Positions 1 to 36,632 of a DNA stretch of 36,632 nucleotides are shown here, one piece after another. Within the stretch, counting starts at the first letter, position 1, and the number at the start of each line of letters is the position of its first letter. This stretch comes from Patescibacteria group bacterium. GTDB taxonomy: Bacteria; Patescibacteriota; Minisyncoccia; Phycocordibacterales; Phycocordibacteraceae. The notes below the pieces were generated by a model. The model saw nothing but the letters and a program-made list of their open reading frames with translations, did not search any database and was not told where the DNA came from. Where the stretch lies: contig JAGWIS010000005.1 in assembly GCA_028866135.1 (NCBI GenBank), positions 1 through 36,632 of the forward strand, read 5' to 3'. Position numbers and translations under genes: made by a program.

Positions 1-62
1 GGAGAATCGAACTCCCATCATCTGATTGGCAACCAGATGTTCTACCATTGAACCATACCCGC
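1..62 (-). tRNA. tRNA-Gly(GCC), cut by window start
   Basis: The reverse complement starts GCGGGTA, has a D-arm with GGTTCAATGGTAGAAC, an anticodon loop TTGCCAA (anticodon GCC) closed by a 5-bp stem with one G-T pair, and a T-loop TTCGATT. The 3' acceptor strand lies outside the window. It runs in the same direction as the tRNA-Arg gene about 40 bp away. Confidence 0.93.
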
Positions 63-103
63 GCTAGGCGACATGATAGCATGACGCCCTTTTTTATTTC
101 CAG

Positions 104-175
104 TGCCCTCGCCAGGAATCGAACCCGGACCTACAGTTCCGAAGACTGTTGTGATATCCGTTTCACCACGAGGGC
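104..175 (-). tRNA. tRNA-Arg(UCG)
   Basis: The reverse complement folds as a full cloverleaf: acceptor GCCCTCG pairs with CGAGGGC, the anticodon loop CTTCGGA carries TCG (reads CGN arginine codons), and the T-arm holds GGTTCGATT. The discriminator is A. CCA is not encoded, so the 3' end depends on the CCA-adding enzyme encoded by the next gene (235-1698). Confidence 0.93.
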
Positions 176-234
176 GTATGTGCATAGTACTACCAAGCGA
201 GCCGAGACACGAGCAGTTGTGTTACGATTCGTCC

Positions 235-1698
235 ATGTCGTATCGGATTCCTTCTGAAGTCGAGGCAATTGGAGAAAAGTTAAGAAAAGCCGGGTTCGAA
301 TCCTACCTCGTCGGAGGATGCGTGCGCGACCTTCTCATCGGCCGCACGCCAAAAGACTGGGACTTCACCACAAACGCAAAACCGGAGCAGATCCAGGCCG
401 TATTTCCTGACTCTTTTTACGAAAACGACTATGGCACCGTGGGTGTAAAGACCGGCTCGGAGGACCTCGCTCTCGCAATCGTCGAGGTAACTCCCTATCG
501 CACCGAATCCGCCTATTCCGATAAGCGCCGGCCGGATAAAGTAGAGTTCGGCACTTCCCTGCTTGAGGATCTGGCGCGTCGCGACTTTACCATAAATGCT
601 ATTGCGCTCGACGACTCTCAAGGACACATCGTTGACCCCTACGATGGCCAAAAGGACATAAAGGACAAAATAGTCCGCGCCGTCGGCAATGCCTCAGAGC
701 GCCTGAACGAAGACGCTCTCCGCATGCTCCGTGCCGTGCGCCTAGTTGCTGAGCTTGAATTCGGTATAGAGGGCCACACTGCCGCGGCGATAAAGGAAAA
801 TAGCAAGCATTTAAGCCACGTTTCACGTGAAAGGATCCGCGAGGAGCTCGTCAGAATCTTAAACTCAGGCCGCCCAATGGACGCGCTTATCTTGGCGCAT
901 CAGCTCGGAATTCTCGAGTATATCGTCCCGGATCTCCCTCGCGGTATCGGCGTCGAACAGAATCAGGCCCACTCCTATGATGTCTTTGAACATAACCTCA
1001 GAACTATGCAGCATGCTGCTGATAAAGACTGGGGTTTCGATATCCGCTTGGCCGGCCTTTTCCATGACATTTCGAAGCCAGAGACGCGTCGTTGGTCGGA
1101 CGAAAAGAAAGACTGGACCTTCCATGGGCACGAAGTCGTTGGTTCACGTGTAACAAAAAAGGCCCTCGAAGACCTTCACTTTTCACGCGAAACAATAGAA
1201 AAAGTCGTAAAACTAGTCCGTTGGCACATGTTTTTCTCTGATCCTGAGCAGATTACCCTCTCCGCAGTGCGCCGGATGATAAAAAACGTGGGCGAGGAAA
1301 ACATTTGGGACCTGCTTAATCTTCGGATTTGCGACCGAATAGGTACTGGGCGCCCTAAAGAACAACCGTTCCGCTTCAGGAAATACAAGGCTATGGTTGA
1401 TCAAGCGCTCCGTGACCCTATCTCCGTAGCCATGCTTAAAACAGACGGAACGCACATCATGGACAAGTTTCAGGTGAAACCTGGGCCTAAAATAGGGTGG
1501 ACGCTTAACGCGCTTCTCGAGGAAATACTTGATAATCCGGACAAAAATATTCAGGAATATCTTGATACCAGGACCGAAGAGCTCCTAAAAATGCCTGAAA
1601 AAGAGCTAAAAAAGCTTGGAGAATCAGGAAAACAGAAGAGGGAAGCCGCAGAAGATGAGGAAATAAAGCATATAATGGAGAAACACCACGTCTGCTAG
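235..1698 (+). CDS. cca: CCA tRNA nucleotidyltransferase with HD domain
   Basis: A 487-residue tRNA nucleotidyltransferase that adds or repairs the 3' CCA of tRNAs. The N-terminal polymerase-beta-like head shows GGCVRD (about residues 27-32) followed by the metal-binding DWD of PKDWDF (41-43). A tRNA-binding helical part follows, and an HD phosphohydrolase-type domain with LFHDISK lies near residue 275. An in-frame ATG at 103 would run through the tRNA-Arg gene, so it is rejected. ATG 235 is chosen because TACGAT lies 6 nt upstream, as in other leaderless genes of this window. The tRNAs next door lack encoded CCA, which fits the function. Three ParB-like palindromes lie inside the coding sequence. 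The family is clear; whether it adds CCA or only A cannot be told from sequence alone. Confidence 0.93.
   Translation: MSYRIPSEVEAIGEKLRKAGFESYLVGGCVRDLLIGRTPKDWDFTTNAKPEQIQAVFPDSFYENDYGTVGVKTGSEDLALAIVEVTPYRTESAYSDKRRPDKVEFGTSLLEDLARRDFTINAIALDDSQGHIVDPYDGQKDIKDKIVRAVGNASERLNEDALRMLRAVRLVAELEFGIEGHTAAAIKENSKHLSHVSRERIREELVRILNSGRPMDALILAHQLGILEYIVPDLPRGIGVEQNQAHSYDVFEHNLRTMQHAADKDWGFDIRLAGLFHDISKPETRRWSDEKKDWTFHGHEVVGSRVTKKALEDLHFSRETIEKVVKLVRWHMFFSDPEQITLSAVRRMIKNVGEENIWDLLNLRICDRIGTGRPKEQPFRFRKYKAMVDQALRDPISVAMLKTDGTHIMDKFQVKPGPKIGWTLNALLEEILDNPDKNIQEYLDTRTEELLKMPEKELKKLGESGKQKREAAEDEEIKHIMEKHHVC
819..834. promoter_or_regulatory. parS-like ParB-binding palindrome 1
   Basis: CGTTTCACGTGAAAGG matches 13 of 16 positions of the palindromic parS consensus TGTTTCACGTGAAACA, including the whole central 12 bases. 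It lies inside cca. Confidence 0.55.
1140..1155. promoter_or_regulatory. parS-like ParB-binding palindrome 2
   Basis: TGGTTCACGTGTAACA matches 14 of 16 positions of TGTTTCACGTGAAACA, inside cca. Confidence 0.6.
1179..1194. promoter_or_regulatory. parS-like ParB-binding palindrome 3 (weaker)
   Basis: CTTTTCACGCGAAACA matches 13 of 16 positions but has a C in the central CACGTG. It lies only 24 bp from site 2. Confidence 0.35.
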
Positions 1699-1710
1699 TT
1701 ATCTGTGAAA

Positions 1711-1726
1711 TGGTTCACGTGGAACA
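1711..1726. promoter_or_regulatory. parS-like ParB-binding palindrome 4
   Basis: TGGTTCACGTGGAACA lies just after cca. Its reverse complement matches 15 of 16 positions of the classic Bacillus form TGTTCCACGTGAAACA. It is the only intergenic site of the group. Confidence 0.65.
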
Positions 1727-1727
1727 T

Positions 1728-1754
1728 CTACTTGGGGGTCTCACCCCCAAGTAG
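1728..1754. repeat. 12-bp perfect inverted repeat after cca
   Basis: CTACTTGGGGGT, loop CTC, ACCCCCAAGTAG. It starts 2 bp after the last parS-like site. No T-run follows on either strand, so it is not a standard intrinsic terminator, though it may stop or protect the cca transcript. Confidence 0.6.
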
Positions 1755-1768
1755 CTATAAAACAAGAA

Positions 1769-1785
1769 AGCCGCCCTGGGCGGCT
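1769..1785 (-). terminator. Intrinsic terminator, minus strand
   Basis: A 7-bp stem AGCCGCC/GGCGGCT with a 3-nt loop. Read on the minus strand it is followed by TTTCTTGTTTT. It would end transcripts from xthA after a 3' region of about 250 nt. Confidence 0.6.
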
Positions 1786-2039
1786 GGAGACAAAAGGGAG
1801 AGGGGCGTAAATGATAGGGCCTCCAGTCAGAGAAATGAGGGCAGCTTTCGTTTTTTGCGTGCTTGCGCTTCCACCAAGAGACACCGTGCCGATGGGCTTG
1901 TGTCGCGGATCGCCGCGGAGCGGAGGCAGGCACTTTGATGAGCGCACTGACGCCTGACAGAACAAGAAAGAGCTTCCGTCCTTTCCCAATGATAGGGGAG
2001 TAAAAGACAATGTAAAGGACATGCTGGGGATAATGTCTT
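1786..2039. other. Non-coding stretch between cca and xthA
   Basis: No convincing gene is seen on either strand. On the minus strand this would be the 3' untranslated region of xthA, between its stop and the terminator at 1769-1785. It contains small hairpins such as CGCGG/CCGCG near 1905. I looked for RNase P, SRP and tmRNA signature sequences and found none. A structured small RNA cannot be excluded. Confidence 0.3.
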
Positions 2040-2043
2040 TTAC
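2000..2043. repeat. Hairpin straddling the xthA stop codon
   Basis: GTAAAAGACA pairs with TGTCTTTTAC (10 bp) around a 24-nt loop. The right arm includes the xthA stop codon. The layout resembles the hairpin that starts at the fusA stop codon (26422-26450). Confidence 0.5.
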
Positions 2044-2807
2044 GAGAGGGTTATGGAAAGAGGGCAGTGGTCAGAACCGAAAATGTCCGGGTGGATTTCA
2101 GCTTTCTTTACACGCTTCATGAATTCGCTCGCGACGAAAAAATAATCAATTCTCCAGCCGACATTCCTATCGCGCGCCCGGGTCTTCATATCCCAATACG
2201 TATAGGCCTCTTTGGTGTGAGGATGAAAATGACGGAATGAGTCTACGTAGCCAGCCCCGATGACTTCATCGATCCATGCGCGCTCCTCAGGCAAAAAGCC
2301 TGTATTTTCCTCGTTTTCCTTGGGCCTCGCGAGGTCTATTTCCTCATGGGCAGTGTTTATGTCGCCGCAAAAAACAACCGGTTTTTTCTTTCGTAATTTC
2401 TCCGCAAAAGCAAAGAAAGCATCATAAAAGCGCATCTTGTAATCGAGCCGCTCGGGCCCTTGCCCGCCATTGGGGAAGTACACGTTCAGGAGCCAGAAAT
2501 CGTCATATTCAGCCCCGACCAAACGCCCCTCCTGGTCGAATTCTTTTATGCCCATACCGTAAATGACGGAAAGCGGCTCGACTTTCGAGTAAATCGCGAC
2601 ACCGCTGTAGCCTTTTCGTACCTGCGAGGAGGAAAAGAACGAGGAGAAGCCAAGAGGAGAGCGCATCTCCTCGGATACCTGTTCCGGATCCGCTTTCGTC
2701 TCCTGGAGGCAAAAAATATCGGGCTTCATGCCCTTCAGAAATGACTCCCAATAGCCGTCTTTTGCGAGCGAGCGCAGGCCGTTCACATTCCACGAGACGA
2801 TCTTCAT
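2040..2807 (-). CDS. xthA: Exodeoxyribonuclease III / AP endonuclease
   Basis: A 255-residue Mg-dependent endonuclease/exonuclease/phosphatase-family enzyme that cleaves DNA at abasic sites in base excision repair. It shows the N-terminal WNVNG (Asn7), the metal ligand Glu36 in LQETK, GDINTAHEEIDLARP in the middle, and a C-terminal GSDHCPL with the catalytic Asp-His. The length is usual for the family. The reading frame is open further upstream, but ATG 2807 begins exactly at the conserved MKIVSWNVNG, and a TACAAT box lies 7 nt upstream, so the mRNA is probably leaderless. It is divergent from the orphan gene at 2917. Confidence 0.95.
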   Translation of the reverse strand: MKIVSWNVNGLRSLAKDGYWESFLKGMKPDIFCLQETKADPEQVSEEMRSPLGFSSFFSSSQVRKGYSGVAIYSKVEPLSVIYGMGIKEFDQEGRLVGAEYDDFWLLNVYFPNGGQGPERLDYKMRFYDAFFAFAEKLRKKKPVVFCGDINTAHEEIDLARPKENEENTGFLPEERAWIDEVIGAGYVDSFRHFHPHTKEAYTYWDMKTRARDRNVGWRIDYFFVASEFMKRVKKAEIHPDIFGSDHCPLSITLS

Positions 2808-2831
2808 ACACAACATTGTATACCGTACGGC

Positions 2832-2860
2832 TGTCATTTCGGAAATTGCCGTGCTAGATT
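2832..2860 (+). promoter_or_regulatory. Promoter of the 2917 gene, extended -10
   Basis: TGC-TAGATT at 2852-2860 is an extended -10. A weak -35 TGTCAT at 2832-2837 lies 17 nt upstream. It predicts a leader of about 50 nt ending in a Shine-Dalgarno. Genes 29212 and 33964 have the same TGC-TA layout. Confidence 0.45.
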
Positions 2861-2916
2861 TGCTTCGGAAAAGAACGTTCGTCAACCACTCGAAATCAAA
2901 AAGAAAGGAGCACGCC

Positions 2917-3540
2917 ATGCGTACGTTGCATCTAGTCCCTTCTTGCCGGACTGATCGCCAGCTCGTCTGTGCGGCGGCGCTCCTTCGAGAAATGGGGAGC
3001 GAAGAGTATGAGCCGCGTCCCTGCGGGACACCGTCTTTCAGACGAGTCGCCTGGACGAAGGACTATCTCGAGGAACTCACAACTCTTTTTAGGGAAGACG
3101 GCAGTTTCAACGGCTGGAACCCGCATGCGGAACGGGTCGCGCTCTGCTTAAAGCATCGCGGCAAAGACGAAGAGGCAATGAAAGTGTTTCTCGCAATCCT
3201 GGGGAGCGGTAATGGAGAAGTACTTTTTCTTTACGACTCCCCCAAAAATCACCTCTTCGACTCGCCAGAAGTGGCGGATACTCCGGGCAAGCTGGGGTAC
3301 GAAGGAACCTACCAGTTCGCGGAATTAGCCGTCGAATTTAACCAGAAAGATCTCGCCAAAAGGCTCTTTCTGGAGATCGTGGGAAAGATACCCACGAAAT
3401 GTTTCCCGATTCGGCTGCAGAGCATTCGCGTGGAGGCTCTGGCGAATCTGAAAAAACTCGGCGTAGAGAGACTGCCTAACGGAGAAGTTCTGATCGATGC
3501 GCTCTATGCAGCGAAATTCCACCACCGCTGCGCTCGATGA
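2917..3540 (+). CDS. Hypothetical protein, 207 aa
   Basis: I do not recognise this protein. It has no signal peptide or membrane segment. Two stretches look like helical repeats: the region around EEAMKVFLAILGSGNGEV (about 85-105) and the one around YQFAELAVEFNQKDLAKRLF (about 130-150), each combining an Ala/Leu helix with a following helix, as in TPR-like folds; this is a guess. ATG 2917 is chosen over upstream in-frame ATGs because AAAGGAG lies 6 nt before it. It has its own promoter, a leader and a hairpin terminator (3551-3580), so it is a monocistronic cassette. Its strong Shine-Dalgarno contrasts with the leaderless genes around it. Confidence 0.75.
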   Translation: MRTLHLVPSCRTDRQLVCAAALLREMGSEEYEPRPCGTPSFRRVAWTKDYLEELTTLFREDGSFNGWNPHAERVALCLKHRGKDEEAMKVFLAILGSGNGEVLFLYDSPKNHLFDSPEVADTPGKLGYEGTYQFAELAVEFNQKDLAKRLFLEIVGKIPTKCFPIRLQSIRVEALANLKKLGVERLPNGEVLIDALYAAKFHHRCAR

Positions 3541-3550
3541 CGTGCGATAA

Positions 3551-3580
3551 AGGACCCCGCCGCTTCGGCGCCGGGGTCCT
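3551..3580. terminator. Bidirectional intrinsic terminator
   Basis: A 13-bp stem with one mismatch (AGGACCCCGCCGC / GCGCCGGGGTCCT) closed by a TTCG tetraloop, lying between two convergent genes. It is followed by GTTTCT on plus and TTTATC on minus. Confidence 0.8.
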
Positions 3581-3597
3581 GTTTCTATAGAGGGCGG

Positions 3598-4515
3598 CTA
3601 ATCGCGATTTTTTCCGTGGTATTTCTTATGGATTTCGCGCAGATGTGCGTCGGTGATATGTGTGTAAATCTGGGTCGTGTTGATGGATGCGTGGCCGAGG
3701 AGCTGCTGGACGGAACGGATATCAGCGCCGTTATTCAGAAGGTCGGTGGCGAAGACGTGGCGAAGCACGTGGGGGGTGACTTTTTTCGTAATGCCGGCTT
3801 TGATCGCATACGCGTGGATGATCCGCTCGACGGAGCGCGGAGTGAGGCGCGCAGGCACGCCCTTTCCCCGAGGAATGCTCACAAAAAGCGCTTCTGACAT
3901 ATCTTTGCGTGCCTTGAGGTACGCGGCGACGGCAGACTTCGCAGCAGGGGAGAGGAAAACGACACGGACTTTCTCTCCTTTGCCGCGGACCGAAAAAGAA
4001 TCTTGAGAAAGATCGATGTCGTTGTCGAGCGAGCAGAGTTCTGAAACGCGAAGTCCGGTAGAAAAGAGGAGCTCGAGTATCGCGATATCGCGCACACTGC
4101 GTTCTTCTGCTCCCCGTGCGGCGTCCATAAGCCGCCCAAGCTCGCCAGGAGTGATGAGATCGAGCTCACGTTCGGGGAGCTTTGCAAGTTCTATTTTTTC
4201 AGGAGAAATGGCCTCGATATCGCGCTTTCGGAGAAACTTGAGGAAGGCGCGGAGCGCGATCATGTAGTAATTCTGCGTACGTCGCTTCATGGAGTTATTG
4301 CCTGTGCCTGATTGGCGGTTAAGCCACAAGCGGAATTCGCGTACGTTCTGCTCGCTTATGCCCCGCACCTTTTTTATATGCATCTGAGATAAGAAGCGCG
4401 AGAGGTAGTGGTCGTAATTCTCGATAGTCTTCACGGCACGCCCACGCTCAATCTCGATGTATTCGAGAAACTGGCGTTTTGCTGCTTCGGCGTCCATATA
4501 AGAAAAGTCTAGCAT
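3598..4515 (-). CDS. Tyrosine recombinase, XerC/XerD type
   Basis: A 305-residue site-specific recombinase, probably the enzyme that resolves chromosome dimers at dif. The N-terminal SAM-like core-binding domain starts FLEYIEIERGRAVKTIENY. The catalytic domain holds the full set: Arg in STGLRVSELC, Lys in GKGEKVR, His-x-x-Arg in HVLRHVFATDLL, His in LLGHAS and the nucleophile Tyr in TTQIYTHI. The frame is open far upstream, overlapping rpsO, but homology begins near ATG 4515 or ATG 4497. I give 4515 because an AATAAT box lies about 15 nt upstream. It is divergent from rpsO. Phylogeny would be needed to say XerC, XerD or a lone Xer. Confidence 0.9.
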   Translation of the reverse strand: MLDFSYMDAEAAKRQFLEYIEIERGRAVKTIENYDHYLSRFLSQMHIKKVRGISEQNVREFRLWLNRQSGTGNNSMKRRTQNYYMIALRAFLKFLRKRDIEAISPEKIELAKLPERELDLITPGELGRLMDAARGAEERSVRDIAILELLFSTGLRVSELCSLDNDIDLSQDSFSVRGKGEKVRVVFLSPAAKSAVAAYLKARKDMSEALFVSIPRGKGVPARLTPRSVERIIHAYAIKAGITKKVTPHVLRHVFATDLLNNGADIRSVQQLLGHASINTTQIYTHITDAHLREIHKKYHGKNRD

Positions 4516-4528
4516 CACGTGTCGCACA

Positions 4529-4581
4529 TTATTATTCGTGATTAGAACAAACTTGCAAAGATAGGCAAGACGTGGTAGGGT
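4529..4581. promoter_or_regulatory. Divergent promoters sharing one -35 (recombinase / rpsO)
   Basis: The self-complementary hexamer TTGCAA at 4553-4558 can serve as -35 on both strands. To the left it is 16 nt from AATAAT (minus strand, 4536-4531), upstream of the recombinase. To the right it is 17 nt from the weak TAGGGT (4576-4581), upstream of rpsO. Confidence 0.4.
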
Positions 4582-4591
4582 AGGGGAGTCT

Positions 4592-4858
4592 ATGCTTACC
4601 ACTAAGAAAAAGGCGGCGACCATAAAGAGCGCCGCTCGGCACGATACTGACACCGGTTCTCCGGATGTGCAGGTCGCGCTTCTTTCGGGCCAGATCGACG
4701 AACTCACCAAGCACCTCAAGAAGAACCCGAAGGATTTTCATTCTCGCCGCGGTCTTCTCCAGATGGTCGCTGATCGTCGCTCCCACCTCCGCTATCTTGA
4801 GACGAATAACAAGCGTCATTACAATGCGCTTGTGAAAAAGCTCGGCCTCAAAAAGTAG
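4592..4858 (+). CDS. rpsO: 30S ribosomal protein S15
   Basis: An 88-residue S15, the normal length, which binds the central domain of 16S rRNA early in small-subunit assembly. The family signatures are present: HDTDTGSPDVQVALLSGQI, then HLKKNPKDFHSRRGLLQMVADRRSHLRYL, ending in Lys-rich KKLGLKK. GGGGAG lies 4 nt before the ATG. It stands alone here, without pnp, as is common in reduced genomes. Confidence 0.97.
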   Translation: MLTTKKKAATIKSAARHDTDTGSPDVQVALLSGQIDELTKHLKKNPKDFHSRRGLLQMVADRRSHLRYLETNNKRHYNALVKKLGLKK

Positions 4859-4864
4859 TTAGCC

Positions 4865-4957
4865 ATTAGCCACTGAGGCCACTAGAGTTTGGAGTATACT
4901 AGACAAGTGTTTTATTTTTTATAGGCTCGCGCTAGTGGCTATACCCTAGCGACTAAT
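4865..4957. repeat. Imperfect palindromic element between rpsO and the NYN gene
   Basis: The ends ATTAGCCACT and AGCGACTAAT pair at 8 of 10 positions, and inside them GCCACTAG (4878-4885) pairs perfectly with CTAGTGGC (4932-4939). A TATACT box and a T-rich run lie between. The size and position, just before a start codon, are like those of the clearer elements at comM, rplD and rplV, but the ends differ. Confidence 0.4.
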
Positions 4958-4968
4958 CACTGAATTTT

Positions 4969-5484
4969 ATGGCAGTTATCAAACATCCGGCGCAGCGCAT
5001 AGGCGTGTTCATCGACACTCAGAACCTCTATCACAGCGCGAAACACCTCTATAAGGCGCGCGTCAACTTCGGCAAAATCCTCGAGGAAGCCGTGGGCGGG
5101 CGCATCCTCGTGCGCGCAATCGCCTACGTCATCTCGACGGAGAGCGGGGAAGAGAAGAACTTCTTCGAGGCGCTCACCAAGATGGGCATCGAGACGAAAG
5201 TGAAAGATCTCCAGATCTTCGCCGACGGCGCAAAGAAGGCCGACTGGGACGTCGGGCTCGCGATCGACGCGGTCAAACTCGCGCCGAAGCTCGACACCGT
5301 CGTGCTCGTCACGGGCGATGGCGACTTCGTGCCGCTCATCCAGTACCTCGATCTCCATGAAGGCTGTCAGGTGGAAGTCATCTCCTTCGGCAAATCCTCC
5401 TCGGGCAAACTCAAGGAGGCTGCGCACGCATTCACCGACATGTGCGACGATCCGCGAAAATTCACCATCGCTTCGCGGGCATAA
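4969..5484 (+). CDS. NYN domain protein (LabA/DUF88-like PIN-fold nuclease)
   Basis: A 171-residue single-domain protein of the NYN family, a PIN-like fold of metal-dependent ribonucleases. The acidic metal-binding residues are visible in GVFIDTQNLY (Asp16), KKADWDVGLAIDA (about 90-102) and VTGDGDFVPL (about 112-121), which is the usual NYN arrangement. It therefore probably cuts or processes RNA, though the substrate cannot be told. The start is ATG 4969, 11 nt after a palindromic repeat. It has no signal peptide. It lies upstream of, but has no obvious link to, the membrane protein at 5525. Confidence 0.85.
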   Translation: MAVIKHPAQRIGVFIDTQNLYHSAKHLYKARVNFGKILEEAVGGRILVRAIAYVISTESGEEKNFFEALTKMGIETKVKDLQIFADGAKKADWDVGLAIDAVKLAPKLDTVVLVTGDGDFVPLIQYLDLHEGCQVEVISFGKSSSGKLKEAAHAFTDMCDDPRKFTIASRA

Positions 5485-5524
5485 CTTACGCCAGGCGGTT
5501 TTTGGTGCGCTACTATACGTAGCG

Positions 5525-6679
5525 ATGGATGAAAATCCGATTACTCCGAAGGAGGCTCCGGACCAGGCTCGGTCCGGGAAATTCATTCGTACGTTCGCGG
5601 GGGACATGGAGACCTTGAAAGGCGGCGGCGTCCCGGATCTTGCGCCGCTTGGAGGATCTTCGCTCACCCCTCCCTCTCCTGCTGCCGCTCCTGCTCCTGT
5701 TGCGCCTCCCGTGCCGCCCTCTCCCGCCCCAGCTCCTTTTCCCTCTCCTGTTTCCACTCTCGCACCGGAAAGACCAATCCCGCTCCAGACGTACGCAGGC
5801 GATTTTTCGCAGCGGATGAAGGAGACGCATGCCACGGCGGCAACGGTGCTTGCGGCCGAACAAGATTCCGCAAAAGGGGTCCCGTTTGCGGAGGAGCCGG
5901 AAAAATCTTCTCGCGGCGGCATCCTGTACGTGATCGCGGGCGGGGCGCTCCTCATTATCGGTGTCACGGCTGCGTACTTCGCCTACTCGCGCTACGGCGC
6001 GCAAGTGGCGCCGGTCATCCTGGCGCCGGCCGTGACGGCGCCGATTTTCGTCGACGACCGCGAGCAGATTTCCGGTGCTGATGCCGCAACGCTCATGCAG
6101 GCAATCGTTCAATCAAACACGCGGACGATTGCTGCGGGATCCGTTCGCTTGCTGTACCTCGATCCCGCTTCTTCCGAAAGCGTTTTCTCCGCTCTCCGTT
6201 TGCCGGCGCCCGATATCTTGAGACGCAACGTGAACACCGCCGGAAGCATGGCGGGAGTCGTAAACGTGTCCGGCAGCCAGAGTCTGTTTTTCATACTCTC
6301 CGTCACGTCCTATAGCGACACCTTTTCCGGCATGCTCTCGTGGGAGGCGCAGATGCCGCACGATCTTGCGCAACTTTTCCCTCCGTACCCCTCTCCGGCG
6401 CCCTCTCTGTCGATGGCGACGTCGACCATGGCCACCTCGACGGCGAAAACAAATGTGAAGGCGGCTCCGAAGGCGACGAGCACGCCGAGCCTGCCGGCCT
6501 TTCAGCCGGGATTCATCGATGAGGCCGTGGCAAATCACGACGCGCGCGTGTACCGAGATGCAAACGGGAAAACCGTCCTCATCTACGGCTATTGGAATCA
6601 GAAGACGCTCGTCATCGCCCGCAACGAGGCTGCTTTTACCGAGATACTGGGGCGGCTCGCGACCTCGCGTTCGCAGTAG
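5525..6679 (+). CDS. Single-pass membrane protein with Pro-rich N-terminus
   Basis: A 384-residue protein of unknown function. The first 130 residues are cytoplasmic and low complexity, rich in Pro and Ala, with two similar short motifs RTFAGDM and QTYAGDF. A single membrane segment (about 132-154, GGILYVIAGGALLIIG) is followed by a 230-residue outer domain with a second Ala/Ser/Thr-rich linker (about 295-325). The N-in/C-out topology is inferred. The long in-frame upstream extension overlaps the NYN gene and is rejected. ATG 5525 is preceded by TATACG at 5 nt, so it is probably leaderless. The motif PDQARSG is encoded by a small palindrome (5558-5577). Confidence 0.8.
   Translation: MDENPITPKEAPDQARSGKFIRTFAGDMETLKGGGVPDLAPLGGSSLTPPSPAAAPAPVAPPVPPSPAPAPFPSPVSTLAPERPIPLQTYAGDFSQRMKETHATAATVLAAEQDSAKGVPFAEEPEKSSRGGILYVIAGGALLIIGVTAAYFAYSRYGAQVAPVILAPAVTAPIFVDDREQISGADAATLMQAIVQSNTRTIAAGSVRLLYLDPASSESVFSALRLPAPDILRRNVNTAGSMAGVVNVSGSQSLFFILSVTSYSDTFSGMLSWEAQMPHDLAQLFPPYPSPAPSLSMATSTMATSTAKTNVKAAPKATSTPSLPAFQPGFIDEAVANHDARVYRDANGKTVLIYGYWNQKTLVIARNEAAFTEILGRLATSRSQ
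5558..5577. repeat. Small palindrome inside a coding sequence
   Basis: CCGGACC, 6-nt loop, GGTCCGG. It encodes part of the sequence PDQARSG in the low-complexity N-terminus of the membrane protein. Confidence 0.4.
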
Positions 6680-6702
6680 CCAGCGTCTGCTATTATTCCC
6701 GC

Positions 6703-7053
6703 ATGAGAACCGAAGCGTTTAGGAAGAAACTCGAGGCGGAGAAGACGAAGCTCGAGGCCGAAATGGACAGCGTCGGCCGCAAGAATCCCCGAGTTCCCGG
6801 AGACTGGGAACCTATTCCGTCGGAAACTGGCTCGGAGGCGGATCTCGCCGATCAGGCCGACGTGGTCATGAGCCGGGAAAGCAATACCGCCATCCTCGGC
6901 GATCTCGAAGCACGCTACGACACGATTCTTGCCGCGCTCTCGAGAATCGAAAAGAAGACGTTCGGGAAATGTGAAGTGTGCGGAGAAGACATAGGCGAAG
7001 CGCGTCTTGAGGCAAACCCTGCCGCAACTACCTGCGTCAAACATTTGTCATAG
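6703..7053 (+). CDS. DksA/TraR-type zinc finger protein
   Basis: A 116-residue protein of the DksA/TraR family, members of which bind the secondary channel of RNA polymerase. An N-terminal coiled-coil helix ([15 protein letters not shown]) and a second helix ([27 protein letters not shown]) precede a zinc finger CEVCGEDI...TTCVKH, in which the fourth ligand appears to be His instead of Cys. ATG 6703 is chosen because TATTAT lies exactly 6 nt upstream, so the mRNA would be leaderless; the upstream in-frame extension is rejected. It stops 10 nt before the palindromic element that leads into comM. Confidence 0.87.
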
Positions 7054-7062
7054 AAAATGCCC

Positions 7063-7163
7063 GCCCCGTTGGATAATTCCGGCTCGGGATTTGAAAGACG
7101 ATACGTTCCAGGTGTATAGCTGTATGACTCAACAACAGACAGTTAAAAAATATCCAATGGGGC
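7063..7163. mobile_element. 101-bp inverted-repeat element across the comM start
   Basis: The ends GCCCCGTTGGATA (7063-7075) and TATCCAATGGGGC (7151-7163) pair over 13 bp, with one G-T wobble. ATGCCCGCC lies at 7057-7065 on the left, and CCCGCC followed by the rest of comM lies at 7163-7168 on the right, so the original gene probably began ATG CCC GCC GCG CGT. The element carries a possible promoter (TTGAAA 7091-7096, 18 nt, TATAGC 7115-7120) and the ATG now used by comM. It shares its end sequence with the elements at rplD and rplV. Confidence 0.65.
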
Positions 7164-8692
7164 CCGCCGCGCGTCCCAAAACGGGGTATGCAAAGACGCT
7201 GGCTGCCCAGCCCGTCGGCTCGCTTGCGGAAATCGTCAGCGTGGAAGCTGATTTAACGCGAGGACTGCATAGTTTTTCTATCGTTGGGCTTGCTGATAAA
7301 GCCGTAGAGGAAGCGCGTGATCGAATCAGCGCCGCCATCCGGCACTCCGGCTACAAACCGCCGAAACAGCAAAATAAACGCATCGTCCTCTCGCTCTCGC
7401 CCGCTGACCTGAAGAAAGAGGGTTCGCATTACGATCTCGCACTTGCGCTCGCATACCTCATCGCGGCGGGCGATGCGCTCGCGCCGAAAGAAGATGCTCT
7501 GTACATCGGCGAGCTCGGACTCGACGGGACGCTCCGGGCCGTGCGAGGTGTGCTCCCCCAAGTACTTGCCGCGAAGCGGCGCGGCGTGAAAATAATTTTC
7601 GTCCCACCCGGGAATTCGCGTGAAGCGCTTCTCGCCGAAGGCGTGGCGGTGTACGCGCCATCTTCGCTCTCGGCGTTTTTGCTCCATCTGAAAGGAGAAA
7701 AACCGCTGCCGCGTCTCGTGCGTGATCGCCGGGCGCCCGTACCGCCGCCCGCGCTCGATCTCGCCGACGTGAAGGGGCAGGAGAGCGCGAAGCGGGCGCT
7801 CGAAATTGCCGCAGCAGGCCGGCACAACATCGTTTTCTATGGTCCGCCGGGCACCGGGAAGACGATGCTCGCACGCGCTCTTGCCGGCATCCTTCCGCCG
7901 CTCACGGGCGACGAGATGCTCGAGGTCACGGCGATACATTCGACCGCCGGACTTCTTGGCGATGGGGAAGCCGTGCACTGGCCGCCGTTTCGTGCGCCGC
8001 ATCATTCGGTGTCGCACGTGGCTATTGTGGGCGGCGGGACGTTTCCGAAAGCGGGCGAAGTGACGCTCGCGCACAAAGGCGTACTTTTTCTCGATGAGTT
8101 TCCCGAGTTTGAGTCTCGCGCGCTTGAGGCGCTCCGACAGCCGCTTGAGGATCGCGTCGTCACCGTATCGAGGGCACGGGCGACTGTTACCTTTCCGGCT
8201 GACTGCATGATCGTCGCCGCGATGAATCCGGCAGATACGCTCGCGAATGATTCGCGCACCGCGCTTCGAGCTGCGGCGAAACAAGCGCGCCGCATCTCGC
8301 GGCCCATCGTTGATCGTCTCGATCTCTGGATCGAGGTGCCGCTCGTTCCGCACGATACGCTCGCCAAGCTCTCGCAAGGCGAGCCGTCCGACAAGGTCCG
8401 TAGCCGCGTCATCGCCGCACGCACGCGCGCCGAGAAACGCACGGGCAAGAAAGGTTTTGCGAACGCCGCTCTCACGAGCCGCGAGCTCGATGAAAAAAGC
8501 GGCTTCAGCGCCGCCGCAAAAGAAACGCTCACGAGCGCGGCCGCGCGCCTCCACCTTTCGCCGCGCGGCTATCACCGCACGATGCGCGTGGCGCGCACGA
8601 TCGCCGATCTCGCCGGGTCGGAATCAGTCACGCCGGCGTTCGTGCACGAAGCGCTCCAGTATCGCCCGCGCGGACTGTTCGGTTTTGAATGA
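7124..8692 (+). CDS. comM: ComM-type Mg-chelatase-like AAA+ ATPase (YifB family)
   Basis: A 522-residue protein with the full ComM architecture: an N-terminal Lon-protease-like ChlI domain ([24 protein letters not shown]), a AAA+ module with Walker A GPPGTGKT (residues 240-247) and Walker [11 protein letters not shown] (about 320), and a C-terminal Mg-chelatase domain ([19 protein letters not shown]). In other bacteria ComM is a hexameric helicase driving branch migration during natural transformation, so it may support DNA uptake and recombination here. The first 13 codons ([13 protein letters not shown]) come from the element at 7063-7163; the next possible start is ATG 7157. The original start was probably ATG 7057. 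A terminator hairpin follows. Confidence 0.93.
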
Positions 8693-8695
8693 AGC

Positions 8696-8712
8696 GGCGC
8701 CCTCGGGGCGCC
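8696..8712. terminator. Terminator after comM
   Basis: A 7-bp stem GGCGCCC/GGGCGCC with loop TCG, followed by TATTTCTTT. It lies between convergent genes. Confidence 0.65.
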
Positions 8713-9179
8713 TATTTCTTTACCTCGAAAAAGACGGTATCCGATTCGTGATGCCCGAATGCGAAATCGGCGAAGCGCAGCCAGGTCGGAGTAATTTTCA
8801 TCAACACCACTTTTGCAGCATCGAGCTTGGTGAGTGGCGCCGTAAAAGTGGAATTGCCCGCCATGATCTCGGTGAGGTTTGCGATAGTTTTCATGTCTTG
8901 GTTCTCGTACGGCACTTCCTCGACGGTTCCTTCCACTTGCACCGTCTGCGGCACCTGCTCGTCGCTTGCGACGAATGCGACCTGTGAATTGTCTTTGTAG
9001 AGCTGGTATTTCTTCGTGTTCACTTTCGTTATGAAATAAATAGAAAAATCATCGGCAGCGTAATAATAAATAGTGGCAGCATGCGGCTTTCCGTCTTTGG
9101 TGACGCTCGCGATGACGCCGGTCCTGTGCGCATGGAGAAAAGAAAGCGCCAGGCGTTCTTCTTTCGTCAGTTCCTTCAT
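8712..9179 (-). CDS. Pyridoxamine 5'-phosphate oxidase-like flavin-binding protein
   Basis: A 155-residue protein of the FMN-binding split-barrel (PNPOx-like) superfamily. The N-terminus has the typical FLHAHRTGVIASVTKDGKPHAATIYYY (about 14-40), then FITKVNTKKYQLYKDNSQVAFV and a beta-rich VQVEGTVEEV. Such proteins bind FMN, F420 or haem and reduce small substrates; the actual substrate is unknown. A box TGC-TAGCAT ends 7 nt before ATG 9179, indicating a leaderless mRNA. It stands alone, convergent with comM. Confidence 0.82.
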   Translation of the reverse strand: MKELTKEERLALSFLHAHRTGVIASVTKDGKPHAATIYYYAADDFSIYFITKVNTKKYQLYKDNSQVAFVASDEQVPQTVQVEGTVEEVPYENQDMKTIANLTEIMAGNSTFTAPLTKLDAAKVVLMKITPTWLRFADFAFGHHESDTVFFEVKK

Positions 9180-9209
9180 GCCGCCTATGCTAGCACGGAC
9201 TATCGGTGC

Positions 9210-10364
9210 TTATTGCGGTTCGCACACGCTACCGACGGGACAATTGCGGAACGGATTCGCCGCGCCACGGACTTCGAAGTGGAGATGGGCGCCGGTCGTG
9301 AGCCCGGTCATGCCGACGTACCCGATCGTCTGGCCCGACGAGACGGACTGGCCGGGGGAAACGACCGCATTTCTCATGTGCGCATACAGCGTCTGACTGC
9401 CGTTCTCGTGCGTGATAACGACGTAGTTGCCGTAGCCGCCGTTCCACCCGCCGTTGCTGCGCGCGATGATGACGACGCCGTCTGCCGCCGCGCGAATCGG
9501 GGTGCCGCGTGCGGCTCCAAGATCGACGCCGTTCCAGCCGTGGATGCCCTGCGTGATGACGCTGCCCGGAATAGGGTTGCCGTAGTAGCCGGGTTGCGCG
9601 GGTCCGCTTCCGCCCAGGTACGGCTCACTGCCGACTCTGCGTGAAGAACTCTTCGCTTTCGTAGGTTGCGCGAGTTCGCCGCCTGGGATGATGATTGTGG
9701 ATCCGACCGCAAGAGGAGCTTCGGAATCAAGACCGTTGTACTGGGCGATTTCGTTCGCGTCGGCGCCATACTTCTTGGCTATCGATTTGAGCGTATCGCC
9801 TTTGATGATTGTGCGTCGCACGCCGGAGACCGGCAGGATGATGAGCGCGTCGCCCGGATGGACGTCGCGCGTGCCGCTCAAATTATTCGCCCAAATGATG
9901 GTGTTTACCGAAACGTCAAACATCTTTGCGATGTCGGAGAGGCTGTCGCCGGGGCGCACCACGTATACGGAAATGCGGTCGGAGGGCGTCGTGCCGACGA
10001 TGTCGGCCGTGGTGCCGGAAGGGCCGGTATTCGCCATAAGCGCATTATCGCTCGTCGTCTGATCGTCGCCCAACCCCTTGTCCGGGTTGGGGTCGAGATT
10101 TATAGCCGCGGCGAGTATGGGAGTCCGGGAATCGGGGATGAAAGGGTTCACCGCCGCATCGGCGTTTACAGAAAAGGGCCAAAAGGCATGGGCGCTCTTT
10201 GGCAGGGAGGCGGAGGCGAGTGCGATAATCGCGAATCCTGCGATAAGCAAGACGCACTGACCGACTGCCGTATATGTATCCGGTCCCGTGTCGCGAGACA
10301 TCGAGTCGGGAAGCTTGGGGTTTAGTTCAATAGGTAAACGAGGGTTTGCGGCGTGTCTGCTCAT
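9210..10364 (-). CDS. Secreted LysM-M23 peptidoglycan endopeptidase
   Basis: A 384-residue cell-wall hydrolase. A hydrophobic segment at about 31-50 anchors or exports it. Two LysM peptidoglycan-binding motifs follow (about 132-178, VYVVRPGDSLSDIAK; 184-228, RTIIKGDTLKSIAKKYG), then an M23 LytM-type metallopeptidase domain (about 270-367) with YAHM and GAHLHFE. The first zinc-ligand region reads IHGWNGVDLGA, with His275 and Asp281 six apart rather than the usual four, so the ligand pattern is slightly shifted. The start could be ATG 10364 or ATG 10301; 10364 is chosen because a leader hairpin ends just before it. It probably remodels septal peptidoglycan. Confidence 0.9.
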   Translation of the reverse strand: MSRHAANPRLPIELNPKLPDSMSRDTGPDTYTAVGQCVLLIAGFAIIALASASLPKSAHAFWPFSVNADAAVNPFIPDSRTPILAAAINLDPNPDKGLGDDQTTSDNALMANTGPSGTTADIVGTTPSDRISVYVVRPGDSLSDIAKMFDVSVNTIIWANNLSGTRDVHPGDALIILPVSGVRRTIIKGDTLKSIAKKYGADANEIAQYNGLDSEAPLAVGSTIIIPGGELAQPTKAKSSSRRVGSEPYLGGSGPAQPGYYGNPIPGSVITQGIHGWNGVDLGAARGTPIRAAADGVVIIARSNGGWNGGYGNYVVITHENGSQTLYAHMRNAVVSPGQSVSSGQTIGYVGMTGLTTGAHLHFEVRGAANPFRNCPVGSVCEPQ

Positions 10365-10368
10365 ACAA

Positions 10369-10401
10369 AAATGGCTTACATACCAAGTACATAAGCCATT
10401 T
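10369..10401 (-). promoter_or_regulatory. Leader hairpin with T-run before the M23 gene
   Basis: A 10-bp perfect stem AAATGGCTTA/TAAGCCATTT around a 13-nt loop. On the minus strand the stem runs into TTTTT and ATG follows within a few bases. No gene upstream on that strand needs a terminator, so this may be an attenuator or start-site control hairpin for the peptidase. Confidence 0.5.
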
Positions 10402-10510
10402 CTTGATTGCTTCCGTATCAGAGGATAAGGAGAGTATAGCCCGCCAGTAGGGGTAGTCAATGAGCTCTTCTTATAGCTGTGGAGAGCGGTTTTTGGGGTA
10501 TATTCGAGCG

Positions 10511-13500
10511 ATGAGCTATCTCGACGGCCTCAATGATGCGCAAAGACGGGCCGTCCTCGCCAAAGAAGGACCCGTCTCTGTTCTCGCAGGTGCCGGGAGC
10601 GGGAAAACGCGCGTGCTTACGACCCGCATCTACCACCTCGTCCGCGAAGGCGTCCCGGCCGAGAAAATTCTCGCCGTCACCTTTACCAATAAAGCCGCTC
10701 GCGAGATGCGGGAGCGGGTGCGCGCCATGCTTGGTGGCGATGGGCCGGTTCCTTTCATCGCCACCTTTCACGGCCTCGGCCGCGAGCTCCTTGAGAGCTA
10801 CGGGAAAGCAATCGGCATTCCGCGCTTCTTCAGCGTCTACGACCGTGACGACTCCGAGAAGGCGATTGGCGCTGCGCTGAAGGCGCTCGACGTGGGCGCG
10901 AAGGAGCTTTCTCCGCGCGCAATCCTCGGGCGCATTTCGCGCGCGAAAGGGGAGGGCATGCGCGCGCAGGAATTTTATGAGAAATATGCGCGCGCCGGCT
11001 TCGGCGCGCGCATCGCTGCGGAAGCCTGGCTGCGGTACGAGAAGACGCTTACAGCGGAGAAAGCGCTCGACTTCGACGATCTCATCGCGCTTCCGCTCCG
11101 TCTCCTCGAAGAGCATGCCGATATCCGCGCACTTGCACAGGATCGCTGGCAATATCTCCACATCGACGAGTACCAAGACACAAACGCGCTCCAAGGAAGG
11201 CTCGCAAATATTCTTGCGGCCAAACACAAAAACTTATTTGTCGTCGGCGATATCGATCAGTGTTTTATCGCTGGTACGGAAATCACTTTGCCCGACGGCT
11301 CGAAACGTCCAATAGAGAAAATAAAAAAAGGTGATGTCGTGCTCTCGAATTATGGAAGCGGAGACGTGCGTCATGCCCGCGTGACACGTGCTTCTTCAAA
11401 AAAAGTCTCGGGCGAACTGGTGCGCATCACTACCCGGAATGGCCGGGTGCTCACAAGCACGGAAGAACACGTACATTTTGCTGGGTATCGGCTCGGACTC
11501 ACGCCCCAAATGCACTTTACCTATCTTATGCACAAACGAGAAAAGGGTTGGCGGCTGGGCGTGTCGCAAACCTATACGAAGGGACAACGCAAACCGATGA
11601 TCGGGTTTCAACAACGATGTAATCAGGAGCACGGGGACTCCGCTTGGATAGTCGGCACGCACGCTTCTTCGCGAGAAGCGCGCATTCTCGAGTACCAGCT
11701 TTCGCTGCGCTATGCAATTCCGACATTGCCTTTTACCGCTCGCAAAGGAAGTTCCGGCGGATACGTGCATGACCAGAAGACACTCGACAGCATATTTGCG
11801 TCGTTTGATACCGAACAGGGGGCGCAAAGATTACTGAGAGATCAAGGTCTTTCGGAAGAGTATCCGCACCATCGAGCGCAAGCGACAAGAAGCGACCGAC
11901 GAAACATTGTTGTTGCTCTTTGCGGGGATCGTCGTGGAGCGTCTCCCATGCATCGAATCTCTATTGCTGGAAGTGATACCGCCGGAAAAAAACTTCTTCA
12001 GGCTGCCGGGTTTTCTGTGCGACTCGCGAAGCAAACTTCTAAAAGCTGGCGATTTGAAACCGCGCATAAAGAATTCGGAGCCCTTGCTGAAGTGATTCGC
12101 CGTCTGCAAGCTATTTTTCCTGCCGCGTCTCTTGTGCGAACAGCCCGACTTGGAGGAAAGAAATCGCGACCAGGAGATGGAAACTCACTCCCATTTCTCC
12201 CAGCTGCGAGTGTACGTCCGGGCATGGTCCTTTTCGATGAAGAAGGTGGATATGATGTGGTGCAAGCTGTTACGCGAGTATCAGCGAGGAATGTTCGCGT
12301 CTATGATCTCGATATCGAGCACACGCACAACTTCATTGCAAATGGCATCGTGACGCACAACTGCATTTATACATGGAGAGGAGCCTCCGTTGAGAATCTT
12401 CTTGAGTTCGACAAAGAATATCCGGAATCCCAAACCATCATTCTGGAGCGTAACTACCGCTCGACGAAAAATCTCGTGGATGCGGCGAATGCGGTCATCG
12501 AGAAGAACAAGAACAGGAAGGAAAAGTATTCGACGACCGAGCAAGCTCCGGGCGAGCCGATCGTCCTTCATATGGCGTATTCCGCCGAGGATGAGGCCCG
12601 CTGGATTGCGCTCAAAATACGGGAGTTGATGAGAAACGGTGTTGCGCCCCTAAACGCGCCGCGAGCTACTCCGAGCGGCTCGGACGCTCTAGGAAGCGGC
12701 GCGTCGGGCGAACAGGCAAAGCCTATTTTAGCTGAAGAAATCGCCATACTCTTCCGCACGAATTTTCAATCCCGCGCGCTTGAAGAGGGTCTCCTCAAAG
12801 CTGGCGTGCCGTACAAGCTTCTGGGCACGCATTTCTTCGCGCGCAAGGAAGTGAAAGACGCGCTTGCGTGGGTGCGCCTTGCGCTCGATCCTTCGCGTGA
12901 GGCGGACAAGATCCGCGCGGCGGCTGCGCCGCCGCGCGGGCTCGGCAAAGTAACGCTCGGGAAGCTCGCGGCAGGACAGCGCACGATGCTTCGCGCCGGC
13001 GAGCTTGCGAAAGTCGAGGAATTCGAGCGAGTCGTTCATGAACTTTCCTCCGCCGCAGCCTCGCTTCCTCCTTCCGAGTTCGTAAAGCTCGTCATCGAGA
13101 AGAGCGGCATGCGCCGCGCGCTTCTGGATGAAGGAAGCGCGGAGGATCGGGAACGGTTTGAAAACGTGGAGGAGCTCGCTTCCGTTGCGGCGCGCCACGA
13201 CGCCACTCCCGGCAAAGAGGGCATCGCCGCGTTTCTCGCCGAAGCCGCGCTTGCGAGCGATCAGGACGAGCTCGATCGTGATGAGAAGAAGGCTAAAACC
13301 GCCGAGGGCGGTTCGCCCGACCTTTCGCCTGGCGAAAGGTCTAGGGGCGTAACGCTTATGACAGTGCATGCGGCGAAAGGTCTTGAATTCGGGACCGTCT
13401 TCGTGAGCGGCATGGAAGAGGGACTTTTCCCGCACCAGGGCATGGGGGAAGAGAACGATCGCGATGAAGAAGAAGAGCGGCGGCTTTTCTATGTCGCGAT

Positions 13501-13657
13501 GACGCGCGCGAAGCACCGCCTTTTCCTCACGCTCGCGCGCGTGAGGAAAATCTACGGAAGCGACTTCGCGTCCGAACCGTCCTCGTTCCTTGCGGATATC
13601 GACCGCTCTCTGATGCTCTACGACGAAACCGGCGGCGAGAATTTCATTGAAACTTAA
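10511..13657 (+). CDS. uvrD: UvrD/PcrA-type superfamily 1 DNA helicase with intein
   Basis: A 1048-residue precursor; the spliced helicase would have 681 residues. Helicase motifs in order: Walker A AGAGSGKT (26-33), Ia VTFTNKAAREM, II DEYQD (219-223), III GDIDQ...CIYTWRGA, IV AILFRTNFQSRALEE, V VTLMTVHAAKGLEF, VI LFYVAMTRAKHRL. UvrD/PcrA enzymes unwind DNA 3' to 5' in excision repair and replication restart. The intein (residues 251-617) splits motif III. Two copies of a palindromic element encode surface-loop insertions before motif IV (about 712-741) and before motif V (about 928-946). ATG 10511 follows TATATT at 6 nt. Its stop overlaps that of the convergent gene at 13654. Confidence 0.96.
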   Translation: MSYLDGLNDAQRRAVLAKEGPVSVLAGAGSGKTRVLTTRIYHLVREGVPAEKILAVTFTNKAAREMRERVRAMLGGDGPVPFIATFHGLGRELLESYGKAIGIPRFFSVYDRDDSEKAIGAALKALDVGAKELSPRAILGRISRAKGEGMRAQEFYEKYARAGFGARIAAEAWLRYEKTLTAEKALDFDDLIALPLRLLEEHADIRALAQDRWQYLHIDEYQDTNALQGRLANILAAKHKNLFVVGDIDQCFIAGTEITLPDGSKRPIEKIKKGDVVLSNYGSGDVRHARVTRASSKKVSGELVRITTRNGRVLTSTEEHVHFAGYRLGLTPQMHFTYLMHKREKGWRLGVSQTYTKGQRKPMIGFQQRCNQEHGDSAWIVGTHASSREARILEYQLSLRYAIPTLPFTARKGSSGGYVHDQKTLDSIFASFDTEQGAQRLLRDQGLSEEYPHHRAQATRSDRRNIVVALCGDRRGASPMHRISIAGSDTAGKKLLQAAGFSVRLAKQTSKSWRFETAHKEFGALAEVIRRLQAIFPAASLVRTARLGGKKSRPGDGNSLPFLPAASVRPGMVLFDEEGGYDVVQAVTRVSARNVRVYDLDIEHTHNFIANGIVTHNCIYTWRGASVENLLEFDKEYPESQTIILERNYRSTKNLVDAANAVIEKNKNRKEKYSTTEQAPGEPIVLHMAYSAEDEARWIALKIRELMRNGVAPLNAPRATPSGSDALGSGASGEQAKPILAEEIAILFRTNFQSRALEEGLLKAGVPYKLLGTHFFARKEVKDALAWVRLALDPSREADKIRAAAAPPRGLGKVTLGKLAAGQRTMLRAGELAKVEEFERVVHELSSAAASLPPSEFVKLVIEKSGMRRALLDEGSAEDRERFENVEELASVAARHDATPGKEGIAAFLAEAALASDQDELDRDEKKAKTAEGGSPDLSPGERSRGVTLMTVHAAKGLEFGTVFVSGMEEGLFPHQGMGEENDRDEEEERRLFYVAMTRAKHRLFLTLARVRKIYGSDFASEPSSFLADIDRSLMLYDETGGENFIET
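11261..12361 (+). other. Intein in UvrD motif III (367 aa) with a possible GIY-YIG-like insert
   Basis: The in-frame segment starts with Cys after GDIDQ and ends with ...VTHN before Cys-Ile-Tyr-Thr-Trp-Arg-Gly. Splicing blocks are clear: N-terminal CFIAGTEITLPDGSKRPIE with KKGDVVLS, block B TSTEEHVHFA, block F VRVYDLDIEHTHNFIAN, and block G NGIVTHN with the penultimate His, the terminal Asn and a +1 Cys. The middle has no LAGLIDADG motif. Instead FTYLMHKREKGWRLGVSQ followed later by AWIVGTHASSREARILEYQL resembles the GIY...YIG...Glu pattern of GIY-YIG nucleases, as in the protein at 34554. That assignment is inference. The precursor should splice to GDIDQCIYTWRGA. Confidence 0.93.
12647..12732 (+). 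repeat. In-frame two-hairpin palindromic element, copy A (uvrD)
   Basis: CCCCTAA, a stem ACGCGCCGC/GCGGCGCGT (9 bp) around a 34-nt loop with its own hairpin, linker CGGGCGAAC, a second stem AGGC/GCCT, then ATTTTAGC. It is 86 bp, 30 bp longer than copies B and C. It encodes PLNAP...GASGEQA.PILAE in the loop before helicase motif IV. Confidence 0.8.
13292..13347 (-). repeat. In-frame two-hairpin palindromic element, copy C (uvrD, inverted)
   Basis: On the minus strand: CCCCTAG, stem ACCTTTCGCC/GGCGAAAGGT (10 bp), linker CGGGCGAAC, stem AACCGCC/GGCGGTT (7 bp), then TTTAGC. It is 56 bp, the same as copy B, but in the opposite orientation to the gene. It encodes a loop before helicase motif V. 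Confidence 0.8.
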
Positions 13658-13965
13658 GCGGCGCCTCTGTCCGGTCTTGCGATGCCGAAGTGTTCCTTGA
13701 GGGCGGTTTCGATGTGAGTGCGCTGATTTCCCGGCAGTTCCTTCCAGCCTGCATGGTCTTTGTTCAGGAATTCCAGAGCGGTGTCAAAATGGCGGGCGCC
13801 CATGCCGCCGCTTGCGCCCGTCGTGCGCTCAACGTGCTTGATGGCGTCGCCGATGATCCATTTCGCTCGTTCAAGGTCGGGGTGCTCAAAACCGTGCTGA
13901 ACGCGCAAAGACTCGCGGAGCCCTCCGGTATCGAAATTGTGCGGCGTGAGAAGGTAATCGTTCAT
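13654..13965 (-). CDS. Hypothetical protein, 103 aa
   Basis: I do not recognise this small, probably soluble protein. It contains a stretch GFEHPDLERAKWIIGDAIKHVERTT, a Gly-rich turn ASGGMGARHFDTALEFLN, and a C-terminal ELPGNQRTHIETALKEHFGI that looks helical. It has no signal peptide in this start choice. ATG 13965 is chosen because TATACT lies 9 nt upstream; the longer in-frame version would add a Cys-rich N-terminus with no support. Its stop codon TAA overlaps the uvrD stop on the other strand (shared TTAA), so the two transcripts converge with no space. Confidence 0.72.
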   Translation of the reverse strand: MNDYLLTPHNFDTGGLRESLRVQHGFEHPDLERAKWIIGDAIKHVERTTGASGGMGARHFDTALEFLNKDHAGWKELPGNQRTHIETALKEHFGIARPDRGAA

Positions 13966-14141
13966 ACGAAGGAAAGTATACAATACCATGCACGCCGAAC
14001 AAGAAGGAAATGGCGAATTATCACGCCGACCGCAGCCACGTTTGCAGGCCAATCCGGAAATCGCCGGCGCCGGAACCCGTTTCGCCGGCGCGCCGCAAAG
14101 CTCGGCTAGAAAATTGCGCGCAGGAGGCCTATACTCGTTTC

Positions 14142-14750
14142 ATGGGCCGCTCATTTTATCGCGCACTGATGTTTTTTGCGCTGCCGATGGTTTCGTTTGC
14201 GGCCGTCTCGTACGCCCCTCTTTTTTTCACGAACGATCTTTCCTTGGGGGCGCATACGCCGGACGTAACCGCACTGCAGCAGTGCCTCGCAAAAGATCCG
14301 GCGCTCTACCCGGAGGGAATCGTCAGCGGATATTTCGGAGCGCTGACGCAAAAGGCGGTGCAGCGATTCCAGGAGAAAAATGCAATCGTCTCAAGCGGGA
14401 CGCCGTTCACGACGGGATTCGGGCGCATGGGACCGAAAACCAGGGGAAAGCTAAACGCATTTTGCGACGCTCAGCCGCCGCATCCCGCCGCTTCAGAAGC
14501 GAAAACCCAGCCCGCCCCCATTGCGCCAGCCATCCAGCCGCCGGCGCCGGTCCGGCAGAAAAGCGCGTCTTCGGCGCCCGACGCGCTTTCGCCTGAACAA
14601 AAACAAGCGCTACTGGATGCGTGGAACAAGCTCAACGTCGATGCTCCTTTGGGGGCCGAAGGCCCGGGAGGATGCGCGACCATACGGCAGTGCACGGATT
14701 ACTGCGCCTCCCCTTATCACTATGTCGAGTGCTTCTCGTTTGTGAAGTGA
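14142..14750 (+). CDS. Exported peptidoglycan-binding domain protein
   Basis: A 202-residue secreted protein. An N-terminal signal peptide (RALMFFALPMVSFAAVS) is followed by a PG_binding_1 domain (about 36-107, DVTALQQCLAKDP...SGYFGALTQKAVQRFQEKN), a Pro/Ala-rich linker (about 112-150), and a C-terminal tail with four Cys (CATIRQCTDYC...VEC) that may form disulphides outside the cell. It probably sits in the wall; no catalytic domain is seen. ATG 14142 is 6 nt after TATACT, so the mRNA is leaderless, and the longer upstream reading is rejected. Confidence 0.85.
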   Translation: MGRSFYRALMFFALPMVSFAAVSYAPLFFTNDLSLGAHTPDVTALQQCLAKDPALYPEGIVSGYFGALTQKAVQRFQEKNAIVSSGTPFTTGFGRMGPKTRGKLNAFCDAQPPHPAASEAKTQPAPIAPAIQPPAPVRQKSASSAPDALSPEQKQALLDAWNKLNVDAPLGAEGPGGCATIRQCTDYCASPYHYVECFSFVK

Positions 14751-14772
14751 TTTCCAATTTATTCCAATCGGC

Positions 14773-15120
14773 TCAATCCGCCGGGATGGGGCTGCAGCCT
14801 GCAAGAATGTTGTAAATATAGGGTCCCTCCTCAATGCCAAATCCGAGGATCGATCCTCCGGTGTTGCAGATACCGAACGCGAAAGTTCCCGCGGCGACCA
14901 CGAGGGACTCTGAACCGTCCTCCTTTTCTTTAACGACGAAGACGAGATGAGTGAGGCCGATGACGTCCTCGGTCGCCTTGATGGTCCCCCCGTACGCGGT
15001 AAACGGCCCGAACGACAGGGCAGAGGCGGTATCCGGAACGGCAAAAAGCGCTCCGGCTGCGACCACGACTCCGAGCAGATACGCCGAGGATTTCGTCAGA
15101 AATATTTTTTTAAAGTCCAT
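14773..15120 (-). CDS. Small exported protein, 115 aa
   Basis: Unknown function. The N-terminus is a signal peptide or membrane anchor (SAYLLGVVVAAGALFAVPDTASA). The remaining 80 residues are beta-rich and Gly-rich, with two Cys (FGICNTGG and LAGCSPIP) that could pair after export. TATTAT lies 7 nt before ATG 15120, indicating a leaderless mRNA. It is convergent with the peptidoglycan-binding protein, with only 22 bp and no hairpin between. Confidence 0.75.
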   Translation of the reverse strand: MDFKKIFLTKSSAYLLGVVVAAGALFAVPDTASALSFGPFTAYGGTIKATEDVIGLTHLVFVVKEKEDGSESLVVAAGTFAFGICNTGGSILGFGIEEGPYIYNILAGCSPIPAD

Positions 15121-15245
15121 ACGGTGAATAATAGGACCCGTGCGTACAGGATACCCCGTGAAGGGAGAGTTGTCGCGGTTGCAAACGCGCTCTCGTTCGT
15201 CCTGGCGCGACCCGGCGTTCCCTCATACAATACGGGCACGAACCT

Positions 15246-16034
15246 ATGCGCGCCAAGAAAAGCCTGGGACAGAACTTCCTGATGCACGCGCGCATCGCGG
15301 AGCGCATCGCTTGTGCCGCGAAGCTTGCCCCGGACGCGGTCGTGTTCGAGATCGGCCCGGGAACGGGGATGCTCACGCGCGAATTGCTGAAGTGCGCGAA
15401 GAAAGTGATCGCGCTTGAGGCGGATCGCGAATTGTTTGAAAAATTGCAAGACGATTTCGCGCGGGAAATCACGGGGGGCCGGCTCGATCTCATCCATGGC
15501 GATGTCCGTTCTTTCGATATCACGACGCTTCCAAAAAAATATGCGCTCGTCGCGAACATCCCGTACTACCTCACCGGCGACATATTCAGGATGTTTCTCG
15601 AGACCGAGCGCCAGCCGAGTTCCCTGACGCTCCTGGTGCAGAAAGAAGTGGCCGAGCGCATCGCACGCGCAAAGAAAGAAAGCATCCTTTCGCTTTCGGT
15701 GAAAGCATACGGTACGCCAAAGCTCGAGTTTCGCGTGCCGCGCGGCGCGTTTACTCCCGCGCCAAAAGTGGACTCCGCCGTGCTTACCGTTCGCGATATT
15801 TCACGAAAGAATTTTCCCGCTCGCGCCGATGAAGAACGATTTTTTACCCTTATCCGCGCCGGATTCGCCCACAAGCGCAAATTCGCTCGGAAGAATCTTT
15901 CCGAAGCCGGCCTCTTTCCCCTAAACGCGCCGATTTACGGCGCGTCGGGCGAACAGGCTTCTCCTGTTCTAGCCGAAAAAGCGCGCGCCGAAGACCTGCC
16001 GCTTGCGGCGTGGCTCGCTCTTTCGCGCGGATGA
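15246..16034 (+). CDS. rsmA: 16S rRNA (A1518/A1519) dimethyltransferase
   Basis: A 262-residue KsgA/RsmA that dimethylates two adjacent adenines near the 3' end of 16S rRNA with S-adenosylmethionine, a late small-subunit assembly step. It shows the N-terminal KKSLGQNFL, the SAM-binding EIGPGTGMLT, ALEADREL, HGDV and the catalytic NIPYYLTGDI. In the C-terminal domain, between NLSEAGLF and RAEDLPL, palindromic copy B inserts about 19 residues (PLNAP...GASGEQA.PVLAE) in frame. TACAAT lies 14 nt before ATG 15246. Confidence 0.95.
   Translation: MRAKKSLGQNFLMHARIAERIACAAKLAPDAVVFEIGPGTGMLTRELLKCAKKVIALEADRELFEKLQDDFAREITGGRLDLIHGDVRSFDITTLPKKYALVANIPYYLTGDIFRMFLETERQPSSLTLLVQKEVAERIARAKKESILSLSVKAYGTPKLEFRVPRGAFTPAPKVDSAVLTVRDISRKNFPARADEERFFTLIRAGFAHKRKFARKNLSEAGLFPLNAPIYGASGEQASPVLAEKARAEDLPLAAWLALSRG
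15918..15973 (+). repeat. In-frame two-hairpin palindromic element, copy B (rsmA)
   Basis: CCCCTAA, stem ACGCGCCG/CGGCGCGT (8 bp), linker CGGGCGAAC, stem GAACAGG/CCTGTTC (7 bp, sharing the linker end), then TAGC. It is 56 bp and encodes an insertion in the C-terminal domain of RsmA. Confidence 0.82.
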
Positions 16035-16124
16035 GCCGCCAAGCCGCGTATCTCGGGCAGATATCCGAAATGTACCCGATTGCATGCCCGGAAACCCTTA
16101 TCCGATGAGGTATACTTTAGGGTA

Positions 16125-17162
16125 ATGAAGGAGAGGCTTTTCGAAAACTGGCGCATCCTGGTTGCAACGCTCTTCTCGACCGTGCTCATCGTCGGCGCGT
16201 ATGTCCTCGTGCGCGGCGTCGAGTCGCCGCCGGTCGCGCAGGCTTCGACGGAGACGGCGCTTCTCCAGTCCCTCGCGACGAAGGACTCCGATAACGACGG
16301 CCTTCCCGACTGGGAAGAGGCGCTCTACGGCACCGATCCGCACAATCCCGACACGTTCCATCTCGGCATGACCGACGGCGAGGCGGTCGCCCGCGGCCTC
16401 ATCGTGCCGATTGCCGTCGCCAATGCGCCGATCGCGACGTCCACCCCGTCTCTCATCAATGCGAACGGCGCGCCCGTCGGCGCGCCCGCGGAAGGCACGC
16501 TCACCGCCGCTTTCGCGAAGACGTTCTTCTCGCTCTATCTCTCCGCGAAGCAGGCGAACGGCGGCGGCGATCTTTCGGAAGCCCAGATGAACGACGTCGC
16601 CAGTCAGGCGCTCAGCTCTCTTTCGTCTGCGGTGACTCCCGCTCCGGATTTCAAATCCGCAAAAGACCTCGCCGTTTCCGGCTCCGGGCCGGACGCGCTC
16701 AAAGATTTCGCGGTCCGCGCCGAAGCGGTGCTCCTGACAAAGACGAGCAACGCGACCCAAAGCGAGCTGCTGTACCTGAAGGACGCGGTCGAGAATAATG
16801 ACGCGTCGGCGATCCCCTACATCTCCTCGATAGCGAAGGCGTACCGCGAGACGGCGGTCGGACTCTCGGCGCTTTCCGTGCCCGAAGAGCTCGCCGGAGA
16901 CGACCTCGCGCTCATAAATGCGATGATGCGCATAAGCGGGGTCGCCGCCGATTTCGCGCGCGTGAACGACGATCCGCTCGTGACCATGCTTGCCTTGCAG
17001 CAGTACCCGCAAGCGATCCTCGACCTCGGCAACGCGTTCATAGGCATCGGCAAGGTATACCGGGCCGCCGGCATCACGCTCCCCGCCGGCGCGCCCGGCG
17101 CCGCGTTCGTGAATCTCATCCAGAATATCGCCGATGAGCAGGCGGCCGCCAAAAAGCCATGA
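16125..17162 (+). CDS. Membrane-anchored protein with Asp-rich calcium-binding-like motif
   Basis: A 345-residue protein of unknown function. An N-terminal membrane segment (about 11-30, ILVATLFSTVLIVGAYVLV) anchors it. Just outside lies TKDSDNDGLPDWEEALYGTDP (about 53-71), a pattern of the thrombospondin type 3/dockerin-like calcium-binding loop. The rest is Ala-rich and mainly helical. ATG 16125 is 8 nt after TATACT, suggesting a leaderless start. Its stop overlaps the next ATG (ATGA), so translation is probably coupled to the 17159 gene, and it opens the secretion-like cluster. Confidence 0.82.
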   Translation: MKERLFENWRILVATLFSTVLIVGAYVLVRGVESPPVAQASTETALLQSLATKDSDNDGLPDWEEALYGTDPHNPDTFHLGMTDGEAVARGLIVPIAVANAPIATSTPSLINANGAPVGAPAEGTLTAAFAKTFFSLYLSAKQANGGGDLSEAQMNDVASQALSSLSSAVTPAPDFKSAKDLAVSGSGPDALKDFAVRAEAVLLTKTSNATQSELLYLKDAVENNDASAIPYISSIAKAYRETAVGLSALSVPEELAGDDLALINAMMRISGVAADFARVNDDPLVTMLALQQYPQAILDLGNAFIGIGKVYRAAGITLPAGAPGAAFVNLIQNIADEQAAAKKP

Positions 17163-19534
17163 CGCCGCGCATTTTCAACGGAACGATTGCCGCTCTCCTC
17201 GCTTTCGTTCTCGTCACTCCCGCCGCGTTTTTCGCCGCGCCGCCGCGGGCTTCCGCCGATGCGGCTTCTGCCCTGCAAGCTCTCCAGAGCCAAGGCGTCA
17301 CGACCTCCGGCGGCACCGCTGTTCCCGCACTCGATACCGCCGGATCCTTCACTCCCGGCACTTCTGCCTCTAACGCGGCTGGCGTTGAAACTGGTCTTGG
17401 TCCCAGTTCCGCGCCTGACTTTAGCGGGGGCGGTGATATTGCCGCTGCTGATGCCGGTGCCGGCACCGAAGGCGCCGGATGTCTGGCGCTGCTCCCGGCA
17501 ATTCCGGCCGCCGTCGCGGCGGGCGTTGCTGGAGGACTAAAAGTTCTTGGTTTCGGTAGCGGGGCAGAAGGCAATCCCGCGGATGTTCCGAAGGGCATAA
17601 GCGCCTGCCTCATGAGCACCATGCAGCTCATCCAGGAATCGATTACCTCAACCGCAACCGTCACTTCAGCCGCCGCGGCCGTCGCGGTCAAGATCAACGA
17701 CTACGTGCTCCAGCCGCTTGCGTTCGTCGTGTCGGGGAATCTCTTGAGGCTCATGACCCAGGGCGTCATAGCGTTCGTCATCGGGAAGACCAACGGCACG
17801 GGCGTCCCGCAGTTCGTGGCGGACATACAGGCATCGCTCCAGACGGTGAGCGACGCGCATACGCTCGGGTATTTCGAGCAGTTCATGCGGAATTCGCAGT
17901 CGCCATGGGACACGTCGATCATATCCGAGCTTCACCAGCAGTATCTGAACGAGACGAGCCTTGAGGGATTCTGGGCCGCAAACATGGACACGCTCCGGTA
18001 CACGTCGCCGTACGCCTTCGGGTACCTCAACGGCAATTGGGCGCAGGGCGGGGTGACGTCGTGGTTCGCGCTCACGACCCAGTTCCAGAACAATCCGTAC
18101 ATGCTTTTCCAGAGTACGCGCAGCGCGCTCGCGAGCATCCTCGGCCCGGGCGTCGGGGGCGCCCTCGGCGCGCGCCTCCAGGACATCACCAACGGCAACG
18201 GTGTCGTATCGTGGTGCGGCAATGCGGACGACATCTTCGGCCTCGGCGAGCTTCCTTCGGACCCCGTTGCGCAGGGGCGCGCCGCGAGCGTCGATCAGGC
18301 GGCGAGCAATGCCTACGACCAGGCCTACAACGCCGCCATCGCCGCCGGCCAGAACGCCGATGCGGCGGGAAGCGCCGCCTACGACACTGCCAAGGCCGCG
18401 GCTCTTGCTGCCGGTCAGTCTGAGCTTCAAGCGACTCAGGCGGCCATCGACGCTCGCCGTGCCGCAATAGATGCTGCGCATGCGCGCGCCGCAAACGCCA
18501 CCACCGAAGCGCTTGCCGCGCAGACCGCGGCAAAGAACGCGGCTTTTGCGCAGGCAAAAGCCGCGAACGCCGGCAACACTTTCCTCGGCGTCGCCCCGGG
18601 AGATCCTTGCACGAACAAGGACGGCACCACCGGCACTATCAAGACTCCCGGCTCCGTTATCGTGGCGACCCTCAACAAGGCTCTCGGAGGCCAGCAAGAC
18701 AACGTGGTCCGCATGGGGAATGTCGGTCCCGAGATCAATAACATCCTGGCCAATATCGGAGTCGTCTTGCAGACGGCAAATTTGGCGGCGCAGATCCTCG
18801 GCGGCCCGGGCTCGACCGGCCTCCTCGGCGTGAACCAGCCTTACGGAGGGAACTCGGTTTCCCCGCTCCGGCAGTATGCGAATTCATCGGGCAATCTGGG
18901 CGTCACCAATTCCACGGTGGTGCAAAACACGGCGGCGACGTTCGCGCTTTCCGGATCCGACGTTCTCGCCCGCGTCGCGAAATACGAGACGGCGGTGAAT
19001 ACCATCCGCGATGCGGCGAATACGGCGTCGACGAGCGTGAACTCGCTCCTAAGCTACTGCACCGCCCAGCAGCAGACCGCTTCAAGCACCGGCAGCTCTT
19101 TCCAGACTCAGATAAGCAACGCGCACAACACGCTCACGAACAGCATCGCGCCGATACTCGCGCAGACGGACGCCGCCGCGGCGATAATCGCAAGCACGCG
19201 CGCGCTCGTGCAGAAGATCCAGTCCGAGCAGGCTTCGATCACCGACGCCGCCGCGGCCGCGTATGCCGTCGACATCCAGGCGCTTCAGGACGCTCCGCCC
19301 TCGCCCACCGCCGTCGCCAACGCGCAGCGGAGCGCGATCAGGTCTTCCGTGGAGCAGACCCTTCCGACCGCGCCGCCGTCGGTGGCAAACTTCGCCGCTT
19401 CGCAAAAACTGCAGATCTCGGCCACGTCGAGTCCCGCGGCTCCGCTCACCGTCTCGGGCGGGACTCTCGTCGACCAGCTGGACCTCATCGCTAAGAACGC
19501 GACGGCGCTCAAATCATCGTGCGCCGCCCCTTAA
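17159..19534 (+). CDS. Large exported Ala-rich protein of the secretion-like cluster
   Basis: A 791-residue secreted protein that I cannot assign to a named family. A signal peptide (about 1-33, LLAFVLVTPAAFFA) is followed by a Gly/Ala/Thr-rich segment, a hydrophobic part, a region around FEQFMRNSQSPWDTSIISELHQQYL, a long Ala-rich coiled-coil-like stretch (about 380-470, repeated AAIDARRAAIDAAHARAAN), and a further helical region. It overlaps the upstream gene by 4 nt and ends 1 nt before the VirB6-like gene. This suggests one operon and a role as a periplasmic or surface part of the same machine; that role is inferred. Confidence 0.8.
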   Translation: MTPRIFNGTIAALLAFVLVTPAAFFAAPPRASADAASALQALQSQGVTTSGGTAVPALDTAGSFTPGTSASNAAGVETGLGPSSAPDFSGGGDIAAADAGAGTEGAGCLALLPAIPAAVAAGVAGGLKVLGFGSGAEGNPADVPKGISACLMSTMQLIQESITSTATVTSAAAAVAVKINDYVLQPLAFVVSGNLLRLMTQGVIAFVIGKTNGTGVPQFVADIQASLQTVSDAHTLGYFEQFMRNSQSPWDTSIISELHQQYLNETSLEGFWAANMDTLRYTSPYAFGYLNGNWAQGGVTSWFALTTQFQNNPYMLFQSTRSALASILGPGVGGALGARLQDITNGNGVVSWCGNADDIFGLGELPSDPVAQGRAASVDQAASNAYDQAYNAAIAAGQNADAAGSAAYDTAKAAALAAGQSELQATQAAIDARRAAIDAAHARAANATTEALAAQTAAKNAAFAQAKAANAGNTFLGVAPGDPCTNKDGTTGTIKTPGSVIVATLNKALGGQQDNVVRMGNVGPEINNILANIGVVLQTANLAAQILGGPGSTGLLGVNQPYGGNSVSPLRQYANSSGNLGVTNSTVVQNTAATFALSGSDVLARVAKYETAVNTIRDAANTASTSVNSLLSYCTAQQQTASSTGSSFQTQISNAHNTLTNSIAPILAQTDAAAAIIASTRALVQKIQSEQASITDAAAAAYAVDIQALQDAPPSPTAVANAQRSAIRSSVEQTLPTAPPSVANFAASQKLQISATSSPAAPLTVSGGTLVDQLDLIAKNATALKSSCAAP

Positions 19535-19535
19535 C

Positions 19536-21656
19536 ATGCGCCGCCCCCTTTTCATTTTCTCCGCAGTTCTCGCGCTCGCCGTAAGTGCCGGATTCGCGGG
19601 CGTGCCCGCCGCCCACGCGCAGACGGCGCAGACCACCTGTCCGGTGGGGTGCGAATACGGAACGATAGGCCAAAGGAATGGGTGCGTTCTTAGCAGCGAC
19701 AAAACACAAATCTGCCCCACGTTACCCGGAGCGGGAGGGAATGCCGCTCTCACCGCGCAAAACGCACAAGGCAATCCGTCCGCCAACACCCCGATGGATT
19801 TCGGGTCCAGCTCTCTCAACGACGCCATTGCGTACATGTTCTCGCTCCTCATGACGCTTTTCGCGTGGCTCCTCGGCGTCGCGATGGTCGTGCTCGACGG
19901 CACCGTGTACTACACCGTCGTCACGATGGGGAACTACATCAACAACCTCTCCGCCATCGGCGTCGCCTGGCGGATCTTCCGCGACATCGGCAACATCGCG
20001 CTCATATTCGGCTTCCTCGCCATCGGCATCACCACCATCATGGACGTCGAGTGGTACGGAGGAAGATTCAAGATGCTTCCGATGCTCCTCGTCGCCGCAG
20101 TCTTTCTCAATTTTTCGCTCTTCATGACCGAGGCGGTGATTGACGCGGGGAATCTCTTCGCGACGCAGTTCTACACGCAGATCAACGGCGGCATTCCGGC
20201 CGGGAGCAAGTTCGCATCGACGGGCGTCCTGCACGAAACCATCTCAAACAAAATCATGTCCCAGCTCGGGCTGCAGACCTTGTATGGCGATGCTCTCACG
20301 GATTCGGGGCTTTTCAAGGCCGGTAACACGACGCTTATCGGGCTCCTAGGCATCCTGCTCTTCATCGTCGCCGCGTTCGTGATGTTTTCGCTCTCGTTCA
20401 TACTCATCGCGCGTTTCGTGTACCTCATCTATCTTATCATTATTTCGCCGCTCGGTTTCGCTGGATTCGCGATACCTCAACTCGAAGCAACGTCGAAGAG
20501 GTGGATGCATGACCTTTTTGATCAGACGCTTACTGCGCCGATCCTCCTCCTCCTGCTCTACATCGCCCTCGCGGTCATTACCGACGTCAATTTCATTAGC
20601 GGATTCGGCGCACCCCCCGACTACGCCGGATTCATCCCGAATGGAGATACACGTTTCGATCTCCCCGGCTTCGTGAGCATGCTGCTCACCTTCCTCGTCG
20701 CGATGGGGCTCCTCCTCCTCGTCACCATCCAGGCGAAAAAATTATCCGCTTTCGGCGGCGAGTGGGCCATGAAAACTGCCGGCAAGCTTTCATTTGGCCT
20801 CACCGCAGCGGGTATGCGCGGGACGGGAGGCTGGGCAATGCAGCGCGCCTCGCAGGGCTGGCGCAAAATGGGACTATCCCGAGCGCCCGTTGTCGGCCGT
20901 GCCGTTTCCGGCTTGCTTGATCGCGGGGCGAAGGCCAGTTTCGACGTGCGCGGGGCCACGATTGCTGGCGGTCTGAAAGCCCTCAAAGTCGAAGCCGGAG
21001 ATGCGCAAAAGGGCGGATTCCGGAAGTGGGAAGAAGAGAGGATCAAAGAGCGCGAAAAATATGCGAAGTCACTCGAGCAGACAACGGGAACATTCTGGGG
21101 AATAGGCGAAGCTCAGCGGGGTGAGGAGCAGAAACAGAGGGATGCGGAAGAAGATAAGAAAAAGCTTGAGGGAGCGCTCAAAGACACCGAAGGTAGACAT
21201 AAAGACGAGATGCAGACCCTTTTGGAGGCGCAGAAAAAAGACCTTCAAGGGTATGAGGATGAAATCAGAAACGCCCAGCTCAACCTCGCTAAGATGGAGG
21301 GTGATTTGCGCAAGGGCAAAAAGGTTCCGGAGAGCGATCTGGCGGCTGCAGCGTCCTCTGTTCAAAAAGCCCGTCAGGCCCGCGACAACAAGCTTTCCGA
21401 ACAGCGGGCGCAGCAGAAAAACCTTAAGGAAACCCAGAAGGCGCAGCCAGAAACAATTCTCGAAACGATTGTTAATACGATTAATCCGAAACGGAATACC
21501 GAAGCGGCGAAGAATATCGTGAAATTTGCTGCTAAGAGCAAGAGCGAGAAAGATTCTGACAAGCTTTTTGATTTGCTCGAAAAGGCGACCAAGAAGGAAG
21601 AGGAAGGAAAAGAAAAGGAGAAAAAGGAGAAAAAGGAGGAGGGAGGAGAAAAATGA
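19536..21656 (+). CDS. VirB6/TrbL-like multipass membrane protein with coiled-coil tail
   Basis: A 706-residue protein. A signal peptide with AHA cleavage site (about 1-28) precedes an exported Cys-containing region, then about six or more membrane segments between residues 90 and 410 (for example MFSLLMTLFAWLLGVAMVV, LIGLLGILLFIVAAFVMF, APILLLLLYIALAVI), resembling VirB6/TrbL channel proteins of type IV secretion. The last 250 residues are a charged coiled coil ending in a Lys/Glu-rich tail, probably cytoplasmic. The longer upstream reading overlaps the previous gene and is rejected. It may form part of a DNA or protein transport channel; no VirB4-type ATPase is in this window. Confidence 0.8.
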   Translation: MRRPLFIFSAVLALAVSAGFAGVPAAHAQTAQTTCPVGCEYGTIGQRNGCVLSSDKTQICPTLPGAGGNAALTAQNAQGNPSANTPMDFGSSSLNDAIAYMFSLLMTLFAWLLGVAMVVLDGTVYYTVVTMGNYINNLSAIGVAWRIFRDIGNIALIFGFLAIGITTIMDVEWYGGRFKMLPMLLVAAVFLNFSLFMTEAVIDAGNLFATQFYTQINGGIPAGSKFASTGVLHETISNKIMSQLGLQTLYGDALTDSGLFKAGNTTLIGLLGILLFIVAAFVMFSLSFILIARFVYLIYLIIISPLGFAGFAIPQLEATSKRWMHDLFDQTLTAPILLLLLYIALAVITDVNFISGFGAPPDYAGFIPNGDTRFDLPGFVSMLLTFLVAMGLLLLVTIQAKKLSAFGGEWAMKTAGKLSFGLTAAGMRGTGGWAMQRASQGWRKMGLSRAPVVGRAVSGLLDRGAKASFDVRGATIAGGLKALKVEAGDAQKGGFRKWEEERIKEREKYAKSLEQTTGTFWGIGEAQRGEEQKQRDAEEDKKKLEGALKDTEGRHKDEMQTLLEAQKKDLQGYEDEIRNAQLNLAKMEGDLRKGKKVPESDLAAAASSVQKARQARDNKLSEQRAQQKNLKETQKAQPETILETIVNTINPKRNTEAAKNIVKFAAKSKSEKDSDKLFDLLEKATKKEEEGKEKEKKEKKEEGGEK

Positions 21657-21687
21657 GGAGAGACCGTAACCTACTATGTAAAGAAAC

Positions 21688-22635
21688 ATGGACCCCGAAC
21701 AGAGTATCGAAGAAAGCGTAGAATCGGTCGCCAGCGGGCTGCCCCCTCAAATTCGTAGTTTCATTGCGAGCGGGAAGGCGCGCGAGGCGACGCGACAGAT
21801 TATGGCGAAGTATCGGTTGCACATAGATCAAGCAGGCGTTCTCGGCCGGGAAATCATCTTGCTTCTTGTAGGCATTAAAAATCCGGATGAATTTTTGCGG
21901 GCACTCGCGGAGGAGGCGAAGCTCGATCAGAAAACCATCGGCAGCATAGTGCAGGACGTAAACGAACAGGTTTTTATTCCTTTGCGGGAAGAGGAGACGA
22001 GAGGCGGGTTGGGAAAGGCGTCGTCGATTGCGGGACCGGCAACTCCACTTTCTTCGCCGCAAACGCAGCCTGGGAGTTCGCCCGGCGCCGCGCAGCCGAC
22101 GAGCCATTTCCATCTGCAAAATAAGATTGCTCCTCCGATGCGGTCTATGGCGGCCCGCCCGATCTCAGTGCCGACTCCGTCTTCTACTCAAGCTCCGACC
22201 CAGCAGATGCCAGCCGGCAAGATGCTTGAAGATCATGAGGAGCCGCACATTGAATTCGGCAAAGCTCCTGCGCCGAGTCCGGCTCCGGTGCGGGCTCCGG
22301 TTGCGTCGCAAATGCCGCCGCGACCGGCTTCCCCATTTGCAAAAGCAGGAGAGCCGCCGGCAAATCTTCCGGGCGCGATGCCTTTCGGCGTGATTCCGCC
22401 TGGAGGAAGGCCGTCTTTCATGACTCCTCCGAAAATGCAGACTTCCGCTCCGGAGCTTCCAAAACAGCCCCCCGTCGTTATGCCACAGGGAAGCGCCGCG
22501 CCGCGCACTTTCGAGCGCGCTCCGATGCCGCCCGCTCCGCCAGCGGCTCCTGCCCCTGCCGCTCCCAAAACTCCTCCGCCTGCGCCGAAGTCTTACAGCG
22601 TCGATCCGTACCGCGAGCCAATCGACGAAAATTAA
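21688..22635 (+). CDS. Hypothetical protein with Pro-rich C-terminus
   Basis: A 315-residue cytoplasmic protein of unknown function. The first 110 residues are folded and helical (PPQIRSFIASGKAREATRQIM, LLLVGIKNPDEFLRALAEE), while the remainder is low complexity, rich in Pro, Ala and Gln, and ends SYSVDPYREPIDEN. The short conserved-looking tail after a long disordered linker suggests a docking peptide; this is inference. TACTAT lies 10 nt before the ATG. It follows the VirB6-like gene by 31 nt and probably acts with it. Confidence 0.78.
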   Translation: MDPEQSIEESVESVASGLPPQIRSFIASGKAREATRQIMAKYRLHIDQAGVLGREIILLLVGIKNPDEFLRALAEEAKLDQKTIGSIVQDVNEQVFIPLREEETRGGLGKASSIAGPATPLSSPQTQPGSSPGAAQPTSHFHLQNKIAPPMRSMAARPISVPTPSSTQAPTQQMPAGKMLEDHEEPHIEFGKAPAPSPAPVRAPVASQMPPRPASPFAKAGEPPANLPGAMPFGVIPPGGRPSFMTPPKMQTSAPELPKQPPVVMPQGSAAPRTFERAPMPPAPPAAPAPAAPKTPPPAPKSYSVDPYREPIDEN

Positions 22636-22676
22636 TTGGGGATAATGGCATGACGTGGATGGTATACTTGCCGTCT

Positions 22677-23042
22677 ATGTTGACTCCCGCCGATAAAAAG
22701 TTTCTTAAAGATGCTTTCGCAGACCACAAGAAATGGGTCGACGAAACTTTTTCAACCAAAAAAGAAGTTAGAGAAGTACGCGACAGTATCGATCTCGCTA
22801 GGCAAAAACTCACGACATTAAGTCTTGAGAAATTCAGTTTTGAGTCTCGACTTAGTTCAATTGAGGCATCTTCTTTTCGTACAGAAGAAAAAATAGATAA
22901 ACTGATAGCCATAGGTGATGGTAACGCTGGGAATATTGCCGACCTGCAACAAGAAAACAAAATGGGCGCGGTTACCTTGCGCCGGCACAGCATACAAATC
23001 GAGGAATTGGCCAAGGCAACGAAAACCAAAATCTCGCGATAG
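22677..23042 (+). CDS. Small coiled-coil protein, 121 aa
   Basis: Unknown function. The protein is almost entirely heptad-like helix (LTPADKKFLKDAFADHKKW, then VREVRDSIDLARQKLTTL and RTEEKIDKLIAIG), with no signal peptide. It may be a trimeric or dimeric coiled coil. ATG 22677 is chosen because TATACT lies 8 nt upstream; the earlier in-frame ATG 22650 lies upstream of that box. It is the last gene before the ribosomal operon. Confidence 0.75.
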   Translation: MLTPADKKFLKDAFADHKKWVDETFSTKKEVREVRDSIDLARQKLTTLSLEKFSFESRLSSIEASSFRTEEKIDKLIAIGDGNAGNIADLQQENKMGAVTLRRHSIQIEELAKATKTKISR

Positions 23043-23061
23043 TTGCGTTCTTTCGCGGCAT

Positions 23062-23097
23062 TATATATAGTGCACGCATCCCGCGTTCGCGGGTTTT
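23062..23097 (+). promoter_or_regulatory. Promoter and leader hairpin of the rpsL operon
   Basis: A TATATA-type -10 at 23062-23069 is followed about 10 nt later by CCCGCG/CGCGGG (23080-23093) and TTTT, just before rpsL. A hairpin plus T-run between promoter and first gene suggests attenuation of the ribosomal operon. The stem is short, with a 2-nt loop, so a role is uncertain. Confidence 0.45.
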
Positions 23098-23105
23098 CTG
23101 ACTAA

Positions 23106-23519
23106 ATGGCCACCATCAATCAGCTTTCAAAGAGAGGACGCAAGACACGCTCGCGTAAAACGACCGTGCCCGCTCTTGCCCGCGGCTTCAATGCGCTCAA
23201 GAACCGTCCGACCTACTACTCCTCGCCTTTCAAGCGCGGCGTCTGCACGAAGGTGACCACGAAGACTCCGAGAAAACCGAACTCCGCTATTCGTAAAATC
23301 GCCCGTGTCCGGCTCACGAACGGCATGGAAGTAACCGCATATATCCCGGGTGAAGGCCACAACCTTCAGGAACACTCGGTCGTGCTGCTTCGCGGCGGCC
23401 GCGTGAAGGACGTCGGCATCCAGTATACGGTGGTGCGCGGCAAGCTCGACACCGCCGGCCTTGAGAAGCGCCGCCGCTCCCGCTCCCGCTACGGCGCAAA
23501 GCGTCCGTCTGCTAAATAA
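23106..23519 (+). CDS. rpsL: 30S ribosomal protein S12
   Basis: A 137-residue S12 of the decoding centre. It shows [40 protein letters not shown] (the decoding loop, with Arg replacing one Lys of the common PKKPNSA) and [18 protein letters not shown]. After this the usual VKDLPGVRY is VKDVGIQY, one residue shorter and without Pro. This loop contains the Asp that is methylthiolated in many bacteria. It is the first gene of the str operon and is followed by rpsG after 2 nt. Confidence 0.97.
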
Positions 23520-23521
23520 CC

Positions 23522-23986
23522 ATGCGCCGCCCTCTTAAAAAGAAGCGCACCTGGCGTCCGGACCTCAAGTACGGATCGGAAACGCTTACGCGTTTCATCA
23601 ACGCTGTCATGTGGGACGGCAAGAAAGACACGGCGCGCGCCGTCGTCTACGAAGCGCTCGCTTCTATCGAGAAAGGCGGCGCAAATCCGCTTGAGACCTT
23701 TGAATCCGCGCTCCGCAACGTGTCTCCGCTCATGGAAGTCCGCTCCCGCCGCGTTGGCGGCGCGAACTACCAGGTGCCTCGCGAAGTGCCGCAGAGCCGC
23801 CGGCTCGCGCTTTCCTTCCGTTGGCTCATCGGCGCCGCACGCGCGAAGAAGGGCAAGCCAATGGGCGAGAAACTCGCCGCAGAGCTCCTCCTCGCTGCAA
23901 AGAACGAAGGCGACGCTATCAAAAAGAAGGACGAGATGCATCGCATGGCCGATGCGAACAAGGCCTTTGCCCACTTCGCCTGGTAG
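23522..23986 (+). CDS. rpsG: 30S ribosomal protein S7
   Basis: A 154-residue S7, the usual length, which nucleates 3'-domain assembly of 16S rRNA. It shows RRPLKKKRTWRPDLKYGSETLTRFIN, the beta-hairpin region LMEVRSRRVGGANYQVPREV, and the C-terminal HRMADANKAFAHFAW. It lies in operon with rpsL. Confidence 0.97.
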   Translation: MRRPLKKKRTWRPDLKYGSETLTRFINAVMWDGKKDTARAVVYEALASIEKGGANPLETFESALRNVSPLMEVRSRRVGGANYQVPREVPQSRRLALSFRWLIGAARAKKGKPMGEKLAAELLLAAKNEGDAIKKKDEMHRMADANKAFAHFAW

Positions 23987-24023
23987 TCGAAAGCCGTTTT
24001 TAACTCATTACTTCGTTGTGTTC

Positions 24024-24075
24024 GTAAAAATAACCGCCAGCAGTACCACTTTGTACAGCTAGCGGTTATTTTTAC
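24024..24075. repeat. Long hairpin after rpsG
   Basis: GTAAAAATAACCGC pairs with GCGGTTATTTTTAC (14 bp), and inside are shorter stems with GTAC repeats. It has no clear T-run after it. It may end the rpsL-rpsG transcript or be a palindromic element. The stretch from 24076 to 24197 holds no recognisable feature. Confidence 0.55.
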
Positions 24076-24197
24076 TCCACGCCTCGTACTGCATTTAAAA
24101 ACAGACTTTCTTATCGTACCGTTCCGGGCTTTGCTTTTTCTACGCTTTCGGCTATCCTCTACCTAACGCCTCGGCGCTTTTATTTTTTAAACCATTT

Positions 24198-24209
24198 ATG
24201 AACCGCGAC
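24198..24209 (+). pseudogene. Leftover fusA start (4 codons)
   Basis: ATG AAC CGC GAC encodes MNRD. The functional fusA starts 77 nt later with ATG AAT CGG GAT, also MNRD, with all three codons after ATG changed synonymously. The repeat at 24209-24256 separates them. Reading on from this ATG gives a 26-codon frame whose TGA overlaps the fusA ATG (TATGA), so it may act as a coupled leader peptide. Confidence 0.6.
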
Positions 24210-24256
24210 CCCGGTACCACAAACTTCGCTTCGCTCCGTTTGGCTACGGGGCAGGC
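24209..24256 (+). repeat. Leader hairpin repeat before fusA
   Basis: CCCCGGTACCACAAAC, loop TTCGCTTCGCTCC, GTTTGGCTACGGGG, then CAGGC. It pairs CCCC/GGGG and CAAAC/GTTTG. It matches the repeat before tuf (27335-27380), where the inner stem is CAACC/GGTTG, a compensated change. Confidence 0.7.
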
Positions 24257-24274
24257 TATCCTCAATTTTCACCT

Positions 24275-26422
24275 ATGAATCGGGATTATCCGCTAGAAAG
24301 AGTGCGCAATTTCGGCATCATCGCCCACATCGACGCGGGGAAGACGACCACGTCTGAACGCGTTCTTTTCTACACGGGCAGCCAGCACAAGATCGGCGAA
24401 GTGCACGAAGGCGAGACGACGACCGACTGGATGGAGCAGGAGCGCGAGCGCGGCATCACCATCACCGCCGCCGCCATCACTTGCTTCTGGACGAAGACGG
24501 GCGAGAAAGACAAGAAGGACACGTCAAAGAAATTCCGTTTCAACGTCATCGACACGCCGGGGCACATAGACTTCACCGCCGAAGTGAAGCGCTCGATGCG
24601 CGTCTTGGACGGTGCGATCGTCGTCTTCGACGGCGTCTCCGGAGTGGAGCCCCAGTCCGAGACCAACTGGCGCTACGCCGACGAAGCGGATGTGCCGCGC
24701 GTCTGCTTCATCAACAAGCTCGACCGCACGGGCGCCTCGTTTGAGCGCTCCTACGCTTCCATCCTCGACCGCCTTTCCGCAAAAGCGATTCGCATGCAGA
24801 TCCCTATCGGCGAAGAGGGCGCGCACGAGGGCGTCGTCGATCTCCTCACCATGAAGGCCTACACCTTCTCGGGGAACATGGGCCAGGATGTGGTCGAGGG
24901 CGAGATTCCCGCAGCGCTTCTTGCGGATGCGACGAAGTATCGTGCTGAGCTCATCGAGCGCATCGTCGAGCAGGACGATGCCGCAATGGGCGCGTACCTC
25001 GAAGGCAAAGAGCCGGGCCTCGAAGAACTCAAGAAGATTTTGCGCAAAGCCGTCATCGGCAACGATATCTTCCCGGTGTACTGCGGAAGCGCGCTCAAGA
25101 ATAAAGGCGTGCAGCTCGTCCTCGATGCTGTCGTCGACTACCTTCCGTCGCCACTCGACCTCCCGCCTGCGACCGGCAAGAATCCGAAGACCGGAGAGCC
25201 TATCGAGCGTCATGCTTCGGACGACGAGCCGTTCTGCGGACTCGCGTTCAAACTCCAGACCGATCCGTTCGTCGGCGCGCTGACCTTCTTCCGCGTGTAC
25301 TCCGGCACGCTTTCCGCCGGCTCGTATGTGTACAACTCGACGACGGGTTCCAAAGAACGCGTCGGCCGCATCGTCCGCCTCCAGGCCAACAAGCGTGAGG
25401 AAGTGGAGAAAGTATTTACGGGAGAAATCGCCGCCGCCGTAGGCCTCAAGGATACGAAGACTTCGCACACGCTCTGCGATGAAGCGAATCCGATCGTGCT
25501 CGAAGAAATCAAATTCCCTGAGCCGGTGGTGTCGCTTCGCATCGAGCCGAAGACGAAGGCCGACCAGGAGAAGATGGGTGTCGCGCTGCGCAAACTCGCG
25601 GACGAAGACCCGACCTTCCGCATCAAGACCGACGAGGAGACGGGGGAGACCATCATCTCCGGCATGGGCGAGCTCCACTTGGAAATTCTCGTCGATCGCA
25701 TGAAGCGCGAATTCAATGTCGTTGCGGATGTGGGGAAGCCCCAAGTGGCCTATCGCGAAACGATCCTCGGCTCCTCGGAGGCCGAGGGCAAATACATCAA
25801 GCAGACCGGCGGTCGCGGTCAGTACGGCCACGTGAAGATTCGCATGAAGAAGATGGAGCCGCTCGACCCGGAAAAGAAGATCGCGAAGAACATCACGCGC
25901 GAGGACCATTTCGAATTCATCAACAACATCAAGGGAGGCGTCGTTCCGCAGGAATACATCCCGGCGGTGGAGAAGGGCGTGCGCGAAGCGATGTCGAGGG
26001 GCTTCCTCGCCGGCTTCCCGATGGTCGACATTTCCGTCGACCTCTACGACGGCTCGTACCACGATGTGGACTCCTCTGAAATCGCTTTCAAGATTGCGGC
26101 GTCGATGGCGTTCCAGGAAGCGGCCGGCAAAGCGAAGGCCGTCATCCTCGAGCCGATCATGCGCGTGGAAGTCATCGTCCCCGAGCAGTTCATGGGCGAT
26201 ATCACCGGCTCGCTCTCGGGAAAGCGCGGCCAGATAGAAGGTATGGAAGACCGCGGTATGAACAAGGCCGTGAATGCCAAAGTGCCGCTCTCTGAAATGT
26301 TCGGCTACACGACTACGCTCCGCTCGATGACCGAGGGCCGCGGAAGCATGACCATGGAATTCGACCACTACGACGTCGTTCCAAACAATATAGCTACGGA
26401 AATAATCGCATCCCGTAAGTAA
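24275..26422 (+). CDS. fusA: Elongation factor G
   Basis: A 715-residue translocation GTPase that moves tRNAs and mRNA on the ribosome after peptide transfer. The G domain shows G1 AHIDAGKTT (17-25), G2 RGITI (about 61), G3 DTPGHIDF (93-100) and G4 NKLDR (147-151). Domains II to V follow, including [14 protein letters not shown] and [19 protein letters not shown]. Both ends look rebuilt: the first four codons are duplicated with synonymous changes upstream (24198-24209), and the last codons IIASRK occur twice more downstream. The final codons here (ATA, AAT, GCA) are A/T-richer than the rest of the gene, consistent with a replaced end. Confidence 0.98.
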
Positions 26423-26450
26423 AAGTTAGGACATCGGATGTCCTAACTTT
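26422..26450. terminator. Hairpin at the fusA stop
   Basis: A 14-bp perfect stem AAAGTTAGGACATC/GATGTCCTAACTTT with a single-base loop that must open slightly. It begins at the last base of the fusA stop and is followed by TTTCC. It separates the first and second copies of the fusA 3' end. Confidence 0.65.
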
Positions 26451-26471
26451 CCTGCGTGTACGTGGTACCGT

Positions 26472-26510
26472 AACAATATAGCTACGGAAATAATCGCATC
26501 CCGGAAGTAG
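26472..26510 (+). pseudogene. Second copy of the fusA 3' end
   Basis: It encodes [12 protein letters not shown]-stop. It is identical to the active gene end except CGG for CGT and TAG for TAA. Similarity extends upstream through a V-V-P segment with changed third bases and one inserted base, so this copy is not part of a longer reading frame. Confidence 0.75.
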
Positions 26511-26519
26511 CGACCGCCT

Positions 26520-26562
26520 GTCCCGTTTAGATGGCGAGTCCGCGAGCCCATCTAACGGGGAC
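26520..26562. repeat. Palindrome between second and third fusA end copies
   Basis: GTCCCGTTTAGATGG and CCATCTAACGGGGAC form a 15-bp stem with two mismatches. The right arm contains ATCTAACGGGG, the same end sequence as the element at rplD (30518-30619). The third copy of the fusA end starts at the next base. Confidence 0.65.
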
Positions 26563-26583
26563 ATCATCGCGTCTCGCAAATAA
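26563..26583 (+). pseudogene. Third copy of the fusA 3' end (probably the original)
   Basis: ATC ATC GCG TCT CGC AAA TAA encodes IIASRK-stop. Compared with the active end (ATA ATC GCA TCC CGT AAG TAA) five of six sense codons differ, all synonymously. Its GC-rich codons match the body of fusA, so it is probably the ancestral terminus left behind. Confidence 0.65.
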
Positions 26584-26647
26584 GCCGTAGATTTTTACAA
26601 GGTCGAACCTTGTAGGCTTTATTCCAGATTTTGGTACACTGCCTTCC

Positions 26648-27151
26648 ATGGAAGGTAATCCCACAAAAAGAAACCAGAGCTTGGCCGAAAGGAATTTTGC
26701 TTCTCCGGAAAAAGAGAGCGAAAAGCACGAAGAAGCTCCCGAAGAATTGCAGAGCAAACTAGAACGTCTCGAGGAAGAAACGGAAAGGACGAAGAAAGAA
26801 ATCAATGAAATTCGTGTCAAGCTCGGACTGCCGGAACTTGATGAAGTATCGACGCAAAAAGAAAGCCTTGGCAGCGATCGCGAAGGGCACTTGAGGGATA
26901 CGGTCAAAAAGGTTCAGGACATGTTTATCGGCGCGGCAGATACATTTCTAGAAAAGGACAGTCCTGTGAGGGCTCAAATTATAAAATTCTACTCAGATCC
27001 AGAACGCCTCTTCAAGGAATTGTCCAATGTATTTAGAGGGGTGGAGCCAGAGGAAATAGATGCAAGAGTAGCCGAGGTGGAGGAAAAATTAAAAAACGAA
27101 AGTTTCTTTCTCAGGGAAGTACTCAGTAAAGACTTCAGTACTTCCGAATAG
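26648..27151 (+). CDS. Hypothetical coiled-coil protein, 167 aa
   Basis: Unknown function, no signal peptide. The first 65 residues are very charged, with a clear coiled coil (EELQSKLERLEEETERTKKEINEIRVKLG). The second half looks globular and helical (DTVKKVQDMFIGAADTFLEKD, then RVAEVEEKLKNES). TACACT lies 7 nt before ATG 26648, so it is leaderless and independent of fusA. A hairpin TACAAGGT/ACCTTGTA lies at 26596-26614 upstream, and a weak AAAACC/GGTTTT terminator lies at 27153-27172. It interrupts the usual fusA-tuf pairing. Confidence 0.75.
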   Translation: MEGNPTKRNQSLAERNFASPEKESEKHEEAPEELQSKLERLEEETERTKKEINEIRVKLGLPELDEVSTQKESLGSDREGHLRDTVKKVQDMFIGAADTFLEKDSPVRAQIIKFYSDPERLFKELSNVFRGVEPEEIDARVAEVEEKLKNESFFLREVLSKDFSTSE

Positions 27152-27299
27152 CAAAACCCCACTCGAGGTTTTTAGAGATCGTTTGTGCTCAAGGGTCGGC
27201 GCGTTTTTCTTTATCCCCGCAAAGAGTTGCATTTCCTTCGGAGCTTGCGTATAGTTCCCCTAACGCATCTTGGCGTCGCTCTTTGGCTTGTCTGCTTTT

Positions 27300-27380
27300 G
27301 TGAGTCGGCAAGCTTAGGAGTTTGTTCCGACTCACCCCAGTACCACAACCTCGCTTTGCTCGGTTGGCTGCGGGGCAGGC
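27300..27380 (+). repeat. Leader hairpins before tuf
   Basis: GTGAGTCGG pairs with CCGACTCAC (27300-27335). It runs directly into the repeat CCCCAGTACCACAACC, loop TCGCTTTGCTC, GGTTGGCTGCGGGG, CAGGC (27335-27380), which is homologous to the one before fusA. No leftover tuf start codon is seen upstream. The rest of the 275-bp gap holds no other recognisable feature. Confidence 0.65.
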
Positions 27381-27426
27381 GTCGGAATGTATTCGTGATT
27401 TACCAGAAACATTACCGATAATTACT

Positions 27427-28626
<1,200 letters not shown>

Positions 28627-28651
28627 GCGCTCCCGGGGAATCATTGCTCGT

Positions 28652-29065
28652 ATGGCAACAGCGACAGCAGCGAAATCGAAAGCGAAGCCGGCCGCGAAAG
28701 CCGCAGCCACGCCGCGCGCGAAGCGCGCGGCGAAGAAGGCGGCGGCGCCTGCGGCGACGGAGCACAAACTCCGCATCCGCATCCGGGCCTATGAGCACAA
28801 AATTCTCGATCTCTCGGTGAAGCAGATCATGGACACCGCGGCGCGTTTCGACGCGATCGTCGTCGGTCCGGTCCCGCTTCCAACCGAGATCAAACGCTGG
28901 ACGGTAAACCGCTCGACCTTCGTCCATAAAGACGCGCGCGAGCAGTTTGAAATGCGCATCCACAAGCGCCTCGTCGACATCATGAATCCCTCACCGAAAG
29001 TTATCGAGGCCCTCACGAACCTCAATCTTCCGTCGGGAGTCACGATTGACGTGAAAATGGTATAG
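28652..29065 (+). CDS. rpsJ: 30S ribosomal protein S10 with Lys/Ala-rich N-terminal extension
   Basis: A 137-residue protein in which S10 proper starts at about residue 37 (KLRIRIRAYEHKILDLSVKQIMDTA) and ends LPSGVTIDVKMV. The loop PTEIKRWTVNRSTFVHKDAREQFEMR is typical. The first 36 residues are a Lys/Ala/Pro tail, absent from the usual roughly 103-residue S10, similar in composition to the C-terminal tail of S19 in this operon. A strong terminator follows, so rpsJ seems to end a tuf-rpsJ transcript. Confidence 0.96.
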   Translation: MATATAAKSKAKPAAKAAATPRAKRAAKKAAAPAATEHKLRIRIRAYEHKILDLSVKQIMDTAARFDAIVVGPVPLPTEIKRWTVNRSTFVHKDAREQFEMRIHKRLVDIMNPSPKVIEALTNLNLPSGVTIDVKMV

Positions 29066-29085
29066 GCGCGCCAAGACGCCTGTTT

Positions 29086-29117
29086 ACAGAACGCTCCGCG
29101 AAAGCGGAGCGTTCTGT
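29086..29117 (+). terminator. Strong intrinsic terminator after rpsJ
   Basis: A 14-bp perfect stem ACAGAACGCTCCGC/GCGGAGCGTTCTGT with a GAAA tetraloop, then TTTATAAA. It cuts the operon between rpsJ and rplC. Confidence 0.88.
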
Positions 29118-29136
29118 TTTATAAACACAACCCCGA

Positions 29137-29166
29137 TTCGATTAGTAAAAACAAAAATGCTAGGAT
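29137..29166 (+). promoter_or_regulatory. Promoter of the 29212 gene, extended -10
   Basis: TTCGAT at 29137-29142, 18 nt, then TGC-TAGGAT with the -10 at 29161-29166. It predicts a leader of about 40 nt. Confidence 0.45.
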
Positions 29167-29211
29167 GTCTTACGGACTTGTACGACAACCGTTCACCACA
29201 AGGAGGCTCAG

Positions 29212-29544
29212 ATGCGGAGGCTTCAAAAGTGTACCGAGGCGTTTCTACTAAAAAATCCTCCACCCGCTGGATGGGGAAAATTTCCTGAAAACGGGGGCGC
29301 CGCAGGAGGCAGTACGCCGCTTCTCATCATCAAAAAGGACAGGGACCCCATTCGAGAGGAGTCTCGCGTGGTGCTCGTCCTCAAAGCGAACGAGGTGAGC
29401 AAGGATGGTGTCTTCGAGACTTTAGCCGAGCGTCTCAAGAAGGTGTTGCAGCAACACGGATTCTCGAAGGTCCCGGCAACATGGACCATCGAGTACCAGC
29501 AGACATCTGCCAAGAAAGAATTGTGCGTCGGCGCCCCCAACTGA
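29212..29544 (+). CDS. Orphan hypothetical protein, 110 aa, inside the S10 operon
   Basis: Unknown function. The N-terminus is Pro/Gly-rich (PPPAGWGKFPENGGAAGG), followed by an alternating hydrophobic strand (ESRVVLVLKAN), a helix (VFETLAERLKKVLQQHGF) and a final strand (ATWTIEYQQTS), which suggests a small alpha/beta fold. AAGGAGG lies 5 nt before the ATG, an unusually strong Shine-Dalgarno for this window. It has its own promoter and terminator, so it is a cassette placed between rpsJ and rplC. The same design is seen at 2917 and 33964. Confidence 0.78.
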   Translation: MRRLQKCTEAFLLKNPPPAGWGKFPENGGAAGGSTPLLIIKKDRDPIREESRVVLVLKANEVSKDGVFETLAERLKKVLQQHGFSKVPATWTIEYQQTSAKKELCVGAPN

Positions 29545-29591
29545 TCGCGCCCGCTACCCGCGACTCAGTGTCGGAGGGAGGCCCCGACTAA

Positions 29592-29618
29592 GCCGCCTGC
29601 CAGAATACTGCAGGCGGC
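29592..29618 (+). terminator. Terminator of the 29212 gene
   Basis: A 9-bp stem GCCGCCTGC/GCAGGCGGC, a 9-nt loop, then GTTTTCTTTTCTT. Confidence 0.88.
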
Positions 29619-29672
29619 GTTTTCTTTTCTTGCATCTTTTAATACCTTCGTGTACAGTGCCCGTATCGCTAT

Positions 29673-29712
29673 GTCCCCCATGAGATAGGCGAAGACGCCA
29701 TCTCACGGGGAC
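29673..29712. repeat. Hairpin with GTCCCC/GGGGAC ends
   Basis: GTCCCC pairs with GGGGAC and TGAGAT with ATCTCA, separated by a bulge, with GGC/GCC inside. The ends resemble those of the palindrome after fusA (26520-26562). Confidence 0.55.
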
Positions 29713-29717
29713 CTCCA

Positions 29718-29755
29718 GCAAATCGCGCGACAGCGATTGCTGTCGCGCGATTTGC
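29718..29755. repeat. 17-bp perfect inverted repeat
   Basis: The arms 29718-29734 and 29739-29755 are fully complementary (core AATCGCGCGACAGC), with loop GATT. No T-run follows. It is sandwiched between the previous hairpin and the rplC element, so three palindromic structures are stacked here. Confidence 0.7.
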
Positions 29756-29762
29756 GTCCGTA

Positions 29763-29898
29763 GGGAATCAAGGAGCTTCCGAGCGACTATGATTCCCACG
29801 ACCCTGTTAAATCCCGCTTCGCGGGACATTCGCGAAGCGAATGTATTTAACAGGGTGAGGTTTTTCTAACCTCGCTTTCAGCTCGGAACAAAAACCTC
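29763..29898 (+). mobile_element. ACCCTGTTAAAT element, short form, before rplC
   Basis: Left hairpin GGGAATCA/TGATTCCC (29763-29797). Terminal repeats ACCCTGTTAAAT (29801-29812) and ATTTAACAGGGT (29845-29856). Between them are two back-to-back hairpins, CCCGC/GCGGG and ACATTCGC/GCGAATGT. Right hairpin GAGGTTTTT/AAAAACCTC (29857-29898), ending at the base before the rplC ATG. The same plan is seen before rplB, and before rpsS with a gene inside. Confidence 0.8.
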
Positions 29899-30513
29899 AT
29901 GAAATTCATTCTCGCCACCAAAGAAGGAATGACCCGTATTTTCGGGGAGGATGGCCGCGCACTCGCGGGCACTATTTTGGCTGCTGATTCGGTAACGGTC
30001 ACGCAAGTAAAAACGAAAGACGGGAAGGATGGCTATGCCGCAGTCCAGGTCGGCCAGGGCGCCCGCAAGACGAAGAACGTGAGCAAGGCAGTTCTCGGCC
30101 ACACGAAAGGCAAGGGGTACGAAGCCATCCGCGAATTCCGCACCGACGATGCTGCCGAAGTCGGCGCGACGATTGATGCGTCCGTTTTTGCGGTCGGCGA
30201 TTTGGTACAGGTCTCCGGGCTCACGAAAGGAAAGGGCTTCGCGGGCGTCGTGAAGCGCCACGGCTTCCATGGCGGCCCGCGCACGCACGGTCAGAAGCAC
30301 ACCGAGCGCGCGCCGGGCTCCATCGGCGGCTCGGGCGGCCGCGCGGGCGGCCGTGTTGCGAAAGGCATGCGCATGGCTGGCCGCACGGGTTCCGATCGCG
30401 TCACTGTGAAGAATTTGAAAGTGCTCGCGGTCGACGCGGCAGCAGGGAAGCTCATCGTTTCCGGCGCCGTGCCGGGTCGCCGCGGCACCTTGCTTGAGGT
30501 AGTGTCTGCATAA
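29899..30513 (+). CDS. rplC: 50S ribosomal protein L3
   Basis: A 204-residue L3, the usual length. It shows MKFILATKEGMTRIFGEDGR, LTKGKGFAGVVKRHGFHGG and the conserved GPRTHGQKHTERAPGSIGG near the peptidyl-transferase centre, including the Gln that is methylated in other bacteria. The start codon directly follows the right hairpin of the upstream element, so there is no room for a free ribosome-binding site. rplD follows after 22 nt. Confidence 0.97.
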   Translation: MKFILATKEGMTRIFGEDGRALAGTILAADSVTVTQVKTKDGKDGYAAVQVGQGARKTKNVSKAVLGHTKGKGYEAIREFRTDDAAEVGATIDASVFAVGDLVQVSGLTKGKGFAGVVKRHGFHGGPRTHGQKHTERAPGSIGGSGGRAGGRVAKGMRMAGRTGSDRVTVKNLKVLAVDAAAGKLIVSGAVPGRRGTLLEVVSA

Positions 30514-30517
30514 TTTT

Positions 30518-30619
30518 CACCCCGTTAGATAATTTATGATTAACGACCCGAAAAACAAAAATCTTTCTCAAACCGCTCGCGGAACGCGTGCGAGCTTGAA
30601 CGCTGTATCTAACGGGGTG
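30518..30619. mobile_element. 102-bp inverted-repeat element across the rplD start
   Basis: The ends CACCCCGTTAGATA (30518-30531) and TATCTAACGGGGTG (30606-30619) are perfectly complementary over 14 bp. The rplD ATG (30536) lies 5 nt inside, so the element encodes the first 27 or so residues of L4. A hairpin GCTCGC/GCGAGC lies inside. Confidence 0.75.
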
Positions 30620-31330
30620 GCTACCGCAAAGAACATCACCAAGAAAGCAGCATCCGCACCGATCGAGGCGCCGGTCTTTTCGATGGAAGGCAAGAAAGTC
30701 TCCACCATCACGCTTCCCGAAAGCATTTTCGGCATGCCCTGGCGGAGCGATCTCGTGCATCAGGTAACGACCGCGATGCAGGCGAACGCACGCCAGAACC
30801 GCGCGAATACGAAAGACCGTTCCGAAGTTTCCGGCGGCGGCAAGAAGCCATGGAAGCAGAAGGGCACCGGCCAGGCTCGCCATGGCTCGATGCGCTCGCC
30901 AATTTGGCGCCACGGCGGCATCACGTTTGGCCCCCGCGCGGAGCGCGATTACAGCGAGAAGATCAACCGCAAGATGCGCGTCGGCGCGCTCATCTCGGTG
31001 CTCTCGAAGAAGGCGAAAGACGGCGAGCTCATTCTCGTCGACAAGCTCACGTTTGCAGCGCCGAAGACTTCCGCAGCGAGAGCATTCCTTGCCGCGATTG
31101 CGAAAGGCGCTGGCGTTGCTACCCTCAGCACGAAAAAGAAAAACGCTGCGCTCGTCGCGCTTGCTTCCTATGATGCAGCGGCAATCAAGAGCTTCAGCAA
31201 CTTCGGAAACGTCATGACGGAAGAGCTGCGCAATATAAATCCGGTCGACCTGCTTTCGCACGCGTACCTCGTCATCGAGAATCCGGAGGTCGCGTTCAAG
31301 GCGCTTCTCGCACGCGCACGGTCAAAATAA
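30536..31330 (+). CDS. rplD: 50S ribosomal protein L4 with element-encoded N-terminus
   Basis: A 264-residue L4; typical L4 is near 205. Homology begins at about residue 45 (APVFSMEGKKVSTITLPES), and the core GGGKKPWKQKGTGQARHGS...WRHGGITFGPR is the loop lining the exit tunnel. Residues 1-27 are encoded inside the inverted-repeat element at 30518-30619, including AVSNG from its right end. The codon after that is GTG (30617), which may have been the original start (GTG GCT ACC GCA). This is inferred from the comM and rplV cases. Confidence 0.95.
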   Translation: MINDPKNKNLSQTARGTRASLNAVSNGVATAKNITKKAASAPIEAPVFSMEGKKVSTITLPESIFGMPWRSDLVHQVTTAMQANARQNRANTKDRSEVSGGGKKPWKQKGTGQARHGSMRSPIWRHGGITFGPRAERDYSEKINRKMRVGALISVLSKKAKDGELILVDKLTFAAPKTSAARAFLAAIAKGAGVATLSTKKKNAALVALASYDAAAIKSFSNFGNVMTEELRNINPVDLLSHAYLVIENPEVAFKALLARARSK

Positions 31331-31348
31331 TTTGCTAAATAAATCCTT

Positions 31349-31711
31349 ATGGCACTCTTCGGCAACAAAAAGAAAGAAGTGAAAGAGACGAGCGCGCGCA
31401 AGAGCCACGCCCGCGCAGCCACGCCCGCGCACGGCCTTTCGCACGAGATCGTTCGCGCGCCGTGGTTCTCCGAGAAGGCGCTTATCGGCACCGAGAAAGG
31501 CGTCTACGTCTTTTCCGTGTCGCCGCGCGCGACGAAGGCGGAGATTGCCGGCGCCATCAAGGAAATCTACAAGGTCGAGCCGCGCATGATCCGCGTGGCA
31601 AACGTGAAAGGGAAGACCAAGGCGATGCGCACGAAACGCGGCACCGGGCAGCGCGCCGAGCGCCGCAAGGCCTACGTGTATCTCTCCGCCGGCGAGACCA
31701 TCCAATTCTAG
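31349..31711 (+). CDS. rplW: 50S ribosomal protein L23
   Basis: A 120-residue L23, part of the nascent-chain exit site. After a basic N-terminal extension (about 30 residues) comes APWFSEKALIGTEKGVYVFSVSPRATKAEIAGAIKEIYKVEPRMIRVANVKGK, with RTKRGTGQRAERRKAYVYLSAGE at the end. This is split for length only; all parts are typical. The stop codon overlaps the left hairpin of the next element. Confidence 0.96.
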   Translation: MALFGNKKKEVKETSARKSHARAATPAHGLSHEIVRAPWFSEKALIGTEKGVYVFSVSPRATKAEIAGAIKEIYKVEPRMIRVANVKGKTKAMRTKRGTGQRAERRKAYVYLSAGETIQF

Positions 31712-31839
31712 AAAATGTTATGAATGAGATGAATTACATTTTCTTGAACCCTGTTAAATCCCGCTTCGCGGGACATTGCGAAGCAATGTATTTAACAGGG
31801 TATAAGGTTTCCTAATTCGCTTTGCTCATAACGAAACCT
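31710..31839 (+). mobile_element. ACCCTGTTAAAT element, short form, before rplB
   Basis: Left hairpin AGAAAATGT/ACATTTTCT (31710-31744). Terminal repeats ACCCTGTTAAAT (31748-31759) and ATTTAACAGGGT (31790-31801). Inside are CCCGC/GCGGG and ACATTGC/GCAATGT, the latter differing from the rplC copy by loss of one whole base pair. Right hairpin AGGTTTC/GAAACCT (31805-31839), with a loop containing TTCGCTTTGCTC. The rplB ATG follows 3 nt later. Confidence 0.8.
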
Positions 31840-31842
31840 AAT

Positions 31843-32688
31843 ATGAAAACGTACCGACCCACTTCAAAGAGCCGCCGCTTCATGACCACGCTTCCGTACC
31901 GGGAGCTTCTCTCGGGCGATGCGCCGCACAAGTCGCTCCTCAAGAAGAAGTCGAGCCGCGGCGGCCGAAACGCGTTCGGGCGCATCACGACCCGTCACCA
32001 GGGCGGCGGGCACAAGCGCCGTCTTCGCGACATCGATTTCAGATACGATAAGAAAAATATTCCGGCCAAGATTGAAACGGTTGAGTACGATCCGTTCCGT
32101 AGCGCCTTCATCGGCCTCGCGCTTTACCGCGACGGCGAACGTCGCTACGTTATCCTCCCGAAGGGCGTGAAGGTCGGCGATTCATTCATCGTCGGCGAGA
32201 ATGCGCCGCTTACGCAGGGCAACCGCCTTCCGCTCGGCTCGATCCCCGTCGGTACTTTCGTCTACAACATCGAGCTTTCTCCGGGCGCGGGCGCCGCGCT
32301 CGTGCGCTCCGCAGGAAACTTCGCCGAAGTCGTCGCGCATGACGCCGGCTACGCGCAGGTGAAGCTGCCTTCGACCGAGATCCGCAAGATTTCCGATCTC
32401 GCATGGGCGTCAATCGGCGCCGTCGGCAACGAAGAATACAATCTCGTCGTCATCGGCAAAGCCGGCAGAAGCCGTTGGATGGGCATCCGCCCGACGGTCC
32501 GCGGCACCGCGATGAACCCTGTCGATCACCCGCACGGCGGCGGCGAAGGCAAGCAGGGCCGCGGACTCCGCCGCGCGAAGAGCAAGTGGGGCAAGCCCAC
32601 CGGCAAGGGTCAGAAGACGAGGCGGCCAAAGAAGTATTCCAATACTTTTATCATTGCGCGTAGGAAAGTCGGTAAACGCAACAAGTAA
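31843..32688 (+). CDS. rplB: 50S ribosomal protein L2
   Basis: A 281-residue L2, needed for subunit joining and peptidyl transfer. It shows KTYRPTSKSRRFMTT, SSRGGRNAFGRITTRHQGGGHK and NPVDHPHGGGEG with His229 in the position essential in other bacteria. ATG 31843 is chosen over 31822, which lies in the loop of the upstream hairpin. The end KKYSNTFIIARRKVGKRNK is repeated 150 bp downstream in diverged form (32840-32917), so the 3' end of the gene seems to have been replaced. Confidence 0.97.
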   Translation: MKTYRPTSKSRRFMTTLPYRELLSGDAPHKSLLKKKSSRGGRNAFGRITTRHQGGGHKRRLRDIDFRYDKKNIPAKIETVEYDPFRSAFIGLALYRDGERRYVILPKGVKVGDSFIVGENAPLTQGNRLPLGSIPVGTFVYNIELSPGAGAALVRSAGNFAEVVAHDAGYAQVKLPSTEIRKISDLAWASIGAVGNEEYNLVVIGKAGRSRWMGIRPTVRGTAMNPVDHPHGGGEGKQGRGLRRAKSKWGKPTGKGQKTRRPKKYSNTFIIARRKVGKRNK

Positions 32689-32715
32689 TCGCTACGAATA
32701 GCCGAGTCCAAACGG

Positions 32716-32835
32716 ACAAAACGGCATTTTTGTCCTGCCGTAAGAATCATTTCTACCCGCTAGACCATGCATCTTACGCACGATAAGACGCTTCCTTATA
32801 ATATGGAAGTGTTTTGCAGGACGATGCCGTTTTGT
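32716..32835. mobile_element. Inverted-repeat insert after rplB
   Basis: The ends pair over 19 bp: ACAAAACGGCAT plus GTCCTGC on the left (32716-32738) with GCAGGAC plus ATGCCGTTTTGT on the right (32816-32835), with a small asymmetric bulge between the two parts. Inside are two hairpins, CGTAAGA/TCTTACG and CGCTTCC/GGAAGTG. The right end lies 4 nt before the leftover rplB 3' end. The plan, outer repeats with two inner hairpins, is like the short ACCCTGTTAAAT elements. Confidence 0.65.
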
Positions 32836-32839
32836 GCGA

Positions 32840-32917
32840 GGGACAAGAACTCCCAAAAAATATTCAAATGTCTTTATCATCAGTCGTCGCAAGGTAGGAA
32901 AGAAGAGAAAAGCATAG
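32840..32917 (+). pseudogene. Leftover original rplB 3' end
   Basis: Read in frame it gives GTRTPKKYSNVFIISRRKV plus GKKRKA and a TAG stop. It aligns with the last residues of L2 (RRPKKYSNTFIIARRKV plus GKRNK). Of the shared residues most are encoded by different codons (AAA/AAG, TCA/TCC, ATC/ATT, CGC/AGG, GTA/GTC, GGA/GGT). It has no start, so it is a relic of the gene end displaced by the insert at 32716-32835. Confidence 0.75.
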
Positions 32918-32987
32918 GCAAACGAAGCGAAGCGAGCCCTTTCGCTCGTCTGCGAGCGTTACGGGAAGCGCAAAGTGTAATTGCACA

Positions 32988-33021
32988 AAACAAAAGCCCC
33001 GCGCATGCGGGGCTTTTGTTT
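32988..33021. terminator. Bidirectional terminator after rplB region
   Basis: A 15-bp perfect stem AAACAAAAGCCCCGC/GCGGGGCTTTTGTTT with loop GCAT. The A and T parts give a T-run on both strands. It overlaps the stop of the convergent gene by 2 nt. Between 32918 and 32987 there is only a GCGAGC/GCTCG-type hairpin and no gene. Confidence 0.88.
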
Positions 33022-33793
33022 AACGATACGAAGGTTTAAGAATATCTGCGAGATCGGAAACGGGTATGCGCAGCGTTTGCGGACCCGCGGAGTAAGGGCC
33101 GACTTGGTACGGGGGAAACAGCACCACGAATTCCTTATTGTCGAAGAAAAAGTTCTCAAAATTCTTGTCCTCCGGCGTTGTGCCGCCGGTGATGAAGGAA
33201 GTATCGGCGTCCGGCCCGATGATCCCGGGGAGTTTTGCGCGGCTTATCGAAGAGAGCGTGTCGAGATACCGGGCACCTGGAGAGAAAAGGTCGGCAAGCG
33301 CAAGCGCCGCGCCCGTCTTCGCGTCGAAGGTGAACGTATGGAAGAACAAGTTTCCATGCGCACCAAGCGTGTCTTCGTAGATGGTGAAGATATAGGAAAC
33401 GGTGGAGGGGGAGGATGCGATGAGGTAGACGATTTGGAGCTTTTCCTTGCGGCCCTGATCGAATCCCATCATGTGGATGTCTTCGCTTGTGAGATGGTCG
33501 AAGTTCCCGTCGTTTTTGAACTGTGCGATCGTGTCGCGCACGAATCCTTCCATGAGCGCTCGCGCAGCGGCATCCTCCTCCGCCCCCGCACTCAAGAGAA
33601 GCGGCGTGCTCGTCGCATAATCGGCGCTGATGTCGTAGTACTGCGCGTGCTCGCGGTAGCCGCCCGCAGGCAGGACGATGCCCGCGCCTATTCCGGGCGC
33701 TTTCGCCGGAGCCGGCCGCATTGCCGCGTAGAGGGCAATGCCGATAATGATGATGAGAAGGGCTGCAAAGCCGATGATGGTGTCTTTTCGCAT
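33020..33793 (-). CDS. Membrane-anchored DUF3298/RsiV-like protein
   Basis: A 257-residue protein with an N-terminal membrane segment (about 6-26, IIGFAALLIIIIGIALYAAM) and an outer domain. The C-terminal part, FDAKTGAALALADLFSPGARYLDTLSSISR, then FFFDNKEFVVLFPPYQVGPYSAGPQTLRIPVSDL, has the typical look of DUF3298, the domain found in the anti-sigma factor RsiV and in PdaC. RsiV binds lysozyme; a similar wall- or lysozyme-sensing role is possible but not shown. TACACT lies 9 nt before ATG 33793. It is opposite in strand to all its neighbours and splits the ribosomal operon. Confidence 0.82.
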   Translation of the reverse strand: MRKDTIIGFAALLIIIIGIALYAAMRPAPAKAPGIGAGIVLPAGGYREHAQYYDISADYATSTPLLLSAGAEEDAAARALMEGFVRDTIAQFKNDGNFDHLTSEDIHMMGFDQGRKEKLQIVYLIASSPSTVSYIFTIYEDTLGAHGNLFFHTFTFDAKTGAALALADLFSPGARYLDTLSSISRAKLPGIIGPDADTSFITGGTTPEDKNFENFFFDNKEFVVLFPPYQVGPYSAGPQTLRIPVSDLADILKPSYR

Positions 33794-33847
33794 ATGCCAG
33801 ACAGTGTAGCAGAGCGCCAGCTCCGGACTTGCGTCGCTGGCCTTGAT

Positions 33848-33876
33848 TTGACGATAAAGTACAGATGTGCTAACCT
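33848..33876 (+). promoter_or_regulatory. Promoter of the 33964 gene
   Basis: TTGACG at 33848-33853, 17 nt, then TGC-TAACCT with the -10 at 33871-33876. This is the best -35/-10 pair in the window. It predicts a leader of about 80 nt. Confidence 0.6.
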
Positions 33877-33963
33877 GGAAGACAGAAACGTTAAATGTTA
33901 AATCAGGTCCCTTGAGATGAGTCGGTTTCCTAACGCATCGGATTCCTTAGGAGGAGGTACAAA

Positions 33964-34233
33964 ATGAGGAAGACCACGCTTCTCGTTTCCGTTATCGACG
34001 TTCTTACCAGGTTGGCGGGGGCCATGGAAGGGGAGGGCGTTTCCCTCGATCAATTCGAACTGCCAATAAACAGTCATATGGCGCGGCGTAACCTGGCCAA
34101 TTACCTGAAAGCAGGCTGTCCTGAAGTGACGTACGCTGACGGAATTAGCGACGAAGAACTCGCAAGGCATGGTATGGAGAGGTCGCCGTACGGGCGAGAA
34201 GGGGCAAAAGTCCGTCTCGGGCAGGGTTTCTGA
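33964..34233 (+). CDS. Orphan hypothetical protein, 89 aa, inside the S10 operon
   Basis: Unknown function. It looks helical throughout: TTLLVSVIDVLTRLAGAM, then SHMARRNLANYLKAGC and SDEELARHGM, with no signal peptide. The helix-turn-like middle could bind nucleic acid or a partner, but no family is recognised. A very strong Shine-Dalgarno AGGAGGAGGT lies 5 nt before ATG. With its own promoter and terminator it is a self-contained cassette between rplB and rpsS. Confidence 0.78.
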   Translation: MRKTTLLVSVIDVLTRLAGAMEGEGVSLDQFELPINSHMARRNLANYLKAGCPEVTYADGISDEELARHGMERSPYGREGAKVRLGQGF

Positions 34234-34243
34234 CAATCTTTTG

Positions 34244-34298
34244 GTCGCGTAGTTCTGGTCGCAAACTTTTGTTTGCGGCCAGGGCCACGCGGCTTTTT
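34244..34298 (+). terminator. Two-part terminator of the 33964 gene
   Basis: The outer stem GTCGCGT/ACGCGGC and inner stem CTGGTCGCAAAC/GTTTGCGGCCAG share a TTTT loop and are followed by TTTTTATTT. Confidence 0.85.
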
Positions 34299-34480
34299 AT
34301 TTATGATTCGCAGCTCATCAGGCTCGGGAGGGAAGCCGTGGAATCTCAATATAATTTAAACCACCTTTGTCAAGGTTCTGAAACAGCCTAGGATTTATGA
34401 GGGTGTTTGGGAACGGTACATTTGACTCTGGAGAGAGCTTCCTGTATCTTTCTCCTATCCCGCTGTGCGGGCTTTTTACT
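34299..34480. other. Gap before the GIY-YIG element
   Basis: No convincing gene. It holds a small terminator-like hairpin CCCGC/GCGGG followed by CTTTTT (34459-34477). A short open frame from ATG 34397 runs through that hairpin and has no ribosome-binding site or family resemblance. Confidence 0.4.
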
Positions 34481-34844
34481 GGAAACCAACGAGCCGAACG
34501 TGAGCGAGGCGACTATGGTTTCCGTAACCCTGTTAAATCCTTTCAAATAGCGCATGTATTATGTATATGTACTTTTGTCCGAAAAGGACGGGAGGTTCTA
34601 TACCGGATACAGTGCCAATTTGAAAGGACGATTTGAGGAACATATGCAAGGTCGGGTTGCCTCGACGACAAAGCGTTTGCCGGTGCGTCTCGTATATTAC
34701 GAAGCGTGTACCGATGAACGCGATGCTCGTCATCGGGAGCGTTATTTAAAAACGCATCACGGCAAACAGTTCCTGCACAATCGCCTCAAATCGTATTTAA
34801 CAGGGTGAAAGTTTTTCTAGTTCGCTTCGCTCACAACAAAAACT
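34481..34844 (+). mobile_element. ACCCTGTTAAAT element, long form carrying a GIY-YIG gene
   Basis: Left hairpin GGAAACCA/TGGTTTCC (34481-34523). Perfect 12-bp terminal repeats ACCCTGTTAAAT (34527-34538) and ATTTAACAGGGT (34795-34806). Right hairpin AGTTTTT/AAAAACT (34810-34844). The reverse complement of the left hairpin loop (TAGTCGCCTCGCTCACG) resembles the right loop (TAGTTCGCTTCGCTCAC), so the whole element is symmetric. The GIY-YIG gene fills the inside, and its last codons are part of the right repeat. The rpsS ATG follows 4 nt after the end. Confidence 0.82.
34554..34808 (+). CDS. Single-domain GIY-YIG endonuclease
   Basis: An 84-residue protein that is just the GIY-YIG nuclease domain: YVY (3-5), YTG (16-18), catalytic Arg26, His30 and catalytic Glu62 in [10 protein letters not shown]. 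All key residues are kept, so it is probably an active DNA-cutting enzyme. The last residues YLTG and the stop are encoded by the right terminal repeat of the surrounding element (ATTTAACAGGGTGA). It begins 15 nt after the left repeat, with no visible Shine-Dalgarno. As the only gene in the element it is the natural candidate to mobilise it and the shorter copies at rplC and rplB; that role is inference. Confidence 0.92.
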
Positions 34845-34848
34845 AATC

Positions 34849-35205
34849 ATGGCACGCTCACTTAAAAAGGGACCCTTCGTGGACGCCAAGCTCCTGAAGA
34901 AAGTCCTGAATGCAAAACCGGCTTCCTCCGGAGTGATAAACACGTGGGCGCGTCGCAGCCAGATTAGCCCCGAGATGGTCGGCTTCACGATCGGCGTCCA
35001 TAACGGCAAGCAGCACCTCCCGGTCCTCGTTTCCGAAGACATGGTCGGGCACCGTCTCGGCGAATTCTCGCCGACCAAGAAGTTCATCCGCCACGGAGGC
35101 AAGATGCAGAAGGAGATGGAGGCCAAGAAGCAGGAGGCGGAAATCGCTTCCGCGAAGGCCGCAAAAGCCCCGGCTGCAGCCGCCGCGCCTGCCGCGAAGA
35201 AATAA
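34849..35205 (+). CDS. rpsS: 30S ribosomal protein S19 with Ala-rich tail
   Basis: A 118-residue S19. The core ([18 protein letters not shown], then [29 protein letters not shown] and HGGK) ends near residue 86, and an Ala/Lys/Pro tail of about 30 residues follows ([20 protein letters not shown]). The start lies 4 nt after the right hairpin of the GIY-YIG element, so the element forms its 5' leader. Confidence 0.97.
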
Positions 35206-35213
35206 TCTACGTG

Positions 35214-35310
35214 CCCCGTTAGATTTTTATGCCCACTACCAAACATACAGAAAAAAAGGCGACGAACTCCCGCATCACAAAGGCGGATGCCGTCGCAGTA
35301 TCCAATGGGG
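35214..35310. mobile_element. 97-bp inverted-repeat element across the rplV start
   Basis: The ends CCCCGTTAGAT (35214-35224) and ATCCAATGGGG (35300-35310) pair at 10 of 11 positions, one as G-T. GTG flanks it on both sides (35211-35213 and 35310-35312). The rplV ATG at 35229 is inside, 5 nt after the left end, as at rplD. The right end encodes AVSNGV, as it does in rplD, with synonymous codons. Confidence 0.65.
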
Positions 35311-35645
35311 TGATAAGCGCAACGCTCCAGAGCCATAATCAGACGCCGCGCAAAGTCCGCCTCGTGTCGGACCTCGTGAAAGGCAAGAAGGTGCAGGATG
35401 CGCTCGTTGCGCTCCAGTTCCTGCCGAAGCGCGCCGCAGAGCCGATCGCGAAGCTCATCAAGAGTGCCGTCGCGAATGCGAAAGTCGCGGGGGAGAATGT
35501 CGACGCGCTCAAGGTGCAGTCGATCACCGTCGAGAGCGCCGGCATGCTGAAGAAGTACATGCCGCGCGCCTTTGGACGCGCATCGCTCATCCGCCGCCGC
35601 AAGAGCCGCGTGAAGGTGACGCTTGCCGCGCCCGCTTCCAAATAA
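35229..35645 (+). CDS. rplV: 50S ribosomal protein L22 with element-encoded N-terminus
   Basis: A 138-residue L22; typical L22 is near 110. The core starts at about residue 30 (ISATLQSHNQTPRKVRLVSDLVKGKK) and includes KSAVANAKVAGENVD and MPRAFGRASLIRRRKSRVKV, the exit-tunnel hairpin region. The first 28 residues come from the inverted-repeat element at 35214-35310 and are Lys/Thr-rich without family similarity. GTG 35310 (GTG ATA AGC GCA) may be the original start. Confidence 0.95.
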   Translation: MPTTKHTEKKATNSRITKADAVAVSNGVISATLQSHNQTPRKVRLVSDLVKGKKVQDALVALQFLPKRAAEPIAKLIKSAVANAKVAGENVDALKVQSITVESAGMLKKYMPRAFGRASLIRRRKSRVKVTLAAPASK

Positions 35646-35650
35646 TTTTT

Positions 35651-35788
35651 ATGACCCGACACACTACAAAGGCGTCGCTCGACACACTGTTGCAGTGTGT
35701 CGAGCGTTGTGCGGCAAATCACGATGCGCTACAGTCGTTCGGCATGGCACGCAATCTTATAAGAAGTAAGGCAAACAACGCCTTTTAG
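35651..35788 (+). CDS. Possible 45-codon open frame in the rpsC insert
   Basis: ATG ACC CGA ... GCC TTT TAG gives a 45-residue frame beginning MTRHTTKASLDTLLQ and ending SKANNAF. It is contained almost wholly in the inverted-repeat insert before rpsC and passes through a 14-bp perfect hairpin. No ribosome-binding site is seen. It may be a small protein, a coupled leader, or chance. Its first two codons (ATG ACC) could instead be the leftover start of rpsC, which now begins ATG ACG. Confidence 0.3.
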   Translation: MTRHTTKASLDTLLQCVERCAANHDALQSFGMARNLIRSKANNAF

Positions 35789-35798
35789 TGTGACGGGT
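35654..35798. mobile_element. Inverted-repeat insert before rpsC
   Basis: The left end 35654-35675 and the right end 35778-35798 are complementary at 20 positions with one mismatch and one bulge (core CACACTA...AAAGGCGT). Inside is a 14-bp perfect hairpin CGCTCGACACACTG/CAGTGTGTCGAGCG (35676-35706). The right end abuts the rpsC ATG and the left end overlaps an upstream ATG ACC. Confidence 0.65.
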
Positions 35799-36509
35799 AT
35801 GACGCATATCGTACATCCCTACGCGCACCGCCTCGGCATCATCCGGGACTGGAAGAGCCGCTGGTTTGCCGGCGACAAGAAGACCTACCGCGAAAACATC
35901 AAAGTAGACGAAGCGATTCGCCGCTTCCTCACGAAGCGCCTGCGCGGCACCTATACGAGCGGCATCGAGATCGAGCGTTCAGCAAACGAGCTGCGCGTCA
36001 TCCTTTCCACGGCGCGCCCGGGGCTTGTCATCGGCCGCTCCGGCGAGAATGCGGTCAAGCTCCGCAAGGAATTGACCGACGTCGTCCGCAAAGCGTCCGG
36101 CCACGCGCTTCCTGCAGGCAAGCAGGTGAAGTTCGATATCAATGAAGTGCGCCAGCCGGAGACGGATGCAGCGGTCGTCGCGTACATGATCGCGGAGGGG
36201 CTTGAGAAGCGCATGCCGTTTCGCCGCGTGCTGAAGCAGACGGTGGAGAAGGTCATCGCTGCCCGCGAGGTCGAGGGCGTGCGCATCGCGCTCTCCGGCC
36301 GCCTCGGTGGTGCGGAAATGAGCCGCAAGGAGGAAGCGAAGAAAGGGCGCATTCCGCTCCAGACCTTCCGCGCCGACATCGATTTCGCCCACGAGCAGGC
36401 GTACCTGCCGTATGGCGTGATCGGCATCAAAGTCTGGATCTACCGCGGCAACGTGTACCAGGATAAGAAGACGTCGGTGCGCCTTCCCGAGAGCTCGCTG
36501 ACTCGCTAA
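35799..36509 (+). CDS. rpsC: 30S ribosomal protein S3
   Basis: A 236-residue S3 at the mRNA entry site. It shows HIVHPYAHRLGIIRDWKSRWF, the KH domain with PGLVIGRSGENAVKLRKEL (GxxG loop), and the C-terminal domain with GVRIALSGRLGGAEMSRKEE and LPYGVIGIKVWIYRG. An in-frame GTG at 35790 is an alternative start, but it lies in the right end of the insert. The ATG directly follows that inverted repeat, so no free ribosome-binding site is visible. Confidence 0.97.
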   Translation: MTHIVHPYAHRLGIIRDWKSRWFAGDKKTYRENIKVDEAIRRFLTKRLRGTYTSGIEIERSANELRVILSTARPGLVIGRSGENAVKLRKELTDVVRKASGHALPAGKQVKFDINEVRQPETDAAVVAYMIAEGLEKRMPFRRVLKQTVEKVIAAREVEGVRIALSGRLGGAEMSRKEEAKKGRIPLQTFRADIDFAHEQAYLPYGVIGIKVWIYRGNVYQDKKTSVRLPESSLTR

Positions 36510-36519
36510 GAAAACGCTT

Positions 36520-36632
36520 ATGTTGTTCCCCAAAAAAGTAAAGCACCGCAAGTGGCAGACGCAGCGCAAGAGCGAGAAGCGCCTTTCGCGTCCGGAAACG
36601 CGCGGCACGACGATCGTCTTCGGCTCTTTTGC
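36520..36632 (+). CDS. rplP: 50S ribosomal protein L16, cut by window end
   Basis: The first 37 codons of L16: MLFPKKVKHRKWQTQRKS, then RGTTIVFGSF, matching the N-terminal pattern (LxPKRVKxRK...KRGTTVAFGxFG). It follows rpsC by 10 nt, in the standard S10-operon order. Confidence 0.92.
   Translation, partial: MLFPKKVKHRKWQTQRKSEKRLSRPETRGTTIVFGSF

Follow-up and report, generated by a model that had tools for sequence, protein, structure and literature searches.

Inverted-repeat elements of about 100 bp at the start codons of rplV, rplD, and other conserved genes: a probable MITE-like family

Rickettsia palindromic elements (RPEs) are 105 to 146 bp long, carry terminal inverted repeats, and lie in frame within conserved protein genes; they also occur in tmRNA and RNase P RNA (PMC2229807, PMC10969869). 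Bacterial MITEs such as Correia/NEMIS, ERIC, and RUP are about 100 bp long with inverted ends, show target duplication in part, and in some cases form in-frame ORF fusions (PMC2229807). The elements described here resemble these MITEs in length, inverted ends, occasional in-frame ORF fusion, and possibly partial target duplication, but the sole ORF that we saw within the same ends encodes a GIY-YIG nuclease-like protein. By described features, RPEs are the closest precedent, and in-frame coding insertions in conserved genes are found here as well. As read from the sequences, four features appear to depart from RPEs: fusions were found at the start codon and not within an ORF, conserved ends surround a free interior, members occur in many phyla, and a tRNA gene can hold a copy that itself carries a tRNA.

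REP/RAYT and IS200/IS605-type elements have palindromic ends and conserved flanking tetranucleotides. Both features recur here, in contrast accompanied by 4-bp direct repeats. Integrative elements of tRNA genes insert there and supply the function that is lost; they span kilobases, have an integrase gene of their own, and rebuild only the end of the tRNA gene. In contrast, the copies in tRNA genes here, at about 100 bp, carry a whole tRNA and land in the D, anticodon, or variable regions.

The element at rplV and its insertion history

The window (the whole stretch of 36,632 nucleotides that was analyzed, contig C7) belongs to a 695-kb genome in 46 contigs, here called G000. A putative mobile element of 97 bp lies on the start codon of rplV (35214..35310, + strand), as judged from its end pair relative to shuffled sequence, orthologous copies in two genomes, and empty sites in relatives. 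Its left inverted end is CCCCGTTAGAT (35214..35224, +) and its right inverted end is ATCCAATGGGG (35300..35310, −), which codes SNG plus the G of a GTG; the layout is CCCCGTTAGAT-TTTT-ATG...GCAGT-ATCCAATGGGG. The sequence-only reading had recognized both ends and the 97-bp span, but had extended the element to 35312, thereby taking in a native TG beyond its last base at 35310. Its placement of an ATG 5 nt inside the left end holds to within one base, the distance past the 11-bp end being 4 nt at rplV and 5 nt at rplD.

Two sister copies are present in the window. One, of 98 bp, lies on the rplD start (30520..30617, +; layout CCCCGTTAGAT-AATTT-ATG...GCTGT-ATCTAACGGGG) and has an in-frame ATG at 30536. 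The other, of 99 bp (7064..7162, +), lies at the start of an ORF that, judging the protein by eye, we take to be YifB/ComM-like; it is flanked by CCCG direct repeats and has an in-frame ATG at 7124. The window thus holds three end pairs spaced 97 to 99 bp apart, against none in 100 dinucleotide shuffles, and these pairs are not due to chance. Across the genome, the broader pattern CCCYGTKRRAT finds 52 ends, chiefly CCCCGTTAGAT, CCCCGTGAGAT, and CCCTGTTAAAT, against 0 for a reversed control pattern. Forms of other lengths include a 39-bp hairpin with related ends, the left one diverged (26522..26560, strand not given), a 35-bp hairpin of the CCCCGTGAGAT subfamily (29676..29710, strand not given), and a related element of 278 bp directly upstream of rpsS (34528..34805, +), in which CCCTGTTAAAT ends surround a GIY-YIG ORF (34554-34808) that crosses the right end as LTG-stop. 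Related CCCTGTTAAAT palindromes lie between ribosomal protein genes at 29802-29855, 31749-31800, and 34528-34805, the last being the 278-bp element. The rplB-rpsS interval (32700-34500) contains ORFs unlike ribosomal proteins, for example at 33020-33793 on the minus strand.

The ends invite comparison with the attC-like recombination sites of integrons: GTTAGAT and ATCTAAC fit GTTRRRY and RYYYAAC, and the 7-bp cores are alike. Yet the order here is the reverse of that in attC sites, where the left core is RYYYAAC and the right core GTTRRRY; moreover, a GTGAGAT subfamily breaks GTTRRRY, and the interiors are mostly not gene cassettes. We therefore regard an attC identity as extremely improbable.

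The element occupies the identical rplV site in two genomes of the same genus, G002 and G008, and the site is empty in at least a dozen relatives, including G023, G014, G034, G033, G016, G059, G019, G015, G029, and G413. In nearly all relatives that lack the element, rplV starts a few bases past the rpsS stop. These empty orthologous sites show that the presence of the element at rplV is an insertion. The empty site of G059 reads TAATATATGGCATACGCAACC and the occupied site of G008 reads TAAGATACGCG, element, TGGCCTACGCAACC; this comparison places the insertion between bases 1 and 2 of the rplV start codon, with the last G of the element and the native TG remaking a GTG at the old start codon position (35310..35312, +). 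At rplD, G000 alone is occupied and 11 relatives are empty. Close forms of the site in G023 and G015 read GCATAATTTTCATACYATGGCTAC whereas G000 reads GCATAATTTTCA, element, TGGCTACC, indicating that about 5 bases were lost there. Since occupancy differs between the two genes, the insertions are separate events, the one at rplV being older. Thus, as in MITEs, orthologous sites are occupied in some genomes and empty in others at both rplV and rplD, and from this comparison of genomes we infer that the element is mobile.

The sequence-only reading had also described GTG on both sides of the rplV element. This does not reflect a target duplication: the left flank ends in ACGCG in G002 and G008, and the right GTG is the composite just described. 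Among MITE-like properties, the elements are short with terminal inverted repeats, and 4-bp direct repeats of the kind produced by target site duplication flank 20 of 125 copies of the family (1.9 expected); neither rplV nor rplD shows such a 4-bp duplication. Many of the remaining copies carry TTCA, TTTA, CTTG, or CCTG on the left and TGAA, TAAA, CAAG, or CAGG on the right.

Coding across the element and start fusions in other genes

In rplV and rplD alike, reading from the element's internal ATG leads in frame into the native protein. As now read, rplV (35229..35645, +) would begin with an L22 N-terminal extension, MPTTKHTEKKATNSRITKADAVAVSNG, coded by the element from this new ATG (35229..35309, +); the equivalog match begins at residue 37 of L22 and at residue 58 of L4. 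The frame across the rplV element is open in three species (G000, G002, G008). For the 27 element codons, comparison of G000 with G002 and G008 gives a pS of 0.44 to 0.50 and a pN of 0.19 to 0.20, while in the remaining two frames the contrast is weaker or reversed, and several contain stops. This frame-specific pattern, from a small sample of 27 codons in three species, supports translation of the L22 extension under moderate constraint. Translation of L22 would start at the internal ATG of the element, although the rebuilt GTG could be the true start instead.

The right ends of the two elements read VSNGV with synonymous codons, as the sequence-only reading had pointed out (GTA TCC AAT GGG GTG in rplV; GTA TCT AAC GGG GTG in rplD). 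The rplV right end shows two changes, both synonymous, one of which disrupts a stem pair. This bears on whether the ends form an RNA stem that regulates the ribosomal-protein operon in cis by masking or exposing the start codon. The ends can indeed pair in RNA, as those of any inverted repeat can, and fold z-scores are −2.2 for rplV and −4.1 for rplD. However, G000 lost one pair of the stem at rplV through a synonymous change, the element is missing from most relatives at both genes, and identical ends occur in unrelated genes, in tRNA genes, and at intergenic sites across many phyla. We consider such a regulatory role very unlikely.

Start fusions recur in other genes. When 147 copies, not all of them distinct, were scanned in a uniform way, reading from an internal ATG for at least 70 codons passed through the end in the SNG frame in 20 cases and in the LTG frame in 5. 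Start fusions for which the protein family was confirmed involve a MurA-type protein (L110), the uracil-DNA glycosylase Ung (L112), a ThrRS-type protein (L113), S2 (L190), a DegT aminotransferase (L191), a GltX-type protein (L199), trigger factor (L222), glycogen synthase (L229), and UvrC (L236), and AtpD is fused in the LTG frame (L143). We read a further fusion partner (L176) as L3, for which a Pfam search gave no match. At two loci (L158 and L251), the 4-bp direct repeats overlap an ATGAAA.

Scoring 266 ends against gene starts, with mechanical ORF calls, placed the start inside the element at 26, up to 30 nt downstream at 17, 31 to 100 nt downstream at 26, and 101 to 400 nt downstream at 55; the other 142 had no nearby codirectional ORF of 100 codons. 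Start codons are therefore a recurrent but minority landing site. This result divides the proposal of the sequence-only reading that start codons are targeted. Its core observations stand: there is an insertion, it lies exactly at the start codon, the rplD and rplV cases are independent, and about 10 other conserved genes have in-frame start fusions. As a rule, however, targeting is not supported, since most ends lie upstream of genes or away from any near codirectional gene and other copies split tRNA genes or sit in the RNase P RNA gene and rRNA operon of G000. A transposition system that specifically recognizes translation start codons could account for the 26 ends with a gene start within the element and for the excess of SNG-frame over LTG-frame fusions. 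On the other hand, the majority of copies lie away from starts, and the end-flank motifs seen at starts are frequent among the copies in general. The favored flanks TGAA, TAAA, CAAG, and CAGG resemble ATGAA; this preference, together with survival of frame-keeping insertions only, can explain the start-codon hits, and such survival can explain the frame bias, so we think dedicated start-codon recognition improbable. A flank-shift test of the exact start position was uninformative, as in-frame shifts within the gene also score.

Range of the family and tRNA genes within tRNA genes

GTDB species genomes were scanned for CCCCGTKAGATW-N62-92-WATCTMACGGGG, yielding at least 118 stretches. The matches listed come from Brocadiaceae, Cloacimonadota, WOR-3/Stahlbacteria, Neomarinimicrobiota, Omnitrophota, Planctomycetota, Verrucomicrobiia, deltaproteobacteria, many CPR groups, and one archaeal record. 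Copy lengths cluster at 93 to 109 bp within the searched range of 86 to 116 bp. When these loci were searched again with no limit on length, copies fell into groups of about 25 to 40, 45 to 69, 85 to 109, and 260 to 280 bp, the group sizes being biased by selection of loci with the 86-to-116 pattern; we count the absence of lengths from 110 to 259 bp at these loci as informative despite this selection. Interiors are mostly without sequence relation to each other, and no conserved core was seen in them by eye. In one genome (L182), near-identical copies have differing flanks.

Two further placements in G000 concern RNA genes. A 105-bp element lies immediately upstream of the 23S rRNA gene (L122, 3424-3528; contig C36), with TTCG direct repeats at its flanks; it is present in G002 and G008, with a similar one in G413, and shows an unusually stable fold (z −6.1) and apparent compensatory changes. 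The RNase P RNA gene (L121, 1006-1803; contig C30, 28605-29402), which scores only 50.6 bits against an Rfam cutoff of 100, apparently contains four CCCCRTGAGAT-type elements, one of them 278 bp long with a GIY-YIG ORF.

A tRNA gene lies inside 14 copies. For 12 of them, the flanks once joined are most similar, on the same strand, to enclosed tRNAs for the same amino acid, as for a tRNA split by the element. ARAGORN assigned the joined flanks an identical isotype and anticodon in 8 of the 14 when 0 to 8 bases were trimmed from each side; many trims were tried, which makes the anticodon match permissive and the same-amino-acid similarity the stronger evidence. At some loci, L111 and L244 among them, the split and enclosed copies both look intact, whereas at three (L139, L188, and L201) the split copy appears decayed by eye around an intact enclosed tRNA, which favors replacement over splicing.

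Splicing of this kind, an intron-like excision of the element from RNA that restores the native start codon or tRNA, would be consistent with the joined flanks giving an intact body in several split tRNAs and with G008, which without the element would read GTG GCC TAC. It is difficult to reconcile with the open and constrained element frame in rplV and with the split tRNAs of L139, L188, and L201, which miss a half or the anticodon. In addition, a group I or II intron would not fit into about 97 bp, and Rfam scans of loci with copies returned no self-splicing intron family at the gathering threshold. We give excision very little credence.

Other ideas were set aside. If the interior were copied from the target, it should resemble the flanks; such homology is clearly beyond shuffles only in 13 copies with a tRNA, and any excess in the rest is marginal at most. 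A hairpin apex as general target is too weakly indicated, with 8 stems of at least 6 bp against 3.3 expected and a control maximum of 8. Of the tRNA-Ala copies in G413, the inner one shares 95% identity with that of G029 and the flank one 91% with those of G023 and G001; similarity does not single out the native copy, as G413 is not clearly nearer to G029 or to G023 and G001. In the right flank of a tRNA-Arg(TCT) element (L109, 1077-1173), GTCTAACGGGG resembles a further end and additional tRNA-like sequence is present, which suggests repeated nesting. We found no replacement tRNAs in MITEs at the title and abstract level of a literature in which subscription journals were largely outside the scope.

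A candidate mobilizer and the proposed account

MITEs share their ends with an autonomous element that encodes a transposase. Here, GIY-YIG ORFs rather than a known transposase were seen within the same or related ends: ORFs of about 85 to 89 aa lie within CCCCGTTAGAT ends at two loci (L163, 263 bp; L167, 279 bp), where the right end is crossed as LTG, and G000 has one within CCCCGTGAGAT ends (278 bp) and two within CCCTGTTAAAT ends. By this association alone, the GIY-YIG protein is possibly the mobilizer, through a hypothetical transposition mechanism. GIY-YIG forms with exactly these ends are rare, occurring in 1 of 118 genomes, so the mobilizer could be something else. GIY-YIG genes of the same genus are flanked by quite different inverted repeats of 12 to 19 bp at three other loci (L072, L074, and L082), hinting at a wider tie between such genes and inverted repeats. 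A literature search at the title and abstract level, largely outside subscription journals, found no match for inverted-repeat elements with GIY-YIG genes from these lineages.

We propose that a non-autonomous, MITE-like element with 11-bp inverted ends and a variable interior of about 75 bp inserted into the rplV start codon, between its bases 1 and 2, in an ancestor common to G000, G002, and G008. Its last G would have remade the old start as GTG, and its ATG would have opened an in-frame route across the right end, giving L22 a 27-residue extension that ends in VSNG. Recurrence at starts would reflect a short flank preference together with survival only of insertions that make good the damage to the gene. 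The element would be mobilized by an enzyme acting in trans, for which the GIY-YIG protein of the 263- to 279-bp forms is a possible candidate. We consider this account, taken as a whole, to be probably correct.

A broader reading is more tentative, and we hold it somewhat doubtful: these elements may form a pan-bacterial class of about 100 bp in which exchangeable interior cargo supplies the function of the broken gene, such that essential genes can serve as landing sites, and a stand-alone GIY-YIG nuclease may move them. If so, protein genes would receive a start codon and leader as cargo, split tRNA genes would receive a complete tRNA with the identity of the broken one, and the stand-alone nuclease would be a new kind of mobilizer. 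Genes for tRNAs are apparently replaced from within by such elements, which raises the question of how an element of 100 bp acquires the tRNA identity of its target. For protein genes, small mobile elements appear to remake repeatedly the N termini of highly conserved proteins, among them ribosomal proteins, tRNA synthetases, ATP synthase, and trigger factor, and automated annotation will read the element-coded N-terminal tails as native.
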